64,000 bases of DNA from Gemmatimonadaceae bacterium (lineage in GTDB: Bacteria > Gemmatimonadota > Gemmatimonadetes > Gemmatimonadales > Gemmatimonadaceae), in contig JADZAN010000010.1 of the NCBI GenBank assembly GCA_020852815.1, positions 248,001 through 312,000 on the forward strand. Reading direction: 5' to 3'. Every line of letters begins with the position of its first letter. Position 1 is the stretch's first letter. Below, in pieces: positions 1-64,000 of the stretch. The notes below the pieces were generated by a model. The model was given only the letters and a program-made list of their open reading frames with translations. It did not search any database and was not told the origin of the DNA. The position numbers and the translations under genes were made by a program.

Positions 1-228
1 CGATCCTCTACCCGCGGCGCTTTCGCCCTCGAGGTCGCGAGTCACCGATCGCCACATCCGCCAACTCGGCATGGTCGCGGATCGCCACCGCCGTGCATGC
101 CGGCAGTGCGGCGAGTGATGCGAGGAAATCGGCCAATTCGGCCAATCCGGGGCGGCATCCCCGTTGCCGAGACGGCGGTGAGCGGTTGGATTTCCTCCTG
201 AACGTCCCCACGCCGACCCCACGAGTCG
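1..228. other. Gene-free stretch upstream of clpB
   Basis: No convincing gene in the first 228 bases. A short minus-strand frame exists but has low-complexity Arg/Ala-rich composition and no recognisable domain. A small direct repeat (CGGCCAAT twice near 140-160) is visible. I found no convincing -35/-10 pair and no strong Shine-Dalgarno ahead of clpB, so its promoter is not located. Confidence 0.4.
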
Positions 229-2820
229 ATGATCAATCCGGATCGCCTGACGGTTAAGTCCACCGAAGCGCTCAACGAGGCCCTCGCCCTCGCGCGGCGA
301 AACGGCAACCCGCTCGTCTACGACCTCCATCTCCTGCACGCCTTGCTCGGGCAGGACGAGGGGATCGTCGTTCCCATCCTGCAGAAGATGGGCGTGCAGG
401 TCCCGTCGCTGCGCGAGGGCGTGGACCGCGAGATGGCGCGCTATCCCCGGCAGAGCGGGGCGCAACCCTCGCTGTCGCGCGAGATGACGCAGATCGTCGA
501 TCGCGCTGAAGAAGAGGCGCGCGGGCTCGGCGACGACTTCGTCTCAACGGAACACCTGCTGCTCGCCCTGGCCGACGTGAAGGGGACGGAGAGCCGGGGC
601 CTCCTTGCGGCTGCCGGCGCCGACCGCGCCGAACTCCTGTCGGCGCTGCAGGCGGTGCGTGGCTCGCATCGCGTCACCGACCAGACGCCGGAGGACAAGT
701 ACCAGGCGCTGCAGCGCTTCACGCGCGACCTCACCGAGCAGGCGCGCAAGGGCAAGCTCGATCCCGTCATCGGGCGAGACGAGGAGATCCGGCGCGTGAT
801 GCAGGTGCTGTCGCGTCGCACCAAGAACAACCCGGTCCTCATCGGCGAACCCGGCGTGGGCAAGACGGCGATCGCCGAGGGGCTCGCCTCGCGCATCATC
901 AACGGCGACGTGCCGGAAGGGCTCAAGAACAAGCGCCTCATCTCGCTGGACCTGGGGGCGCTGATTGCCGGCGCCAAGTACCGCGGCGAGTTCGAGGAGC
1001 GCCTCAAGGCGGTCCTCAAGGAGATCGCCGACGCCGAGGGGCTCTTCATCGTCTTCATCGACGAGATGCACACGCTGGTTGGGGCGGGAAAGGCCGAGGG
1101 CTCCATGGACGCCGGCAACATGCTCAAGCCGATGCTGGCGCGCGGCGAGCTGCGCGTGGTGGGCGCCACCACGCTCGACGAGTACCGCAAGCACGTGGAG
1201 AAGGACCCCGCGCTGGAGCGGCGCTTCCAGCCGGTCTTTGTCGGCGAACCGAGCGTGGAGAGCACGATCGCGATCCTGCGCGGGCTCAAGGAACGCTACG
1301 AGGCGCACCATGGCGTGCGCATCACCGACGGCGCCATCGTGGCTGCGGCCACCTTGTCCAACCGCTACATCGGCGACCGCTTCCTCCCCGACAAGGCCAT
1401 CGACCTGGTCGACGAGTCGGCGTCGCGCCTGCGCATCGAGATCGACTCGATGCCGCAGGAGATCGACGAGGTGGAGCGCCGCATCGTGCAGCTGGAGATC
1501 GAGCGTCAGGCGCTGCAGAAGGAGGTCGACCCCGCCGCCGTCGAGCGCCGCCAGGTGCTCGAGCGCGAGCTCGCCGAGGCGCGCGAGACCTCGGCGGGGA
1601 TGAAGGCGCAGTGGCAGCGCGAGAAGGAATCGTTAGGTGCGGTGGGGAAGATCAAGGAGGAAATCGACGCCGCCAAGACGGCCGCCGAGCAGGCCACGCG
1701 CAGCGGCGACCTGGGGCGGGCCGCCGAGATCCAGTACGGCACCATTCCGCAGTTGGAGCGCCAGCTCAAGGACGTGGAGGCGCAACTGGCCTCGACCTCC
1801 ACCGAGGGGCGCCGCTTCCTGAAGGAGGAAGTCACCGCCGACGACATTGCGGAGGTCGTGTCGCGATGGACCGGGATCCCGGTCACCCGGATGATGGAGA
1901 CCGAGCGCGAGCGACTCACGAAGCTGGAGGACGAACTGGCGCGGCGCGTCGTGGGGCAGCGGGAGGCGGTGGTCGCGGTGAGCAACGCCGTGCGCCGTTC
2001 GCGCGCCGGCCTGCAGGATCCCAATCGCCCCATCGGCTCCTTCATCTTCCTCGGCCCCACGGGCGTCGGGAAGACGGAGACCGCGCGCGCGCTCGCCGAG
2101 TTCCTGTTCGACGACGAGACGGCGATGGTCCGCATCGACATGTCGGAGTACATGGAGAAGCACGCGGTCGCGCGCCTCATCGGGGCGCCGCCGGGCTACG
2201 TGGGCTACGAGGAAGGAGGGCAGCTGACGGAGGCCGTGCGCCGCCGCCCGTACCAGGTGGTCCTGTTCGACGAGATCGAGAAGGCGCACCCCGACGTCTT
2301 CAACATCCTGCTGCAGATCCTCGACGACGGGCGCCTCACCGATTCGCAGGGGCGCACGGTCGACTTCCGCAACGTCGTGATCATCATGACCTCGAACGTG
2401 GGTTCGTCGTTCATCCTCGAGCACGCGGGGAGCGACTGGACGCTGGTCGAGACGAGCGTGCTGGGGGCGCTGCGGCAGCAGTTCAAGCCGGAGTTCCTCA
2501 ACCGCGTCGACGACATCATCGTCTTCCGCCCGCTGGGTCGCGAGCAGATCGGGCACATCGTGGAGTTGCAACTGGCGAGACTCCGCAAGCTCCTCGCCGA
2601 GCGCAAGATCACGCTGGAGCTCACCGACGAGGCCAAGGCGCTCGTTGCCGACGAGGGGTACGATCCCGCGTTCGGCGCGCGCCCGCTCAAGCGCGCCATC
2701 CAGCGGCTGCTCCAGAATCCGTTGGCGCTGGCCATCCTCGACGGGCGTTTCAGCGACGGCGACACGATTCGCACGGTCGTGGCAGCTGACGGGACGTTGC
2801 ACTTCGACAAGGTGGCATAG
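229..2820 (+). CDS. clpB: ATP-dependent disaggregase ClpB (Hsp104 family)
   Basis: Hexameric cytosolic AAA+ chaperone that, with DnaK in known systems, threads aggregated proteins through its pore. The 863 residues match the usual length of about 860. Visible in order are an N-terminal Clp repeat domain (about 1-145), the first AAA+ module with Walker A GEPGVGKT at about 206-213, a charged coiled-coil middle domain (about 400-530) that marks ClpB rather than ClpA or ClpC, a second AAA+ module with Walker A GPTGVGKT at about 609, and the C-terminal small domain. ATG start, with the N-terminal domain beginning immediately. The tadA gene follows after 6 nt, so the two are probably cotranscribed. 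No CIRCE-like site is seen upstream, unlike at groES. Confidence 0.97.
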
Positions 2821-2826
2821 CGCGCC

Positions 2827-3294
2827 GTGGCACGTGCCGACGATCATCGGTGGATGCGGGACGCCCTCGCGCTGGCCCGCGACGGCGCCGGCGCGGGCGA
2901 GGTCCCCGTCGGCGCCATCGTCGTGCATGAGGGGGTCGCCATCGGCGCATCGGGAAACCGGACGGTCCGCGACCAGGATCCCACGGCGCACGCCGAGATG
3001 GTCGCCCTGCGACAGGCGTCGCGGATGCTGGGGGCGTGGCGGCTGGCGGGGTGCACGCTGTACGTGACACTCGAGCCGTGCGCGATGTGCGCGGGGGCGC
3101 TGGTGCTGGCGCGCGTGGATCGCGTCGTCTTCGGCGCGTGGGATGAGAAGGCGGGGATGGCCGGCTCGGTCGAGGACCTGTTGCGCCACCACCGGCTCAA
3201 TCACCGGCCCGAGGTGCAGGGCGGGGTAGAGGCCGACGCCTGCGGCGCCATCCTGCGCGATTTCTTCGCCGCGCGCCGCGACGCGGTGGGGTGA
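2827..3294 (+). CDS. tadA: tRNA-specific adenosine deaminase TadA
   Basis: Zinc deaminase that converts wobble adenosine 34 of tRNA-Arg(ACG) to inosine. The cytidine-deaminase fold signature is complete: HAE at residues 55-57 (zinc His and catalytic Glu) and PCAMC at 84-88 (two zinc Cys). The 155-residue length is typical. GTG start, 6 nt after the clpB stop, so it is probably cotranscribed with clpB. A free nucleoside or guanine deaminase is less likely because the region after PCAMC (RVDRVVFGAWDEKAGMAGS) is TadA-like. Confidence 0.93.
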   Translation: MARADDHRWMRDALALARDGAGAGEVPVGAIVVHEGVAIGASGNRTVRDQDPTAHAEMVALRQASRMLGAWRLAGCTLYVTLEPCAMCAGALVLARVDRVVFGAWDEKAGMAGSVEDLLRHHRLNHRPEVQGGVEADACGAILRDFFAARRDAVG

Positions 3295-3360
3295 CGGTGA
3301 CGGAGTACCCGTGACGGCGCGACCGTGACGGAGTGACAGCGGCGACGTGACACGGCCGCT
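3291..3360. repeat. Short GTGACGG microrepeats after tadA
   Basis: The end of tadA runs into an intergenic stretch in which GTGACGG or a close variant occurs about five times in 70 nt (near 3291, 3297, 3311, 3325 and 3348). Spacing is irregular, so this looks like a degenerate short tandem repeat rather than a regular array. It may be slippage-prone DNA or a remnant intergenic repeat. No gene function is implied. Confidence 0.5.
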
Positions 3361-3421
3361 GGCGTGGGCATGACGTTTCCGGCCGTGCAGCGTCCTTGGG
3401 GTGAAGCGACCCGTCCCGTAG

Positions 3422-4633
3422 ATGCCGCCGACCCCCCCGCACGTCCCCTTGCAGCTGATTCCCCGCCCCGCCGAGTGGCGGGGCTTCTTCTCGTCCGGTC
3501 CGGATGTCGCGGTCATTGACGCCGGGTCGGAGGGGGAGCTGCTCGTGGCGCGCGTCCGCATGGCGCTCATGAGCGCCATCGCGGCCGTCCCGCTGGTGAG
3601 CATGTACGGGGTGAAGCATGTCGGCGTGCGCGAGAACCTGAGCGCGTTGGCGACGGTGCTGGCGGGGCTCGTCGTCTCGGCCATCATCTACCGCGTCGCC
3701 AGGCGCAACGATCGCAGCCGGCGGCTCGCCATCCTGACCAGCGCCTTCGACGTCACCCTCGTATCGGTCACGCAGCTCGCCTACCTCGCCCAGGGCTTTC
3801 CGTCGGCGGCCGCCAACTCGCGCACCACGTTCATCGCGTACTTCATGGCGATCGGGGCCACGTGCCTGCGCTGGGACGTACGCGTCACGATCTTCGCCGG
3901 CCTGCTGGCCATCGCGGAGTACGTGGTGGTCGCTGGGCTGGCCTGGTTGCGCTGGCCAATCGAGGCGACCAGCGACGTCCTGCTGCACGGCGAGTTCGTA
4001 TGGGGGCACCAGCTGGGGCGCGTCGTCTTCCTGGTGGCGTTCACCGTGCTGAGCGCCGCCATCGTGCGGCAGTCGTTGCAGCTGCGGATCTCGTCGACGC
4101 ACGATGCGCTCACCAAGGTCATGAACCGCGCCTTCTTCGAGGAACGGCTGCAGGATGAGCTGGTGCGCGAGCGGCGCACGCGGCGGCCGCTCTGCGTGGC
4201 CCTGCTCGACATCGACCACTTCAAGCGCGTCAACGACGAGCATGGGCACGACGCCGGCGATGCCGCGCTGCAAGTCGTGGCGTCGGTGATGCGACGCTCG
4301 CTGCGCCGCACCGACCTCGTGGCCCGCTACGGCGGCGAGGAGTTCGCGATCGCCTTTCCCGACACGCGCCTCCCCGAGGCGTTCGGCAAGATGGAGCAGC
4401 TCCGCCTGGAGATCGCGTCGCACACGATCCTGCTCCCGTCCGGGTCGGAGTTGCGGCTGACGGCGTCGGCCGGCATCGCGACGGCCTCGCTCGACGGCGA
4501 GGACGTGCGCACGCTGCTGCATGCCGCCGACCAGCGACTGCTGGACGCCAAGCGCGGCGGGCGCAATCGCGTGAGCGTCTCGTCCATCACGCGTCCCGAA
4601 AGCGGGCCGTGGCGCGTGATCGTTGCCGGCTGA
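3422..4633 (+). CDS. Membrane-bound diguanylate cyclase (GGDEF)
   Basis: Predicted to make cyclic di-GMP from two GTP. Residues 1-55 are polar. Residues about 56-225 contain several hydrophobic segments consistent with about six membrane helices (an MASE-like sensor that I cannot assign to a named family). The C-terminal 170 residues are a GGDEF domain. The active-site motif is GGEEF at 304-308, preceded at the right distance by an RxxD inhibitory site (RRTD, five residues before it), so it is probably active and product-inhibited. The typical DALTKVMNRAFFEE entry to the domain is present. The ATG start is followed by a proline-rich stretch, so a later start is possible. It is a single-gene unit between the microrepeats and the tRNA genes. 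Confidence 0.88.
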   Translation: MPPTPPHVPLQLIPRPAEWRGFFSSGPDVAVIDAGSEGELLVARVRMALMSAIAAVPLVSMYGVKHVGVRENLSALATVLAGLVVSAIIYRVARRNDRSRRLAILTSAFDVTLVSVTQLAYLAQGFPSAAANSRTTFIAYFMAIGATCLRWDVRVTIFAGLLAIAEYVVVAGLAWLRWPIEATSDVLLHGEFVWGHQLGRVVFLVAFTVLSAAIVRQSLQLRISSTHDALTKVMNRAFFEERLQDELVRERRTRRPLCVALLDIDHFKRVNDEHGHDAGDAALQVVASVMRRSLRRTDLVARYGGEEFAIAFPDTRLPEAFGKMEQLRLEIASHTILLPSGSELRLTASAGIATASLDGEDVRTLLHAADQRLLDAKRGGRNRVSVSSITRPESGPWRVIVAG

Positions 4634-4697
4634 GCGGGAGGCGGATCTCCCACGGGTGAGCGACCGTCGACGCGTGGCGTGACGACAGTGTCCCTCG

Positions 4698-4726
4698 TTG
4701 ACTCCACCTCGTCACCCGAATATTCT
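4698..4726 (+). promoter_or_regulatory. Sigma70-type promoter of the tRNA-Ser pair
   Basis: TTGACT at 4698-4703 and TATTCT at 4721-4726 are separated by exactly 17 nt. The predicted transcription start falls about 7 nt before the 5' end of the first tRNA, as expected for a stable-RNA promoter. Confidence 0.75.
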
Positions 4727-4739
4727 TCGCGTCTCTTTT

Positions 4740-4826
4740 GGACAGGTGTCCGAGTGGCTGAAGGAGCCGGTCTCGAAAACCGGTGTACCGGTAACGGTAC
4801 CGTGGGTTCGAATCCCACCCTGTCCG
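4740..4826 (+). tRNA. tRNA-Ser (anticodon CGA)
   Basis: Class II tRNA. The acceptor stem GGACAGG (4740-4746) pairs with CCTGTCC (4819-4825). The anticodon stem CCGGT/ACCGG encloses loop CTCGAAA, giving anticodon CGA at 4774-4776. There is a long variable arm (GTACCG/CGGTAC) and a T arm GTGGG-TTCGAAT-CCCAC. The long variable arm and CGA anticodon identify a serine tRNA reading UCG. CCA is not encoded. Confidence 0.97.
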
Positions 4827-4856
4827 TCCAGACTCCGCGCGAATTCCGCGCGATCG

Positions 4857-4883
4857 ACGCGCCGGAGCGACTTTCCGGCGCGT
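4857..4883 (+). other. Hairpin between the two tRNA-Ser genes
   Basis: A perfect 10-bp inverted repeat, ACGCGCCGGA (4857-4866) and TCCGGCGCGT (4874-4883), with a 7-nt loop lies in the spacer between the tRNAs. No U-tract follows, so it is more likely an RNA-processing or partial-termination structure than a full terminator. Confidence 0.5.
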
Positions 4884-4913
4884 TGTCGCTTGGCAACGGA
4901 TCTCGCCAGCGTT

Positions 4914-5001
4914 GGACGGGTGGCCGAGTGGTTTAAGGCGCACGCCTGGAAAGTGTGTGTACGTCAAAAGCGTACCGAGGGTTCGAATCCCTCCCCGTCC
5001 G
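4914..5001 (+). tRNA. tRNA-Ser (anticodon GGA)
   Basis: Class II tRNA. The acceptor stem GGACGGG (4914-4920) pairs with CCCGTCC (4994-5000). The anticodon arm CACGC-CTGGAAA-GTGTG gives anticodon GGA at 4948-4950, for UCC and UCU codons. The variable arm is long (GTACG/CGTAC) and the T arm is GAGGG-TTCGAAT-CCCTC. CCA is not encoded. It is 87 nt downstream of tRNA-Ser(CGA) and probably in the same transcript. Confidence 0.97.
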
Positions 5002-5016
5002 TCCGGGCCAACGCCC

Positions 5017-5053
5017 ACGCGAACGGCCTCCCTCGGGAGGCCGTTCGCGTTTT
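5017..5053 (+). terminator. Intrinsic terminator of the tRNA-Ser unit
   Basis: A 15-bp perfect stem, ACGCGAACGGCCTCC (5017-5031) and GGAGGCCGTTCGCGT (5036-5050), with a CTCG loop is followed by more Ts (TTTT in total). A classic rho-independent terminator 15 nt after the second tRNA. Confidence 0.9.
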
Positions 5054-5344
5054 CCGTGCGTTCATGCGCGAACGCGCAGATTGTGGCATTCGCGGCGCGG
5101 GGGTGGGTGGGGGCGGGTGGCAACATGGGGCAGTTCGGTACCAGAGTCATCGAACCAAGTTCTCGATGACTTTGACCCCAATTCTCCAGCTGCCCAAGTC
5201 TCCCAAACCTCCCCCAACCCTTCCGCCTCCTACCCCCGCAATTGAACTCTGGCGATCCGACGAACAGTTTCGCCTTGTCCCGGCTCGCCGCGTGAATTCG
5301 TCCGGCCACCCCATCCGCTCCAGACCTCCAGCCAATCGCCGCGC
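5054..5344. other. Gene-free stretch, tRNA terminator to DUF2231 gene
   Basis: No gene is supported here. It holds a G-rich run (near 5100-5125) and a C/T-rich run (near 5180-5240). A TTGACC hexamer at 5172 has no acceptable -10 partner at 16-18 nt, so I do not call a promoter. Confidence 0.4.
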
Positions 5345-6172
5345 ATGTCCAACATCGCCGCGCTCCATCCGCAGGTGGTTCACTTCGTGATCGCCCTCCT
5401 GATCGTCGGCGTCCTCTTCCGGTTGGTCTCCCTCACCGGAAAGCTCGCGTGGACGAACCAGGCGGCGACCGCGCTCCTCATCCTCGGCACCATCGCTTCT
5501 GCCGTCGCCGTGAAGTCGGGGATCGACGCGCACGGACCGGTGGAGCGAGTTCCCGGTTCGCGACCGGTAGTGGTGAAGCACGAGGAGGCCGGGGAAACGA
5601 CGCGCAACATCTTCTTCGGCGTCGTCCTCCTCGAACTCGGCGCGCTGGCGCTCAGCGGTGGGAGGCAGCGCGCCCTCCGCTTCGGCTCAGCGGCCGTCGG
5701 GCTGGTCGGACTCTTCTTCCTGTACGAAACGGGGGAAGAGGGGGGGGAACTGGTCTACTCGTACGCCGGCGGCGTGGGGCTGCGCACGGGCGACCCTGAA
5801 GACGTGGGACGCCTCCTGCTGGCGGGGCAGTACCACCAGGCCATGCTCGACCGGAAGAACGGGAAAGGCGAGGAAGCGGCGGCGCTTATTTCCGATATGG
5901 CGCGCCGCCTTCCGGGCGACACCACCGTCATGATCATGCAGATCGAATCCACGCTGCGCGATCGAAAGGACGCCGTGGGGGCGCTGGCGGCGCTGGACGG
6001 GCTCATGATCCCGGCCGACAACCGGCGGTTGGTGTTCAGCACCGGTATCCTCCGCGCCGACGCGCAGGCGGCGCTCGGCCAGAAGGATGCTGCGCGCGCC
6101 ACTCTCACCGAGCTGCTCAAGGCAACGCCGGATAACCCGCGCCTCAAGGCCAAGCTCGACTCGCTGCAGTAG
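5345..6172 (+). CDS. DUF2231-like membrane protein with C-terminal TPR-like region
   Basis: The N-terminus carries the HPQVVHF signature and hydrophobic helices (about residues 11-28, 40-58, 88-105 and 110-128) typical of DUF2231 membrane proteins, whose function is unknown. Residues about 145-275 are soluble and helical, with repeated Ala/Leu/Asp-rich pairs ending in a TPR-like unit (ALGQKDAARATLTELLKATP), which suggests a protein-interaction tail. The predicted product is an inner-membrane protein with a solvent-exposed tail. ATG start. It stands alone, with no shared operon visible. Confidence 0.7.
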   Translation: MSNIAALHPQVVHFVIALLIVGVLFRLVSLTGKLAWTNQAATALLILGTIASAVAVKSGIDAHGPVERVPGSRPVVVKHEEAGETTRNIFFGVVLLELGALALSGGRQRALRFGSAAVGLVGLFFLYETGEEGGELVYSYAGGVGLRTGDPEDVGRLLLAGQYHQAMLDRKNGKGEEAAALISDMARRLPGDTTVMIMQIESTLRDRKDAVGALAALDGLMIPADNRRLVFSTGILRADAQAALGQKDAARATLTELLKATPDNPRLKAKLDSLQ

Positions 6173-6498
6173 GGCGCCCGCAGGTTTCCGGTGGCCGCTG
6201 CGATGAGGAGGAAGTAGCTGCCTCTTGCGCGCTCCCGAGCGGCCCGGGCACGGTATGCCGGTGCGACGCCATGTCGCTCGGGCGCCACGTTCCGGGCCTC
6301 CGGGGTGGCTCGGCACAGGGTGAGTTGACGCACTGGCAGTTTGTGATGGATGGCACACCTCCTGCCTCGCTATATTGCTGAGGCCGGGAACGCGCGACGC
6401 CTCACCCGCGCATTCCCGGCCCGGCTGATCGCGGCGATGCCCGCCCTGACACACGTCCTCGTCCCCGGACCTTTTCCTGAACGGTTGCGGCCAATCTC
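6173..6498. other. Gene-free stretch upstream of lspA-like gene
   Basis: No coding frame is convincing in these 326 bases. Near the 3' end there is an AT-rich TATATT hexamer (6371-6376), just downstream of TGGCAC (6351-6356) and a GC dinucleotide 10 nt after its GG. This could be a weak sigma70 -10 box or a sigma54-like GG-N10-GC element. Neither is complete enough to call as a promoter. Confidence 0.4.
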
Positions 6499-7317
6499 GT
6501 GACGGAGAATCGGCACCTCACCCTGCTGTCGCGTATCGCCATCCTGGTGACGGTCGGTGACCTCGCCACGAAGGCGGCGGCCAAGGAACTCCTGTCGGCC
6601 GAAGCCACGTGGTTTGCGCCGTGGCTCCATTTCGCCGTGGTGCATAACGACAAGGGCGCGTTCGGGTGGTCGGCGGGGATTTATACCTGGCAGCTGAATC
6701 TCGCGCTCACCCTGGCGGCGATCGTCTTCATGGTCCCCGTCACGCGCGACCTGGCGCGCATCGATCCCACGGCGCCGCGCGCGCTGGGGCTCATCGTTGG
6801 TGGTGCGCTCGGCAACCTCGCCAGCCTCGTGACGTCGCCGTACGGGGTGGTCGACTTCATCCAACTCGACGCAGCGGAGTTCGGGATTGCGCTCAACGTG
6901 GCCGATGTGGCAGCGTACACCGGGTTGGCGATGATCGTGAGGACGGGGGCGCTGGTGGTGCTGGCGCTATTCAAGGAGTCGCGCGCCCGTGCGGTTGCCC
7001 CCATTCCCGACCTGTTCCACGAGAAGGCGGCGCTCAAGCAGTCGTTGGGCGCCCAGAGCCGGTTCGATCGCGAAGTGGCCCGCCAGCCGCATCGCGTCCC
7101 GGATCTGGTCATCGCCGACTGGAATCGCGTGGCTCCCGCCGTTCGCCTGGTGGCCGACACGGCGCCGGTCGACGAAGCGGTGGAGGTGATCGACATCCGC
7201 GACGCCGGGCGGCGGCACGGGGTCGTCGGCGATATCTCGACGCCCCCCGCTGATCGATCGGGACACGCGCTGCGCCAGATCGCGCGCGACTTGGAACGCG
7301 GCGACTCGAGCATCTGA
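6499..7317 (+). CDS. Variant signal peptidase II (LspA family) with C-terminal extension
   Basis: LspA is the inner-membrane aspartyl protease that cleaves prolipoprotein signal peptides. The first 160 residues match its plan: GDLATK (20-25), NDKGAFG (50-56), GGALGNL (101-107), VVDF with Asp119, and LNVAD with Asp136. The two Asp correspond to the catalytic pair, in a four-helix membrane protein. Two things are odd: the usual DR after GNL is replaced by a short insertion (ASLVTSPYG), and about 110 extra soluble residues follow the last helix and match nothing I recognise. It could be the cell's only LspA or a paralogue. GTG start. Confidence 0.72.
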   Translation: MTENRHLTLLSRIAILVTVGDLATKAAAKELLSAEATWFAPWLHFAVVHNDKGAFGWSAGIYTWQLNLALTLAAIVFMVPVTRDLARIDPTAPRALGLIVGGALGNLASLVTSPYGVVDFIQLDAAEFGIALNVADVAAYTGLAMIVRTGALVVLALFKESRARAVAPIPDLFHEKAALKQSLGAQSRFDREVARQPHRVPDLVIADWNRVAPAVRLVADTAPVDEAVEVIDIRDAGRRHGVVGDISTPPADRSGHALRQIARDLERGDSSI

Positions 7318-7428
7318 CCTGACGCGCGGTCGCTTTCCGCACGCCGTCGGCTAACTCGCCATCGGCTGACTCGCCATCGGCCGCCCCGCGCCGTTCACCG
7401 CCCCGCGCCGTCGACTGTAGCGTGCCGT

Positions 7429-7457
7429 CGGCACCTGAGGGGCGGCAACAGGTGCCG
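7429..7457 (+). other. Strong hairpin in the leader of the PAS-GGDEF gene
   Basis: CGGCACCTG (7429-7437) and CAGGTGCCG (7449-7457) form a perfect 9-bp stem. A second small hairpin (GGCGG/CCGCC) lies just before the start codon at 7576. The 258-nt gap 7318-7575 is otherwise gene-free. Its 5' part (7321-7410) is a run of similar CGCCATCGGC-type words. I could not match the leader to a known riboswitch consensus, including the cyclic-di-GMP GEMM motif. Confidence 0.4.
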
Positions 7458-7575
7458 GGTGAAGGGTATCCCCGACCGGGGCGGCAGCGATGGCCGGGTG
7501 GTTTGGTGACGCGAACCATGCTCATGCGTTTGATGGTAGGCGGTTTCTTCCGCCCGACTCTCGCACGCGCCCCGC

Positions 7576-9147
7576 ATGCGCCTTTCGATCGGCCAAAAAC
7601 TCACCCTCGCGTTTGCCGCGGCGGTCGCCATCCTCCTGGCGACCGGGGTGGTGTCGTATCGGAACACGCGTGAACTGCTGCGCACCACCGACCGGGTGGC
7701 GCACGCGCAGGAATCGGTGGCGGCGGCGGACGGGGTGGCGGCCGCCATGTCGCAGGCCGATGCGGCGGCGCGCACGCACTTGCTCATTGGGGACGACCGA
7801 TCGCGCCGTCAGGTGCAAGTCGCCGGCGATTCGGCGCGTGCCCTTGTCATGGCCTACGCCTCGCGTGCCGGCGCCGATCCGATCGCGCGGCGCGAGGCGG
7901 AAGCGCTCGACACGCTGGTGCGCCATCGGCTGCAACGCCTCGAGTGGTCCATGTCGCTGCACGATGACGGGGCGCCGGCGCAGGCGGCCGCACTGCTCGC
8001 GACGCGCGGTGACTCGTCAGACACCGACGCGCTCGACGCGCTCATTGGCGTCGTGCGCCGCCGGCACGTCGCAGAGCTGCAATCGCGCACCGTGGCCGCG
8101 CACGAGGGGGCCAACCGCGCCGATTTCATCCTCCGGTTCGGGCTCCTCCTGGTGGTCATCCTCGCGCCGCTGGCCTTCCTCATCGTGCGCAACGACTTCG
8201 CGATGCGTCAGGCGGCCGAGGCGGCGATCCTCGAGAGCGAGGGACGCCTGCGCGCCGCGACCGACGGGAGCCTGGATGCCTTCTACGTCCTGCGCGCCTT
8301 GCGTGACGCGAACGGGAGCGTGATGGACTTCGAGTTCGTCGACCTCAACGCGCGCGCCGAGTCGCTGCTCGGACACCAGCGCGCCCAGGTGCTGGGGCAG
8401 CGCCTGTGCGAGTTGATCCCCGCCAACCGCACACTCGGCTTTGTCGAGAAGTACCGGCGGGTGATGGAGACAGGGGTGGTGCTGGAGGAGGAGTGCGAAG
8501 TCACGTCGCGCGACTTCCACGCCGCATGGATCCATCATCAGGTGGTGCCGATGGTCGATGGCGTGGCCATCACCTCGCGCGACATCACCGAGCGGCGCCG
8601 CCAGGAGGACGCACTGCGCGCCCTCTCGCTGATCGACGAACTCACGGGGCTCTACAACCGACGCGGCTTCCTCACCCTCGCGCAGCAGCAGCTCAAGCTG
8701 GCGCGGCGCGGACATCGCGAGTTGGTCCTCCTGTTCATCGACATGGATGACTTCAAGGAGATCAACGACACGTTCGGGCATCACGAGGGCGACACGGCGC
8801 TGCGGCGGGCCTCGGAGATTCTCAAGCACACGTTCCGCGATTCCGACATCATCGCGCGGCTGGGCGGCGACGAGTTCGTCGTGCTGGCGACCGACGCCGG
8901 GAAGTCGGGGAGCGAGATCATCATCCAGCGCCTGCGGCGCGAGCTTCTCGAGCGCAACGAGTGCGACGGCTTCCCTTACCGCCTCTCGTTCAGCGTGGGC
9001 GCCGCCCGCTTCGACCCCGACGCCCCCCCGTCGATCGAGGAGCTGATGGCGGCGGCGGACTCGATGCTGTACGAGCAGAAGAAGGACCGGCGCCGGCGCA
9101 CGCCGTCGCGCCTGCCGTCGGCCCCGCCCGCTCCGGTGGGCGTTTAG
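7576..9147 (+). CDS. Membrane sensor diguanylate cyclase with CHASE3-like, PAS and GGDEF domains
   Basis: The predicted topology is an N-terminal membrane helix (about 8-26), a periplasmic helical domain of about 150 residues resembling CHASE3, a second membrane helix (about 193-212), a PAS domain (about 215-340, ending SRDITERRRQE) and a GGDEF domain. The catalytic GGDEF is at 430-434, preceded by an RxxD inhibitory site (RDSD), so it should make cyclic di-GMP and be product-inhibited. The last 25 residues are basic and proline-rich. ATG start. It is monocistronic, with a structured leader upstream. No EAL domain is present, so it is a synthase only. Confidence 0.9.
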   Translation: MRLSIGQKLTLAFAAAVAILLATGVVSYRNTRELLRTTDRVAHAQESVAAADGVAAAMSQADAAARTHLLIGDDRSRRQVQVAGDSARALVMAYASRAGADPIARREAEALDTLVRHRLQRLEWSMSLHDDGAPAQAAALLATRGDSSDTDALDALIGVVRRRHVAELQSRTVAAHEGANRADFILRFGLLLVVILAPLAFLIVRNDFAMRQAAEAAILESEGRLRAATDGSLDAFYVLRALRDANGSVMDFEFVDLNARAESLLGHQRAQVLGQRLCELIPANRTLGFVEKYRRVMETGVVLEEECEVTSRDFHAAWIHHQVVPMVDGVAITSRDITERRRQEDALRALSLIDELTGLYNRRGFLTLAQQQLKLARRGHRELVLLFIDMDDFKEINDTFGHHEGDTALRRASEILKHTFRDSDIIARLGGDEFVVLATDAGKSGSEIIIQRLRRELLERNECDGFPYRLSFSVGAARFDPDAPPSIEELMAAADSMLYEQKKDRRRRTPSRLPSAPPAPVGV

Positions 9148-9229
9148 CGCTCCGGCGCTCCGCCGCCGGCCGCGGCGGGGCACGCGCGCCGCTTCATTTT
9201 GACCAGGGGACGGCGCATATTGGCCGCTC

Positions 9230-9778
9230 ATGGCATCCACGCGATCGATCGCGCTCGACGCCCGGGCCGTGGCGAGAACGCTGCGCCGCATGGCCGACGA
9301 AATCGTCGAGCTGTTTGATGGAACCGATGACCTGATCCTGGTTGGCATCCAGCGCCGCGGGGTGCAGCTGGCCGACCGACTGGTCGAGATGATCAGGGAG
9401 CGCGAGGGCGTACAGCTACCGCGCGGCGCGCTCGACATCACGCTCTACCGCGACGACCTCCAGACCGTGGGGCCGCGACCGGTGGTGGGGAAGACGCACC
9501 TCCCCTGGTTGATCGATCGCCAGCGCGTCGTGATCGTCGACGACGTGCTGTATACCGGGCGAACGATCCGCGCCGCACTCGACGAACTGGCAGACTTCGG
9601 GCGGCCGTCGCGAATTGCCCTCGCCGTCCTCGTCGACCGCGGCGGGCGCGAGCTCCCGATTCATGCCGACATCGTGGGGAAGAAGCTCGACGTGGTGCAG
9701 CCGGCGCGCGTGGATGTGCAGGTGTCGGAGCTCGACGGCGAGGACGCGGTCACGGTGGTGACGGGAGGCGAGGCGTGA
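9230..9778 (+). CDS. pyrR: Pyrimidine regulatory protein PyrR / uracil phosphoribosyltransferase
   Basis: In characterised bacteria PyrR binds pyr mRNA leaders in response to UMP or PRPP and has weak uracil phosphoribosyltransferase activity. The 182 residues have the PRTase type I fold with PRPP loop [13 protein letters not shown] (about 100-112) and the PyrR-typical DITLYRDD (about 69-76). Its stop overlaps the pyrB GTG start by 4 nt (GTGA), so pyrR-pyrB are coupled. No clear PyrR-binding anti-antiterminator is visible in the 80-nt upstream gap, so I cannot show that it regulates this operon. ATG start. Confidence 0.93.
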
Positions 9779-10728
9779 ACTCGCCGCACCTCGGAAAGGA
9801 CCTGCTGGGACTGGAGGAACTCACGGCGGCGAAGATCCAGCTCCTGCTCGACACCGCGGAACCGTTCAAGGAGATTTCGCTCCGGGCGATCAAGAAGGTC
9901 CCGACGCTTCGCGGTGCGACGATCGTGAACCTCTTCTTCGAGCCGTCGACGCGCACGCGCATCTCGTTCGAGTTCGCCGAGAAGCGCCTCTCCGCCGACA
10001 CCGTCAACGTCGCCTCGGCCGGTTCGAGCGTCTCGAAGGGGGAGACGCTGGTCGACACCGCCCGGAACCTCGAGGCGATGAAGATCGACATGGTCGTCGT
10101 GCGGCACGCGGCGTCGGGGGCGGCGCGCTTCCTGGCGCAGCGCATCGAATCCAACGTGATCAACGCCGGCGACGGGACGCACGAGCACCCCACGCAGGGA
10201 CTGCTCGACATGCTCACGCTGCGCGATCACTTCAAGCGGCTGGAGGGGCTGCGCGTCTGCATCTGCGGCGACGTGCTGCACTCGCGTGTGGCGCGCTCGA
10301 ACATCTGGGGGCTGCAGAAGATGGGGGCCGAGGTGGCGATCTGCGGCCCGCGATCGCTCCTGCCAAACCATGTGGAGTCGCTCGGCGTGCACGTGTTCCG
10401 GCGCATCGAGGAGGCGATCGAGTGGGCCGATGCGCTGAACATCCTCCGCTTGCAGCTGGAGCGCATGCAGGGGGGCTACATTCCGTCGCTGCGCGAGTAC
10501 AACCGTGTCTTCGGCGTCACGCGCGAGAAGCTCGAGCGTGCGCCGCGCGACATCCTCATCATGCATCCCGGCCCCATGAACCGTGGCGTCGAGATCGACT
10601 CCGACGTGGCCGATGGTCCGCACTCGGTCATCCTCGACCAGGTGACCAACGGCGTCGCCGTCCGCATGGCGGTGCTGTACCTCCTGGCCGGCGGCAATCC
10701 CGCGCTGGCCGAAGCTGCGAAGGGTTAG
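9775..10728 (+). CDS. pyrB: Aspartate carbamoyltransferase catalytic subunit
   Basis: Second step of de novo pyrimidine synthesis: carbamoyl phosphate plus aspartate gives N-carbamoyl-aspartate. The 317 residues include the carbamoyl-phosphate loop FFEPSTRTR (STRT at 58-61), HPTQ at 138-141 and HPGPMNRG near the C-terminus. The GTG start overlaps the pyrR stop. No regulatory pyrI is present, and pyrC follows after a 69-nt gap containing a dispersed repeat. This is the usual non-proteobacterial pyrR-pyrB-pyrC arrangement. Confidence 0.96.
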
Positions 10729-10745
10729 AGGTCGCACCTCGCCCG

Positions 10746-10793
10746 CCTCCCCCCAGCCTTCGCTGGGGCAAGCTTTCTCCCGTCTCCCGTCCC
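10746..10793 (-). repeat. Dispersed intergenic hairpin element, copy in the pyrB-pyrC gap
   Basis: A block of about 48 bp that recurs almost identically, in the opposite orientation, at 33441-33488 after groL. Its core, CCCCAGC-CTTC-GCTGGGG (10751-10768), is a perfect 7-bp hairpin. It is flanked by an AAGCTT-containing spacer and CCCGTCTCCCGTCCC. It fills most of the 69-nt gap between pyrB and pyrC. The strand given is relative to the groL copy. Confidence 0.8.
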
Positions 10794-10797
10794 ACAC

Positions 10798-12111
10798 GTG
10801 CCCAACTCCACGCCGCACCAGTACGTCCTCCTCCGCAACGGACGCGTCCTCGATCCGTCGTCCAACCTCGACGTGACCGGCGACGTCCTGGTCGCCAACG
10901 GCGTCATCGAGCACGCCGGCGCGCCGTTAGGCGACGTGCGGCGCGACGGCGACCTGGTCGAGATCGACTGCGCCGGACAGGTGGTCTCGCCCGGCTTCGT
11001 CGACGTGCACTGCCACCTGCGCGAACCCGGGCGCGAGGATGTGGAGACCATCGCGACCGGCGCCCGCGCCGCTGCAGCTGGCGGCTTCACCGCTGTCTGC
11101 GCCATGCCCAACACCGACCCGGTGACCGACAACCAGGCGGCGGTGGGCTTCATCATCCGCCAGGCCATGCGTGCCGCGGCGGCGCGCGTCTATCCCATCG
11201 GCGCCATCTCGGTGGGGCAGAAGGGTGAGGCGCTCGCCGAGTTCGGGGAGATGATCGGCGCCGGCGCCGTGGCGGTGAGCGATGACGGCAAGCCGGTGGC
11301 CAGTGCGCAGCTCATGCGCACGGCGCTCGAATATGCGCGCACCTTCGAGATCCCCGTCGCCGACCACTGCGAGGAACCGACGCTCGCCAAGGGCGGGGCC
11401 ATGAACGAGGGCGTCGTCTCGGCCCGGCTCGGACTCAAGGGGATCCCGAGCGAGGCCGAGGAGATCATGGTGATTCGCGACATCCTCCTCGCGCGGCGCA
11501 CCGGCGGCCACGTGCACCTGTGCCACATGTCGACCAGGACGTCGGTCGAACTGATCCGGTGGGGAAAGGACCGCAACATCCGCGTGACCGCGGAGGTGTG
11601 CCCGCATCACCTCTCGCTCACCGAAGAGTCCGTCGAAGGCTACAACACAAACGCCAAGATGAATCCGCCGCTCCGCACGGCGGAGGACGTCGAGTATCTC
11701 AAGCAGGCGGTGAAGGACGGGACGATCGATCTCGTGGCCACCGACCACGCGCCGCACCACTACGACGAAAAGGAGCGCGAGTTCTCCGATGCGCCCAACG
11801 GCATCATCGGGTTGGAGACGGCGCTGGCGGTGATGGTGACCAACCTCGTGGAGCCCGGCATCATCAGCTACGCGACGCTCGTCGATCGCATGTCGTGTTC
11901 ACCGGCGCGGATCTTTCACCTGCCGGGCGGGACGCTGCGTCGCGGGAGTGTGGCCGACATCACAGTCTTCGACCCGGCGGCGCGCTGGTCGGTGGACCCC
12001 GCCACCTTCCTGTCCAAGGGACGCAACACGCCGTATGCTGGGATGTCGCTGACGGGGCGCGCCACCTGTACCATTGTGGGGGGACGGATCGTCTATCGCC
12101 TGACATCGTAG
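10798..12111 (+). CDS. pyrC: Dihydroorotase (type I)
   Basis: Zinc amidohydrolase that closes carbamoyl-aspartate to dihydroorotate. The 437 residues include DVHCHLREPG (metal His71 and His73), the HLCHMS metal region (near 240) and ATDHAPHH with the catalytic metal Asp at about 316. Length and motifs indicate the multidomain-type (class I) enzyme rather than the short E. coli form. GTG start. The aldolase gene begins 9 nt after its stop, so it heads the second half of the pyr cluster. Confidence 0.95.
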   Translation: MPNSTPHQYVLLRNGRVLDPSSNLDVTGDVLVANGVIEHAGAPLGDVRRDGDLVEIDCAGQVVSPGFVDVHCHLREPGREDVETIATGARAAAAGGFTAVCAMPNTDPVTDNQAAVGFIIRQAMRAAAARVYPIGAISVGQKGEALAEFGEMIGAGAVAVSDDGKPVASAQLMRTALEYARTFEIPVADHCEEPTLAKGGAMNEGVVSARLGLKGIPSEAEEIMVIRDILLARRTGGHVHLCHMSTRTSVELIRWGKDRNIRVTAEVCPHHLSLTEESVEGYNTNAKMNPPLRTAEDVEYLKQAVKDGTIDLVATDHAPHHYDEKEREFSDAPNGIIGLETALAVMVTNLVEPGIISYATLVDRMSCSPARIFHLPGGTLRRGSVADITVFDPAARWSVDPATFLSKGRNTPYAGMSLTGRATCTIVGGRIVYRLTS

Positions 12112-12119
12112 GGGACTGG

Positions 12120-12782
12120 ATGGCACCACGCGGGACGTTCGCGCTCAGGCGTGAGATTGTGACAGCCTGTCAGCGGCTCTATGCGCGCGGGCTCATTTCG
12201 GGACCCGATGGCAATGTCTCGGTTCGCCTCGCGGGCGATCGCATTCTCGTGACGCCTTCCGGGCTTTCCAAGGTAGATGTGCACACCAGCGACCTGGTCG
12301 AGATGAGGCTCGATGGACGCGTGCTGGATGGACGGGCGAAGCCATCGTCCGAAGTGCAGATGCACCTGCGGATCTACCAGCGTCGTCCCGACGTGCACGC
12401 CGTCGTTCACGCGCATCCTCCAACGGCGACGGCGTTCTCGGTCGCCGGCGAGACTCTGGCGAGCGATGTCCTTCCCGAACTGATCCACCAGGTGGGGCAC
12501 GTCCCGCTGATCCCCTTCGCGATGCCCGGCACGACTTCACTCGCCGACGCGTTCGAACCCTTCCTTGCCGCGCACGATGCCTTCCTCATGGCCAACCACG
12601 GCGCCACGACGGTCGGGTCCACGCTCTCCATGGCGCTCCAGCGCATGGAGAGCCTCGAGCACGGCGCGACGATCCTGCTCACCGCGAGGATGCTGGGCCG
12701 AGTGAACTCACTCGCGCCTTCGCAGGTACAAGCACTGCTGGATGCCCGCGCGCGCGCGGCGCGTGGTCCAGCGGCGAGGTAG
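12120..12782 (+). CDS. Class II aldolase / adducin-family protein (FucA-like)
   Basis: Zinc-dependent aldolase fold. All FucA metal and catalytic residues appear at a constant offset of five: Glu78, His97 and His99 (VVHAHPP) and His160 (MANHGATT), against 73, 92, 94 and 155 in E. coli L-fuculose-1-phosphate aldolase. That makes a working retro-aldol or related enzyme likely, but the sugar phosphate is unknown. MtnB (methylthioribulose-1-phosphate dehydratase) and ribulose epimerase belong to the same fold. The ATG start lies 9 nt after pyrC. No other sugar-catabolism gene is nearby. 220 residues, a normal length. Confidence 0.85.
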   Translation: MAPRGTFALRREIVTACQRLYARGLISGPDGNVSVRLAGDRILVTPSGLSKVDVHTSDLVEMRLDGRVLDGRAKPSSEVQMHLRIYQRRPDVHAVVHAHPPTATAFSVAGETLASDVLPELIHQVGHVPLIPFAMPGTTSLADAFEPFLAAHDAFLMANHGATTVGSTLSMALQRMESLEHGATILLTARMLGRVNSLAPSQVQALLDARARAARGPAAR

Positions 12783-12856
12783 CGGGGCCCGCACGTGCCC
12801 GTTGCCGCGCAAATGAAGACCCGACGACTGCATACGCTCCGACCCGAGGGAACCGC

Positions 12857-13831
12857 ATGACGAGCTTCGATTCGAATCCGATGGACGCGCTCACCGCGCT
12901 GCTCGAGGAGCGCCGCCGCTACGAAGGGTGGCTGGCGCAACTCGATGCGCGACGCGCCAACTCGCCGTCGCACGTCGTCGAGCGTGTGCGGGGTGACTAT
13001 CTCGGGCGTCTGGACGCGGTCACGCAGAAGCTGCGCGGGCGTGCCGAGGAGCTGGAGACGTCGGCAAGGGAGCTGCGCGATCGCATTGCCGTGTTGCAGG
13101 ACGAGGAGAATGGCAAGCGCGACGAGCGCGCGGAACTCGAACTTCGCGCCATGGTCGGGGAGTTCTCGCCGGACCAGTCCTCCAGCGCCATTGCGTCGTG
13201 CGACGAGGTGATTGGACGCGTGGTCGGGGAGCGCTCCGGGCTCGAGGCGGAACTGGCGCGCGTGGCCGACGTCCTGAGCCAGGTGGTAGCGCCGCCGATT
13301 GCCGAGCCCATCGCGGCTCCGGCGGAGGAAGTGGCCGCTGCGGAGCCGGTCGCCGTGTCGCCACCGGACGAAATCACCGCCGAGCACGAACCGCTGCAGA
13401 CACAGGAGATGGCGGCGGCTTCGGCGCTCGAGACGGCTTCGATCGCGCCGCAGGGCGAGACGTCGCCGATCGACGAGTTGGCATTTCTCCACTCGGTCGT
13501 GGATGGCCCCAGTCACGAGAGTGCGCCGCTGTCGGCGCCGGAGGCCTCGGGGCAGGGAGGACAGCAGACGGGTGCCGATTTGCTCCCGCCCCCCGTCCTC
13601 ACCGCGCCTCGCCGCCCGGTGACGCCGCTGTCCACGAGCATTCCGACCTCGCGCGATCCGTTCGCCGGACCGTCAAAGGCGTCGTCGCTCACCCCGGGAA
13701 GCATCCCGTCGTTCCTCAAGGACATGCCCACCGAGCAGGTCAAGACGCTCAAGTGCCAGGAATGCGGGACGATGAACTACCCGACCGAGTGGTACTGCGA
13801 GCGGTGTGGCGGCGAACTGGCGGCGATGTAA
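12857..13831 (+). CDS. Uncharacterised coiled-coil protein with C-terminal zinc ribbon
   Basis: No function recognised. Residues about 10-150 are charged and heptad-like, suggesting a long coiled coil. Residues about 150-300 are Pro/Ala/Glu-rich and probably disordered. The last 25 residues form a zinc ribbon with CQECG and CERCG knuckles 16 residues apart. No signal peptide or membrane helix, so probably cytosolic. Preceded by a GAGGGA ribosome-binding-like sequence and followed by a strong bidirectional terminator shared with rpsT. The layout suggests a scaffold or nucleic-acid-associated adaptor, but this is speculation. Confidence 0.75.
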   Translation: MTSFDSNPMDALTALLEERRRYEGWLAQLDARRANSPSHVVERVRGDYLGRLDAVTQKLRGRAEELETSARELRDRIAVLQDEENGKRDERAELELRAMVGEFSPDQSSSAIASCDEVIGRVVGERSGLEAELARVADVLSQVVAPPIAEPIAAPAEEVAAAEPVAVSPPDEITAEHEPLQTQEMAAASALETASIAPQGETSPIDELAFLHSVVDGPSHESAPLSAPEASGQGGQQTGADLLPPPVLTAPRRPVTPLSTSIPTSRDPFAGPSKASSLTPGSIPSFLKDMPTEQVKTLKCQECGTMNYPTEWYCERCGGELAAM

Positions 13832-13876
13832 GCCGCGAGGTACTCGGCGATTGAGCCGCCCGCGGTTGAACGAGAA

Positions 13877-13906
13877 CGCGGGGCGATCCACTCGGATCGC
13901 CCCGCG
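13877..13906. terminator. Bidirectional terminator between zinc-ribbon gene and rpsT
   Basis: Perfect 13-bp stem CGCGGGGCGATCC / GGATCGCCCCGCG with an ACTC loop, between two convergent genes. There is no long U-tract on either side, but position and stem strength support a shared terminator. Confidence 0.75.
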
Positions 13907-13957
13907 CTTCGTGTGTGCCCTCGTCGCGACGGTCGTGTGACCGTCGCGCGGATACCG

Positions 13958-14203
13958 CTACTTGGCGGCGTTGGCCTTCTTGTCGAGGTGGCTCTTGTGA
14001 CGGGCGGCGGCGTTCCGGTGGATGAGCCCCTTGCGGGCAGCGCGATCCAGCAGCGAGATGGCCGTCTTGGTCACGTCCGGCGAGGCGCCGTCGGCCTTCG
14101 CCTTTTTCAACGCCGTGCGAAGCGCCGAGCGCTGGGCGCGATTGCGCACGGTCGCGGCGCGGGACTTCCGCATGTTCTTTTCGGCGGAGGCGATATTCGG
14201 CAC
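13958..14203 (-). CDS. rpsT: 30S ribosomal protein S20
   Basis: Primary 16S rRNA-binding protein of the small subunit. The 81 residues begin MPNIASAEKNMRKS, the canonical S20 N-terminus, and are Lys/Arg/Ala-rich three-helix throughout. The start is GTG, with GGAG 7 nt upstream on the minus strand. A non-AUG start is also found in E. coli rpsT, where it lowers expression. It has its own strong promoter with a palindrome around the -10 box (14241-14266), which may serve regulation. It converges on the zinc-ribbon gene across a shared terminator. Confidence 0.96.
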   Translation of the reverse strand: MPNIASAEKNMRKSRAATVRNRAQRSALRTALKKAKADGASPDVTKTAISLLDRAARKGLIHRNAAARHKSHLDKKANAAK

Positions 14204-14240
14204 GAAGTAACTCCGGTGGGGCGGTGTTCTAGGGTTGGTT

Positions 14241-14266
14241 GCGAGCCATGAATCCTATTGGCTCGC
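14241..14266 (-). promoter_or_regulatory. Perfect inverted repeat over the rpsT -10 box (candidate operator)
   Basis: GCGAGCCA (14241-14248) and TGGCTCGC (14259-14266) are exact reverse complements, 10 nt apart, with the rpsT -10 hexamer inside the spacer. A protein bound here would block RNA polymerase. In RNA only half would be transcribed, so an operator is more likely than an mRNA structure. Confidence 0.5.
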
Positions 14267-14280
14267 GGGGGGCATGTCAA
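14252..14280 (-). promoter_or_regulatory. Sigma70-type promoter of rpsT
   Basis: On the minus strand a perfect TTGACA (14275-14280) and TAGGAT (14252-14257) are spaced by 17 nt. The predicted transcript starts near 14245, giving a leader of about 42 nt before the GTG start. This is the best -35 match in the window. Confidence 0.8.
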
Positions 14281-14338
14281 GCAACGACAGCATGTTGGCC
14301 GTCGGTGGCGAGGCGTGCTTGGTGAGCCTCGCGCTGCT

Positions 14339-14367
14339 TTGACTCTGCTTTCCCTCCCGACTAGCTT
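14339..14367 (+). promoter_or_regulatory. Sigma70-type promoter of the site-2 protease / scpAB operon
   Basis: TTGACT (14339-14344) and TAGCTT (14362-14367) with 17-nt spacing, about 42 nt ahead of the TTG start at 14409. Divergent from the rpsT promoter. Confidence 0.65.
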
Positions 14368-14408
14368 GCCCGTCCTTCCGCTCCACCCCCCCCAAACGCC
14401 GTCAGCCA

Positions 14409-15104
14409 TTGGACAAGCTCCAGGAGTTCCTGCTCGTGGCGCCGGTGCTGCTGTTCTCGATGGTCGCCCACGAGTTCGCGCACGGCTATGCGGCGCTCAA
14501 ACAGGGGGACCCGACTGCGTACCAGTTGGGGCGGCTGACGTGGAACCCGCTGAAGCACATCGACCCGTTCTTCACGATCCTTCTCCCGATGCTGACGTTC
14601 TTCACGGGGGGCTTCATCTTCGGCGGGGCGAAGCCGGTGCCGGTGATGCCGCGCAATTACCGCAACTACCGGCGCGGTGACATCATCGTGTCGATGGCGG
14701 GGATCGTGACCAACCTCGCCCTGGCGCTCCTCTGCGCCGTGGTGATCGTCGCGCTGGGACTCATGGGGCGCGTGCTTCCGGTTGCCACCGACACGCTGGC
14801 CATCCTGCAGCGCATGTTCATCACCGGGATCGTGTTCAACCTGATCCTGGCGATGTTCAACCTGCTCCCGATCCCCCCCCTCGACGGGTCGCACGTGATG
14901 AAGTATCTCCTCCCGCCAGCGTGGGCCATTCGCTACCAGCAGGTGGGGATGTACGGGATCTTCATCCTGATGATCCTGATGATGACGCGCGTTGGCGCGC
15001 CACTGCTCTCGGCGTGGATGACGCCCGTCAACATCGTCGGCGGCGCGCTCATGCGCGCCATTTCGCAGTTTGTCCTGCCGAGCCAGTTCACGCTGGGAAT
15101 GTGA
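14409..15104 (+). CDS. Site-2 protease family (M50) membrane metalloprotease
   Basis: Intramembrane zinc protease. HEFAH at about residues 21-25 supplies two zinc His and the catalytic Glu, and NLLPIPPLDGS (about 152-162) supplies the zinc Asp. Five to six hydrophobic segments fill the remaining length. With 231 residues and no PDZ domain it belongs to the compact group (YwhC/Rip3-like) often found next to scpA, as here. The substrate is unknown. TTG start, so translation may be modest. The scpA ATG overlaps its stop by 1 nt (TGATG). Confidence 0.88.
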   Translation: MDKLQEFLLVAPVLLFSMVAHEFAHGYAALKQGDPTAYQLGRLTWNPLKHIDPFFTILLPMLTFFTGGFIFGGAKPVPVMPRNYRNYRRGDIIVSMAGIVTNLALALLCAVVIVALGLMGRVLPVATDTLAILQRMFITGIVFNLILAMFNLLPIPPLDGSHVMKYLLPPAWAIRYQQVGMYGIFILMILMMTRVGAPLLSAWMTPVNIVGGALMRAISQFVLPSQFTLGM

Positions 15105-15838
15105 TGTCGTCGATCGCCGTGGAGCACGAGCATCCTTTCGTCGTCGAGCTGTCGCAGTTCCAGGGGCCGCTGGACCTCCTGCTCGGGCTCATTCGCGACG
15201 AGAAGGTGGACATCTACGACATCCCCATCTCGCGTATCGCCGACCAGTTCCTGGGGAAGATCCACACCCTCGGGCTCGACCAGGCGGCCGACTACCTCGA
15301 GATGGCGGCGCGACTGCTGCGCATCAAGGCGCAGATGCTCCTCCCGCGCAACGAGAGCGACGACGCGTGGGAAGACCCGCGCGCCGAACTCGTGCGGCGC
15401 CTCCTGGAATACCAGCAGATGCGCGAAGTGGTCGATGTGCTCGAGCGACGTGCCGAGGATCGCCGTTCGCGCTTTGCGCGTGCCTACATCTCGCCAACCG
15501 GGGCCGAGCCGCCGCCCTCGCCACTGGCGCTCTCGCTGGCCGAGCTCCTCTCGGCGATCGATCGCGTGTTGCGCGTGGCGAGGGACCCGGCGGTGCACGA
15601 CGTCATTCCGCGTGCGCTCGACGTGGACGGGGCCATCGACATCGTGCGCGGCCTGCTCGCGTTGCGCGAGCGCGCGCGGTGGCGCGACGTGGTGCGGCAG
15701 GGCGCCGAGCGGTGGGAAATTCTCTCCGCCCTCCTGGCGCTGCTGGAACTGGCGCGCCGCGGCGAGCTCAAACTCATGCAGGCGACTCCGTTCGCCAACG
15801 TGTTCATCACTCGTGAATCCCCTGGCCAAGCTGCTTGA
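15104..15838 (+). CDS. scpA: Segregation and condensation protein A
   Basis: Kleisin subunit that bridges the SMC dimer in chromosome condensation. The 244 residues include the FQGPLDLLLGLIRDEKVDIYDIPISRI N-terminal signature (about 18-45), a helical middle and a winged-helix C-terminus (ELKLMQATPFANVFIT). Starts at the ATG that overlaps the protease stop. The frame extends upstream, but only as a shadow of the protease gene. scpB begins 26 nt before its end, indicating tight coupling. Confidence 0.94.
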   Translation: MSSIAVEHEHPFVVELSQFQGPLDLLLGLIRDEKVDIYDIPISRIADQFLGKIHTLGLDQAADYLEMAARLLRIKAQMLLPRNESDDAWEDPRAELVRRLLEYQQMREVVDVLERRAEDRRSRFARAYISPTGAEPPPSPLALSLAELLSAIDRVLRVARDPAVHDVIPRALDVDGAIDIVRGLLALRERARWRDVVRQGAERWEILSALLALLELARRGELKLMQATPFANVFITRESPGQAA

Positions 15839-16355
15839 GGCGGCGCTGTTCTCGAGCGCGCGCCCTGTCCCCAAGGAAGAACTGTCGGCGCTCGATTCCG
15901 AGGCGTCGCCGGCTGCCGTGCAGGCAGCGCTCGACGAACTGCGCGAGACGTATGACCACAACGGCCACGGTGTCGAACTCGTCGAGCTGGGCGAGGGGTG
16001 GCAGATCCTCACGCGCCCCGAGTACACCGAGGCGATCGAGCGTGCGCAGCTGGCGGTGCGCCCGCATCGGCTGTCGGCGGCGTCGCTGGAAACGCTGGCC
16101 ATCATTGCGTACCGGCAGCCCATCGGTAGGGCCGAGATCGAGGAGATTCGCGGCGTGAACGTGGGAGGCGTCCTCAAGTCGCTGCACGAGCGCGGCCTCA
16201 TCGACGTGACCGGGCGCGGCGACGGGATCGGGCGTCCGCTGCTGTACGGGACCACGCCGCTCTTCCTCGAGCACTTCGCGTTGCGTCACCTCGAGGAACT
16301 CCCACGCGCCGACGAGCTGGCCGTGGCCCTCCGCGCCGAACCGAAGCCGATCTGA
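15813..16355 (+). CDS. scpB: Segregation and condensation protein B
   Basis: Tandem winged-helix protein that binds ScpA within the SMC complex. 180 residues from a GTG start inside the end of scpA. The family signature LETLAIIAYRQPIGRAEIEEIRG is at about 95-117, followed by LLYGTTPLFLEHFAL. The upstream reading frame is only an scpA shadow. The stop overlaps the rluB ATG by 1 nt (TGATG), making a four-gene coupled operon. Confidence 0.93.
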   Translation: MNPLAKLLEAALFSSARPVPKEELSALDSEASPAAVQAALDELRETYDHNGHGVELVELGEGWQILTRPEYTEAIERAQLAVRPHRLSAASLETLAIIAYRQPIGRAEIEEIRGVNVGGVLKSLHERGLIDVTGRGDGIGRPLLYGTTPLFLEHFALRHLEELPRADELAVALRAEPKPI

Positions 16356-17248
16356 TGAGCGAGCCGATGCGGATCCATCGCGCCCTCGCGCGCGCGGGGG
16401 TCGCATCGCGCCGCCACGCCGAGGCGATGATTGCCGAGGGGCGCGTGCTGGTGAACGGTGTCCCGGCGCGCGTGGGGCAGAGCATCGATCCCTCTACCGA
16501 TCGCGTGCAGGTGGACGGACGCGCGGTGGAGATGGCGCCGAGCGCGCATCGCTGGTTCGTGCTCAACAAGCCCGCGGGGGTGATGACCACGCGCCACGAT
16601 CCCGAGGGGCGCCGCACCGTCTTCGAACTCGTTCCCGACGTCGCGGGGCTGACCTACGTCGGGCGGCTCGACTTCCTCACCGAAGGGGTCCTGCTCCTCA
16701 CCAACGACGGCGAGGGGGCCAACCGGCTCACCCATCCCAGCTCGGAGGTGGAGCGCGTGTACCTGGCCACGGTGCGCGGCAACGCCAAGCAGGCGGCCGA
16801 GGAGGCGCGTCGCGGGGTGGAGCTGGAGGATGGCCTGGTGAAACCGGCGTGGGTCAATGTGCGGGCGCTGGAGAACCGTCGCTGGTCGTTCGAGGTGGCG
16901 ATTCGCGAGGGGCGCACGCGCGAGGTGCGTCGCCTGTGCGCGGCGTTAGGGTTGGAGGTCGAGCGCCTGGAGCGCGTCCAGTTTGGTCCCGTGCGCATCG
17001 GCGAGCTGCAACCGGGGGCGTGGCGCGAGCTGAGCCCGCGCGAGGCGGCGATGCTCGAGGTCCTGACTGGGACCGATGTTCCCGCCGGGAAGCCGCCGCG
17101 CAGGCGCGACGATCGCCAGCGACCGGCGGCTCGGCGCACCGACGACTCGCGCCCTGCCGCTCGGCGCGATCGCGCTGGAGAGGGGGGGCAGCGTTCCCGC
17201 GTGTCGTCGTCCGGGCGTCAACCGCGTCGCGATCGGCGGCGGGACTGA
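16355..17248 (+). CDS. rluB: Pseudouridine synthase, RsuA/RluB family
   Basis: Isomerises uridine in rRNA. An S4 RNA-binding domain spans about residues 5-50 (ALARAGVASRRHAEAMI), then the RsuA-type catalytic domain with GRLDFLTEG, catalytic Asp106. The position next to scpAB is typical of rluB (23S U2605 in E. coli), but RsuA specificity cannot be excluded from sequence alone. About 55 C-terminal residues are Arg/Ser/Asp-rich and disordered, a common rRNA-binding tail. ATG start overlapping the scpB stop. Confidence 0.9.
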   Translation: MSEPMRIHRALARAGVASRRHAEAMIAEGRVLVNGVPARVGQSIDPSTDRVQVDGRAVEMAPSAHRWFVLNKPAGVMTTRHDPEGRRTVFELVPDVAGLTYVGRLDFLTEGVLLLTNDGEGANRLTHPSSEVERVYLATVRGNAKQAAEEARRGVELEDGLVKPAWVNVRALENRRWSFEVAIREGRTREVRRLCAALGLEVERLERVQFGPVRIGELQPGAWRELSPREAAMLEVLTGTDVPAGKPPRRRDDRQRPAARRTDDSRPAARRDRAGEGGQRSRVSSSGRQPRRDRRRD

Positions 17249-17400
17249 GAGCGCGAGCCGGACGCGAACGAGCGTGCGAACGTACGCGCGTGTCAGCGGG
17301 GTGATTGGGGTGTCGGAACCGCGACCGTGGGTGGTGTAAGAGCGACAAGCGGGCGCTGTCCCGCAGGACGAGTCCCCAGCGGCGAGAGGAGAGCGCGCAC

Positions 17401-18369
<969 letters not shown>

Positions 18370-18388
18370 CGCGCGTGCCACACGTCGC

Positions 18389-19312
18389 ATGACAACCCTT
18401 GCACCCGGCGGTACCACACGCCCGGTCCTCATCTCCTCGGAGGTGCTGCGACAGGTGAAGCTCGTCGAGCTTCGCACGCGGCGGCTGGTGAACTCGCTTT
18501 TTTCGGGCGAGTATCGCTCGATCTTCAAGGGGCAGGGGATGGAGTTCGCGGAAGTGCGCGAGTACCAGCCCGGCGACGAGGTGCGCTCGATCGACTGGAA
18601 CGTCACCGCGCGCATGCGGCGCCCGTTCGTGAAGCGCTACATCGAGGAGCGCGAGCTGACGTTGATGCTGGCGGTCGACATATCCGGGTCGGAGCGGTAT
18701 GGCACGGTGCGTCGCTTCAAGTCGGAACTGGCAACCGAACTGGCGGCGGTGCTGACGATGTCGGCGGTGCGCAACAACGATCGCGTGGGGGCGCTCTTGT
18801 ACACCGATCGCGTGGAGCACTTCGTCCCGCCGGGCAAGGGGCGGCGTCACGCGCTGCGCATCCTGCGCGACGTGCTGGTGCACGAACCCGCCGGGCATGG
18901 GACCAACACGGCGCTGGCGCTCGACTTCCTGCGCGGGCTCCTCAAGCAGCATGCGATCGTCTTCCTCATCTCGGACCTGCAGGACGGCGGGCTGGAGCGG
19001 CCGCTCAAGCTCCTTGGGCAGCGGCACGACGTGGTAGTGGCGACGCTCGACGACCCTAGCGAGACGACACTCCCCGACGTGGGGATGGCGCGCCTCGTCG
19101 ATCCCGAGACGGGGGAGACGCTGGACGTGGACACGAGTGCGCGCGCGGTCCGCGCCGCCTTCGACAAACTGGCTGAAGCGGAGCGGGACGGTCGGCGCGC
19201 GATGCTGCGCCGGCTGGCGATCGACGAGATTCCGATCTCGACCAGCGGCGGCTACATCGAGCCGTTGCTGCGCTTCTTCCGGGCGCGCGAGCGCCGGGCG
19301 GCGCGCGGATGA
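18389..19312 (+). CDS. DUF58 protein (MoxR-associated, VWA-like fold)
   Basis: DUF58 proteins sit beside MoxR in nearly all genomes and carry a degenerate von Willebrand A fold. Here FKGQGMEFAEVREYQPGDEVRSIDWN (about 50-75) is the DUF58 hallmark, and VDISGSERYG (about 95-104) is the DxSxS-like metal site. 307 residues with no obvious membrane helix, so cytosolic or peripheral. ATG start. The stop overlaps the next ATG by 4 nt. Confidence 0.9.
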   Translation: MTTLAPGGTTRPVLISSEVLRQVKLVELRTRRLVNSLFSGEYRSIFKGQGMEFAEVREYQPGDEVRSIDWNVTARMRRPFVKRYIEERELTLMLAVDISGSERYGTVRRFKSELATELAAVLTMSAVRNNDRVGALLYTDRVEHFVPPGKGRRHALRILRDVLVHEPAGHGTNTALALDFLRGLLKQHAIVFLISDLQDGGLERPLKLLGQRHDVVVATLDDPSETTLPDVGMARLVDPETGETLDVDTSARAVRAAFDKLAEAERDGRRAMLRRLAIDEIPISTSGGYIEPLLRFFRARERRAARG

Positions 19313-20358
19313 TGGCCCGCGCGATCGTGAGGCGATGCACGCCCCGGGCGACGCGCACCAAGCGCGTTGCGCGCAGCATGCGCGAGCTGGGAGCGCTGGC
19401 GCTGTTGGCGTGCGGGCTCGTGGGCGCGGGGCGCGCGGGGGCGCAGGCGCAACGCGCGGGCGCAACGGGTGCGGACGCTCGCGGCATTGCGCGCGGGGTG
19501 GCGGTCTCGCCCGATACGGTGACTGTCGGCGACCCGTTCCGGGTCATCGTGCGCATTCGTGCGCCGCGCGGCTCCACGCTCGAGTTCCCGCACGCGCCGG
19601 ATTCGGGGACCGGCGTCGAGGCGCTCGATCCGGTGGCCGTCGTTCCGTCCGCCGATACGAGCGTGACGGAGCAGACGGCGACGTATCGGTTGGCGGCGTG
19701 GGATGTGGGGATGCGCCCCATTCGCCTTGCCGACGTCGTGGTGCGTGACTCGTTGGGCGAGCGGCGCGTGGCGGTGGGGGGCGACGTCTCGGTCTTCGTA
19801 TCATCGGTGCTCCCCGCGGACACGGCGCAGCGCGTGCCCAGGCCGGCGCGTGCGCTGTACGAGTTCGCCCCGCCGTGGTGGTGGTGGGCGATCGTCGCGC
19901 TCGTGGCGTTAGGCGTCCTATGGCTCGTCTGGCGGCTGTGGCGTCGCCGGCGACGTGCGGCGCCCGTGGCGGTGACCACGCCGCTGCAGGACGCCGAGGC
20001 GGCGTTTGCGCGCGTGGAGGCCATGGCGCTGCTGGCCAGCGGGGAGCGGTCGCTGCACGTGGCGCTCATGGCGGACGTGATGCGGAGCTACCTCGAGCGC
20101 GTCCTGCCGGCGGCGACGCCGTCGCTCACCTCGAGCGAAGTGCTGGTGGCGCTGCGCAGCGACGCGCGCCTCCCGATGAGCCGCCTGTCGCGATTGCTGC
20201 AGGATGTCGACCTCGTGAAGTTCGCGGCCTACGCCGTCGATGCGGCGCGGGCCGACGTGATTGGGCGCGAGGCACGATCGATGGTGGTGGCGGTGGATGC
20301 GGCGCTGGCGCCGCGCGCAAGCGCGAACGCGGGGACGACGACCCGGGAGGCGGCATGA
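19309..20358 (+). CDS. Membrane-anchored BatD/DUF4381-like protein of the MoxR operon
   Basis: The N-terminus has a cleavable-looking signal (about residues 25-46, ending AGAQA). A beta-rich extracytoplasmic domain (about 55-180) resembles the ends of BatD. A strong membrane helix with WWWW (about 190-210) is followed by a basic stretch and a helical cytoplasmic domain (about 230-335) like the DUF4381 region common in moxR operons. The role is probably assembly of the VWA complex, but no member has a known reaction. ATG start. The next gene starts in its stop (ATGA). Confidence 0.7.
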   Translation: MMARAIVRRCTPRATRTKRVARSMRELGALALLACGLVGAGRAGAQAQRAGATGADARGIARGVAVSPDTVTVGDPFRVIVRIRAPRGSTLEFPHAPDSGTGVEALDPVAVVPSADTSVTEQTATYRLAAWDVGMRPIRLADVVVRDSLGERRVAVGGDVSVFVSSVLPADTAQRVPRPARALYEFAPPWWWWAIVALVALGVLWLVWRLWRRRRRAAPVAVTTPLQDAEAAFARVEAMALLASGERSLHVALMADVMRSYLERVLPAATPSLTSSEVLVALRSDARLPMSRLSRLLQDVDLVKFAAYAVDAARADVIGREARSMVVAVDAALAPRASANAGTTTREAA

Positions 20359-22124
20359 GCGGCGCGAACGCGATCACGACCGACTGGCCGTGGATGCTTC
20401 CCGCCGCCGTCCTCCTCGCGGTGACGGTGGTCCTGCTCGCCGTGGTTGCCGTCAGGCGCAAGCGCTCGCGCCTGTTGCGCCTGGCCGACGCGTCGTTGCT
20501 GGGTCGCCTCGTGCCGGCGGGGGCGGTGAGTCCCGCGCCGTGGCGCGCCGTGCGGCTGGGGGGCGCGGCACTGCTGGCTGGGCTCGCGCTGGCCGGCCCG
20601 CGCTGGGGGAATGAACCGGCGGTGGTGACTGGGGAGGGGATCGACGTGGTGCTGGCGCTCGATGCGTCGCTCTCGATGCTGGCGACCGACGACCGCCCCA
20701 ACCGCCTGGAGCGCATGAAGCAGGAGGTGCGGCGTTATCGGGACCTGGCGCGCGCGGATCGCGTCGCGATGCTCGCCTTCGCCGGCCGCAGCTACATCCT
20801 GACCCCGCTCACCGTCGACGACGGCGCCATCGAGCTTTTTCTCGACAATCTCGACCCGAGCATCGTGGGGCAGGCGGGGAGTTCGCTGGCGCGGACCATC
20901 ACGCAGGGGACCGACCTCCTGATGACCTCCAAGGGGGGAGGTGATCGCGCGCTGGTCATCATGAGCGACGGGGAGGCGTTCGAACCGGTGGAGGAGATCC
21001 GCGACGCGGCGGCGCGCGCGGCGCAGAACGGGATCTCGCTCGTCACGGTGGGCTTCGGAACGACCGCAGGTGCGACGATCCCGGTGCAGGAGAACGGGAG
21101 CGTGTCACCCAAGCGCGACGAGAACGGGCAGATCGTCGTGTCGCACTACACACCGGCAACCTTGCAGGCCATCGCGCAGGCGGCGAACGGGACGTTCATC
21201 GACGCGTCGGTCACCGACAAGGCGACGCGCGTGCGTGCGGCGCTGCAACGCCTGCGCGCCACGTCGCGCACGGTGTCGGCGGGGGCGTCGCGCACGCCTC
21301 GCTTCCAGTGGTTTGTCGCGCCAGCGCTTCTCCTCCTCCTCCTCGACACCTGGCGCAGCGAGCGCGTTCGGGGGCGCCGTCGTCGTGCGCCGGACGGAGG
21401 CCGCACCGAGACCGCGGTCGCACCGGCCGGCGCCGGCGCCGCGCGTGGCGCGGGAAAGGTCGCGGCAATGGGTATTGCGCTGGCCGTCGCGGCCCAGGGT
21501 TGCAGCTGGAGCGGGAGCGTGCCGCGCGAGGCGGCGCGCGACTACGCCGCGGGGCGCTACGCTCGGTCGGCGGGGCTCTATCGCGCCGCGATCCATGCCG
21601 GTGACGCGCGCGCGCAACTGTTCTACAACCTGGGAACGGCGCTCGTGGCCGCGGACTCGCTGGAGTCGGCAACCGAGCCGCTGGAGCGGGCCAGCAAGGT
21701 CGAGGACGCCGAGCTGCGGTTCCGCGCCTGGTTCAACCTGGGGCTGGGTTACCTGCGGCGTGGGCTGGCCGGGGCCCCAACTGCCGACAGCACCCGCGCC
21801 GCCCTCACCCGCACGCTCGAGCAGTACAAGCGCGCGCTCATCCAGCGCCCCACCGACAAGGACGCGAAATGGAACTACGAGCTCGCGCTGCGCCAGCAGG
21901 AGCAGAACGGCGGCGGAGGTGGCGGGGGTGGTGATGCGCAGGCCAACAACCAGCAGGACCGGAGCAATCCCGACACACCGCAAGCGCAGCAGCCCAGCGG
22001 TGGCCTCGGTGAACAGCAGGCGGAGCAACTGCTCAACGCCGCGGCGCGCGACGAGCGCGGGGTGCAGGGGCGCAAGCAGCGCCAGAGCCGGCCGCAGCCG
22101 CCGCCGGGCGGGAAGGACTGGTGA
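20355..22124 (+). CDS. Fused BatA/B-type VWA protein and BatC-type TPR protein
   Basis: The 589-residue product joins two proteins that are separate in most Bat operons. Residues 1-335 are BatA/BatB-like: two N-terminal membrane helices (about 13-33 and 65-82), a VWA domain with intact metal site DASLS (103-107), and a closing membrane helix (about 318-332). Residues about 345-589 are BatC-like: a second hydrophobic segment ending AAQGCSW, then TPR repeats (about 395-515) and a Gln/Gly/Asn-rich tail. The frame is continuous through the junction. Starts at the ATG overlapping the previous stop; upstream frame is a shadow. Confidence 0.85.
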   Translation: MSGANAITTDWPWMLPAAVLLAVTVVLLAVVAVRRKRSRLLRLADASLLGRLVPAGAVSPAPWRAVRLGGAALLAGLALAGPRWGNEPAVVTGEGIDVVLALDASLSMLATDDRPNRLERMKQEVRRYRDLARADRVAMLAFAGRSYILTPLTVDDGAIELFLDNLDPSIVGQAGSSLARTITQGTDLLMTSKGGGDRALVIMSDGEAFEPVEEIRDAAARAAQNGISLVTVGFGTTAGATIPVQENGSVSPKRDENGQIVVSHYTPATLQAIAQAANGTFIDASVTDKATRVRAALQRLRATSRTVSAGASRTPRFQWFVAPALLLLLLDTWRSERVRGRRRRAPDGGRTETAVAPAGAGAARGAGKVAAMGIALAVAAQGCSWSGSVPREAARDYAAGRYARSAGLYRAAIHAGDARAQLFYNLGTALVAADSLESATEPLERASKVEDAELRFRAWFNLGLGYLRRGLAGAPTADSTRAALTRTLEQYKRALIQRPTDKDAKWNYELALRQQEQNGGGGGGGGDAQANNQQDRSNPDTPQAQQPSGGLGEQQAEQLLNAAARDERGVQGRKQRQSRPQPPPGGKDW

Positions 22125-24418
22125 TGGGCGCGGCCGTGAGTGCCCCGGGGCGTCGCGCCGCGTTGCGTCTGACGGCGATCTGTGCCGTGCTGTGCGTCTT
22201 CGGCGTCGCTGGCGCCAACGCGCAGCAGCGCCAGCGCGCGCGCCGCGCCGCGCCGCCGCGCCCACTCGCATCGAACGCAGTACAACAGACTCCCGCCCAG
22301 GCGTCCAACCAGGCCCCCGCGCAAGCACCCGCTCCCGCCGGCGGCACGGACGCGCGACCGGCCATCGTGACGCAGGGGCGTGTCGACCCTCGGCAGGACG
22401 TGAACTTCAGCGCCGTCGCCGTTCCGGCCAAGGTGTATGTCGGGCAGCAGGTCACGTACCAGATTGGCGTCTTCCTCTCCGAGGACGTGTCGCAGCGCCT
22501 GCGGCGCAACCCGGAGTTTGTCCCGCCCGACGTGCGATCGATGCTGGCCTACGACCTTCCGTCGCCGGCCGCGCCGCTGTCGCGCGAGGAAGGGGGGCGC
22601 CACTTCGACGTGCACGTTTTCCAGCGTGCACTCTTCCCGCTCACGCCCGGGCGGCACACCCTCGCGCCGGCACGCCTCACCTACTCGCTCCCGCTCTCCA
22701 ACACGTTCTTCAGCCGCGAGGAGACGCACTCGGCGCGCACGTCGGCGCTCACCATCGAGGCGAGGGAGCCACCCACCGACGGGCGCCCGCGCGACTTCTC
22801 CGGCGCGGTGGGACGCCTCTCGGTCAGCGCACGCGTCGACACGCCTACCTCGCGCGTGGGCGACCCGGTCACCCTCACCGTGAGTGTGCGCGGGGCGGGG
22901 AACGTCTCCCTCTTTCCGCGACCGGCGGTCTCGCTCCCCTGGGGCGACGCCGTCAATGGCGGGGAGCGGGTGGCGATCGACTCCGGCGTCACGCTCATCC
23001 AGGGCCGCAAGGACTTCGATTGGGTCGTCACGCCGCGTCGCGAGGGGCGGCTCGAGATCCCGGCGCTCCGCTACCCGTACTGGAACCCATACACCGAGCG
23101 GTACGAGGTCGCCGTCACCACCCCGCTCGACCTCAGCGTTGGCGGCGGGACGCTTGCCGCGCGGCCGCCAACCGTGGCAGACACCGCGCCGCGACTCCCG
23201 TTGCGCCTGGCGTATCGCGGCGCGGTTGCTCCGCCGCTGTCGCAATCGCCGGTGCTGTGGGCCGTGCTCGCCCTGGTCCCCATGCCGGCCCTGGTGCTGG
23301 GCCTGCGCCAGCGCCCTCGCCGCGCCCGCGCCGTGTTGCCAAACTCTCCGTTGCAGCGACTCGCGGCCGGTTCCACGACGCCGGCGCCGTCCGACGTCCG
23401 TCGCGCCTTTGCCGCCGCCGTGGCGGCACGCACGGCGATCGGGGCAACGGCAATGACCGACAGCCGCACCTTCGTGCGCGCACTGCGGCGCGCCGGCGTC
23501 ACCACTGAAACGGCGCAACGCACGCAACTCGTCTTGGGCGAACTGGATCGCGCCACCTACGGCGGCGAGTCTGCGCACGACGGCCTCCTGCTCCAGCGCG
23601 CACTCGACACCTACGCGGCCGTTGACGCCGAGGCGATCCCGATCGGCGGCGCATCGCTGGCCCGGTTTCACTCGACGGGACGGCGCATCTCCTCGGCGAC
23701 GGTGCTGCTGGCGGGGATGTGGATGTCCACGGTCGCGGTTGCGGCTGCCGACGATGCGCTCGACGCCGCGCGCTTCCAGCGCGGCGTGGCGTTCTATGAT
23801 CACGGCGACTACGTGGCGTCGATGCACGAGTTCCGCGACATCGTCACGCGCGTTCCCCGCGCAGCCGATGCCTGGGCCAACCTCGGGACCGCTGCGTGGT
23901 ACGCCGAGGATACGGCGACCGCGGCCATCGGGTGGCAGCGTGCGCTGCGACTGGAGCCACTGGCGCTCGACGTGAGAACGCGTCTCGAGGCGACCCCAGG
24001 ATTCGAATCGGGGTTGCTGGGTGACGTCCCGCCAATCCCGGTCGATGCCGCGGCCGCCCTGGGGGCACTGCTCTGGATAGCGGGGTGGGGAGGGCTCGCC
24101 TTCTCGGGGCGCGGCGCGGGGCGCGAGTGGCGAGGGCAGGCCTACACGGCGATCGGCATCGGGGCGCTGGTGGGCGTGCTCACCGTGGCGCTCGCGGAGT
24201 CGCTCGCCGGGCGGCATCGCGTCGTGGTGACGCAGTCGTCGCGTCTGCGCGCGGCCCCCGCCCTCGGCGCCGAGGAGGCGTCGGAGGTGATGACGGGGGA
24301 GAGCGCCACCGAGACGACGGCGCAAGGCGTCTGGACTCGCGTGCGATTCGCCGACGGCCGAAGCGGCTGGCTCGAGACGAGCCGCCTTGGCTCGCTGGAC
24401 GTCAACCGCGCGCCGTAG
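22124..24418 (+). CDS. Fused BatD-type protein and BatE-type TPR/SH3 protein
   Basis: Residues 1-28 are a signal peptide. Residues about 75-375 are BatD-like (FSAVAVPAKVYVGQQVTYQIGVFL opens the beta-sandwich series), ending in a membrane helix (about 378-395). A second part begins with another hydrophobic segment (about 525-545), then TPR-like helices (about 550-625), two membrane helices and a bacterial SH3 domain (about 695-755, ending GWLETSRLG). TPR plus SH3 is the plan of BatE, so this is a BatD-BatE fusion. ATG start with GGAAGG 7 nt upstream; a GTG 3 nt earlier is also possible. Probable envelope-spanning protein. Confidence 0.83.
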   Translation: MGAAVSAPGRRAALRLTAICAVLCVFGVAGANAQQRQRARRAAPPRPLASNAVQQTPAQASNQAPAQAPAPAGGTDARPAIVTQGRVDPRQDVNFSAVAVPAKVYVGQQVTYQIGVFLSEDVSQRLRRNPEFVPPDVRSMLAYDLPSPAAPLSREEGGRHFDVHVFQRALFPLTPGRHTLAPARLTYSLPLSNTFFSREETHSARTSALTIEAREPPTDGRPRDFSGAVGRLSVSARVDTPTSRVGDPVTLTVSVRGAGNVSLFPRPAVSLPWGDAVNGGERVAIDSGVTLIQGRKDFDWVVTPRREGRLEIPALRYPYWNPYTERYEVAVTTPLDLSVGGGTLAARPPTVADTAPRLPLRLAYRGAVAPPLSQSPVLWAVLALVPMPALVLGLRQRPRRARAVLPNSPLQRLAAGSTTPAPSDVRRAFAAAVAARTAIGATAMTDSRTFVRALRRAGVTTETAQRTQLVLGELDRATYGGESAHDGLLLQRALDTYAAVDAEAIPIGGASLARFHSTGRRISSATVLLAGMWMSTVAVAAADDALDAARFQRGVAFYDHGDYVASMHEFRDIVTRVPRAADAWANLGTAAWYAEDTATAAIGWQRALRLEPLALDVRTRLEATPGFESGLLGDVPPIPVDAAAALGALLWIAGWGGLAFSGRGAGREWRGQAYTAIGIGALVGVLTVALAESLAGRHRVVVTQSSRLRAAPALGAEEASEVMTGESATETTAQGVWTRVRFADGRSGWLETSRLGSLDVNRAP

Positions 24419-24618
24419 CCCTCAGGTGTCGCGAGGTAACGCACGGTAACGCGCGAGGCGCACATCCCCTCGGCGTGGCAGTTCACGACGCCGTGCCCGC
24501 GGCGCATCTTTCGCGCATCGGCGCACCTGCGCATCGCTCACGTTGCGCGCATCCATCTGAACGATTGCCGCTCGCCCGTCATCGCCGGGTGAACTCGCTC
24601 CTCTCGCCTCGACGCCCC

Positions 24619-26418
24619 GTGCCTCGCATCGCCATCCTCGCCAGCGCCGTTGCCGACCAGATCGCCGCGGGCGAGGTGGTCGAGCGCCCCGCCTCGGCGG
24701 TCAAGGAGCTTGTGGAGAACGCGATCGATGCGCGCGCCGAGAGTGTCGAGGTCGACGTCGAGGACGGAGGGCGCGTCCTGATTCGCGTGAGCGACGACGG
24801 AATCGGGATGGACGCGGCCGATGCGACGTTGGCGCTGGCGCGACACGCGACGTCGAAGATCCGCGAGGCGCACGACCTCGTGGGCGTCGCCTCGTACGGC
24901 TTTCGCGGCGAGGCGCTGCCGGCCATTTGTTCCGTCTCGCGACTCACGCTCCTCACGGCGACGCACGATGGGGAGGGGACGTCGGTGCGTGCGGCGGGAG
25001 GGGTGGTGGAAGGGGTGGCGCCGGCGGCGCGCCGTCGCGGGACGACGATCGAGGTGCGCGACCTGTTCTACAATCTTCCCGCCAGGCGCAAGTTCCTGCG
25101 CAGCGCCCGCTCGGAGTGGCGCGCGATTGCCGACACCATCGTCACGCTGGCGCTCACCAAGCCGTCGCTGCGCCTGCGGGTGAGCACGGACGGGCGCGAG
25201 GCGCTCTCGTTGCCCCCGGCGGCGTCGTTGCGCGCGCGCGTGGCGTCGGTGTGGGGGCATGAGTACGCCGCACGATTCGTCGAGGTGGATGGCGTGCACG
25301 GCGCCGTGCACGTGACGGGGCTGGTGGAGCGCCCCGGTGACGCGGGAACGTCGTCGCGCCGTGCAATCGTGATCATCAACGCTCGCGCGGTGCGCGACAT
25401 CGGGATCGCGCGTGGTGTGGAGGCGGCCTATCGATCGACGCTCCCGTCGGGGGTGCGCCCCTCGTTCATCCTCTCGATCACGCTCCCCGTCGACGTCGTC
25501 GACGTCAACGTGCATCCGGCCAAGGCCGAGGTACGTTTCCACGACCGATGGGGGACCGAACGCGCCGTGGAGCACATCGTGCAGCGGGCGCTGGGGACGC
25601 CGGATGCGGCGGCGTGGGTGGGGGCGCGCACCTGGAGTCCGGGGAGCGGGCTGTCGCCGGCCAGCGGCGGCGCCCTCGACGCGCTCCCCGTGCCGCCGCG
25701 CCCCGCCCCGCTCGACGGACTCTTTGCCCCGGGGAGCGAGGAGGGCGGGGATGCCGCGTTGCCCGGCGTTGTGCCTGGCGACTCGACAGATGCAATGGGA
25801 GTCGCGTCCGGCGTGGGCGCCGCGGGCGCCATGTCGGCGGCGCCCATCAACGTCCCGCCGCTGATGCAGCTGCGCCGCACCTACCTCCTGTACGAGCACG
25901 ACGAGGGCGTGGTCCTGATCGACCAGCACTCGGCGCACGAGCGCGTGCTCTACGAACGCTTCCTGGGTGCGCTGCAGCGAGGCGAGGCGCCGTCGCAACG
26001 CCTCCTCTTCCCGGTCACCCTGCACCTCGCCCCCGACGACGCCGAGGCATACGAGGCAAGCGCCGATCTCCTGTCGCGTCTCGGCTATGAGATCGAGGCA
26101 TTCGGCGGCCACACACTCATCGTGCACGCCGTGCCCACGCCGCACGCGCGCTTTGACGCCATCCAGTGCCTGCGCGACACGCTCGCGGCGCTCAGCGGCG
26201 CGCGCGAGGCCAGCCGCCACGCGCGCCACGAGCAGCTGGCGGCAACCGTCGCCTGCAAGGCGGCGGTCAAGGCGGGCGACGTGCTCGCGGCCGAGGAGAT
26301 GCGCGCGCTCTTCCTCGCGCTGGCGCGCGCCACGCTCCCCGCGCACGACGTGCACGGGCGCTCGACGATCGTCCGGCTGTCGTGGGACGAACTGGAACGT
26401 CGCTTTGGCCGTCGTTAG
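24619..26418 (+). CDS. mutL: DNA mismatch repair protein MutL
   Basis: GHKL ATPase linking MutS mismatch recognition to strand incision. The N-terminus IAAGEVVERP...KELVENAIDA, DDGIGMD and YGFRGEAL are intact. The C-terminus carries DQHSAHERVLYE, matching the DQHA(x)2E(x)4E metal-endonuclease motif with Ser for Ala, so this is a nicking MutL as in bacteria without MutH. GTG start 24619 gives the canonical MPRIAIL-type N-terminus; GTG 24589 is an alternative. About 599 residues. The stop codon lies within a GTTAGGC heptamer, and miaA begins inside its end. Confidence 0.95.
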   Translation: MPRIAILASAVADQIAAGEVVERPASAVKELVENAIDARAESVEVDVEDGGRVLIRVSDDGIGMDAADATLALARHATSKIREAHDLVGVASYGFRGEALPAICSVSRLTLLTATHDGEGTSVRAAGGVVEGVAPAARRRGTTIEVRDLFYNLPARRKFLRSARSEWRAIADTIVTLALTKPSLRLRVSTDGREALSLPPAASLRARVASVWGHEYAARFVEVDGVHGAVHVTGLVERPGDAGTSSRRAIVIINARAVRDIGIARGVEAAYRSTLPSGVRPSFILSITLPVDVVDVNVHPAKAEVRFHDRWGTERAVEHIVQRALGTPDAAAWVGARTWSPGSGLSPASGGALDALPVPPRPAPLDGLFAPGSEEGGDAALPGVVPGDSTDAMGVASGVGAAGAMSAAPINVPPLMQLRRTYLLYEHDEGVVLIDQHSAHERVLYERFLGALQRGEAPSQRLLFPVTLHLAPDDAEAYEASADLLSRLGYEIEAFGGHTLIVHAVPTPHARFDAIQCLRDTLAALSGAREASRHARHEQLAATVACKAAVKAGDVLAAEEMRALFLALARATLPAHDVHGRSTIVRLSWDELERRFGRR

Positions 26419-27322
26419 GCTCGCCGTGGTCTGCGGCCCCACGGCCGCGGGGAAGTCGTCGCTGGCGCTCGCCCTCGCCGAGTCGTGCGGGCTCGGGATC
26501 GTGAGCGCCGACTCGCGCCAGGTGTACCGGGGCTTCGACATCGGCACCGCGAAGCCGAATGCCGCCGAACGTGCGCGCATCCCGCACGCCGGCATCGACG
26601 TGGCCGATCCCACGGAACGATACAGCGCCGCGCGATGGATGCAGGAGTTCGAGACCTGGCGCGAGGGGATCGAAGGCACTGGGCGCGCGGCGCTCGTCGT
26701 GGGCGGAACGGGACTCTACCTGCGCACGCTTACCGAACCGCTCTTCGAGGAGCCACCGCTCGATGACGAGGCGCGGCGCGCCCTCGATGACGAGTTGCAG
26801 CTGCTGGCGCTCGAGGAGCTGCGCGCGCGCTGCCAGTCGCTCGACCCCGCACGCGCGCACCTTGGGCGGACGCAGCTCCTGCGTGCCATCGAGGTGGCCA
26901 CGCTCACGGGGCGACCGATCTCGGCGTGGCATCGGGAGCGCGCACGCGACGCGCGGTACGATGCGCGATACCTCCTGGTGGACCCCGGAGTGCCGGCCCT
27001 GCACGCGCGCATCGTCCAGCGCGTCGACGCCATGCTCGACGACGGATGGGTGGACGAGGTGCGGCGGTTGATGCCGCAGGTGCCGGCCGATGCCCCGGCG
27101 TGGAACGCAACTGGCTACGACGCGATACGTCAGGTGGTGGATGGAACGCTGTCGCTGGGCATGGCGCGCGACCGGGTGATCGTTGCCACGCGGCAGTACG
27201 CCAAACGACAGCGCACCTGGTTCCGGCACCAACTGCCGGCGGCCCACGTTGTACGGCTGGATCCGTCCGATCCGGCGGCCAAGGAACGCGCGCTGGCGTG
27301 GTATCGCGACGCGACGCGCTAA
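26405..27322 (+). CDS. miaA: tRNA dimethylallyltransferase MiaA
   Basis: Transfers a dimethylallyl group to A37 of tRNAs that read UNN codons. Walker-type P-loop GPTAAGKS is near the N-terminus, followed by SADSRQVYRGFDIGTAKP and GGTGLYL, all MiaA hallmarks. I choose TTG 26405 (305 residues), which overlaps mutL by 14 nt and restores a normal N-terminal strand. GTG 26426 is in frame but would leave only a few residues before the P-loop. The mutL-miaA neighbourhood is conserved in many bacteria. Confidence 0.93.
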   Translation: MAVVRLAVVCGPTAAGKSSLALALAESCGLGIVSADSRQVYRGFDIGTAKPNAAERARIPHAGIDVADPTERYSAARWMQEFETWREGIEGTGRAALVVGGTGLYLRTLTEPLFEEPPLDDEARRALDDELQLLALEELRARCQSLDPARAHLGRTQLLRAIEVATLTGRPISAWHRERARDARYDARYLLVDPGVPALHARIVQRVDAMLDDGWVDEVRRLMPQVPADAPAWNATGYDAIRQVVDGTLSLGMARDRVIVATRQYAKRQRTWFRHQLPAAHVVRLDPSDPAAKERALAWYRDATR

Positions 27323-27343
27323 TCAATCGGAGGAGATGCGGCG

Positions 27344-28480
27344 GTGAAGATCGGCATTACCTGCTATCCGACATACGGCGGCTCCGGTGCTGTGGCGACG
27401 GAGCTGGGCATCGCGCTCGCCTCGCGCGGGCACGAGGTCCACTTCATCACGTACCAGCAGCCGTTCCGTCTCCCGTCGTTCCTTCCCGGCGTCTTCTTCC
27501 ACGAGGTCGATGTCGGCAAGTACCCGCTCTTCGAGTACCCGCCGTACGACCTCGCGCTCGCCGTGCGCATGCACGAGGTGGTCCTGTCGCACCAGCTCGA
27601 CCTGTTGCACGTGCATTACGCGGTGCCGCACGCCACCAGCGCGTGGATCGCGAAGGAGATGCTGCGCGAGAATGGCCACGACATCCAGGTCATCACCACG
27701 CTGCACGGCACCGACATCACGATCGTCGGGCAGGATCGCTCGTTCCACGCGATCACGAAGTTCTCGATCGAGAAGTCCGACCGGATCACCGCCGTCTCCA
27801 ACTTCCTCAAGGACGAGACGTTCTACGCCTTCGGGTGCGCCGGCTGCGACGTGGAAGTCATCCACAACTTCATCGACCCCGCGCTGTACAACCGCCAGGT
27901 GCACGGCGCGGTACTGCGCCAGCAGATGGGGCAGGGGGACCGCAAGATCCTCATGCACGTCTCAAACTTCCGGGCGGTGAAGCGCGTGCGCGACGTGATC
28001 CGCATCTTTGCCAAGGTGCACGCGGAGCTGCCGAGCACCCTCGTCATGGTCGGCGACGGCCCCGATCGCGACGATGCCGAGGAGGAGGCGCGCACACTCG
28101 GCGTCGACCGTGACGTGCACTTCCTGGGGAAGATCGAACAGGTCGCTCCGCTCCTCGCCAGCGCCGATCTCTTCCTCCTGCCGTCCAATCGGGAATCGTT
28201 CGGCCTCAGCGCGCTCGAGGCGCTGGCGTCTGGCGTCCCCGTCATCGGGTGCGACGTCGGCGGCCTTCCCGAGGTGGTGCGCGAAGGGGAGACGGGGGCG
28301 CTGCGCCCTCCCGCCGACGTGGACGGGATGGCCAGCGCGGCGCTGGAGATCCTCGGCGACCCGGTGCGCTGGTCGCAGATGAGTCGACTGGCCGCTGCCG
28401 ACGCGCGAGAGCGCTTCTCGCAGGACGCCGTGGTGGCGCAGTACGAGGCGTTGTACCTCTCCACCCTCGCTCGGCGATAG
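27344..28480 (+). CDS. bshA: BshA-like glycosyltransferase (N-acetylglucosaminyl L-malate synthase)
   Basis: GT4-family enzyme. In bacillithiol-producing bacteria BshA joins GlcNAc from UDP-GlcNAc to L-malate, the first step of bacillithiol synthesis. The start CYPTYGGSGAVATELG is the BshA signature, HGTDIT and the nucleotide-sugar site ESFGLSALEALASGVPVIG (near 285-303) are intact, and 378 residues is the family length. GTG start with a strong GGAGGAGA ribosome-binding site 7 nt upstream. No bshB or bshC is in the window, so pathway assignment rests on sequence resemblance. Alternative: a related GT4 enzyme. Confidence 0.85.
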   Translation: MKIGITCYPTYGGSGAVATELGIALASRGHEVHFITYQQPFRLPSFLPGVFFHEVDVGKYPLFEYPPYDLALAVRMHEVVLSHQLDLLHVHYAVPHATSAWIAKEMLRENGHDIQVITTLHGTDITIVGQDRSFHAITKFSIEKSDRITAVSNFLKDETFYAFGCAGCDVEVIHNFIDPALYNRQVHGAVLRQQMGQGDRKILMHVSNFRAVKRVRDVIRIFAKVHAELPSTLVMVGDGPDRDDAEEEARTLGVDRDVHFLGKIEQVAPLLASADLFLLPSNRESFGLSALEALASGVPVIGCDVGGLPEVVREGETGALRPPADVDGMASAALEILGDPVRWSQMSRLAAADARERFSQDAVVAQYEALYLSTLARR

Positions 28481-28585
28481 ATTGCCGCCCGTTCCGATGC
28501 GCCAGTGGCTTGGCGATGGCCGGCTGGCTCCGGCTGGCGCCGGCCGTCGGCTGCAGCCTCGTTTCCCTCGTGATTCGACCAGCGC

Positions 28586-29386
28586 GTGACCGTCTTCCAA
28601 GCGATCGTCCTTGGCGTCCTGCAAGGGTTGGCCGAGTTCCTTCCCATCAGCTCCTCGGCGCACCTCGCGCTGGCGCCCTGGGCATTCGGATGGAAGGACC
28701 CGGGGTTGGCGTTCGACGTCGCGTTGCACCTGGGGACGCTCGTGACTGTGCTGTGGTACTTCCGGAAGGAGTGGGGGGCGCTGACGCTCTCCGCCTTCTC
28801 GATCCTGCGACAGCGCGCCGTCCGCACGCCTGACGAGTGGCGGCTGGTCTATCTCATCATCGGGACGGTGCCGGCGGCGATTGCCGGGCTCCTGCTCGAG
28901 GACATTGCCGAGACGACGTTTCGGGCACCGGCGCTGATGGCGACGACGCTGATGATCATGGGGGTGATCCTGTGGACCTCGGATCGTTTGTCGTCGCAGC
29001 AGCGGGCGCTGGACGAGATGACGTGGCGTGATGCCCTCCTCATCGGCCTGGCCCAGGCGTGTGCGCTCGTCCCGGGCTTCTCGCGTTCGGGGTCGACCAT
29101 CACCGGTGCCCGCCTCCTCAAGTTCGATCGCACCAGCGCAGCGGTCTTCTCCTTCTTGCTCAGCATGCCCGTCACCGCGGCCGCGGCGCTGCTCAAGGTG
29201 CCCGACGCTTTGCGCGAGGGAGTCTCGGCGCCCCTCGTCGTCGGCGTCGTGTCGGCGGCGGTGAGTTCATGGTTCGCCATCTCGATCCTGCTCAAGTACG
29301 TCTCGCGCCACTCCTTCGGCGTCTTCGCCATCTATCGCCTCGCGTTAGGCGTGGCGATCCTGGCGCTGATCGCGCAGCGCGGCTAG
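28586..29386 (+). CDS. uppP: Undecaprenyl-diphosphatase UppP (BacA)
   Basis: Integral membrane phosphatase that regenerates undecaprenyl phosphate for cell-wall synthesis. Both active-site signatures are present: QGLAEFLPISSSAH (about 13-26) and PGFSRSGSTI (about 161-170), within seven to eight hydrophobic helices. 266 residues, GTG start. Reported to confer low-level bacitracin tolerance when abundant in other bacteria. birA follows after 3 nt, so the two are cotranscribed. Confidence 0.95.
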   Translation: MTVFQAIVLGVLQGLAEFLPISSSAHLALAPWAFGWKDPGLAFDVALHLGTLVTVLWYFRKEWGALTLSAFSILRQRAVRTPDEWRLVYLIIGTVPAAIAGLLLEDIAETTFRAPALMATTLMIMGVILWTSDRLSSQQRALDEMTWRDALLIGLAQACALVPGFSRSGSTITGARLLKFDRTSAAVFSFLLSMPVTAAAALLKVPDALREGVSAPLVVGVVSAAVSSWFAISILLKYVSRHSFGVFAIYRLALGVAILALIAQRG

Positions 29387-29389
29387 CGC

Positions 29390-30307
29390 ATGCTCGAGCG
29401 ACCCATCGATCGAGGCCACGGCGTACCGCATCGTCCGGCGTTCGACGCGTGGCGCTGGCACCCGAGCGAGGCGTGCGCCGCCCTGGCCCGCCGCCTGAAC
29501 CTCCCGCGCGTGGCGTGGCTCGCCGAGGCGACGTCGACGATGGACGTCGCCGAGCAGCTGGCGAGGGAAGGGGCGGCGGGAGGGACGCTCGTCCTTGCCG
29601 ACGCGCAGACGGCCGGCCGGGGGCGCGGCGGTCGCGCCTGGGCCTCGCCACCGGCAACGGGGTTGTGGATGACGCTCATCGAGCGCCCGCTGGTTGCCAC
29701 CGGGCTCGATGTGCTCTCGCTGCGCGTGGGGCTGCGCGCCGCCAGCGCTCTCGATCGCTTCGCCGACGCCCCCATCGCCCTCAAGTGGCCCAACGACCTC
29801 CTCCTCCCGGCGGGGAAGTTGGGGGGGATTCTCGTCGAGGCGCGCTGGCGCGAGCACCGCCCCGAGTGGGTCGCCATGGGGATCGGCATCAACCTGCTGA
29901 AGCCTCCCGTGGCGGGGAGCGCGGCACTCGGCGTCTTGCCAGGGGTGCCGTCGGCTGCAACACCTGGCGCCGCGTCAGGCGATGCGGCGTCAGGCGAAGC
30001 GGCGTCCGGCGAGGGCGCGTCAGGCGACGCCTCGGGAAATGCGGCGCGCTACGCGACGCTGCGCGACGCCGTGCTCGGCGAGTTGGTGCCGGCGGTGCGC
30101 GCCGCGGCGGCGGCCGACGGGCCGCTGACGGACGAGGAAATGGAGGCGTTCGCGCGGCGCGACTGGGCGCGCGGCCGCCGGGTAACGTCGCCACATGCGG
30201 GAACGGTCGCCGGCCTCTCGGCGACCGGCGCGGTACTCATCGAGACCTCAGGCGGGATTGTCGCCTGCCGATCGGGGTCGCTCGTCCTCGAGGGAGGGAG
30301 CGCATGA
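29390..30307 (+). CDS. birA: Biotin--[acetyl-CoA-carboxylase] ligase
   Basis: Attaches biotin to carboxylase carrier protein through biotinyl-5'-AMP. The catalytic signature GRGRGGRAWAS (about 75-85), KWPNDL and GKLGGILVE are present. No N-terminal helix-turn-helix, so it is a group I ligase without repressor function. An insertion of five-residue repeats (AASGD-like, residues about 194-213) separates the central domain from the C-terminal SH3-like domain. It is encoded by 15-bp DNA repeats and is likely an unstructured linker. The stop overlaps the coaX ATG by 4 nt. Confidence 0.92.
   Translation: MLERPIDRGHGVPHRPAFDAWRWHPSEACAALARRLNLPRVAWLAEATSTMDVAEQLAREGAAGGTLVLADAQTAGRGRGGRAWASPPATGLWMTLIERPLVATGLDVLSLRVGLRAASALDRFADAPIALKWPNDLLLPAGKLGGILVEARWREHRPEWVAMGIGINLLKPPVAGSAALGVLPGVPSAATPGAASGDAASGEAASGEGASGDASGNAARYATLRDAVLGELVPAVRAAAAADGPLTDEEMEAFARRDWARGRRVTSPHAGTVAGLSATGAVLIETSGGIVACRSGSLVLEGGSA
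29969..30028 (+). repeat. Four tandem 15-bp repeats within birA
   Basis: Four in-frame units resembling GCGGCGTCAGGCGAA encode Ala-Ala-Ser-Gly-Asp/Glu. They begin at 29969, 29984, 29999 and 30014, with a partial fifth after. Multiples of three keep the frame, so copy number could vary without breaking birA. Confidence 0.85.
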
Positions 30308-31086
30308 TCCTCGTTTTCGATGTCGGCAACACCGAGACCACCGTCGGCCTCTTTGCCGGCGACGCGCTGCGCGCCCATTGGCGCATCACCACCGACGCCA
30401 CGCGCACACCGGACGAGATTGCCCTCACGCTGCAGGGCCTCCTCGCGTCGCGCAGCATCGCCGCCCGCGAGATCGTGGGGGCCGCCATTGGCTCCGTCGT
30501 CCCCGCGATGACCGATCCCCTGGGCGAGGCGTGTGTCCTCCTTTGCGGAGTGGTCCCCGTTACCGTCGACGCGCGCTCGAAGCTTCCCATCGTGCTCGAC
30601 GTCCTCGAGCCGCTCACCGTGGGGGCCGACCGGATCATCAACACGCTGGCCGCGTCGCGGCTGTACCAGTCGGATACCATCGTCGTCGATCTCGGCACCG
30701 CCACGACGTACGACTGCATCACCGCCGACGGCGTCTTCCTGGGCGGAGTGATTGCACCTGGCGTGCGGACGTCGGCGGAGACGTTGTTCCGCCGCACATC
30801 CAAGCTCCCCGCGACCGAGCTGGTCGCGCCGTCGCGCGTGATCGGGCGGCGTACCGAGGAGTGCATTCGGTCGGGCGTGGTGCTCGGAGCGGCCGACGCG
30901 GTCGATGGTTTGGTGCGCCGCATCAAGGGCGAATGGCCCACGCCGCGCGTGCCCATCGTGATTGCGACCGGTGGCCTGGCCCCGATGATCGCGCCGCTCT
31001 GCCAGACCGTCGATCGCGTGGAGCCGACGCTCACGCTGGTCGGGCTGCGCCTCGCCTACGAGCTCCTTCGAGCCGGCGCCGCCTGA
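30304..31086 (+). CDS. coaX: Type III pantothenate kinase CoaX
   Basis: Phosphorylates pantothenate in the first step of coenzyme A synthesis. It belongs to the acetate-kinase/Hsp70-like fold. The phosphate loop DVGNTETTVGLF is at about 6-17, then GADRIINTLAA and DLGTATTYD (about 131-139), all CoaX hallmarks. 260 residues. The ATG start overlaps the birA stop (ATGA), the common birA-coaX pairing. The longer upstream frame only shadows birA. CoaX enzymes are typically insensitive to CoA feedback. Confidence 0.95.
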   Translation: MILVFDVGNTETTVGLFAGDALRAHWRITTDATRTPDEIALTLQGLLASRSIAAREIVGAAIGSVVPAMTDPLGEACVLLCGVVPVTVDARSKLPIVLDVLEPLTVGADRIINTLAASRLYQSDTIVVDLGTATTYDCITADGVFLGGVIAPGVRTSAETLFRRTSKLPATELVAPSRVIGRRTEECIRSGVVLGAADAVDGLVRRIKGEWPTPRVPIVIATGGLAPMIAPLCQTVDRVEPTLTLVGLRLAYELLRAGAA

Positions 31087-31249
31087 CGCGAGCTGGCGCC
31101 CAATAGCGCGCGGAGTACTGCGTGCATTGCACCTCTCGGCGCGTGACGAGCGGCGCGCGTAACTTGCTGACTGGCAGTCGGTTGCGTGCTTGGCGGTGGC
31201 GCAGGTTGCGAGGTGAGGCGCGCTCGGTGGGGAGGCGTCCCAAATCCCC

Positions 31250-31278
31250 TTGACCACCCTTGCGGGCGCTCCTAAGTT
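31250..31278 (+). promoter_or_regulatory. Sigma70-type promoter of groES-groL
   Basis: TTGACC (31250-31255) and TAAGTT (31273-31278) with 17-nt spacing. The predicted start near 31285 lies at the edge of the CIRCE inverted repeat, the usual HrcA-repressed layout. Confidence 0.8.
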
Positions 31279-31287
31279 CACCTCCCG

Positions 31288-31314
31288 TTAGCACTCACGG
31301 ACCGTGAGTGCCAC
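31288..31314 (+). promoter_or_regulatory. CIRCE operator (HrcA-binding site)
   Basis: Left arm TTAGCACTC (31288-31296) is a perfect CIRCE half. After the standard 9-nt spacer, the right arm GAGTGCCAC (31306-31314) matches GAGTGCTAA in its first six bases and then diverges. HrcA repression of groESL with heat induction is expected. hrcA itself is not in the window. Confidence 0.9.
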
Positions 31315-31371
31315 GACGCAGAGAATCGCCAGTTTCTCTCAACCAGACCCAGAGAAGGAGGGTTGTTCGCT

Positions 31372-31677
31372 ATGAGCACGAAGAGCGCGACCAAGGTCGC
31401 TCCGCTCGCCGATCGTGTGGTCGTGAAGCCGCTCGAGGAGGCCGAGACGATGCGCGGGGGGCTGTACATCCCCGACACCGCCAAGGAGAAGCCGCAGCAG
31501 GGTGAGATCGTGGCCGTTGGCCCCGGCCGCTACGAGGATGGCAAGCGCGTGCCGCTCGACGTCCAGGTGGGCAACCGGGTGCTGTACGGCAAGTACAGCG
31601 GGACCGAGGTGACGGTCGATGGCGACTCGCTCCTCATCCTTCGCGAGTCCGACATCCTCGCGATCATCAACAGCTAA
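31372..31677 (+). CDS. groES: Co-chaperonin GroES (Hsp10)
   Basis: Heptameric lid of the GroEL chamber. 101 residues from the ATG at 31372, preceded by a perfect AAGGAGG (31355-31361) 10 nt upstream, which rules out the in-frame TTG at 31363. Family features are [15 protein letters not shown], the mobile loop [20 protein letters not shown] and the C-terminal ESDILAIIN. Expressed from a sigma70 promoter with a CIRCE operator. groL follows after 124 nt that include a degraded copy of the dispersed repeat. Confidence 0.97.
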
Positions 31678-31680
31678 GAC

Positions 31681-31713
31681 GGACGGGAGACGGGGGATGG
31701 GGGACGGGAGTTC
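31681..31713 (+). repeat. Hairpin-less remnant of the dispersed element between groES and groL
   Basis: This stretch (GGACGGGAGACGGGGGA, then TGGGGGACGGGAG) matches both flanks of the element at 33441-33491, but lacks the central AAGCTTGCCCCAGCGAAGGC hairpin part. It looks like a clean internal deletion, or an ancestral form without the hairpin. Confidence 0.65.
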
Positions 31714-31771
31714 GGCGGCGCACGGCGCCTGACCGACTCGCCATCTCCGGGTCCAGCCGCTCCCTGCCTAA

Positions 31772-33436
<1,665 letters not shown>

Positions 33437-33440
33437 GGGC

Positions 33441-33491
33441 GGACGGGAGACGGGGGAAAGCTTGCCCCAGCGAAGGCTGGGGGGGGACGGG
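33441..33491 (+). repeat. Dispersed intergenic hairpin element, copy after groL
   Basis: Near-identical (two or three mismatches by eye) to the reverse complement of 10746-10793. The core GCCCCAGC-GAAG-GCTGGGG forms the same 7-bp hairpin. It is flanked by two direct ACGGGAG copies (33443-33449 and 33486-33492). It begins only 4 nt after the groL stop, and the groL terminator lies a further 72 nt downstream. Confidence 0.8.
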
Positions 33492-33563
33492 AGTGCCGGC
33501 GCGCTCACGCGCGCCGGCGAGTGCCTGGGACCGCGATCCCCTAGCTGTCATCGCACTCCAAAC

Positions 33564-33596
33564 GACAAAGGGCGCCGCATCGCGGCGCCCTTTGTC
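33564..33596. terminator. Bidirectional terminator between groL and carbonic anhydrase gene
   Basis: Perfect 15-bp stem GACAAAGGGCGCCGC / GCGGCGCCCTTTGTC with a 3-nt ATC loop, between convergent genes. The A/T-containing outer pairs supply AAA/TTT on both strands, suiting a two-way terminator. Confidence 0.9.
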
Positions 33597-33620
33597 ACTC
33601 CCGTCTCCCGTCACCCGTCC

Positions 33621-34268
33621 CTAGAACCCCACGCTCTTCCGGTCCGACTCCAGCAGCGTGCGCGCGGTCTCGGGGCTGTCGACGCTCAGGACGAGCTTCC
33701 GCAGCAGGCCGTCCTTGATGTCGTAGACCAGGCCGTGGAGCAGGGGGCGACGGCCGCGCTTCCATGCGCCTTGCACGATCGGCGTGCGCGAGAGCTGGTG
33801 CACCTGACGGAGCACATTCAACTCCGTGAGGCGGTCGGCGCGGCGGTCGTCGTCGGGGAGCGCGTCGAGTTCGTCCTTGTGGCGCCTGACGAGCTCGCGG
33901 ACCCCCGCCAGCCAGTGATCGACCAGGCCGAACGAGGCGTCGCTCATGGCCGCCTTCACGCCCCCGCACCCCAGGTGGCCGCAGACGATCACGTGCTTCA
34001 CGTCGAGCACGTCAACCGCGTACTGCAGCACCGAGAGGAGGTTCAGGTCGGCCGGCATTGCCTGGTTGGCAATGTTGCGGTGCACGAACATCTCGCCCGG
34101 CGCCACACCGGTGAGCATCTCGATGGGGACGCGCGAGTCGGCGCAGCCGATGAAGAGAAAGTGCGGTTCCTGCTTTTCCGCGCGGCGACGGAAGAAGTCG
34201 GGGTCGCTCGCCGTGATCTCTTCGACGAAGCGCTTGTTGTTCTCGAACAGGCGTTGGAGGTTGTTCAC
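33621..34268 (-). CDS. Beta-class carbonic anhydrase
   Basis: Zinc enzyme interconverting CO2 and bicarbonate. The metal and catalytic residues fall exactly where they do in E. coli Can: Cys42, Asp44, Arg46 (GCADSRV), His98 and Cys101 (CGHLGCGG). 215 residues, cytosolic, GTG start. Lies 50 nt downstream of the SulP transporter gene on the same strand, so a bicarbonate uptake and hydration pair is likely. The gap between them carries a GTTAGGC heptamer. Confidence 0.95.
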   Translation of the reverse strand: MNNLQRLFENNKRFVEEITASDPDFFRRRAEKQEPHFLFIGCADSRVPIEMLTGVAPGEMFVHRNIANQAMPADLNLLSVLQYAVDVLDVKHVIVCGHLGCGGVKAAMSDASFGLVDHWLAGVRELVRRHKDELDALPDDDRRADRLTELNVLRQVHQLSRTPIVQGAWKRGRRPLLHGLVYDIKDGLLRKLVLSVDSPETARTLLESDRKSVGF

Positions 34269-34318
34269 GAGGCGTTAGGCAGGAGCGAGGGAAGTGGGCA
34301 GCGGACGTCGGTACCTGA

Positions 34319-36028
34319 TCAGTGCCCGGGCATGATGGATTGTTCCGGCAGTCCCACGAGGCGGAGCTCGATGCGGCGCAGCCGCGCCGTTTCGCCGTAC
34401 TCGTAGATCAGCTCGAGGACGTCATGGTCGATCCGCTTGCAGTTGCGCCCATCGATCTCGATGCGACTCCCCGGCGGCATCGCCTCCAGCGTCGTGGCGA
34501 GCGAGGCCTTGTTGAGGAAGTTCACGTTGTCGTTGAGCCGCAGTCGCGTCAGCACACTCCCCTTGGGACTCACCACGCTGAAGCATGGCGCCTTGAGGTG
34601 CTCGATGAGGACGAAGGTGAGGCCTACCGCCAGCCCGACACCAATCCCCACCAGCAGGTCGGTGAGCAGGATGGCGACGACGGTGATCACGAACGGAATG
34701 AACTGGAACAACCCCTGCGACCACGCGTGTCGCAGCAGGCGAGGGTGCGCGAGCTTGAAGCCGGTATAGAGCAGGATCGCGGCGAGCGGCGCCACGGGAA
34801 CGAGGTTCAGCACCGCGGGAATCGTCAGGGCCGCGGTCAGGAGGAGCCCGCCATGAAGGATCGCCGACCACTTGGTGCGCGCCCCCGCGTCCACGTTCGC
34901 CGCGCTCCGGACGATCACCCCCGTTACCGGGAGCCCGCCCACGAGCCCCGACAGCGAGTTGCCGATTCCCTGGGCGACCAGTTCCCGGTTGGTCGACGGT
35001 TCGCGCCGATACGGATCGATGCGGTTGGTGGCGCTCAGCGACAGGAGCGACTCGAGGCTCGCCACCACGCCGATGGTCACGGCAATGCGCCACACGTCCG
35101 GGTTGGCGATCGCCGCCCAGTCCGGGACGACGAAGAGCGCCGACAGCTCCTCGAAGGAACGGGCGACCGGGAGCGACACGAGGTGCCCTTCCGTCAGTTG
35201 CAACGACGGGGCGACGGTCGCGAACAGCGAGTTCAGCACCGTGGCCAGCACCACCACCGCCAGCGGACCGGGAAGGAGCTTGAGCTTCTTGAGGCGCGTC
35301 TTGTCCCACACGATCAGCAGGACGAGCGCCAGAGTGCTGAGCAGCAGCGCCCCCGGATGAATGCGCTCCAGCGCGGTGCCGAGCGACGAAAACGTCGTCT
35401 CGGCGTTCGACTGCCGGAACGCTTCATCGCCCTGGAAGTTGGCGTCGTACCCCAGCGCGTGCGGGATCTGCTTGAGGATGAGGATGATGCCGATGGACGC
35501 CAGCATCCCCTTGATGACCGCCATCGGCACCACGTACCCAATCACCCCTGCGCCCACGAGGCCCAGCACCACCTGCAGCACCCCGGCCAGCACCACCGAG
35601 ACGAGAAAGGCGCGGAAGGAGCCCAGCGTGGCGATGGCACTCAGCACGATGGCGGTGAGCCCGGCGGCGGGGCCGCTCACCATCAGTTGCGACTGCGAGA
35701 TGAAGCCCACCACCAGCCCGCCGATGATCCCCGAGATGATCCCCGAGAAGAGCGGAGCCCCCGATGCCAGCGCGATACCGAGGCAGAGAGGGACGGCGAT
35801 CAGGAAGACCACGACTGACGCCGGGACGTCGGCGCGCCACGTCTCCGAGAAGCGGAAGCTCTCGGTCTCACCCCCGTCGTCGTCCGGGCCCGGAGTCCGA
35901 TCCCCGAAGATGGAGAGCACCGAAACGGGCATCATCTGCAGCGGACGCGCCGGCTCGCCCTCGTGGGATGACGATGGCGCTCGATTGGATTGGGCCTGAG
36001 GCTCGGCGGGTTCTGTGGTCGTGGCCAT
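34319..36028 (-). CDS. SulP-family anion transporter with STAS domain, probably bicarbonate
   Basis: About 45 polar residues precede a large membrane domain of 10-14 helices (about 60-440, with PAAGLTAIVLSAI and the GLVGGLPVTGVIVRSAANVDAG stretch) and a short C-terminal STAS domain (about 460-560, with IEIDGRNCKRIDHDVLELI). SulP proteins carry sulfate, bicarbonate or other anions. The cotranscribed carbonic anhydrase downstream favours bicarbonate (BicA-like), by context only. ATG start. A possible promoter and an inverted repeat (36058-36082) lie upstream. Confidence 0.88.
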   Translation of the reverse strand: MATTTEPAEPQAQSNRAPSSSHEGEPARPLQMMPVSVLSIFGDRTPGPDDDGGETESFRFSETWRADVPASVVVFLIAVPLCLGIALASGAPLFSGIISGIIGGLVVGFISQSQLMVSGPAAGLTAIVLSAIATLGSFRAFLVSVVLAGVLQVVLGLVGAGVIGYVVPMAVIKGMLASIGIILILKQIPHALGYDANFQGDEAFRQSNAETTFSSLGTALERIHPGALLLSTLALVLLIVWDKTRLKKLKLLPGPLAVVVLATVLNSLFATVAPSLQLTEGHLVSLPVARSFEELSALFVVPDWAAIANPDVWRIAVTIGVVASLESLLSLSATNRIDPYRREPSTNRELVAQGIGNSLSGLVGGLPVTGVIVRSAANVDAGARTKWSAILHGGLLLTAALTIPAVLNLVPVAPLAAILLYTGFKLAHPRLLRHAWSQGLFQFIPFVITVVAILLTDLLVGIGVGLAVGLTFVLIEHLKAPCFSVVSPKGSVLTRLRLNDNVNFLNKASLATTLEAMPPGSRIEIDGRNCKRIDHDVLELIYEYGETARLRRIELRLVGLPEQSIMPGH

Positions 36029-36057
36029 GGCGTCGGCGTCAGCGTTTTGGGGGGCGG

Positions 36058-36082
36058 TGGATCGACAATCACGATCGATCCA
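36058..36082 (-). promoter_or_regulatory. Inverted repeat upstream of SulP gene (candidate operator)
   Basis: TGGATCGA (36058-36065) and TCGATCCA (36075-36082) are exact reverse complements 9 nt apart, 30 nt before the SulP start codon. A weak minus-strand TTGAGA/TAAGAA pair with 18-nt spacing lies just upstream (-10 at 36098-36103), which would place the repeat near +9 to +33. Confidence 0.45.
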
Positions 36083-36203
36083 ATCGGCGTTAGCAAATTC
36101 TTAATGCCTTGGTAGCCCCTTTCTCAAGTCCCTGCGCGATCTCGGATTTCACCAGCGCCTGAGGTTCCCCCCCGACCAAGGGGGGCCGAGGCGACCCCGC
36201 CAA

Positions 36204-37007
36204 TCAGAAGAGCGAGAGCTGTTCGACGCGGCGCGCACGCTCCACGCGGAAGGCGGTGATCGCGTTCTGCGTGGCGACGGTGAGGGAGCCTCGGAACGGC
36301 GTGGCGCGCAGCGCGAGGTCGACGGCGCCGCGCGCCGCCTCGGGGGTGTTGTTGTTCTCCGACAGGTGCGCCAGCACGAGGTGACGCATGCTGCGGTGCG
36401 CGATCTGGCGGGCGAGGTCGGCGGCGGCGCGGTTGCTCAGGTGTCCATGCGAGCCGGCGATGCGGTCCTGCACCACCTTGGGGTACGGGCCGGCGCGCAG
36501 CATCTCCTCGTCGTGGTTCGACTCGAGGATGAGTGCGTCCAGCTCTCGCATGGCGTGCTCGATTCCCGCGGGGACGTGCCCCAGGTCGTAGGCGATCCCG
36601 ACCCGCGTTCCCGAGGCGGGGGCGTCGACGACGAGGGCGATGGGTTCACTCGCGTCGTGCGGGGTGCGGACGCAGCGAACGGTCATCGTGTCCAGGACCA
36701 GCGCGTCGCGCGGGTCTATGGCGTGCGGGCGCAGCGCAGGGAGCCCCGCCGTTCCCGCGATGGTCCCTGGCGTCGCGTAGATCTTCCACCCCCAGCGACG
36801 CGCGGCGGTGCAGACTCCGCTCACGTGGTCGGTGTGTTCGTGGGTGAGGACCACCGCGGCGATCGATTCGGGGGCGATCTCGGCGGTCGCCATGCGCGTG
36901 GCCAGCGTCTTGGCGTTGAAGCCGGCGTCCACGAGGACGCGCGCGCCATCGGCTTCCAGCACCACGGCATTGCCGCGGCTCCCGCTCCCCAGGATCGTGA
37001 CCTGCAT
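36204..37007 (-). CDS. WalJ/YycJ-like metallo-beta-lactamase-fold hydrolase
   Basis: Binuclear metal hydrolase. THEHTDH (about 55-61), the SHGHLSN loop (about 185) and HLSENNNTPE (about 213-222) match the YycJ/WalJ family, which has 5'-to-3' exonuclease activity in some Firmicutes. 267 residues, cytosolic, no signal. Last gene of the minus-strand operon starting at the roadblock gene, 36 nt after the GlmU-like gene. The function here is inferred from family only. Confidence 0.85.
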   Translation of the reverse strand: MQVTILGSGSRGNAVVLEADGARVLVDAGFNAKTLATRMATAEIAPESIAAVVLTHEHTDHVSGVCTAARRWGWKIYATPGTIAGTAGLPALRPHAIDPRDALVLDTMTVRCVRTPHDASEPIALVVDAPASGTRVGIAYDLGHVPAGIEHAMRELDALILESNHDEEMLRAGPYPKVVQDRIAGSHGHLSNRAAADLARQIAHRSMRHLVLAHLSENNNTPEAARGAVDLALRATPFRGSLTVATQNAITAFRVERARRVEQLSLF

Positions 37008-37043
37008 GCGCGTTGCGCTCGGCGATCGTCGATGCGTGGCGCG

Positions 37044-38243
37044 TCAGGCGCTCACCGACCAGCGCGCCGCAAAGACGCGCTGCAGGTGACGCCGGCCACC
37101 ATCGCCTAACGTCACGCCGCGGCGCGCCATCGCGCGCTCGGCCACCACGGCGAACCGATCGCCCTCGTACAGCGCCGTTCCCTCGCCCCACAGGAACGGC
37201 GGAACGACCTTCGGCGTCATTCCCGATCCCACGACGTTGGCTCCTGTCCCCACCACGCTTCCCGTCGTGAGGCGGGTGGCGATCGCGGTCTTGGCATGGT
37301 CGCCGAACATCGTCCCCAGGAACTGCAGTCCGGTCGATCGGACGCCGTCGGGAGTCCATAGCTGCACGGCGCCGTATGTGTTCTTCATGTTGCTGGTGAT
37401 GGTCCCGGCGCCAAGGTTGACCCAGCGTCCCAGCACCGAGTGCCCCACGAAACCGTCGTGTCCCTTGTTGGAGTGGCCGATGAAGATCGTGGTGCTCACC
37501 TCGCCGTGTACGCGACACTGCTCGCCGATGGCGCAGATCCCGATCTTCCCGCCCAGCAACTGCGCGCCGGCGGCGACGTAGCACGGGCCGATCAGGCGCG
37601 TGAGGGCGGCCACGCTCGCGCCGCGCGAGACGAGAACAGGCCCCGCACTCGCGTCGATCACCACCATGGGTTCGATCGTCGCCCCGTGCTCGATGTAGAC
37701 GGGGTGCGAACCGACGATCGCGTGTGGGCGTTCCGCCGCCTGAGTCACGGCGCCGCCGAGGATTGGCACGTCCTCGGCCAACATCTCGGCGAGGTACCGG
37801 ATCAGGTCCCACGGCGCGTCGAGCCAGCGGGCCCGGACGCTCATGCGCCCCCAGCCGTCGCCTCCGATGTCCTCCAGGTCGAGCATCCCGTTGGCAAATC
37901 GCTCTACGTCGACGGCGTGGGCGAGGCGCACCGCGGCCACGCGCCCATCGCACTCCAACAGGTCGGGCGCGCCTAACGCGTCGAGCGCGGGGACGCAGCG
38001 CGCGTTCACCACCATCGCGCCGGCCGGCAGCATCCCCGCCGTGATGGCGCGCGGCGCATCGAACTCCTCGAAGTCGGCGAGGTGGGGGGCGCCAATGAAG
38101 CCGCCGCACGAGAGGCCGAGGGCACGCGCCCATCTCTCGCGCACCAGCAGCGCTCCTGCGCGCAACTCGCCCGCGGGGCGCGACAGGGCAAACGGCTCGA
38201 AGCCGCGCGCCGTGGCGTCGTCGTAGAGGTAGAACTGCGTCAC
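37044..38243 (-). CDS. GlmU-like sugar nucleotidyltransferase/acetyltransferase
   Basis: Resembles the alternative GlmU family of Bacteroidetes (predicted UDP-GlcNAc diphosphorylase / GlcN-1-P N-acetyltransferase). The N-terminal half has the family LYDD and LSRPAGELRAGALLVRERW and lacks the classic GxGTRM loop. The C-terminal half is a left-handed beta helix with hexapeptide repeats (IEPMVVIDASAGPVLVSRGA) and SNKGHDGFVGHSVLGRWVNLGAGTITSN. 399 residues. The GTG start is fixed by a 4-nt overlap with manC (GTGA). Probable role: UDP-GlcNAc supply. Confidence 0.82.
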   Translation of the reverse strand: MTQFYLYDDATARGFEPFALSRPAGELRAGALLVRERWARALGLSCGGFIGAPHLADFEEFDAPRAITAGMLPAGAMVVNARCVPALDALGAPDLLECDGRVAAVRLAHAVDVERFANGMLDLEDIGGDGWGRMSVRARWLDAPWDLIRYLAEMLAEDVPILGGAVTQAAERPHAIVGSHPVYIEHGATIEPMVVIDASAGPVLVSRGASVAALTRLIGPCYVAAGAQLLGGKIGICAIGEQCRVHGEVSTTIFIGHSNKGHDGFVGHSVLGRWVNLGAGTITSNMKNTYGAVQLWTPDGVRSTGLQFLGTMFGDHAKTAIATRLTTGSVVGTGANVVGSGMTPKVVPPFLWGEGTALYEGDRFAVVAERAMARRGVTLGDGGRRHLQRVFAARWSVSA

Positions 38244-39283
38244 GTCCGGTCGCGGACGGCTGTCGGGAGTTGGTCGAGCAGCGTCTTGAGGTCGGCTGCG
38301 CGTTCCGTCGTCGTGATGAGCGTGAGGCCATCGCGCACGACCACGACGAGGTCGCGCACGCCGTACAGCACCACATCGCCCGCCTCCGCGTGCACCACGT
38401 TGTGGTGCGCGTCGACGACATTCACAGGACCGTTGGAGGCGTTCCCCTGCGCGTCCAGACGCCGTACGCGCGCCAGCGCCGCCCAGGTCCCCACGTCGTC
38501 CCACCCAAACGATCCGGGGATCACCACGACCTTGTCGGTGCGCTCGAGGACACCGACGTCCACCGAGATCGACTGCACGTTGGAGAAGAAGCGCACGATG
38601 TCGCCGTGCGCCTGCTCCAGCGCCGGCGCAACCTCCGGCGTGTGCGCACGCACCTCGCGCAGGAAGTCACCCACGCGCCAGACGAAGATCCCCGAGTTCC
38701 ACAGGTACCCATCGCGCACCATTGACTCGGCGCGATCGCGCGATGGCTTCTCCACGAACTGCGCCACGCGCCGGGCCCCGGTTTCGTCACCAGGCAGTGC
38801 CTCGCCCTGACGGATGTAGCCAAAGCCCGGATCCGGACGCGAGGGGACCACCCCCACCGTGACCAGCGCTTCCTGTGACTCGGCGACCGTGGCGGCGCGT
38901 TCGAGTGCGTCGCGAAAACCCTGCGCGTCGGCAATGGCCCAGTCGGCGTGAACCGAGAGCATCACCGCGTTGTCGCCGTCGCGCGCGGCGATGAGTGCCG
39001 CCGCCCAGGCGAGCGCGGCCGCCGTTCCCGCCGGCTTGGGTTCGGCGATGAGGTTGGCGCGAGGAATCTCCGGGACGAGCGCGTGAATGGGCTCGACCAG
39101 CGACGCGTTCGTGAGGATCAGGATGCGATCGGCGCTCGCCAGCGGGAGGAGGCGATCGACCGTGTTGCGCAGCAGGGGCTGGGCATCGATGAGCGGCAGC
39201 AGCTGCTTGGGGCGCGTCGGCGTGCTGAGCGGCCAGAAGCGCGAACCGACGCCGCCGGCAAGGATCACGACCCAGCGCTTCAT
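38240..39283 (-). CDS. manC: Mannose-1-phosphate guanylyltransferase
   Basis: Makes GDP-mannose from GTP and mannose-1-phosphate for envelope polysaccharide. The nucleotide loop LAGGVGSRFWPLS is at 8-20, with PKQLL, the metal region HADWAI (about 111) and VEKP at about 168. 347 residues cover the transferase domain without the C-terminal isomerase domain of bifunctional enzymes. ATG start. It overlaps the receiver gene upstream and the GlmU-like gene downstream by 4 nt each, so the three are translationally coupled. Confidence 0.92.
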   Translation of the reverse strand: MKRWVVILAGGVGSRFWPLSTPTRPKQLLPLIDAQPLLRNTVDRLLPLASADRILILTNASLVEPIHALVPEIPRANLIAEPKPAGTAAALAWAAALIAARDGDNAVMLSVHADWAIADAQGFRDALERAATVAESQEALVTVGVVPSRPDPGFGYIRQGEALPGDETGARRVAQFVEKPSRDRAESMVRDGYLWNSGIFVWRVGDFLREVRAHTPEVAPALEQAHGDIVRFFSNVQSISVDVGVLERTDKVVVIPGSFGWDDVGTWAALARVRRLDAQGNASNGPVNVVDAHHNVVHAEAGDVVLYGVRDLVVVVRDGLTLITTTERAADLKTLLDQLPTAVRDRT

Positions 39284-39687
39284 CCCTCACCCTCGCTGGT
39301 TGGCGACACCGAGACTCCCGCCAACTCGGCGGTGCGCAGGTAGAGCTTCTTTGGGCTGAACGGTTTCGTCATGAACTCCGTGGCGCCGAGGGCGATGGCG
39401 CGCTGGTGTTGCGCCTCCTGCCCGGCGGCAGTGAGGACGATGCAGGGTGTGTCGCGCCAGCGCTCGCTCGCGCGCATGTGCGAGAGGACGTCGAACCCCG
39501 ACAGGTGTGGCATCATGACGTCGAGGAGGACGAGGGCGATGTCGTCTGTTCGTTCGAGAACCTCGATGGCTTCGCGCCCGTCGAAGGCCAGCGTGACCCG
39601 GAACGGGCCCTGCTCGAGCTTCATCTTGATGATGCGGCCGATATGTGGTTCGTCATCGGCCACGAGCACGTGCCGGCGCTGGCCCAC
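39280..39687 (-). CDS. Stand-alone response-regulator receiver protein
   Basis: A CheY-like receiver with no output domain: acidic pair Asp11-Asp12, phospho-acceptor Asp56 (LLDVMMP), Thr in VLTAAG and Lys at about 108 (TKPF). 135 residues with a short Ser/Glu tail. GTG start, 2 nt after the roadblock gene stop, and overlapping manC by 4 nt. The partner kinase is unknown; the nearest kinase is in another operon (42070-43221). Could act on its operon partners by protein contact. Confidence 0.92.
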   Translation of the reverse strand: MGQRRHVLVADDEPHIGRIIKMKLEQGPFRVTLAFDGREAIEVLERTDDIALVLLDVMMPHLSGFDVLSHMRASERWRDTPCIVLTAAGQEAQHQRAIALGATEFMTKPFSPKKLYLRTAELAGVSVSPTSEGEG

Positions 39688-39689
39688 GG

Positions 39690-40043
39690 CTAGACGAGCG
39701 AGGCGATGTGGCCGCGATGCCGCCGCAAGTCGAACAGGATCGAGCCGACGTTCGCCGACGGGTGTACGAGCACCAGCAGGACGGCCTCGCTCGACAGGGC
39801 GCTGACGAGCGCGAAGCCGCGCTCGTACTCCAGCACCGAGGTAACCAGGGGGCCGCGCTGAGCGTGCACCGCCAGCTCTTCGGCGGCGGCAACGAGGGCG
39901 GGGACGTGGGCCGCGAGAAGCTCGGCGTCGAGCGACGTGGCGGTGCGGCCATCGATGACGAGGCCGTCCCGGCCAAGGAGGATGACCCCCTCGACGCCGT
40001 CACGCTGGGCCAGGGCTCCGACCAGCTCGCGAATGGTAGGCAT
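39690..40043 (-). CDS. Roadblock/LC7-domain protein
   Basis: 117 residues with the profile of roadblock/LC7 (MglB-like) proteins: EGVILLGRDGLVIDGR and a closing strand-helix (AVLLVLVHPSANVGSILFDLRRH). Such dimers usually regulate small Ras-like GTPases (MglA), but no GTPase gene is near. I choose ATG 40043, preceded by GGAG 5 nt upstream. ATG 40064 is possible. ATG 40085 is excluded because it falls inside the -10 box of the predicted promoter. First gene of a five-gene operon. Confidence 0.82.
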   Translation of the reverse strand: MPTIRELVGALAQRDGVEGVILLGRDGLVIDGRTATSLDAELLAAHVPALVAAAEELAVHAQRGPLVTSVLEYERGFALVSALSSEAVLLVLVHPSANVGSILFDLRRHRGHIASLV

Positions 40044-40080
40044 CCACGCTCCGTGGTGGTTCATGGGGGCAGTCGAGCCA

Positions 40081-40108
40081 AGCATAACGGGGGAGGGGGT
40101 GAAGTCAA
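40081..40108 (-). promoter_or_regulatory. Sigma70-type promoter of the roadblock-receiver-manC operon
   Basis: Minus-strand TTGACT (40103-40108) and TATGCT (40081-40086), spacing 16 nt, with start near 40074. Divergent from the lipoprotein promoter. Its -35 box overlaps one copy of the TGAAGTCA direct repeat. Confidence 0.75.
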
Positions 40109-40127
40109 GCTGGATCGCTTGAAGTCA
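40100..40127. promoter_or_regulatory. Two TGAAGTCA direct repeats, 20 bp apart, in a divergent promoter
   Basis: TGAAGTCA occurs at 40100-40107 and 40120-40127, exactly 20 bp (two helical turns) apart. One overlaps the minus-strand -35 and the other the plus-strand -35. The layout suits a dimeric regulator controlling both genes, or it may be a chance by-product of two facing -35 boxes. Confidence 0.4.
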
Positions 40128-40147
40128 GGGAGCCCAACGGGTAGTCT
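40119..40147 (+). promoter_or_regulatory. Possible promoter of the lipoprotein gene
   Basis: TTGAAG (40119-40124) and TAGTCT (40142-40147) with 17-nt spacing. The predicted start is near 40154, leaving only about 9 nt to the first ATG (40163) or 36 nt to the second (40190). Confidence 0.5.
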
Positions 40148-40162
40148 ACGCCACGGGAGAAC

Positions 40163-40780
40163 ATGATTACGAACTCGTTGTCGATTCGCATGATACGCTC
40201 GTCGCTCGCTCGCTTCGTCGCGCTCGCCGCCGCCTTGGCCGGAACCACTGCCTGCAACGACACGCTGGGGCTCAGGGCCTCGCTCTCGGTGGTGTTCGAC
40301 AGCACGTCGGTGTACGCGCTCACGAACTCGCCCATCAACTATCCGTCGGCGTTCAGCTTCGCGAGCGGGATCCCCGTTCGCGTCGATCCCAGCATGGGCT
40401 TCGAGGTCGCCTTCGACCTGGCCGCGAACGGGAAGGTCCAGCTGATCCCGGCGCGTCGCATCAGCACGACGCGCATCGTGAGCGGCGTCGCGTCGTCGAG
40501 CCCGCAGGTGGGGATGCAGCTCGTCAAGGGGACCTTCGAGTCGATGACGAAGGCGCCCACCGGTGGCTACACGCGCGACTCCACCTTTGTCGTGGCGCCG
40601 GGTGAGGCCGTGGTGCTCGAGCTCTCCGGCGATGCGTGCACCTATTCGCTCGTCTCACAGCAGTACGCCAAGCTCGTCGTCGACAGCATCAACACCAGCC
40701 GTCGCCAGATCTACTTCCGCGCCGTGCGCGACCCGAACTGCGGCTTCCGCTCGTTGCAGCCGGGCGTTCCCAAGAGCTAG
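40163..40780 (+). CDS. Uncharacterised exported protein, probable lipoprotein
   Basis: No family recognised. A basic start (RMIRSSLARF) and hydrophobic core (VALAAALAGT) lead into TTAC, a weak lipobox with Cys at about residue 31; signal peptidase I processing is an alternative. The mature part is about 170 residues, beta-rich and Ser/Thr/Val-rich, with two later Cys (CTYS and NCGF) that could form a disulfide. Either ATG 40163 or 40190 may be the start; the predicted promoter favours the second. serS starts 12 nt after its stop. Confidence 0.65.
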   Translation: MITNSLSIRMIRSSLARFVALAAALAGTTACNDTLGLRASLSVVFDSTSVYALTNSPINYPSAFSFASGIPVRVDPSMGFEVAFDLAANGKVQLIPARRISTTRIVSGVASSSPQVGMQLVKGTFESMTKAPTGGYTRDSTFVVAPGEAVVLELSGDACTYSLVSQQYAKLVVDSINTSRRQIYFRAVRDPNCGFRSLQPGVPKS

Positions 40781-40792
40781 TCGTCACCATCC

Positions 40793-42067
40793 ATGCATGA
40801 TTTCCGGGTACTCCGCGACCAGGTCGACCTGTTGCGGAGCGCGATGCGTCGCCGCGAGAAGCTCGAGGCGCTGGCGCCGCTCATCGATCGCGGCGCCGCC
40901 CTCGACGTCGAGCGTCGCGCCACCATCCAGGCGGTCGAGGAGCGCAAGGCGGCGCGCAACGCCAACGCGCAGGAAGTCGCCAGGCGCAAGAAGGCCAAGG
41001 AGGATGCCGACGACCTCATCGCGCATGGTCGCCAGCTTGGCGACGAGATCGGTCGCCTCGAGGGAGAACTCGCGCGCGCCGAGCAGGAGTTGCAGGGGAT
41101 CCTCCTCGAACTCCCCAACATCCCGCTCGACGAAGTGCCCGACGGCGACGAGACGCACAACCGCATCGAGAAGACGTGGGGCGAGCCGCGAGCGTCGGAG
41201 GGGGTGAAGCCGCACTGGGAAGTGGCGGAGGCGCTCGGCATCCTGGACCTGGCGCGCGGCGCCAAGATCGCGGGGTCCGGCTTTCTGGTGCTGCGTGGCC
41301 TTGGCGCACGCCTCACGCGTGCCCTGATGAACTGCTTCATCGACATCCACACGCGCGAGCACGGCTATGAGGAAGTGTGGGTCCCGGTCGTCGTCAATCG
41401 CGCGTCGATGACGGGAACGGGTCAGCTCCCGAAGTTCGAGGACGACATGTACGGCGTGAGCGGCGAGGACCTGTTCCTCGTTCCCACCGCCGAGGTCCCC
41501 GTCACCAATCTCTATCGCGACGAGATGCTCGACGCGGGTGACCTGCCGCGCGGCTTCGTGGCCTATACGCCCTGCTTTCGCAAGGAAGCGGGGGCAGCAG
41601 GAAAAGACACACGCGGGCTGTTGCGCCTGCACCAGTTCGACAAGGTCGAGATCGTGCGCTACGCCGCGCCGGAGCATGGCGCGGAAGAACACGAACGCCT
41701 CACGCGGCATGCCGAGACGTTGCTCGAGCGCCTCGGGTTGCCGTATCGGCGTGTCCTGCTTGCGGCTGGCGACACGGGGCAGAGCAGCGCCAAGACGTGG
41801 GACCTCGAGGCGTGGGCCCCCGGCGTCGGCAAGTGGCTCGAGGTCTCGTCGTGCTCGACGTTCACCGACTACCAGGCGCGCCGGTCGAACATCCGCTATC
41901 GCCCCGCCCCGGGCGAGAAGCCGCGATTCGTCTACACATTGAATGGATCCGGGCTCGCCTTCCCGCGCGTCATCGCCTGCCTCCTCGAGCACTATCAGCA
42001 GGCCGATGGCTCGGTTTCGGTCCCCGAAGTCCTCCGCCCGTATCTCGGGACGGACGTGATTCGCTAG
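40793..42067 (+). CDS. serS: Seryl-tRNA synthetase
   Basis: Charges tRNA-Ser, including the two tRNAs at 4.7-5.0 kb. Class II synthetase of 424 residues with the N-terminal long coiled-coil arm that holds the tRNA-Ser variable arm (about 30-100), motif 2 region CFRKEAGAAGKDTRGLLRLHQF and motif 3 NGSGLAFPRVIACLLE (about 383-398). ATG start. The histidine kinase gene follows after 2 nt, so serS heads a long plus-strand operon continuing through pcrA and gatCAB. Confidence 0.97.
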   Translation: MHDFRVLRDQVDLLRSAMRRREKLEALAPLIDRGAALDVERRATIQAVEERKAARNANAQEVARRKKAKEDADDLIAHGRQLGDEIGRLEGELARAEQELQGILLELPNIPLDEVPDGDETHNRIEKTWGEPRASEGVKPHWEVAEALGILDLARGAKIAGSGFLVLRGLGARLTRALMNCFIDIHTREHGYEEVWVPVVVNRASMTGTGQLPKFEDDMYGVSGEDLFLVPTAEVPVTNLYRDEMLDAGDLPRGFVAYTPCFRKEAGAAGKDTRGLLRLHQFDKVEIVRYAAPEHGAEEHERLTRHAETLLERLGLPYRRVLLAAGDTGQSSAKTWDLEAWAPGVGKWLEVSSCSTFTDYQARRSNIRYRPAPGEKPRFVYTLNGSGLAFPRVIACLLEHYQQADGSVSVPEVLRPYLGTDVIR

Positions 42068-42069
42068 GC

Positions 42070-43221
42070 ATGCGGCGCCGCGCCACGTGGGTCGTGGGCG
42101 TGGTGGTGGCGCTCGTGCTGGGGTCCTACGTCCTCTACACGCAGCGCGTGGTCTCGCGCCTGCGCGCCGAGGCCGGGCGGGAAGGGCGCATGTACGCGCA
42201 GGTCTATCGCGCTCTCACCGACACGGCCAGCAATCCGCTCGGCGCGCTCTTTGAACTCTCCGATCACATCAGGCGCTCAGGCGTTCCGGTCATCGTCACC
42301 GACCGCTCGGGGCGACCGACGGCGGCGGCGAACCTTCCCTTTCTGGGCCCCGATTCCTCCTTCAAGCCGGACGATCCTCGCCTGACGCAATGGATCATCC
42401 GGCTCGATGAGGAGAACGAACCGGTGAGCGAGCCGAACATCGGCACGGTGCACTTCGGGCATACGCCGCTCGTGCGTGAACTGCGCGTTGTCCCGCTCCT
42501 GCAGGCCGGCGTGCTCGGCCTCGTGCTGCTGGCGGCGCTGTACATCTTCCGCACGAGGGCGCACGCCGATCGCGAGCGCGTCTGGGCGGGGATGGCGCGC
42601 GAGTCTGCGCACCAGTTGGGCACTCCCCTGTCGAGCCTCAGTGGATGGATCGAGCTGCTGCGCGAGCGCGATGCCGACCCGCTCACCACGCGCGCCCTCG
42701 ATCACATGCAGGGCGATCTCGAGCGCCTGGAGCGCGTGGCCCATCGCTTCGAGCGCATCGGGCGCCCGCCCAATCGCGAGGAGGTCGACGTGGGGAAGAT
42801 CGTGCACCGCGTGGCCGACTACTTCCGCGCCCGCGTGCCGTCGCTGGCGCACGCCGTCACCATCGAGACGTACATCCACGAAGGGCCGCTCGTTGCACAG
42901 GGCGATCCCGTCCTCATCGAATGGGTGCTCGAGGCGCTCATCAAGAATGCGATCGATGCGCTGGCCGGCAACGGCGGGCGCGTGCGCATTGGCGTGAAGC
43001 GCACGCCTGAGGCGATCAAGCTGATGGTGGCTGACGACGGCCCCGGCGTGCCGCGCGACCTCCGCAAGCGGATCTTCGAGGCCGGCTTCTCCACCAAGCA
43101 GCACGGATGGGGGCTTGGGCTCGCCCTCACGCGCCGCATCGTGGAAGAGTCGCACGGCGGGACGCTCAACCTTCTGCCGACGGACCGGGGCGCCGTCTTC
43201 CAGATTATCTTGCCCGCATGA
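42070..43221 (+). CDS. Sensor histidine kinase with two membrane helices
   Basis: Membrane helices at about 7-24 and 144-162 enclose a periplasmic sensor of about 115 residues. Next come the dimerisation helix with phospho-acceptor His181 in SAHQLGTPLSSLSGW and a full ATPase domain: N box (ALIKNAIDAL), DDGPGVP and GWGLGLALTRRIVE. 383 residues. No response regulator is adjacent, so the partner is unknown. ATG start 2 nt after serS. The stop overlaps the next ATG by 4 nt. Placement between serS and a helicase gives no functional clue. Confidence 0.9.
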   Translation: MRRRATWVVGVVVALVLGSYVLYTQRVVSRLRAEAGREGRMYAQVYRALTDTASNPLGALFELSDHIRRSGVPVIVTDRSGRPTAAANLPFLGPDSSFKPDDPRLTQWIIRLDEENEPVSEPNIGTVHFGHTPLVRELRVVPLLQAGVLGLVLLAALYIFRTRAHADRERVWAGMARESAHQLGTPLSSLSGWIELLRERDADPLTTRALDHMQGDLERLERVAHRFERIGRPPNREEVDVGKIVHRVADYFRARVPSLAHAVTIETYIHEGPLVAQGDPVLIEWVLEALIKNAIDALAGNGGRVRIGVKRTPEAIKLMVADDGPGVPRDLRKRIFEAGFSTKQHGWGLGLALTRRIVEESHGGTLNLLPTDRGAVFQIILPA

Positions 43222-45617
43222 CGTCGTCGATCGTCCCCACGGACAAGATGATCGCGGGTTTGAATCCTGCCCAACGCGAAGCGGTGCTGACGGTCGACGG
43301 ACCGCTCCTGGTGCTGGCCGGCGCAGGGTCAGGGAAGACCCGCGTCCTCACCACGCGCATCGCGCACCTCATCGAGCATCACGGCATCGAGGCGCGCCAG
43401 ATTCTCGCGGTCACCTTCACCAACAAGGCGGCTGGTGAGATGCGCGAGCGCATCGCGCGGTTGCTGGGGCACGAACCGTCGGGAATGTGGGTGGGGACCT
43501 TTCACGCGATCGGGGCGCGCCTCGTCCGTGCGCAGGCGCACCTCGTGGGGCGCACGCCGGCTTTCACGATTTATGACGAGGACGACTCGCTGGCGGTGGT
43601 GAAGCGTGTGATGGAGCGGCTCAAGCTCAACACGAAGGAACACGCGCCGCAGTCGATCCTCGCCTCGATCTCGGACGCGAAGAACGCACTCGTCTCGCCT
43701 GACGAGTATGCGCGCCTGGCCATGGACGTGCACAGCAAGGTCGTGGCCGACGTGTACCGCAACCTCGAACCGGCCATGCGCCAGGCCAACGCGGTCTCGT
43801 TCGACGACCTGCTCACGCTCCCCGTGCAGCTGCTGGAGCAGCACGCGGCACTCCTCGAGCAGTATCGCCGGCGCTTTCGCTACATCCTGGTAGACGAGTT
43901 CCAGGACACGAACCGCGCGCAGTACCGCTTCGTGTCCTTGTTAGGCGGTGCGCACGGCAATGTGGCCGTCGTGGGCGACGACGACCAGTCGATCTACGGC
44001 TGGCGCGGCGCCGACATCCGCAACATCCTCGACTTCGAGAAGGACTTTCCCCGGGCGCATGTGGTGCGCCTCGAGGAGAACTACCGCTCGACGCCGCAGA
44101 TCCTTGCCCTGGCCAACGCCGCCATCTCGGTCAACACGGAGCGGCGCGGGAAGACGCTGCGCTCCACGCGCCCCGGCGGCGACCCCGTCTCGGTGGTCGC
44201 CGCGCTCGACGAGCGCGACGAGGCGGAGTTCGTGATCAGCGAAATCCAGGGGCGTCGCTTCAGTGCACGCGGGCGCGCGCTCAAGGACTTCGCCATCCTC
44301 TATCGCACCAACGCGCAAAGCCGCGCGATGGAGGAAGGGCTGCGTCGCCACGGGATCCCGTACCGCCTCATTGGCTCCGTGCGCTTCTACGACCGGCGCG
44401 AGATTCGCGACCTGATGTCGTACCTCAAGCTCGTCGCCAACCCCAATGATGACGAGGCCTTCCGTCGCGCCATCGCCGTACCTCGCCGCGGGGTGGGAGA
44501 GACCTCGGTCGAGACGCTGGGCGAGGCGGCGTACCAGGCGCGCGTCTCGCTCCTTGCCGCCGCTACCGATCCGCAGCTTCTTGGCGGAATGCGCCCGGCC
44601 GCGCGGACGGCGCTGGCGGACTTTGCGGCACTCGTCAGGCGGCTGCGCGAGCTGGCAAAGGAATCGCCGGTCGACGAGGTGCTGCGCGAACTGGTGGAGT
44701 CCATTCGCTACGCCGAGCACCTCCGCGCCGAAGGGCCCGACTCGGCCGAGCGCATGGAGAACGTGCGCGAACTCATCACGTCGGCGGCCGAGACGGTGAT
44801 TGACGACGGCGGCGAGGTCGGGCTCACGCCGCTCGACCACTTCCTGCAGCGCGCCACGCTCGTCGCCGGCGTCGATGCGCTCGACCCCACCGCCGATGCC
44901 GTCGTGCTCATGACGCTGCATAACGCCAAGGGGCTCGAGTTCCCGGTCGTCTTCATTTCCGGTTTGGAGGAAGGGCTCTTCCCGCTGGCGCGCTCGCGCG
45001 AGGAACCGGCGCTGCTCGAGGAGGAACGCCGCCTCTTCTACGTGGGAATCACCCGCGCCGAGGAGGTGCTCTTCATCACGCACGCGCGTAGCCGGCGGCG
45101 CAACGGCGAGATGCTGAACTCCATCCCGTCGAGCTTCGTGCGCGACCTGCCAAAGGAACAGGTCAAGTCGCTCGCCACCGTTAGGCTGCGCGGCAGCGGC
45201 TTGTACGGCGACGACGCGGTGGGGCGCTCAAGCGGCTCCTTCGGCGGCTCCTTCGGCGGCGGCTTTGGCAGTTCGCGCCGTGGCGATGCGTCGCGCTCCG
45301 GCGGCGATCGTCGCTTTGGAGAGAGCGCCGGGCGCAACGACTGGTTTGGTGATCGCCCCACGCCATCCGAGCGCCGGCCCGGCACGCCGGTCACACGCCC
45401 CACGCCGCGCGACGTCCCCGCCGAGGAGGAGTCGCAGGACGCGCCGCTCTTTGCGCCAGGGGTTCGCGTAAAGCACGCGAAGTTCGGCGAGGGGACGATT
45501 GCCGAGCTGTCGGGGAGCGGCCGCGACGCCAAGGTCACGATCGACTTCGACGACGACACGGTGGGACGGAAACGCCTCGTGGTGGCATACGCCGGACTCG
45601 AACGCGGAGTGGAGTGA
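43218..45617 (+). CDS. pcrA: UvrD/PcrA-type 3'-5' DNA helicase
   Basis: Superfamily 1A helicase in nucleotide-excision and replication repair. Motif I AGAGSGKT (34-41), TFTNKAAGEMRERI, motif II DEFQDTN, motif III GDDDQSIYGWRGA, LEENYRST and the C-terminal VMTLHNAKGLEFPVVF and LFYVGITRAEE are intact. 799 residues. A Gly/Ser-rich linker (about 675-715) leads to a C-terminal PcrA tail (GVRVKHAKFGEGTI) that in other PcrA proteins contacts RNA polymerase. Starts at the ATG overlapping the kinase stop. UvrD versus PcrA naming is a judgement. Confidence 0.93.
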   Translation: MTSSIVPTDKMIAGLNPAQREAVLTVDGPLLVLAGAGSGKTRVLTTRIAHLIEHHGIEARQILAVTFTNKAAGEMRERIARLLGHEPSGMWVGTFHAIGARLVRAQAHLVGRTPAFTIYDEDDSLAVVKRVMERLKLNTKEHAPQSILASISDAKNALVSPDEYARLAMDVHSKVVADVYRNLEPAMRQANAVSFDDLLTLPVQLLEQHAALLEQYRRRFRYILVDEFQDTNRAQYRFVSLLGGAHGNVAVVGDDDQSIYGWRGADIRNILDFEKDFPRAHVVRLEENYRSTPQILALANAAISVNTERRGKTLRSTRPGGDPVSVVAALDERDEAEFVISEIQGRRFSARGRALKDFAILYRTNAQSRAMEEGLRRHGIPYRLIGSVRFYDRREIRDLMSYLKLVANPNDDEAFRRAIAVPRRGVGETSVETLGEAAYQARVSLLAAATDPQLLGGMRPAARTALADFAALVRRLRELAKESPVDEVLRELVESIRYAEHLRAEGPDSAERMENVRELITSAAETVIDDGGEVGLTPLDHFLQRATLVAGVDALDPTADAVVLMTLHNAKGLEFPVVFISGLEEGLFPLARSREEPALLEEERRLFYVGITRAEEVLFITHARSRRRNGEMLNSIPSSFVRDLPKEQVKSLATVRLRGSGLYGDDAVGRSSGSFGGSFGGGFGSSRRGDASRSGGDRRFGESAGRNDWFGDRPTPSERRPGTPVTRPTPRDVPAEEESQDAPLFAPGVRVKHAKFGEGTIAELSGSGRDAKVTIDFDDDTVGRKRLVVAYAGLERGVE

Positions 45618-45941
45618 ATGTCGGTCACCAACGATGACGTGCGACACATTGCCGCCCTCGCGCGCCTGGGACTCGAGCCGGATCGCACTGAGCTGCTCGC
45701 GCGCGAGCTGACCGGGATCCTCGCGCACATGGACGTCCTCGCCGCCGTCGACACGTCGGGTGTGGACCTGCACGCGCGCGCCGACGGGGAAGGGATGCCG
45801 CTGCGCGACGACGTGGTCGGGTCGGTCGCGCTCACGCGCCCGCGCGAGTCGTTCGCTCCCGCCACGCGCGACGGCTTCTTCCTGGTGCCGCGCCTGGCAA
45901 CGCACGAGGAGGCAGGAGACGAGGCAGGAGACGAGGCGTGA
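45618..45941 (+). CDS. gatC: Glutamyl-tRNA(Gln)/aspartyl-tRNA(Asn) amidotransferase subunit C
   Basis: Small belt subunit of the GatCAB transamidosome. The 107 residues have the family pattern VRHIAALARLGLEPD, then LRDDVV and the mid-C-terminal RESFAPATRDGFFLVPRL. The last 12 residues are a duplicated AGDE encoded by tandem 12-bp repeats. ATG start with no gap after pcrA; the 4-nt overlap GTGA couples it to gatA. Confidence 0.92.
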   Translation: MSVTNDDVRHIAALARLGLEPDRTELLARELTGILAHMDVLAAVDTSGVDLHARADGEGMPLRDDVVGSVALTRPRESFAPATRDGFFLVPRLATHEEAGDEAGDEA

Positions 45942-47394
45942 ACGCCGACGTGTTGCGGCTGACGGCAGCAGAGCTGCGCGCCCGCGTTGCCACTGGCGAT
46001 GCCTCGGCGCTCGCCGCGACCGATGCATCGTTCGCCCGCGCCACTGCCGCCGGCGCCGGACGCGACGCGCTCAACATCATCCTCTGGCACGATCGCGAAT
46101 GGTCGCGCGCCGCCGCCGAGTCGATCGATCGCTGCGTGGCAACCGGCGTTGCATTGGGGGCGCTGGCCGGCGTCCCGGTGGTGGTGAAGGACAACCTCGC
46201 CACCGAACAGCTCCCCACCACCTGCGCCTCACGCATCCTCGAAGGCTACGTCTCGCCGTACGAGGCCACTGCGGTGCGCCGGCTGCGCGCGGCAGGAGCC
46301 GTCGTCGTCGGCAAGTCCAACATGGACGAGTTCGCGATGGGCTCGTCCACCGAGCACTCGGCGTACGGCCCCACCCGCAACCCCGTCGCCCCCGATCGTG
46401 TTCCCGGAGGCTCGTCTGGCGGATCGGCTGCCGCCGTCGCCGCCGGCCTCGTCCCCATCGCGTTAGGCTCGGAGACCGGTGGATCGGTGCGACAGCCCGC
46501 CGCCTTCTGCGGCGTCACCGGCATCAAGCCGACCTACGGCCGTGTGAGCCGCTTTGGCCTCGTGGCCTTTGCCAGCTCGCTGGACCACGTCGGGGTCTTT
46601 GGCCGCACCGTGGGCGATGCCGCCATGGGCCTGCAGGCCATTGCCGGCGTCGATCGTCACGACGCCACGAGTGTGGACGTCCCCGTGCCGCCCTACAGCG
46701 ACGCTGCAGCGCACTCGCTGACTGGTCTCGTCGTTGGCCGCCCGCGCGAGTACTTCCCGGAGTCGCTCGACCCCCGCATGCGCGCCGTGTGCGATGCGGC
46801 GCTCGACGCCCTGCGCGAGGCCGGCGCCGAGGTGCGCGACGTCTCGCTGCCGCACACCGAGCTGGCCATTCCCGCGTACTACATCATCGCCCCCGCCGAG
46901 GCTTCGTCCAACCTTGCCCGATTCGATGGTGCACGCTACGGGATGCGCCTGACGGGTGACGGGCTGCGCGGGATGTACGAGGCCACGCGTTCCCGCGGCT
47001 TCGGGGAAGAGGTCACGCGGCGCATCCTGCTGGGGACCTACGTCCTCTCTGCCGGCTACTACGATGCGTACTATCGCAAGGCGATGGAGGTGCGGCAGCT
47101 CATTGCGGGCGACTTCGCGCGCCTCTTCGCCTCGGGCGTGCACCTGCTCCTCACCCCCACCACGCCTACGCCGGCCTTCTCGCTGGGCGCGGTGAGCGAC
47201 CCGTACGAGATGTACCTGAGTGACATCTTCACCGTGACGGCCAACCTGGCGGGGATCCCGGCCATGTCCGTCCCCGCGGGCTTCGTCGACGGGCTCCCGG
47301 TGGGGGCACAGCTCATGGCGCCGCACTTTGGCGAGGCGACCATGCTGGGGGCGGCCTTCGCCCTCGAGCGCGCGTTAGGCGTGGGCGGGAGACG

Positions 47395-47398
<4 letters not shown>
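45938..47398 (+). CDS. gatA: Amidotransferase subunit A (GatA)
   Basis: Amidase subunit that frees ammonia from glutamine and channels it to GatB. Amidase-signature catalytic residues are visible: Lys in VVKDNLATEQ, VVGKSNMDEFAMGSSTEHSAYGP, and the cis-Ser/Ser pair in GGSSGGSAAAVAAG. 486 residues. GTG start overlapping gatC, and ATGA overlap with gatB. Together with gatB it supplies Gln-tRNA and/or Asn-tRNA where glnS or asnS is missing; neither synthetase is in the window. Confidence 0.96.
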
Positions 47399-48849
<1,451 letters not shown>

Positions 48850-48993
48850 CCGGGCGTTTGACGATACACGGCTGGCGACGCACGCCTGACGGCGCACACC
48901 GGTCCACGCACGCCTAACGGCGCACGCCCGTTCACGCATGCCTGGCGACGCGCGCCTAACGACGCACGCCCGGAGCCGCCTCCGGCGCGCGCG
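48850..48993. repeat. Degenerate CGCCT(A/G)ACG repeat region between gatB and the PLC-like gene
   Basis: A 144-nt gap between convergent genes made almost entirely of variants of ACGCACGCCTGACGGCGCAC. Units start near 48879, 48906, 48935 and 48951. Two units contain GCCTAAC, the complement of the GTTAGGC heptamer; others have CCTGAC or CCTGGC. No perfect terminator stem was found, although GGAGCCGCCTCCGG offers a small hairpin. Confidence 0.65.
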
Positions 48994-49962
48994 CTAACCG
49001 CCGGCGGGTGCCGGGGCGGGGGACGTGTCCTCGCGCAGTGACTGCTCCGGTGCCCCCTCACCGAACAGTGGCGTGGCCAGCGCCGCGGCGTGCGCGAGCG
49101 TGGAGGCCGGCATGCCGAAGTGGCGATCCGCATCCTCGAGCAGGCGATCCTCGCCCCCCAGGCGCAACGCCTCGCGCCGCACCCGCTTCGCCAGCCGCAA
49201 GCGCAGGTCTCCGGACGGGTCGAACGCATACGGCTCCGCCGCGTCCCGCCGATTGAGCAGGTCCACCACGTAGTCGAACGAGCGCGCGAGATAGATCCCC
49301 ACCTGGTCGTTGGGAAGGTCCCAACGCGAATGCTCGCTTGCCAGCTGGAAGATCCGCTGCCACGACTCCATGTCCGTCACGCGCACCATGCCGCGAAAGA
49401 TGCGGCGATTGGTCGGGGTGCTGAAGATGGTCGGGCTCAGGATCCGGTCCAGGTGACCGTCGCTGCGCGAGTGGTCGAGGAGGATCAGCTCCCGCGCACG
49501 CCGCGCCGAGCGCTCGCCAAGGTGCGTCTCGAAGCGGTTCTCCCAATAGCTGTGCCCTAACGCCGCGGTGCTGGAGGTGACCGCCAGCTGCCGGGGAACG
49601 AAGTAGTTGTGGGCCACGACGTCGGCGGCCAGGTGTGCCAGGTAGCCAAACGAGAAGGCGCGCAGCGGCTCGTCGCGTGCCCGATCGAGGATCTCGAACC
49701 CCACCATCCACGAATGGCAGTGGCGCCCGGCCGCCGCGTACTTCTTCGCGATCGACGTGTCGGCCGCAATGGAACCGTACAGGAACTCGTACGGAAACGC
49801 GCGGAGCAACTCGCCCAGTGCTGGCGGCAGCAGGTGCAACGAGCGCAGCAGCGCCTCCCCCAGGAAGACGTGCGTCCCCGGCGTCCACGCCAGCGCCGTG
49901 GAGGGGAGGAGGATGAGGAGCGCGCACGCGCCCAGCAGCATCACGGTGGTCAATCGCGACAC
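48994..49962 (-). CDS. Zinc-dependent phospholipase-C-like exported protein
   Basis: An N-terminal signal peptide (about 1-25, ending STALA) gives a mature protein starting WTPGTH. In zinc-dependent phospholipase C and S1/P1 nucleases a mature N-terminal Trp is a zinc ligand. GYLAHLAADVVAHNY (about 107-121) looks like the family HxxxDxxxH zinc segment, and GRHCHSWMVGFE adds more His. 322 residues. Probably periplasmic or secreted; substrate unknown. Possibly cotranscribed with the DUF948-like gene 22 nt upstream. Confidence 0.7.
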   Translation of the reverse strand: MSRLTTVMLLGACALLILLPSTALAWTPGTHVFLGEALLRSLHLLPPALGELLRAFPYEFLYGSIAADTSIAKKYAAAGRHCHSWMVGFEILDRARDEPLRAFSFGYLAHLAADVVAHNYFVPRQLAVTSSTAALGHSYWENRFETHLGERSARRARELILLDHSRSDGHLDRILSPTIFSTPTNRRIFRGMVRVTDMESWQRIFQLASEHSRWDLPNDQVGIYLARSFDYVVDLLNRRDAAEPYAFDPSGDLRLRLAKRVRREALRLGGEDRLLEDADRHFGMPASTLAHAAALATPLFGEGAPEQSLREDTSPAPAPAGG

Positions 49963-49984
49963 GAGCGTTCCTGGTCGCCGTGAC

Positions 49985-50833
49985 CTAACGCCGCGAGCGC
50001 GAGCGATGCCGGATGCGCGGCGCCTCGCTGGCCGGCGCCTCCTTTGCCGGCGCCTTGCTCACCGGCACGTCGACCACGTGCTCCCCCCACGCGTTCTCCT
50101 CGATCGCGCGCTCAACCTCGTCATCGCCGTCATCGCCGTCGCCGTCATCGCCGTCATCGCCGTCGTCGCCGTCGTCGTCATCACCGTGGCCGAACGCGTC
50201 GTGCCTGGCTTCGACAATGTCGTCGTCCTCGTCGTCGACACCCTCGCCGTCGTCGTCATGGTCCTCGTCGCCATCCTCGTCGCCATCCTCGTCGCCCTCG
50301 AGCGCATGGCCGTCACGCGACTCCCCTGGCAGGAACCCTAACGAGCGCCGGACCACGCGCCCCCCCGCCTTCACCCCTCGCAGCAGCGACGCCGCGCCGA
50401 TCACGACCCCTTCCACCTCGTCCTGCGCGATCTCGGCGAGCGCGTCCAGTCGCGCCAACCGCCCTTCGGCCGCGTCCATGACCGTGCGGATGCGCTCGCT
50501 CGCGTCGGCGATTGTCTCCGACGCCATCTCGACCGGCGCCTTGAGTCCCTTGGCCAGCGAGCGCACCTCTCCCGTCACTTCCCGCGCCTCGGTGATCGCC
50601 GCCTTGAGCGGCTCATACGCGTTCTTGATCAGCACGCTGAGTTCGTCGATGGTCTTCTTCAGGGCGTACAGGAGCAGCACCCCGACGATGAGCATCACCA
50701 CCACGAGGATCGACACCAGGCTCTGGGCCACCCCCGCCGCCGTGTCGAGCCAGGTGCGCTCGAGGACGACCCGCGTTCCCGCGGAATCGGCCGCCTGCAG
50801 CATGAGGAGGATCGACGGCGCCAGCCACCACAT
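49985..50833 (-). CDS. DUF948-like membrane protein with Asp-rich tail
   Basis: One strong membrane helix (about residues 33-58 from ATG 50833) is followed by a helical DUF948-like region (ALKKTIDELSVLIKNAYEPL, about 60-150) and then about 100 residues dominated by Asp, Gly and Glu repeats, ending in a basic RSRSRR tail. I choose ATG 50833 because the earlier ATG (50885-50887) lies within the -10 box of the predicted promoter. No function known. The C-terminus could bind cations or basic partners. The stop codon sits in a GTTAGGT heptamer. Confidence 0.7.
   Translation of the reverse strand: MWWLAPSILLMLQAADSAGTRVVLERTWLDTAAGVAQSLVSILVVVMLIVGVLLLYALKKTIDELSVLIKNAYEPLKAAITEAREVTGEVRSLAKGLKAPVEMASETIADASERIRTVMDAAEGRLARLDALAEIAQDEVEGVVIGAASLLRGVKAGGRVVRRSLGFLPGESRDGHALEGDEDGDEDGDEDHDDDGEGVDDEDDDIVEARHDAFGHGDDDDGDDGDDGDDGDGDDGDDEVERAIEENAWGEHVVDVPVSKAPAKEAPASEAPRIRHRSRSRR
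50120..50300 (-). repeat. Minisatellite coding for an Asp/Glu/Gly-rich tract
   Basis: Tandem 9-bp GTCATCGCC-type units (about 50120-50190) and 12-bp ATCCTCGTCGCC-type units (about 50260-50300), read on the minus strand as GDD and GDED repeats. The repeats are in multiples of three and in frame, so length can vary without frameshift. Confidence 0.8.
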
Positions 50834-50885
50834 GGGCACCACGCAGATGAGAGAGAGGGAAGACGCCGGGTCGCGCCTTCCTCGC

Positions 50886-50915
50886 ATCGTACCGCGTCGC
50901 CGAAAGCGAAGTCAA
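50886..50915 (-). promoter_or_regulatory. Sigma70-type promoter of the DUF948-like gene
   Basis: Minus-strand TTGACT (50910-50915) and TACGAT (50886-50891) with 18-nt spacing. The start near 50879 supports the ATG at 50833 as the true start codon. Confidence 0.65.
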
Positions 50916-50923
50916 GCGACGCC

Positions 50924-50953
50924 TTGAACACGCCCGTCGGGCACGGGCATTAT
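50924..50953 (+). promoter_or_regulatory. Sigma70-type promoter of murA
   Basis: TTGAAC (50924-50929) and CATTAT (50948-50953) with 18-nt spacing. The predicted start near 50960 leaves an 18-nt leader and excludes the in-frame TTG at 50924. Divergent from the DUF948-like promoter. Confidence 0.55.
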
Positions 50954-50977
50954 TCGCCCACTCCAAACACGACGCGA

Positions 50978-52270
50978 ATGTCATCAGTGCAGTACATCGT
51001 GGAGGGCGGACACCGCCTCTCCGGCAGCATCGAACCAGCCGGCAACAAGAACGCCGCGCTTCCCATCATCGCCGCGGCGCTGCTCACCCCGCACGAGGTC
51101 ACGCTCGAGAACGTGCCGCGCATCCGCGACACGGAGATCCTCGTGCAGCTGCTGCAGGCGGTCGGGGCGCGCGCCGAGTGGACGGCCACCAACACGCTGG
51201 TCATCGAGGCCAGGGAGATTCGCACCGAAGAACTCGACCCCGACCTGTGCGCCAAGATCCGCGCGTCGATCCTCCTGGCCGGCCCGCTCCTGGCGCGCTG
51301 CGGACACGTGGTCCTGCCGCCGCCGGGAGGCGACGTCATCGGGCGCCGGCGCGTCGACACGCACTTCCTGGCGTTCGAGCAGTTGGGGGCGACGGTGTCG
51401 GCCACGGATCGCTACGAGTTCCGCGCCACTGCGCTGCGCGGCGCGGATGTCTTCCTCGACGAGCCGAGCGTGACGGCGACCGAGAACGCGCTCATGGCGG
51501 CGGTCGCCGCGACGGGAACCACCGTGCTGCGCAACGCCGCGTCGGAGCCGCACGTGCAGGACCTCGCGCACTTCCTCGTTGCGATGGGGGCAAGGATCGA
51601 AGGGATCGGGACGAACACGATGTCGGTGCACGGCCCGGCGACGCTGGGGGGCGCGCGACACCGCATCGGCCCCGACCACATCGAGGTTGGCTCCTTCATC
51701 GGGCTGGCCGCCGTCACGCAGTCGACGCTCCGCGTGGTCAGGGCCGGCGTCGAGCACCTGCGCTCCACGCGCATGGGCTTCGAGCGGCTGGGCATTCATT
51801 GCGAGGTCGAGGGGGAGGATCTCATCATCCCCGCCGAGCAGTCGCGCGTGATCAGGTCCGACCTGGGTGGGCACGTCCCCAAACTCGAGGACCAGCCGTG
51901 GCCCGCCTTCCCGGCCGACGTGATGTCGATCGCCATCGTCACCGCGACGCAGTGCGAGGGGATGGTGCTGATGTTCGAGAAGATGTTCGAGTCGCGCCTC
52001 TTTTTCGTCGACAAGCTCATCGCGATGGGGGCGCGCATCGTGCTGTGCGACCCGCACCGGGCCATCGTCTCGGGACCGACGAAGCTCCGCGCGGCGCGCG
52101 TCGAGTCGCCCGACATCCGCGCCGGCATGGCGATGCTGCTCGCCGCGATGTGCGCCGAGGGGACGAGCACGATCAACAACGCCACGCAGATCGAACGCGG
52201 CTACGAGCGCATCGACGAACGGTTGAATGCGTTAGGCGCGCGCATCACGCGCGTCCCCGCACGGGCGTGA
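50978..52270 (+). CDS. murA: UDP-N-acetylglucosamine 1-carboxyvinyltransferase MurA, Asp in place of the active-site Cys
   Basis: First committed step of peptidoglycan synthesis: PEP plus UDP-GlcNAc gives enolpyruvyl-UDP-GlcNAc. Lys24-Asn25 (GNKNAAL) match the substrate-binding pair of the family. The active-site loop reads PPPGGDVIG, so residue 119, equivalent to E. coli Cys115, is Asp (codon 51332-51334). Enzymes with Asp here, as in mycobacteria and chlamydiae, resist fosfomycin. 430 residues from ATG 50978. The rest of the EPT fold is intact, including FPADVMSIAI and NNATQIERGYERID. Confidence 0.95.
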   Translation: MSSVQYIVEGGHRLSGSIEPAGNKNAALPIIAAALLTPHEVTLENVPRIRDTEILVQLLQAVGARAEWTATNTLVIEAREIRTEELDPDLCAKIRASILLAGPLLARCGHVVLPPPGGDVIGRRRVDTHFLAFEQLGATVSATDRYEFRATALRGADVFLDEPSVTATENALMAAVAATGTTVLRNAASEPHVQDLAHFLVAMGARIEGIGTNTMSVHGPATLGGARHRIGPDHIEVGSFIGLAAVTQSTLRVVRAGVEHLRSTRMGFERLGIHCEVEGEDLIIPAEQSRVIRSDLGGHVPKLEDQPWPAFPADVMSIAIVTATQCEGMVLMFEKMFESRLFFVDKLIAMGARIVLCDPHRAIVSGPTKLRAARVESPDIRAGMAMLLAAMCAEGTSTINNATQIERGYERIDERLNALGARITRVPARA

Positions 52271-52316
52271 CACGAGGCGCCGCGCCACGCGGCGAGCGGC
52301 CGGTCGCGAGGTCCCG

Positions 52317-53054
52317 GTGACCATCGCCGGCCACATTGGCCCGGCGGGGAGCGCGCCGGGGCGCCCCGACCTCGAACCCGTGCCCGGTTTCGAAGCGTTA
52401 GGGGTGATTGCCTTCACGACCACGCGCGCGCGCGGTGACTTCGCCCTCGACTCGCGGGAGCCGGCGCGCGACGTCTTCGGTCGCTGGCAAGGGCTGATGG
52501 ACATGCTGTCGCCGCACGCGACGCGCCTGGCGTTCGCGCGCCAGGTGCACGGTGATCGCGTCCTCCTGCACGAGGGGGGATGGAGCGGCTGGATGCGCGC
52601 CACCGATGCAGATGCGCACGTGACGCTGGCGCCGGCAACGGCGCTGGCGGTGACCGTCGCCGACTGCGTCCCCGTCTTCCTCGCCCATCCCACGGGAGCG
52701 GTCGCCGTGGTGCACTCGGGGTGGCGCGGGACGGTGGCGAAAGTCGCATCGCGCGCCGTACAGCGACTGGTCGAGGCCGGCGCGCCGGCACACGAACTCC
52801 ACGCGCACTGTGGTCCGTCGATCTGCGGCGGCTGTTACGAGGTCTCGAGCGAGGTGTATGCGGAGCTGACAGGTCGCGCCGTCGCCGCGCCGACGCCGGT
52901 CGACTTGCGCGCCCTCATCGCCGACGACCTGCGCGCCGCCGGCGTCCGCGATATCTCGATCAGCCCCTGGTGCACGCGCTGCGATAACACGCGCTTCTAT
53001 TCGCATCGCTGCGGCGATGCCGGGCGGCAGGTCGGCGTCATCGCCCGCATCTGA
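52317..53054 (+). CDS. pgeF: Polyphenol oxidase/laccase-domain protein (PgeF/YfiH family)
   Basis: Family members act as purine nucleoside phosphorylase/adenosine deaminase or peptidoglycan-editing factors. The metal and active-site residues are present: QVHGDRV (about 76-82), ADCVPVF (about 116), HSGWRGT (about 133) and GPSICGGCYEV (about 166-176). 245 residues, GTG start, 46 nt after murA, so cotranscription with murA is likely and fits a role near cell-wall precursors. Cytosolic, no signal peptide. Confidence 0.88.
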   Translation: MTIAGHIGPAGSAPGRPDLEPVPGFEALGVIAFTTTRARGDFALDSREPARDVFGRWQGLMDMLSPHATRLAFARQVHGDRVLLHEGGWSGWMRATDADAHVTLAPATALAVTVADCVPVFLAHPTGAVAVVHSGWRGTVAKVASRAVQRLVEAGAPAHELHAHCGPSICGGCYEVSSEVYAELTGRAVAAPTPVDLRALIADDLRAAGVRDISISPWCTRCDNTRFYSHRCGDAGRQVGVIARI

Positions 53055-53151
53055 TCGGGGGTCGAGGCGGCGTTCGACGGGGGGGGAGCGAGGCGTCCGT
53101 CGAGCCATCGGACGGCTGCCACAGGGGGGCATCGTTGCCCTCTCGGTCAGG

Positions 53152-53180
53152 TTGACCTCCCCCGGTTCGGTCCGTACATT
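53152..53180 (+). promoter_or_regulatory. Sigma70-type promoter of rimP-nusA-infB operon
   Basis: TTGACC (53152-53157) and TACATT (53175-53180) with exactly 17-nt spacing. Transcription would start near 53187, about 88 nt before rimP, with a terminator hairpin in between. Confidence 0.75.
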
Positions 53181-53218
53181 CACCTCGCTTCGCGGGGCGC
53201 TTGCCCGCGATCCGGAAA

Positions 53219-53247
53219 TGTGGGGGAGGGTTCCCCCGCATTTTTTT
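53219..53247 (+). terminator. Intrinsic terminator inside the rimP leader (candidate attenuator)
   Basis: TGTGGGGGA (53219-53227) and TCCCCCGCA (53232-53240) form a 9-bp stem with one G-U pair and a GGGT loop, followed directly by seven Ts (53241-53247). It lies 32 nt after the predicted start of transcription and 27 nt before the rimP ATG. An upstream CGCGGG/CCCGCG stem (about 53191-53209) could be part of a switch. Confidence 0.75.
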
Positions 53248-53274
53248 GTTCTTGGGCCGGTTTTTCGACGAGAT

Positions 53275-53739
53275 ATGCTTCAGGCGCTGCAGGATTTCGT
53301 TCGGCAAGAGGTGGACGCCCTGGGGTTTGACCTGGTCGAGTTCCGGAGGGGAGGAACGGCGCGTCGGCCGCTGCTCGATGTTCGCATCGACCGCCGCGAC
53401 GGGACCAAGGTGACGATCGACGATTGCGCCCACGTGTCCCGCGCGCTCGAGCCCAGGCTCGATGCGTCGGGAATGGTGGGCGATCAGTACGTGCTGGAGG
53501 TGTCGTCGCCCGGGGTTGAGCGCCCGCTGCGGCATGCGGGTGACTGGCGTCGCTTTGCCGGGCGTCGGGCGTCGGTCTCGAGCCCCGCGGTCGGGGGGCG
53601 TATCGAGGGCGACATCGTGGGGCTGGAAGGAGACGAAGGGCGCGAGGTCGCGGTGGTTCGCGACCAACGCGGTGTGGAGCATCGGGTGCCGCTGGCGGAT
53701 GTCAAGGAGGCACGTCTCGTGTTCGTCTGGAACAAGTAG
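53275..53739 (+). CDS. rimP: Ribosome maturation factor RimP
   Basis: Assists 30S subunit assembly. 154 residues with the family pattern DALGFDLVEFRRGG (about 15-28), LDVRIDRRDGTKVTIDDCAHVSRALEPRLD and YVLEVSSPGVERPL (about 75-88). ATG start. Stands directly upstream of nusA, the conserved arrangement. The upstream frame continues through the leader but has no homology. Expression probably depends on read-through of the terminator at 53219-53247. Confidence 0.93.
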   Translation: MLQALQDFVRQEVDALGFDLVEFRRGGTARRPLLDVRIDRRDGTKVTIDDCAHVSRALEPRLDASGMVGDQYVLEVSSPGVERPLRHAGDWRRFAGRRASVSSPAVGGRIEGDIVGLEGDEGREVAVVRDQRGVEHRVPLADVKEARLVFVWNK

Positions 53740-53750
53740 AGGGTCGTCGA

Positions 53751-55070
53751 ATGTCCGGAACCGCAGAGATTCTCACCGCAATTCGCGAGCTGTCCAACCT
53801 CAAGGGGCTGGACCGCACGGAATTGCATGGATTGTTGCAGGACGGCATTCACGCCGCCCTCGCCAAGAAGCATGGCGCCAATGTGCAGGCCGAGGTCGAG
53901 ATCGACGAGAACCGGGGGGACATCCGCATCGTCCTCCTCAAGACCGTCGTGGCCGAGGTCACCGACCCCTCGCGCGAAACGTCGCTCGAGGAGGCGCAGT
54001 TCGAGGACCCGGAGTTCCAGGTCGGCGACGTGATGGAGATCCCGGTCGACTTCGCCGAGTTTGGGCGCAGCGCCGTGCAGGCGGCCAAGCAGCGCATCAT
54101 CCAGCGCGTCCGTGAGGGCGAGCGCACCAAGATCCGCGACGAATTCGCCAACCGCGTCGGCGAACTCCTCTCGGGGGCGGTGCAACAGATCGAGCGCGGC
54201 AAGCTGGTGATCATCCTCAACAAGTTCGGCGAAGCGGAGGCGATCATGCCGTACCGCGAGCAGAACCACCGCGATCACTACCATCAGGGCGACCCCATTC
54301 GCGCCGCGCTCAAGCGCGTGGAGGAGACGCCCAAGGGGCCGCGCCTGATCCTGAGCCGTGCCGACCCACTCTTCGTGAAGGCGCTCTTCAAGCTCGAGGT
54401 CCCGGAAATCCAGCAGGGCATCGTCGAGATCCGCGCCGCCGCCCGTGAGGTGGGGAGCCGCACCAAGATTGCCGTCTGGTCGCGCGACGACGCGATCGAC
54501 CCGGTGGGGGCGTGCGTCGGCCTCAAGGGGGCGCGCGTGCAAGCCGTGGTGAACGAACTCAGCGGCGAGCGCATCGACATCGTGCCATGGTCGGCCGATC
54601 CCGAGCGCTTTGCCAAGCTGGCGCTGGCGCCGGCCAAGGTGGCGCGCGTCTTCTCCGATCCGGAGGGAAAGGCGATCCAGGCGGTGGTGGACGAGGACCA
54701 GCTCTCGCTGGCCATCGGACGCAACGGGCAGAACGTGCGCCTGGCGTCGGAGCTGACGGGGTGGAAGATCGACCTGTACTCGAGCCGCGAATGGCTGGAG
54801 CGCAGCGAAGGGCCGATCTTTGCCCCGCTCCCCGAGGAACAGGATGCGGCGGACGTGAAGCTCGCCGAGCTCGGAGGGATGCCGCCGGCGACGGTGGCCA
54901 TCCTCGAAGAGGCGGGATACCGTACCTTGAACGACATCATCGATCTGGAGCGCGAGGATTTCCTGCGACTCCCCGGCATCGCGCCGGAGGAAGCCGATCG
55001 CATCATGGGAATCGTGAACGAACTCACGACCGATGAGGAAGGAAACGGCGACGGTCCGGCCGGGGCGTAG
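53751..55070 (+). CDS. nusA: Transcription termination/antitermination factor NusA
   Basis: Binds RNA polymerase and nascent RNA to set pausing and termination. 439 residues: an N-terminal RNAP-binding domain (about 1-130), S1 domain, KH1 and KH2 with VGLKGARVQAVVNELSGERIDIV and AIGRNGQNVRLASELTGWKIDL, and an HhH-like C-terminus (about 375-425). A NusA-rich cell would favour its own leader hairpin, suggesting feedback. ATG start, 11 nt after rimP. Confidence 0.96.
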   Translation: MSGTAEILTAIRELSNLKGLDRTELHGLLQDGIHAALAKKHGANVQAEVEIDENRGDIRIVLLKTVVAEVTDPSRETSLEEAQFEDPEFQVGDVMEIPVDFAEFGRSAVQAAKQRIIQRVREGERTKIRDEFANRVGELLSGAVQQIERGKLVIILNKFGEAEAIMPYREQNHRDHYHQGDPIRAALKRVEETPKGPRLILSRADPLFVKALFKLEVPEIQQGIVEIRAAAREVGSRTKIAVWSRDDAIDPVGACVGLKGARVQAVVNELSGERIDIVPWSADPERFAKLALAPAKVARVFSDPEGKAIQAVVDEDQLSLAIGRNGQNVRLASELTGWKIDLYSSREWLERSEGPIFAPLPEEQDAADVKLAELGGMPPATVAILEEAGYRTLNDIIDLEREDFLRLPGIAPEEADRIMGIVNELTTDEEGNGDGPAGA

Positions 55071-55472
55071 TTGAAGACGTCACCACCGGACGACACGCCG
55101 GCAGTTCGCGCGGGAACCGCGATGGATGCGTCCACGGAGCGACGGTTGCTCGGGTTGCTGGGGCTCGGCGTGCGTGGGCGCGGCGCGATCGTGGGAGTCG
55201 ACCGTGTGCGTGAGGCGGCGAAGAAAGGGCTGCTCGCAGTGGCAGTCGTTGCGCCTGACGCTTCGCGGCATTCGCGGGACAAGGTCGTGCCGCTCCTCGA
55301 GGCACGGCGCATACGAATCATCGAGGGGCCCTCGGCGGCAGCGTTAGGCAACGCCGTGGGGCGAGAGGCGACGGCCGTGGTCGGGGTCACCGATCGTGCG
55401 CTGGCGTCGGGCGTGCTCGCGCTGTGTGGCGCGGGCAATGATGGGGACACGGGTCCGGCACGGGCCCGCTAG
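55071..55472 (+). CDS. L7Ae-family protein of the nusA-infB operon (YlxQ-like)
   Basis: YlxQ proteins are small L7Ae-like presumed RNA-binding proteins between nusA and infB. RLLGLLGLGVRGRGAIVGVDRVREAAKKGLLAVAVVAPDAS fits the fold, but it is short (133 residues) with an atypical N-terminal 17 residues. TTG start directly at the nusA stop; an in-frame ATG at 55122 (before DASTERRLL) may be the true start. The YlxR gene that usually precedes it is missing. Ends 9 nt before infB. Confidence 0.75.
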   Translation: MKTSPPDDTPAVRAGTAMDASTERRLLGLLGLGVRGRGAIVGVDRVREAAKKGLLAVAVVAPDASRHSRDKVVPLLEARRIRIIEGPSAAALGNAVGREATAVVGVTDRALASGVLALCGAGNDGDTGPARAR

Positions 55473-55481
55473 GAGGATCGT

Positions 55482-58385
55482 TTGAGCAAGCTTCGCGTAC
55501 ACGACATGGCAGGGGAGTTCGGGATCTCCGCGGACGAAGTGATCGGCATGCTTCGGTCGATGGACGTACCCGTGCGCAGCCACTTGACGGTGCTCACGGA
55601 CGACCAGGTGGCGCGCGTGCGCGCCCGCTGGGAGCGTGAGAAGCGCGCGCGCCAGGAAAAGCCGGCGCCCGCCCCCGCCGCCACACGCCGCCGCAAGGGA
55701 GCGCCCGCCGCCACCACGGCAGCCGCCGCGAGCGCGGAGGCGGTCCCGGCCGCCGCCCCGTCAGCGATTCCCGTCGCGGAAGGCGCCGCCGGCGCCGCGG
55801 GTGCCACCGGCGCCGCGGGTGCCACCGGCGCCGCGGGCGCCACCAGTGCCAAGGGCGGCGTGCGACGCCGTCGGGCCGCCGACGTCGCGGCCGCTGCCGA
55901 AGCGCTCGAAGTCGCCGCGGAAGAGGCAGCCGCCGTCGAAGTCCCGGCGACGGCCATCGCCGAGGAGCGGGTCTCCCCGGTCGAGGTCGCCGTGGCTGAG
56001 ACTCCTGCCGCCCCGGCGGTCGAGGCGGAGACGCCACGTGCCGCCGCCGTGGAGGTGGCCGAGCCCGAGTCGCCCGCCGCGCCGGAAGCGCCGGCGCCGG
56101 TCGTGGCGCGTGCCCCGGAGCCGGTCGTTCCCGTGGCGCCTCCACCTCCGCCGCCTCCGCCGCCGTCCGCGCCGCCCATCCAGCCGCAGACGTACTCGAC
56201 CGGCCCGTCCATCCCGGACCGGCCGCGCCCGCGTCCCATCGTCCCTGGCGCCCCGCGCCCGCGCGCCGGGCAGGGGGGCGGTTTCGAGCGCCCGCGACCG
56301 GTCGCCTCGGCGTCGCCCTCGGGGGCCGTTGGTCTCCCGCCGCGCCGTGACGAACAGCGCGGCAAGCCCGGCGCCGGTGGTGGCACGGCGTCGTCGGGAT
56401 CGTCGCAGGCGCCGCAGCAGCAACAGCAGCGCGGGAAGAAGAAGGGGAAGCGGGGGGCGGTCGACCAGGAAGAAGTGTCGGCCAACATCTCGCGCGTCAT
56501 GGGCGCCATGCGTGGCGGCGCCCCCAAGCGTGGCGGGCCGCGCCGCGATGACGGACGCGAGGAACTCGAGGCGATTCGCCGCGAGGAGGCCGAGCGCGAG
56601 AAGAAGACGGTGCGCGTCAACGAGTTCATCACCGTTGGTGAACTCGCCGAGATCCTCAAGCTCTCGGCCAGCCAGATCGTCGCCTTTGCCTTCAAGAACC
56701 TCGGGTTGATGGTCACCATCAACCAGCGGCTCGACTTCGACCAGATCGAGTTGATCGCGGGCGAGTTCGGCTTCCAGGCGGTGCGCGAGGAGGAGTACGC
56801 CGCCGACATGGGGGAGACCAAGGCCGAGGACAAGCCCGAAGACCTCGTCTTCCGGCCGCCGGTCGTCACCATCATGGGTCACGTCGACCACGGCAAGACG
56901 TCGCTCCTCGACTACATCCGGAAAGCGAACGTCGTCGCCGGCGAGGCGGGCGGCATCACGCAGCACATCGGGGCGTACCACGTCACGCTGCCTAACGGCA
57001 AGCAGATCACCTTCCTCGACACCCCGGGCCACGAGGCGTTCACCGCCATGCGTGCCCGCGGTGCCCAGGTGACGGACATCGTCATCCTCGTCGTCGCGGC
57101 CAACGATTCCGTCATGCCGCAGACGATCGAGGCCATCTCGCACGCCAAGAACGCTGGCGTGCCGATGATCGTGGCGATCAACAAGGTCGACCTCCCTGAC
57201 GCCAACCCGATGCGCGTGATGCAGGACCTCCTGCAGCACGGCGTCGTGCTCGAGGACTTCGGCGGGACGACCCTGTCGACCGCCGTCTCGGCCAAGAAGG
57301 GGACCAACGTTCCCGACCTCCTCGACCAGGTGCTCCTGCAGGCCGAAGTGCTCGACCTCAAGGCCAACCCCGACCGGAAGGCGACCGGGTCGGTCGTCGA
57401 GGCGCAGCTCGACCCGGGAAAGGGGCCGGTGGCAACCATCCTCGTGCAGAGCGGGACGCTGCACGTGGGGGACGACTTCATCTGCGGCCTGCACTCCGGG
57501 CGCGTGCGCGCCATGCTCGACGAGCGCGGCAAGCCGGTGAAGGTGGCCGGACCGGCGATCCCGGTGCAGGTACTCGGCCTGACCGGCGTTCCGATGGCCG
57601 GCGACCAGTTCGTCGTCGTCGAGGATGCCAGCCAGGCGCGCGAGATCGCGCAGCGCCGCGAGCGCCTCGATCGTGAGGCGAAGAGCCGTCGCACCAGCAA
57701 GGGCGTGGTCTCGCTCGAGGACTTCATGTCGCAGGCGGCCGCCGGCCAGAAGCGGACGCTCAACCTGATCATCAAGGCCGACCAGGGCGGACCGGCGGAA
57801 GCGCTCGCCGACGCGCTGCAGAAGCTCTCCAACAGCGAAGTGCAGGTGGACGTCGTGCACCGCGGCGTCGGCGCCATCACCGAGGGCGACATCCTGCTCG
57901 CGCGCACGTCGGGCGCGATCATCATCGGCTTCCATGTGCGGCCTGACAACAACGCCCGTGCAGCAGCGGAGCGCGAAGGGGTCGACATCAAGCTCTATCG
58001 GATCATCTACGAGGCCGTGGCCGACGTGCGCGCCGCGCTCGAGGGCATGCTCCGTCCGGAAGAGCGGGAGGTGGTGCTGGGCGAGGCCGAGGTGCGCGAG
58101 ATCTTCAAGGTGTCGCGCATCGGGACCATCGCCGGGTGCTCGGTCCGCAGCGGTATCATCACCAAGACGGGTCGCGTTCGCCTCATTCGCGACGCGGTCG
58201 AGGTGTACGACGGCACGCTGGCGTCGCTCCGTCGCTTCAAGGACGACGTCAAGGAAGTCAAGGAAGGCTACGAGTGCGGTATTGGCCTCGAGAACTTCAA
58301 CGACCTCAAGGTCGGCGACGTGATCGAGTGCTACAAGACGGAGGAAGTCGCCCGTACGCTGCAGCCCGAATCGGCGGGAAGCTGA
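55482..58385 (+). CDS. infB: Translation initiation factor IF-2
   Basis: GTPase that brings initiator tRNA to the 30S subunit. 967 residues: an IF2_N domain (about 1-50), a long low-complexity Ala/Pro/Gly-rich region (about 60-330) with a collagen-like GAAGAT repeat (about 104-121), a second IF2_N (about 370-425), then the GTPase with G1 GHVDHGKT (466-473), DTPGHE and NKVD, followed by C-terminal EF-Tu-like domains and the IF2 fold. TTG start with AGGAGG (55471-55476) 5 nt upstream. Confidence 0.97.
55791..55844 (+). repeat. Three tandem 18-bp repeats in infB
   Basis: GGCGCCGCGGGTGCCACC three times in frame (55791, 55809 and 55827; the third has one change), coding Gly-Ala-Ala-Gly-Ala-Thr. 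Gly at every third position gives a collagen-like tract in the disordered linker. Confidence 0.85.
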
Positions 58386-58526
58386 TCGCCCGCCGATGCC
58401 GACCACCGCGCGGCGCGGTGGTCGCCCCGCGGACGGGCGCGCTCGTGCGTCCGTGCCGCCTGACGAACGAATCCCCCTGGGTGCAGTGCGCGACAACGCC
58501 TGCTGCGCCGCGTTGGAGTGAGAATC

Positions 58527-58913
58527 ATGGCGAATGATGGGCGCCGCCCGGACCGGGTTGCCGAAGCCATTCGCGAAGAGGTCGCGCGATTCCTCGCCGA
58601 GGGCGTCAAGGACCCTCGCGTCACCGCCCTGGTGACCGTCACCGGCGTCGACGTCACACGCGACCTGCGCCACGCGCGCATCTTCGTGAGCATCCTGGGG
58701 TCCGACGCCGACAAGGCACAAACCCAGGAAGGACTGAAGTCGCTGGCCGGTCACCTGCGCAGCCGGCTCGGCAAGTCGCTGCGCCTGCGACTGGCGCCGG
58801 AGCTCGAGTTCGTGATGGACGAGAGCATCGCGCACGCCGCCCGCATCGAGACGCTGCTGGCCCAGATCAAGGACGGCACGCTCGCCCCGCCCGATGCGAG
58901 CGACCTCGACTGA
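58527..58913 (+). CDS. rbfA: Ribosome-binding factor A
   Basis: KH-like factor for late 30S maturation and cold adaptation. 128 residues from ATG 58527, with GGAG (58515-58518) 8 nt upstream; the GTG at 58518 is less likely. RPDRVAEAIREEVARFLAEGVKDPRV is the family opener and the C-terminus ends RIETLLAQIKDG. About 140 nt after infB. Its end overlaps truB by 20 nt. Confidence 0.92.
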   Translation: MANDGRRPDRVAEAIREEVARFLAEGVKDPRVTALVTVTGVDVTRDLRHARIFVSILGSDADKAQTQEGLKSLAGHLRSRLGKSLRLRLAPELEFVMDESIAHAARIETLLAQIKDGTLAPPDASDLD

Positions 58914-59757
58914 CGTCCTCCTCCTCGTGGACAAGCCGGCGGGGATGTCGTCGCACGACGTCGTCGCACTCGCCCGCCGTGCGTTAGGCACGCGAAAGGT
59001 CGGGCACGGCGGGACCCTCGACCCGTTTGCCACCGGGTTGCTGGTCCTGCTCGCAGGGCGGGGGACGCGACTGCTCCAGTTCGTGCCGGCGGAACCCAAG
59101 GTGTACGAGGCCACGATTCGCTTCGGGAGCGAGACGGACAGCGACGACCTCACCGGTCACATCGTGCGCGAGGCGCCGCTCCCCGCGCCTGCGGCAGTGC
59201 TCGCCGCACTCCCGTCGCTCACCGGAGACCTCGACCAGCTCCCTCCGGCCTATTCGGCCAAGCATGTGGCGGGAGAACGTGCGTACGAGATCGCACGTCG
59301 CGGCGCCGCCCCGGAGCTGGCCCCCGCGCGCGTGCGCGTGGAGCGCTGGGACGTGCTCGAACAGCACGACGCTCGGCTCGTGGCGCGCATTGCCTGCGGT
59401 ACCGGAACCTACATCCGCGCCCTGGCGCGCGACCTGGGTCGCGCGACCGGCTCCGCCGCTCATCTCGAGTCGCTCCGGCGCGTACGCGTGGGGCCGTTCG
59501 ACGTGCGCAACGCCACCGATGTCGAGGCGCTGCGCGCAGGCGCCCCGCCATGCCACGACCTGGTCGAAGCGTTAGGCACCATGCCGCGGTTGCAGCTCGA
59601 CGCCGACCAGGTGCGGCGCGTCCGGCACGGCATGCGCCTGCCGGCTTCCGGCAACGACACGCGCGTGGCACTCCTCGACGACGAGGGTGAACTCATCGCC
59701 GTGGCCGATCGCGATGGGGAGTGGTGGCAACCGGCCGTTGTCCTCTCCGTCGCCTAG
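58894..59757 (+). CDS. truB: tRNA pseudouridine(55) synthase TruB
   Basis: Makes pseudouridine 55 in the T loop of tRNAs. LLLVDKPAGMSSHDVV, KVGHGGTLDPFATGLL (catalytic Asp about 43) and the conserved PPAYSAKHVAGERAYEIARRG are present. 287 residues. ATG start inside the end of rbfA indicates coupling. Conserved neighbour of rbfA and ribF. Two GTTAGGC heptamers lie in this gene (58983 and 59571). Confidence 0.95.
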   Translation: MRATSTDVLLLVDKPAGMSSHDVVALARRALGTRKVGHGGTLDPFATGLLVLLAGRGTRLLQFVPAEPKVYEATIRFGSETDSDDLTGHIVREAPLPAPAAVLAALPSLTGDLDQLPPAYSAKHVAGERAYEIARRGAAPELAPARVRVERWDVLEQHDARLVARIACGTGTYIRALARDLGRATGSAAHLESLRRVRVGPFDVRNATDVEALRAGAPPCHDLVEALGTMPRLQLDADQVRRVRHGMRLPASGNDTRVALLDDEGELIAVADRDGEWWQPAVVLSVA

Positions 59758-59790
59758 TCGACTTCGTCCCTCGCCCCGCCCCACGCATCG

Positions 59791-60750
59791 ATGGCGCGTC
59801 TCCTCCCCAGCGACTCCCACGGCACGCCGGACACGGCGCTCCCGCCTGACGTGCAGCACACCGTGGTCACCGTGGGGACCTTCGATGGCGTGCATCGCGG
59901 ACACCAGGACGTGTTGCAGCGCCTCGTGCGGCGCGCCGCGTCGCTCGGAACGCGCTCGGTCCTCGTCACCTTCGATCCGCACCCGCTCGAGGTCGTGAAC
60001 CCGGCCGCCGCGCCGTCGCTCCTCACCGTCGGTGACGAGAAGCTCGAGGTGCTGGCCGAGAGCGGCATCGACTACGTCGCCATCGTCCCGTTCACGCGCG
60101 CCCTGGCCGCGTTCGACGCCGAGCAGTTCGTCGACGAGGTGCTCGTTCGTCGCTATCGCGTGCGGCACCTCCTCATGGGACACGACCACGGTTTCGGGCG
60201 CAACCGAGCTGGCGACGAGAACGTCCTGCGGGCACTCGGCGAGGGGCGCGACTTCACCGTCGAGGCGGTCGATCCCGTCGTGGGAACGCATGGCCAGCCC
60301 GTTTCGTCCACCGCGATTCGGCGCGCGGTGGCCGGCGGAGACCTGGATCGGGCGCGGGAAGGGCTGGGGCGACACTACGCCGTCGGGGGGCGAGTGGTGC
60401 AGGGCGAGCAGCGCGGGCGGTTGCTGGGCTTCCCGACCATCAACACGCCGCTCCCGTCGCCGAGAAAACTCCTCCCGCCCCAAGGGGTATATGCCGTCCG
60501 CGTACAAACGCCGCGCGGACCCTTTGGCGGGATGCTCAATCTCGGCCCGCGACCCACGTTCGGCGATGTCGACGTGACGCTCGAGACACACCTGTTCGAT
60601 GCGCACGGCGACTTCTACGGCATGCGGGTCCGGATCGACTTCCTGCGACGCCTGCGGGACACCGCCCGGTTTGACACGCCCCAGGCGCTCGCGGAACAGC
60701 TCGCGCGCGATGAGCGCGCGGCACGCGAGACGCTCGCGCTAACGTCGTGA
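59791..60750 (+). CDS. ribF: Bifunctional riboflavin kinase / FAD synthetase
   Basis: Converts riboflavin to FMN then FAD. N-terminal adenylyltransferase domain: VTVGTFDGVHRGHQDVL (about 29-45) and FGRNRAGDENVL; C-terminal flavokinase: VVQGEQRGRLLGFPTINT (about 203-220) and GVYAVRV. 319 residues. ATG start 33 nt after truB. Last gene of the rimP-infB operon; secD has its own promoter just downstream. An Ala/Thr-rich C-terminus shows no extra domain. Confidence 0.94.
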   Translation: MARLLPSDSHGTPDTALPPDVQHTVVTVGTFDGVHRGHQDVLQRLVRRAASLGTRSVLVTFDPHPLEVVNPAAAPSLLTVGDEKLEVLAESGIDYVAIVPFTRALAAFDAEQFVDEVLVRRYRVRHLLMGHDHGFGRNRAGDENVLRALGEGRDFTVEAVDPVVGTHGQPVSSTAIRRAVAGGDLDRAREGLGRHYAVGGRVVQGEQRGRLLGFPTINTPLPSPRKLLPPQGVYAVRVQTPRGPFGGMLNLGPRPTFGDVDVTLETHLFDAHGDFYGMRVRIDFLRRLRDTARFDTPQALAEQLARDERAARETLALTS

Positions 60751-60766
60751 TATGCTCGCACTTCGG

Positions 60767-60795
60767 TTGACTCGACCGTATCGAAAGTCTAACCT
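60767..60795 (+). promoter_or_regulatory. Sigma70-type promoter of secD-secF
   Basis: TTGACT (60767-60772) and TAACCT (60790-60795) with 17-nt spacing, about 42 nt before the secD ATG. It lies in the 86-nt gap after ribF. Confidence 0.65.
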
Positions 60796-60836
60796 TCCAA
60801 GCTTCCCGTACCTCAACCTTTTCACAGTTCCGCCGA

Positions 60837-62492
60837 ATGTCGAATCTGAAGTACCGCGTGGCCCTCATCTTGGCGCTCGTCGTGGCGTCGGTTTGGGCGC
60901 TCTTTCCGCGGACGGTGGTGGAGCGCGTCAAGCGTGACGGCAGTTTCGTCTACGACACGGTGCGCCGCGTTCCGCTCAAGCGAGGCCTCGACCTGCAGGG
61001 GGGGATGCACCTGGCCCTCGAGGTCGACGAGTCCAAGCAGGCGGTGGCCGACAAGAGCGACGCGCTCGATCGCGCGCTGAAGGTCGTTCGCACCCGCATC
61101 GACGAATTCGGCGTCTCCGAACCCGTGGTGCAAAAGGTCGGCAGCGATCGCATCATCGTCGAACTCCCGGGAGTCGACGACGAGGCGCGCGCCGAAGCGG
61201 TGGTGCAGCAGTCGGCCTTCCTCCAGTTCCAGATCACCGACGAGACGCAGGCGCTGGACAAGGTCCTGCCGCGCCTCGACCAGATCATCAAGGACAAGGG
61301 GACGGCGGGCGCAGCGGTGGCTGGCGACTCGACGAAGCGCACCGAAGTGCCGGCGATCCCCAACCTCTTCAGCAAGGATACGACGGCTGCCGGCGACTCG
61401 ACCAGGAAGGATTCGTCGAACGCCGCGATCCCGCCCACCACGGGCGGTCCGTTCTCGAGGCTCATCCAGGGCGGGCAGTTCCCCGGCGAGTACATGGTGG
61501 CCGAGAAGGATGTCGCGGCCGTCGAGACGTACCTCGCAATGCCCGAGATTCAGGGTGCATTGCCGCCAGGAAAGGTCCTGCGCTGGTCGTCTGACACGCT
61601 GACGCTGGGCCAGCAGTTCTACCGTCCGATCTACGTCGTCGACGCGCGCCCCATCATCACCGGCGAGTACCTGCAGGACGCCAAGCCGAACAGCTCCCCG
61701 ATCGAGGGAACGGTGGTGGAGTTCGAACTCAACAACGAGGGCGGCCGCCGCTTCCGTAGCGAGACAGGGAAGCACGTTGGCGACTACATGGCCATCATCC
61801 TCGACGACAAGGTCGTGGGGCGCCCCCCCGTCATCCAGAGCGCGATCGGGACGCGTGGCCAGATCACGATGGGCGGACGCGACCTGCAGGCCGCGCAGGA
61901 TCTCGCACTCGTACTTCGCGCCGGTTCGCTCCCGGTTCCGCTCAAGATTGCCGAGGTGCGCAGCATTGGTGCGTCGCTCGGGCAGGACTCGATCTCGAAG
62001 GGGACGCTGGCGATGGTGATCGCGGTGGGGCTCGTGATCGCGATCATGATTGGCTACTACCGCTTCTCGGGCACGCTCGCGGTGGCCGCGCTCCTGCTCT
62101 ACCTCCTCTTCACCATGGCAATCCTCGCCGGCTTCGGCGCGGTGCTCACGCTGCCGGGGCTAGCGGGACTCGTGCTCACGGTAGGTATCGCCGTCGACGC
62201 CAACGTGCTGATCTTCGAGCGCATTCGTGAAGAACTCGATCGCGGCAAGACGGTGCGCACGGCCATCGACGAAGGCTTCAAGCACGCCTGGAGCGCCATC
62301 CTCGACACGTCCGTCACGACCATCCTCGGCGGCGCGGTCCTGTATCAGTACGGCACCGGCCCGGTGAAGGGCTTCGCCGTGACGCTCATTGCCGGCATCT
62401 CCGCTTCGCTCTTCTCCGCCGTCTTCGTGACCAGGACGTTCTACATGATCTGGCAGTCGCGCACCAGGAACGTCCAGACGCTGAGCATCTGA
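60837..62492 (+). CDS. secD: Protein translocase subunit SecD
   Basis: With SecF uses the proton gradient to aid late steps of Sec-dependent export. 551 residues: one N-terminal membrane helix (about 5-22), conserved [16 protein letters not shown], a large periplasmic P1 domain with an insertion of charged Thr/Asp/Ser-rich residues (about 158-195), then five C-terminal helices with [31 protein letters not shown] (about 435-465). ATG start. The stop overlaps the secF ATG by 1 nt (TGATG). Confidence 0.95.
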
Positions 62493-63529
62493 TGATTCGC
62501 ATCTTCCACAACACCAGGTACGACTTCATCAAGTGGTGGCGCCACGCCGCCATTGCGACGGTCGTCTTCATCGCGATCGGCCTCGGCTCGTTCATCGTGA
62601 CCGGCGGCGTGAACTACAGCATCGAGTTCACCGGCGGCACCCTGATGCAACTCGAGTTCAAGCAACCGCCCGACGTGGCGGAGTTGCGCGCCACCGTCGA
62701 CAAGGTGGCACCCGGCGCCGAGATCCAGCAGTTCGGGACCAACCTGGAGTACACGTTGCGCGCCCGCCTCGAGGGCGCCGGCTCGGACAACACGAGTACC
62801 ACCGAGGGGATCGCGAGAAAGATCCAGCAGGTGCTGACAGAGAAGTACGGTGCCGAGGGCTTTACCGTGAAGCGCACCGAGGCCGTGGGGCCCAAGGTCG
62901 GGAGTGAACTGCGTCGAGGCGCGATCGTCGCGATGCTCCTGGTGTCGCTCGTCACGCTCGTCTACCTCGCCTTCCGCTTCGAGTGGCGATTCGGCGCTGC
63001 CGCCGTGTTGTCCACGGCGCACGACGTCCTCGTCACCTTCGCCTTCATCAAGATCTTCCACATCGAGGTCTCGCTCGTCGTGGTTGGTGCAATCCTGACG
63101 CTCCTCGGGTATTCGGGGAACGACACGATCATCATCTTCGACCGTGTGCGCGAGGACTTGCGCAAGGCACGCAAGGAACCGCTCATCGATACCCTCAACC
63201 GCGCGATCAACGAAACGTTGCCGCGCTCGATCCTCACGCACACCACCACGCTCTCGGCAACGGCGGCACTGCTCATCTTTGCCGGCGAGGTGCTGCGTCC
63301 GTTCGCATGGGTCATGTTCTTCGGCGTCTTTGTTGCGACCTTCTCCTCGATCTACGTCGCGGGCCCGCTGCTCCTGTACATCGAGCGCAAGTTCCCGCGC
63401 TCGGTGACCGACAAGGCGCACGCGGTTCCCGCCGCCGTGAAGGCCGAGTCGAAAGGCGAGAACACGCCAGAGCGCCCCGCACGCCCGTCGGGCGCCAGCA
63501 GGGGGACGCAGCGTCCCGCAACGCGCTAG
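62492..63529 (+). CDS. secF: Protein translocase subunit SecF
   Basis: Partner of SecD. 345 residues: N-terminal helix (about 17-34), GVNYSIEFTGGTLMQLEF (about 36-53), periplasmic domain, then five helices including VVGAILTLLGYSGNDTIIIFDRVREDL (about 195-220) that aligns with the SecD motif. About 40 polar C-terminal residues, Pro/Ala-rich, form a cytoplasmic tail. ATG start overlapping the secD stop. A strong terminator follows. Confidence 0.95.
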   Translation: MIRIFHNTRYDFIKWWRHAAIATVVFIAIGLGSFIVTGGVNYSIEFTGGTLMQLEFKQPPDVAELRATVDKVAPGAEIQQFGTNLEYTLRARLEGAGSDNTSTTEGIARKIQQVLTEKYGAEGFTVKRTEAVGPKVGSELRRGAIVAMLLVSLVTLVYLAFRFEWRFGAAAVLSTAHDVLVTFAFIKIFHIEVSLVVVGAILTLLGYSGNDTIIIFDRVREDLRKARKEPLIDTLNRAINETLPRSILTHTTTLSATAALLIFAGEVLRPFAWVMFFGVFVATFSSIYVAGPLLLYIERKFPRSVTDKAHAVPAAVKAESKGENTPERPARPSGASRGTQRPATR

Positions 63530-63536
63530 ACCACGA

Positions 63537-63566
63537 CGAACCGCCGCGAATGCTCGCGGCGGTTCG
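63537..63566 (+). terminator. Terminator after secF
   Basis: CGAACCGCCGCGA (63537-63549) and TCGCGGCGGTTCG (63554-63566) form a perfect 13-bp stem with an ATGC loop 7 nt after secF. The T-tract is poor, but this is the only strong hairpin here. Confidence 0.75.
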
Positions 63567-63592
63567 CACTTCCGGCCCACCGGGCTCCCGGC

Positions 63593-64000
63593 ATGGCGCG
63601 GTTCATCGATAGCCACGTCCATCTCAGCGATCCCGCGTTCGATTCCGACCGCGCCGAGGTCATCGCGCGCGCGCGCGCAACCGGCGCGCAGGCGCTGGTC
63701 TGCATCGGCGAGTCGCTGGCGGCCGCGGCGCGCGCGGAACTCATCGCGCAGACCCACCCGGGCTTCGTCTACTTCACCGCCGGCGTGCATCCGCACGACG
63801 CCGCGGGATTCGACCCGATCTCCGATAGCGAACGCATTCGCGAGTTCGTGGCTCGTGGTGCGGTGGCGATTGGTGAGTGCGGGCTGGACTATCACTACGA
63901 TCATTCGCCGCGTGACCTGCAGCGGCGCGCATTCGCGCAGCAGCTCGCGATCGCGCGCGAGGTGCGGCGACCGGTCGTCGTGCACACGCGCGAGGCGGTG
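63593..64000 (+). CDS. tatD: TatD-family metal-dependent hydrolase (5' part, cut by window end)
   Basis: Open through the window edge; 136 residues are visible. TatD is a 3'-5' exonuclease/DNase of the amidohydrolase fold. FIDSHVHLSD supplies metal His8 and His10, GVHPHDA is at about 65, GECGLDYHYD has the metal Glu, and VVVHTREAV is a further metal-site region. ATG start 63593, 27 nt after the hairpin that ends secF. Too incomplete to compare length or see the final Asp. Confidence 0.93.
   Translation, partial: MARFIDSHVHLSDPAFDSDRAEVIARARATGAQALVCIGESLAAAARAELIAQTHPGFVYFTAGVHPHDAAGFDPISDSERIREFVARGAVAIGECGLDYHYDHSPRDLQRRAFAQQLAIAREVRRPVVVHTREAV

Follow-up and report, generated by a model that had tools for sequence, protein, structure and literature searches.

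The nusA operon of Gemmatimonadota opens with a short leader in which an intrinsic terminator, referred to here as P2, has been maintained through the phylum. On comparative grounds it is close to certain that P2 acts as a functional leader terminator of this operon, and a probable role for it is that of a transcription attenuator, at which NusA would hold down the transcription of its own operon. The element appears to go with nusA rather than with rimP, the gene that usually follows it, and this association is supported by the operons from which rimP has disappeared.

The leader and its operon in the window

The window, i.e. the whole stretch of 64,000 nucleotides that was analysed, comes from a Gemmatimonadota genome. 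It carries, in order, murA, pgeF, the leader, rimP, nusA, ylxQ, infB, rbfA, truB and ribF, and the features relevant to the leader are listed in Table 1.

Table 1. Features of the leader and of the genes behind it, in window coordinates.
Feature	Position	Strand	Basis or remark
-35 element TTGACC	53152..53157	+	sequence, promoter scan
-10 element TACATT	53175..53180	+	17-nt spacer to -35; sequence, promoter scan
Predicted start site	~53187	+	from spacing behind the -10 element
Hairpin P1, TCGCGGG-GCGCTTG-CCCGCGA	53190..53210	+	leader segment folds at -13.7 kcal/mol (shuffle p 0.07)
Terminator stem-loop P2	53216..53243	+	sequence, scan, comparative search; -18.1 kcal/mol
P2 5' arm AAATGTGGGGGA	53216..53227	+	
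P2 loop GGGT	53228..53231	+	
P2 3' arm TCCCCCGCATTT	53232..53243	+	
T-tract, seven Ts	53241..53247	+	a leader RNA of ~60 nt is predicted to end here
rimP	53275..53739	+	matches to 27 NCBIfam families under 0.001, nearly all of them RimP models
nusA	53751..55070	+	TIGR01953, 383.6 bits, above cut-off
ylxQ, L7Ae-like RNA-binding protein	55071..55472	+	weak NCBIfam matches, under cut-offs
infB	55482..58385	+	TIGR00487, 805 bits

The sigma-70-like promoter of the original prediction, TTGACC-17-TACATT (53152-53180), was recovered ahead of rimP both in the sequence and by the promoter scan. The end of its -10 element lies about 35 nt before the P2 stem, and the T-tract is followed, after 27 nt, by the ATG of rimP at 53275. 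An intrinsic terminator with a 9-bp stem and seven Ts had been proposed here; the terminator and the T-tract stand, whereas the stem is longer, with 14 pairs counted by the scan, and includes the motif GUGGGG at 53220-53225. When the whole leader is folded (minimum energy -42.4 kcal/mol, z -2.72), P2 is unbroken and the arms of the upstream hairpin P1 pair elsewhere.

In 69 of 80 leaders a promoter with at least 8 of the 12 consensus bases precedes the terminator, as compared to 7.1% of 1600 shuffles; 60 of these 69 promoters have a 17-nt spacer. The -35 element of the window is spanned by an inverted repeat, GGTCA-N3-TGACC (53146-53158), which is possibly an operator or a chance occurrence; GTCAGGTTGAC or a near form of it is kept in both congeners (L002, L003). 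A literature search for a start-site study of Gemmatimonas found none.

Conservation, scarcity and layout of the terminator

A terminator is present at this place in 127 of the 128 distinct Gemmatimonadota genomes whose leaders were read, a set that comprises the closest relatives and a hand-picked spread over the families rather than a random draw. The figure is composed of 79 of 80 distinct genomes, 27 further genomes (P2 by regex in 26 and by eye in one), 19 genomes that lack rimP (by regex in 16 and by eye in three) and two further genomes with rimP (by eye). The regex fixes G at stem positions 0 and 2-4, and the independent test is a letter-blind detector of a hairpin plus T-tract, which, applied to the 250 nt upstream of rimP, succeeded in 79 of 81 loci as compared to 37 of 1620 dinucleotide shuffles. 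Its best pick was a more upstream hairpin in six loci, all of which also contain P2. The letter-aware search placed P2 in 80 of the 81 loci, corresponding to 79 of 80 distinct genomes, L034 and L015 being one genome, of which L034 was left out of the pair counts. P2 is missing only in G058 (L044, L160), which still has the promoter; the NusA of this genome sits on a long branch (0.93) in the NusA tree.

The usual stem is of the form GUGGGG...CCCCAC, with AAGUGGGG or AAUGUGGGG facing CCCCACUU or CCCCACAUU, while GCGGGC/GCCCGC occurs in part of family f2 and GUCGGG/CCCGGC in one genus. Pair types were counted in 79 genomes on script-anchored arms, and not on the MAFFT alignment, where the 5' arms of some rows were displaced. 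Pair -1 is split between U-A (35 genomes) and A-U (34). At pair -2, 54 genomes have A-U and 12 have G-C; at pair 1, U-A (50) is accompanied by U-G (23) and C-G (six), and at pair 5, G-C (73) by C-G (six). These exchanged pair types are compensatory changes that support the P2 stem, so that the covariation sought in the leaders of relatives is found at four stem pairs, and the conservation of stem and T-tract in close relatives, on which the original prediction had been made to depend, extends through the phylum. The GGG/CCC core is near-invariant, partly by construction, as the regex selected on it. Loops, P1 and flanks are variable and the stem and T-tract alone are constant; the flanks were judged from a column table whose 3' anchor is one off in many rows and whose 3' side is good for flanks only. 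In most leaders the T-tract is directly followed by [GA]TT, as at 53248-53250 in the window, and conservation thus extends beyond the expected release point.

The terminator is practically a single-copy element. A strict stem pattern matched in 24 of 41 relatives, with one match per genome, always before rimP. A wider pattern, which by design omits the f2, f10 and AGUGUGGGG variants, matched in 170 of the 249 genomes of the phylum, with a single match in 165, and its reversed form gave two matches across all 249. Among the matches listed with a listed place for rimP, the distance to the downstream rimP is below 250 nt in 92 of 96 (median 39), another 54 of the 150 listed matches having no listed rimP place and being unscored for distance. 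The other four of the 96 are two second matches and two matches in genomes whose rimP leader carries the GCGGGC stem (L039, L040). A regulon of identical terminators was considered and rejected, the pattern being single-copy.

On both strands of the whole 325.7-kb contig (325,702 bases, G+C 69.1%), eight places pass a threshold of at least 6 pairs with 6 T of 8, several of them inside long open frames, and two pass 8 pairs with 7 T of 8. Intrinsic terminators of good quality are hence rare in this genome; P2, which is one, sits at the 5' end of an operon. It is maintained where such terminators are scarce. Rho is present in the genome; a second strong Rho-like match, below cut-off, lies at G000:C2:146663-147727.

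Three leader layouts were observed, and only P2 is common to all of them. Most leaders have a variable stretch with a P1 hairpin, followed by P2. Tandem terminators, in which P1 has its own T-run, occur in 8 of the 13 family-f5 leaders examined (L045-L047, L050-L053, L078) and in three leaders of other families; in several of the f5 leaders the 5' arm of P1 is C-rich and the 3' arm G-rich, the opposite of P2, as has also been described for some Gammaproteobacteria. The third layout is minimal: in 12 leaders P2 starts on the predicted start site or only a few bases from it, which leaves no room there for any upstream structure.

The CGCGGG/CCCGCG stem in the window, suggested earlier as the alternative structure to the terminator, does exist, but as a separate hairpin, P1, that does not overlap P2, and the proposed antiterminator pairing is at the level of chance. 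Pairing of the leader with the P2 5' arm, compared with shuffles, reached p<=0.05 in three of 68 leaders (median p 0.495) and p 0.19 in the leader of the window itself. An antiterminator or riboswitch was rejected on this basis, together with the lack of any Rfam match near a gathering score. P1 itself is somewhat enriched, at p<=0.05 in 21 of 68 leaders against 3.4 expected, and is absent from the minimal leaders; these data weakly support P1 as a conserved functional hairpin.

Loss of rimP and retention of the leader

RimP was not found in 27 of the 249 genomes, and the Pfam family RimP_N gave nothing above cut-off in any of the 27. Six of these also lack nusA and were taken as assembly gaps; in two others, which are truncated at contig ends, an apparent RimP C-terminus lies upstream of nusA. 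In all the remaining 19 genomes (G137, G135, G180, G244, G125, G149, G060, G161, G123, G029, G054, G156, G116, G097, G065, G232, G104, G174 and G089; loci L116, L117, L120-L129 and L132-L138) the upstream region is intact, no space is left for rimP, and nusA directly follows the promoter and terminator. P2 is 84-229 nt from nusA in the 16 of these operons that were found by regex.

On a NusA tree made by a quick method with SH-aLRT support only (L178 dropped; L119, L131 and L139 labelled unknown because their contigs are cut), the absence of rimP corresponds to five changes, and the well-supported branches force five. Since rimP is present in the surrounding lineages, the five changes are read as independent losses. 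In one genus, the leader is followed by rimP in two members and by nusA in three.

RimP is not required for retention of the leader, which is kept in 19 of 19 operons without it, and RimP is excluded as a required sensor. infB stays with nusA in each of the 19. No YlxQ-like match was obtained by BLAST between nusA and infB in any of the seven rimP-less operons of family f5 (L132-L138), in which P2 is kept; ylxQ has either been lost there or is too divergent for BLAST. Five losses of rimP within one phylum, with the leader kept before nusA each time, amount to a natural experiment by which RimP is eliminated as a requirement. Retention of such a leader after loss of rimP was not met in the literature found by a limited search, nor in the section of PMC2965389 devoted to the rimP-leader.

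Known attenuators and the probable mode of regulation

The closest known counterpart is the rimP-leader of Naville and Gautheret (2010), described as the most ubiquitous attenuator, with a conserved stem and a missing antiterminator (PMC2965389). As characterised there, it is a short conserved terminator before rimP-nusA-infB with a G-rich 5' arm, a C-rich 3' arm and a U-tract, with no larger conserved element and, in its general form, no visible antiterminator (PMC2965389); the Gemmatimonadota element resembles it in all these respects, and the position, the terminator arms and the lack of a visible antiterminator are found in the window. The published motif is GGGc(...)gCCC (PMC2965389), its lower-case letters being read here as a preference, as compared to the usual GUGGGG...CCCCAC in the present set and GCGGGC...GCCCGC in the f2 subgroup; the window has the GGG/CCC core, followed by a G-C pair, and C-G is found at that pair only in part of f2. 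The hosts named in the rimP-leader section are Firmicutes and Gammaproteobacteria (PMC2965389), whereas the present leaders are from Gemmatimonadota. Rfam RF01770 (rimP) gave no match at E<=10 in the whole genome and none in the region, and membership of P2 in RF01770 was rejected, the covariance model being without a match.

A 2025 review relates, for Mondal 2016, that NusA of Bacillus subtilis controls its own gene by stimulating intrinsic termination in the leader (PMC12288461). The likeness is that the leader of this operon holds an intrinsic terminator in both cases, while NusA dependence is experimental in B. subtilis (PMC12288461) and deduced here. The leader of Bacillus velezensis contains AAAGAGTGGGGAAACCCGCTCTTT. 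One feature of an autoregulatory attenuator of this kind, namely that the NusA-encoding operon has a terminator in its leader, is seen in Gemmatimonadota also without rimP (19 of 19). RNA-seq of Streptococcus agalactiae placed the end of the rimP leader 31 nt after the start site, and NusA feedback was suggested (PMC4448216); that leader resembles the 12 minimal leaders of Gemmatimonadota, the window leader being longer (~60 nt) and having P1. The metY-rimP leader of Escherichia coli has tandem terminators before rimP; a tandem is also present in most of the family-f5 leaders examined, in contrast to the window, where P1 has no T-run.

Ten leaders of other groups were examined with a looser detector, which placed a terminator 17-124 nt before rimP in eight. 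The stem is of the AGTG...CACT or CGCT type in six of the eight (Bacillus, Monoglobus, Acetoanaerobium, Fusobacterium, Sinorhizobium and Niveibacterium), and the terminators of Amphritea and E. coli have other stems. By the same detector no terminator was seen in the leaders of Neochlamydia, where rimP is absent, and Nonomuraea. Shuffles of these ten leaders match in 0 to 13 of 50 each, and single cases hence need caution.

The Gemmatimonadota element is a new and well-populated branch of a known kind of attenuator, with no new mechanism, and the idea of NusA feedback for such leaders is already in print (PMC2965389, PMC4448216, PMC12288461). A limited search found no literature linking Gemmatimonadota with a nusA leader. 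What is added here is the anatomy of the element across a phylum, its minimal and tandem layouts and the five losses of rimP. The last of these bear on a choice left undecided in 2010, when NusA was proposed as the regulator of the rimP-leader, with RimP as the alternative (PMC2965389).

P2 is thus proposed to attenuate transcription of the nusA operon in cis. Starting at ~53187, RNA polymerase would make ~60 nt of RNA and then either stop at P2 or read through into rimP-nusA-ylxQ-infB. NusA, being a product of the operon, would stimulate termination at P2, more NusA leading to less transcription of the operon. An antiterminator would be unnecessary, and the set-point would lie in the terminator itself. 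This whole model, in which termination in the cell, its partial extent and its control by NusA are all deduced from sequence comparison, is the best reading and one that we hold to be likely. Against it, NusA stimulates about 75% of the intrinsic terminators of B. subtilis (PMC12288461), and such activity alone does not explain a conserved stem sequence. An effect of IF2 may also be involved, infB being with nusA in all 19 rimP-less operons.

P2 might instead be a fixed brake that stops a constant fraction of transcripts and so sets the output of the operon without feedback. All the sequence evidence is equally compatible with such a brake; however, a near-invariant stem and single-copy use exceed the needs of a constant terminator, and feedback on nusA expression has been reported in E. 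coli and B. subtilis (PMC12288461, PMC6511841, PMC2965389), which together make it unlikely. It is quite unlikely, too, that another factor, e.g. a cold-shock protein, NusG, YlxQ or IF2, sets the read-through by way of the conserved stem. The high conservation of the primary sequence and the increase of all the transcript bands of the E. coli operon after cold stress (PMC6511841) are in its favour, but the rimP-less operons eliminate RimP as a necessary factor, and YlxQ is undetected in the seven f5 operons that retain P2. A trans-acting small RNA, conserved for the sake of its targets, is very improbable even though a rimP-leader RNA is among the ProQ-associated small RNAs (PMC5391140), given that loop and P1 are variable, that the constant part is the stem and T-tract and that the minimal leaders hold almost no further sequence. 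Equally remote is a 3' terminator of pgeF with a separate downstream promoter for rimP: pgeF is co-directional with the operon and ends at 53054, but a conserved promoter lies shortly before P2, S. meliloti has the terminator although its upstream gene is on the opposite strand, and the interval between T-tract and ATG is too short for another promoter with its start site, which also argues against a main promoter downstream of 53247, a reservation attached to the original prediction.

Within the preferred model of feedback by NusA, a more specific version can be considered tentatively, as a possibility that we judge rather less than even: P2 may be a dedicated, sequence-specific sensor whose GGG/CCC core is read by polymerase-bound NusA, beyond the mere folding of the hairpin. 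The minimal leaders offer the smallest construct for testing how the level of NusA is sensed. If the proposal is true, a bare hairpin of ~30 nt with which a transcript begins would serve to measure NusA across much of the bacterial world, and this sensor hairpin would persist as long as nusA does, whichever gene comes first.
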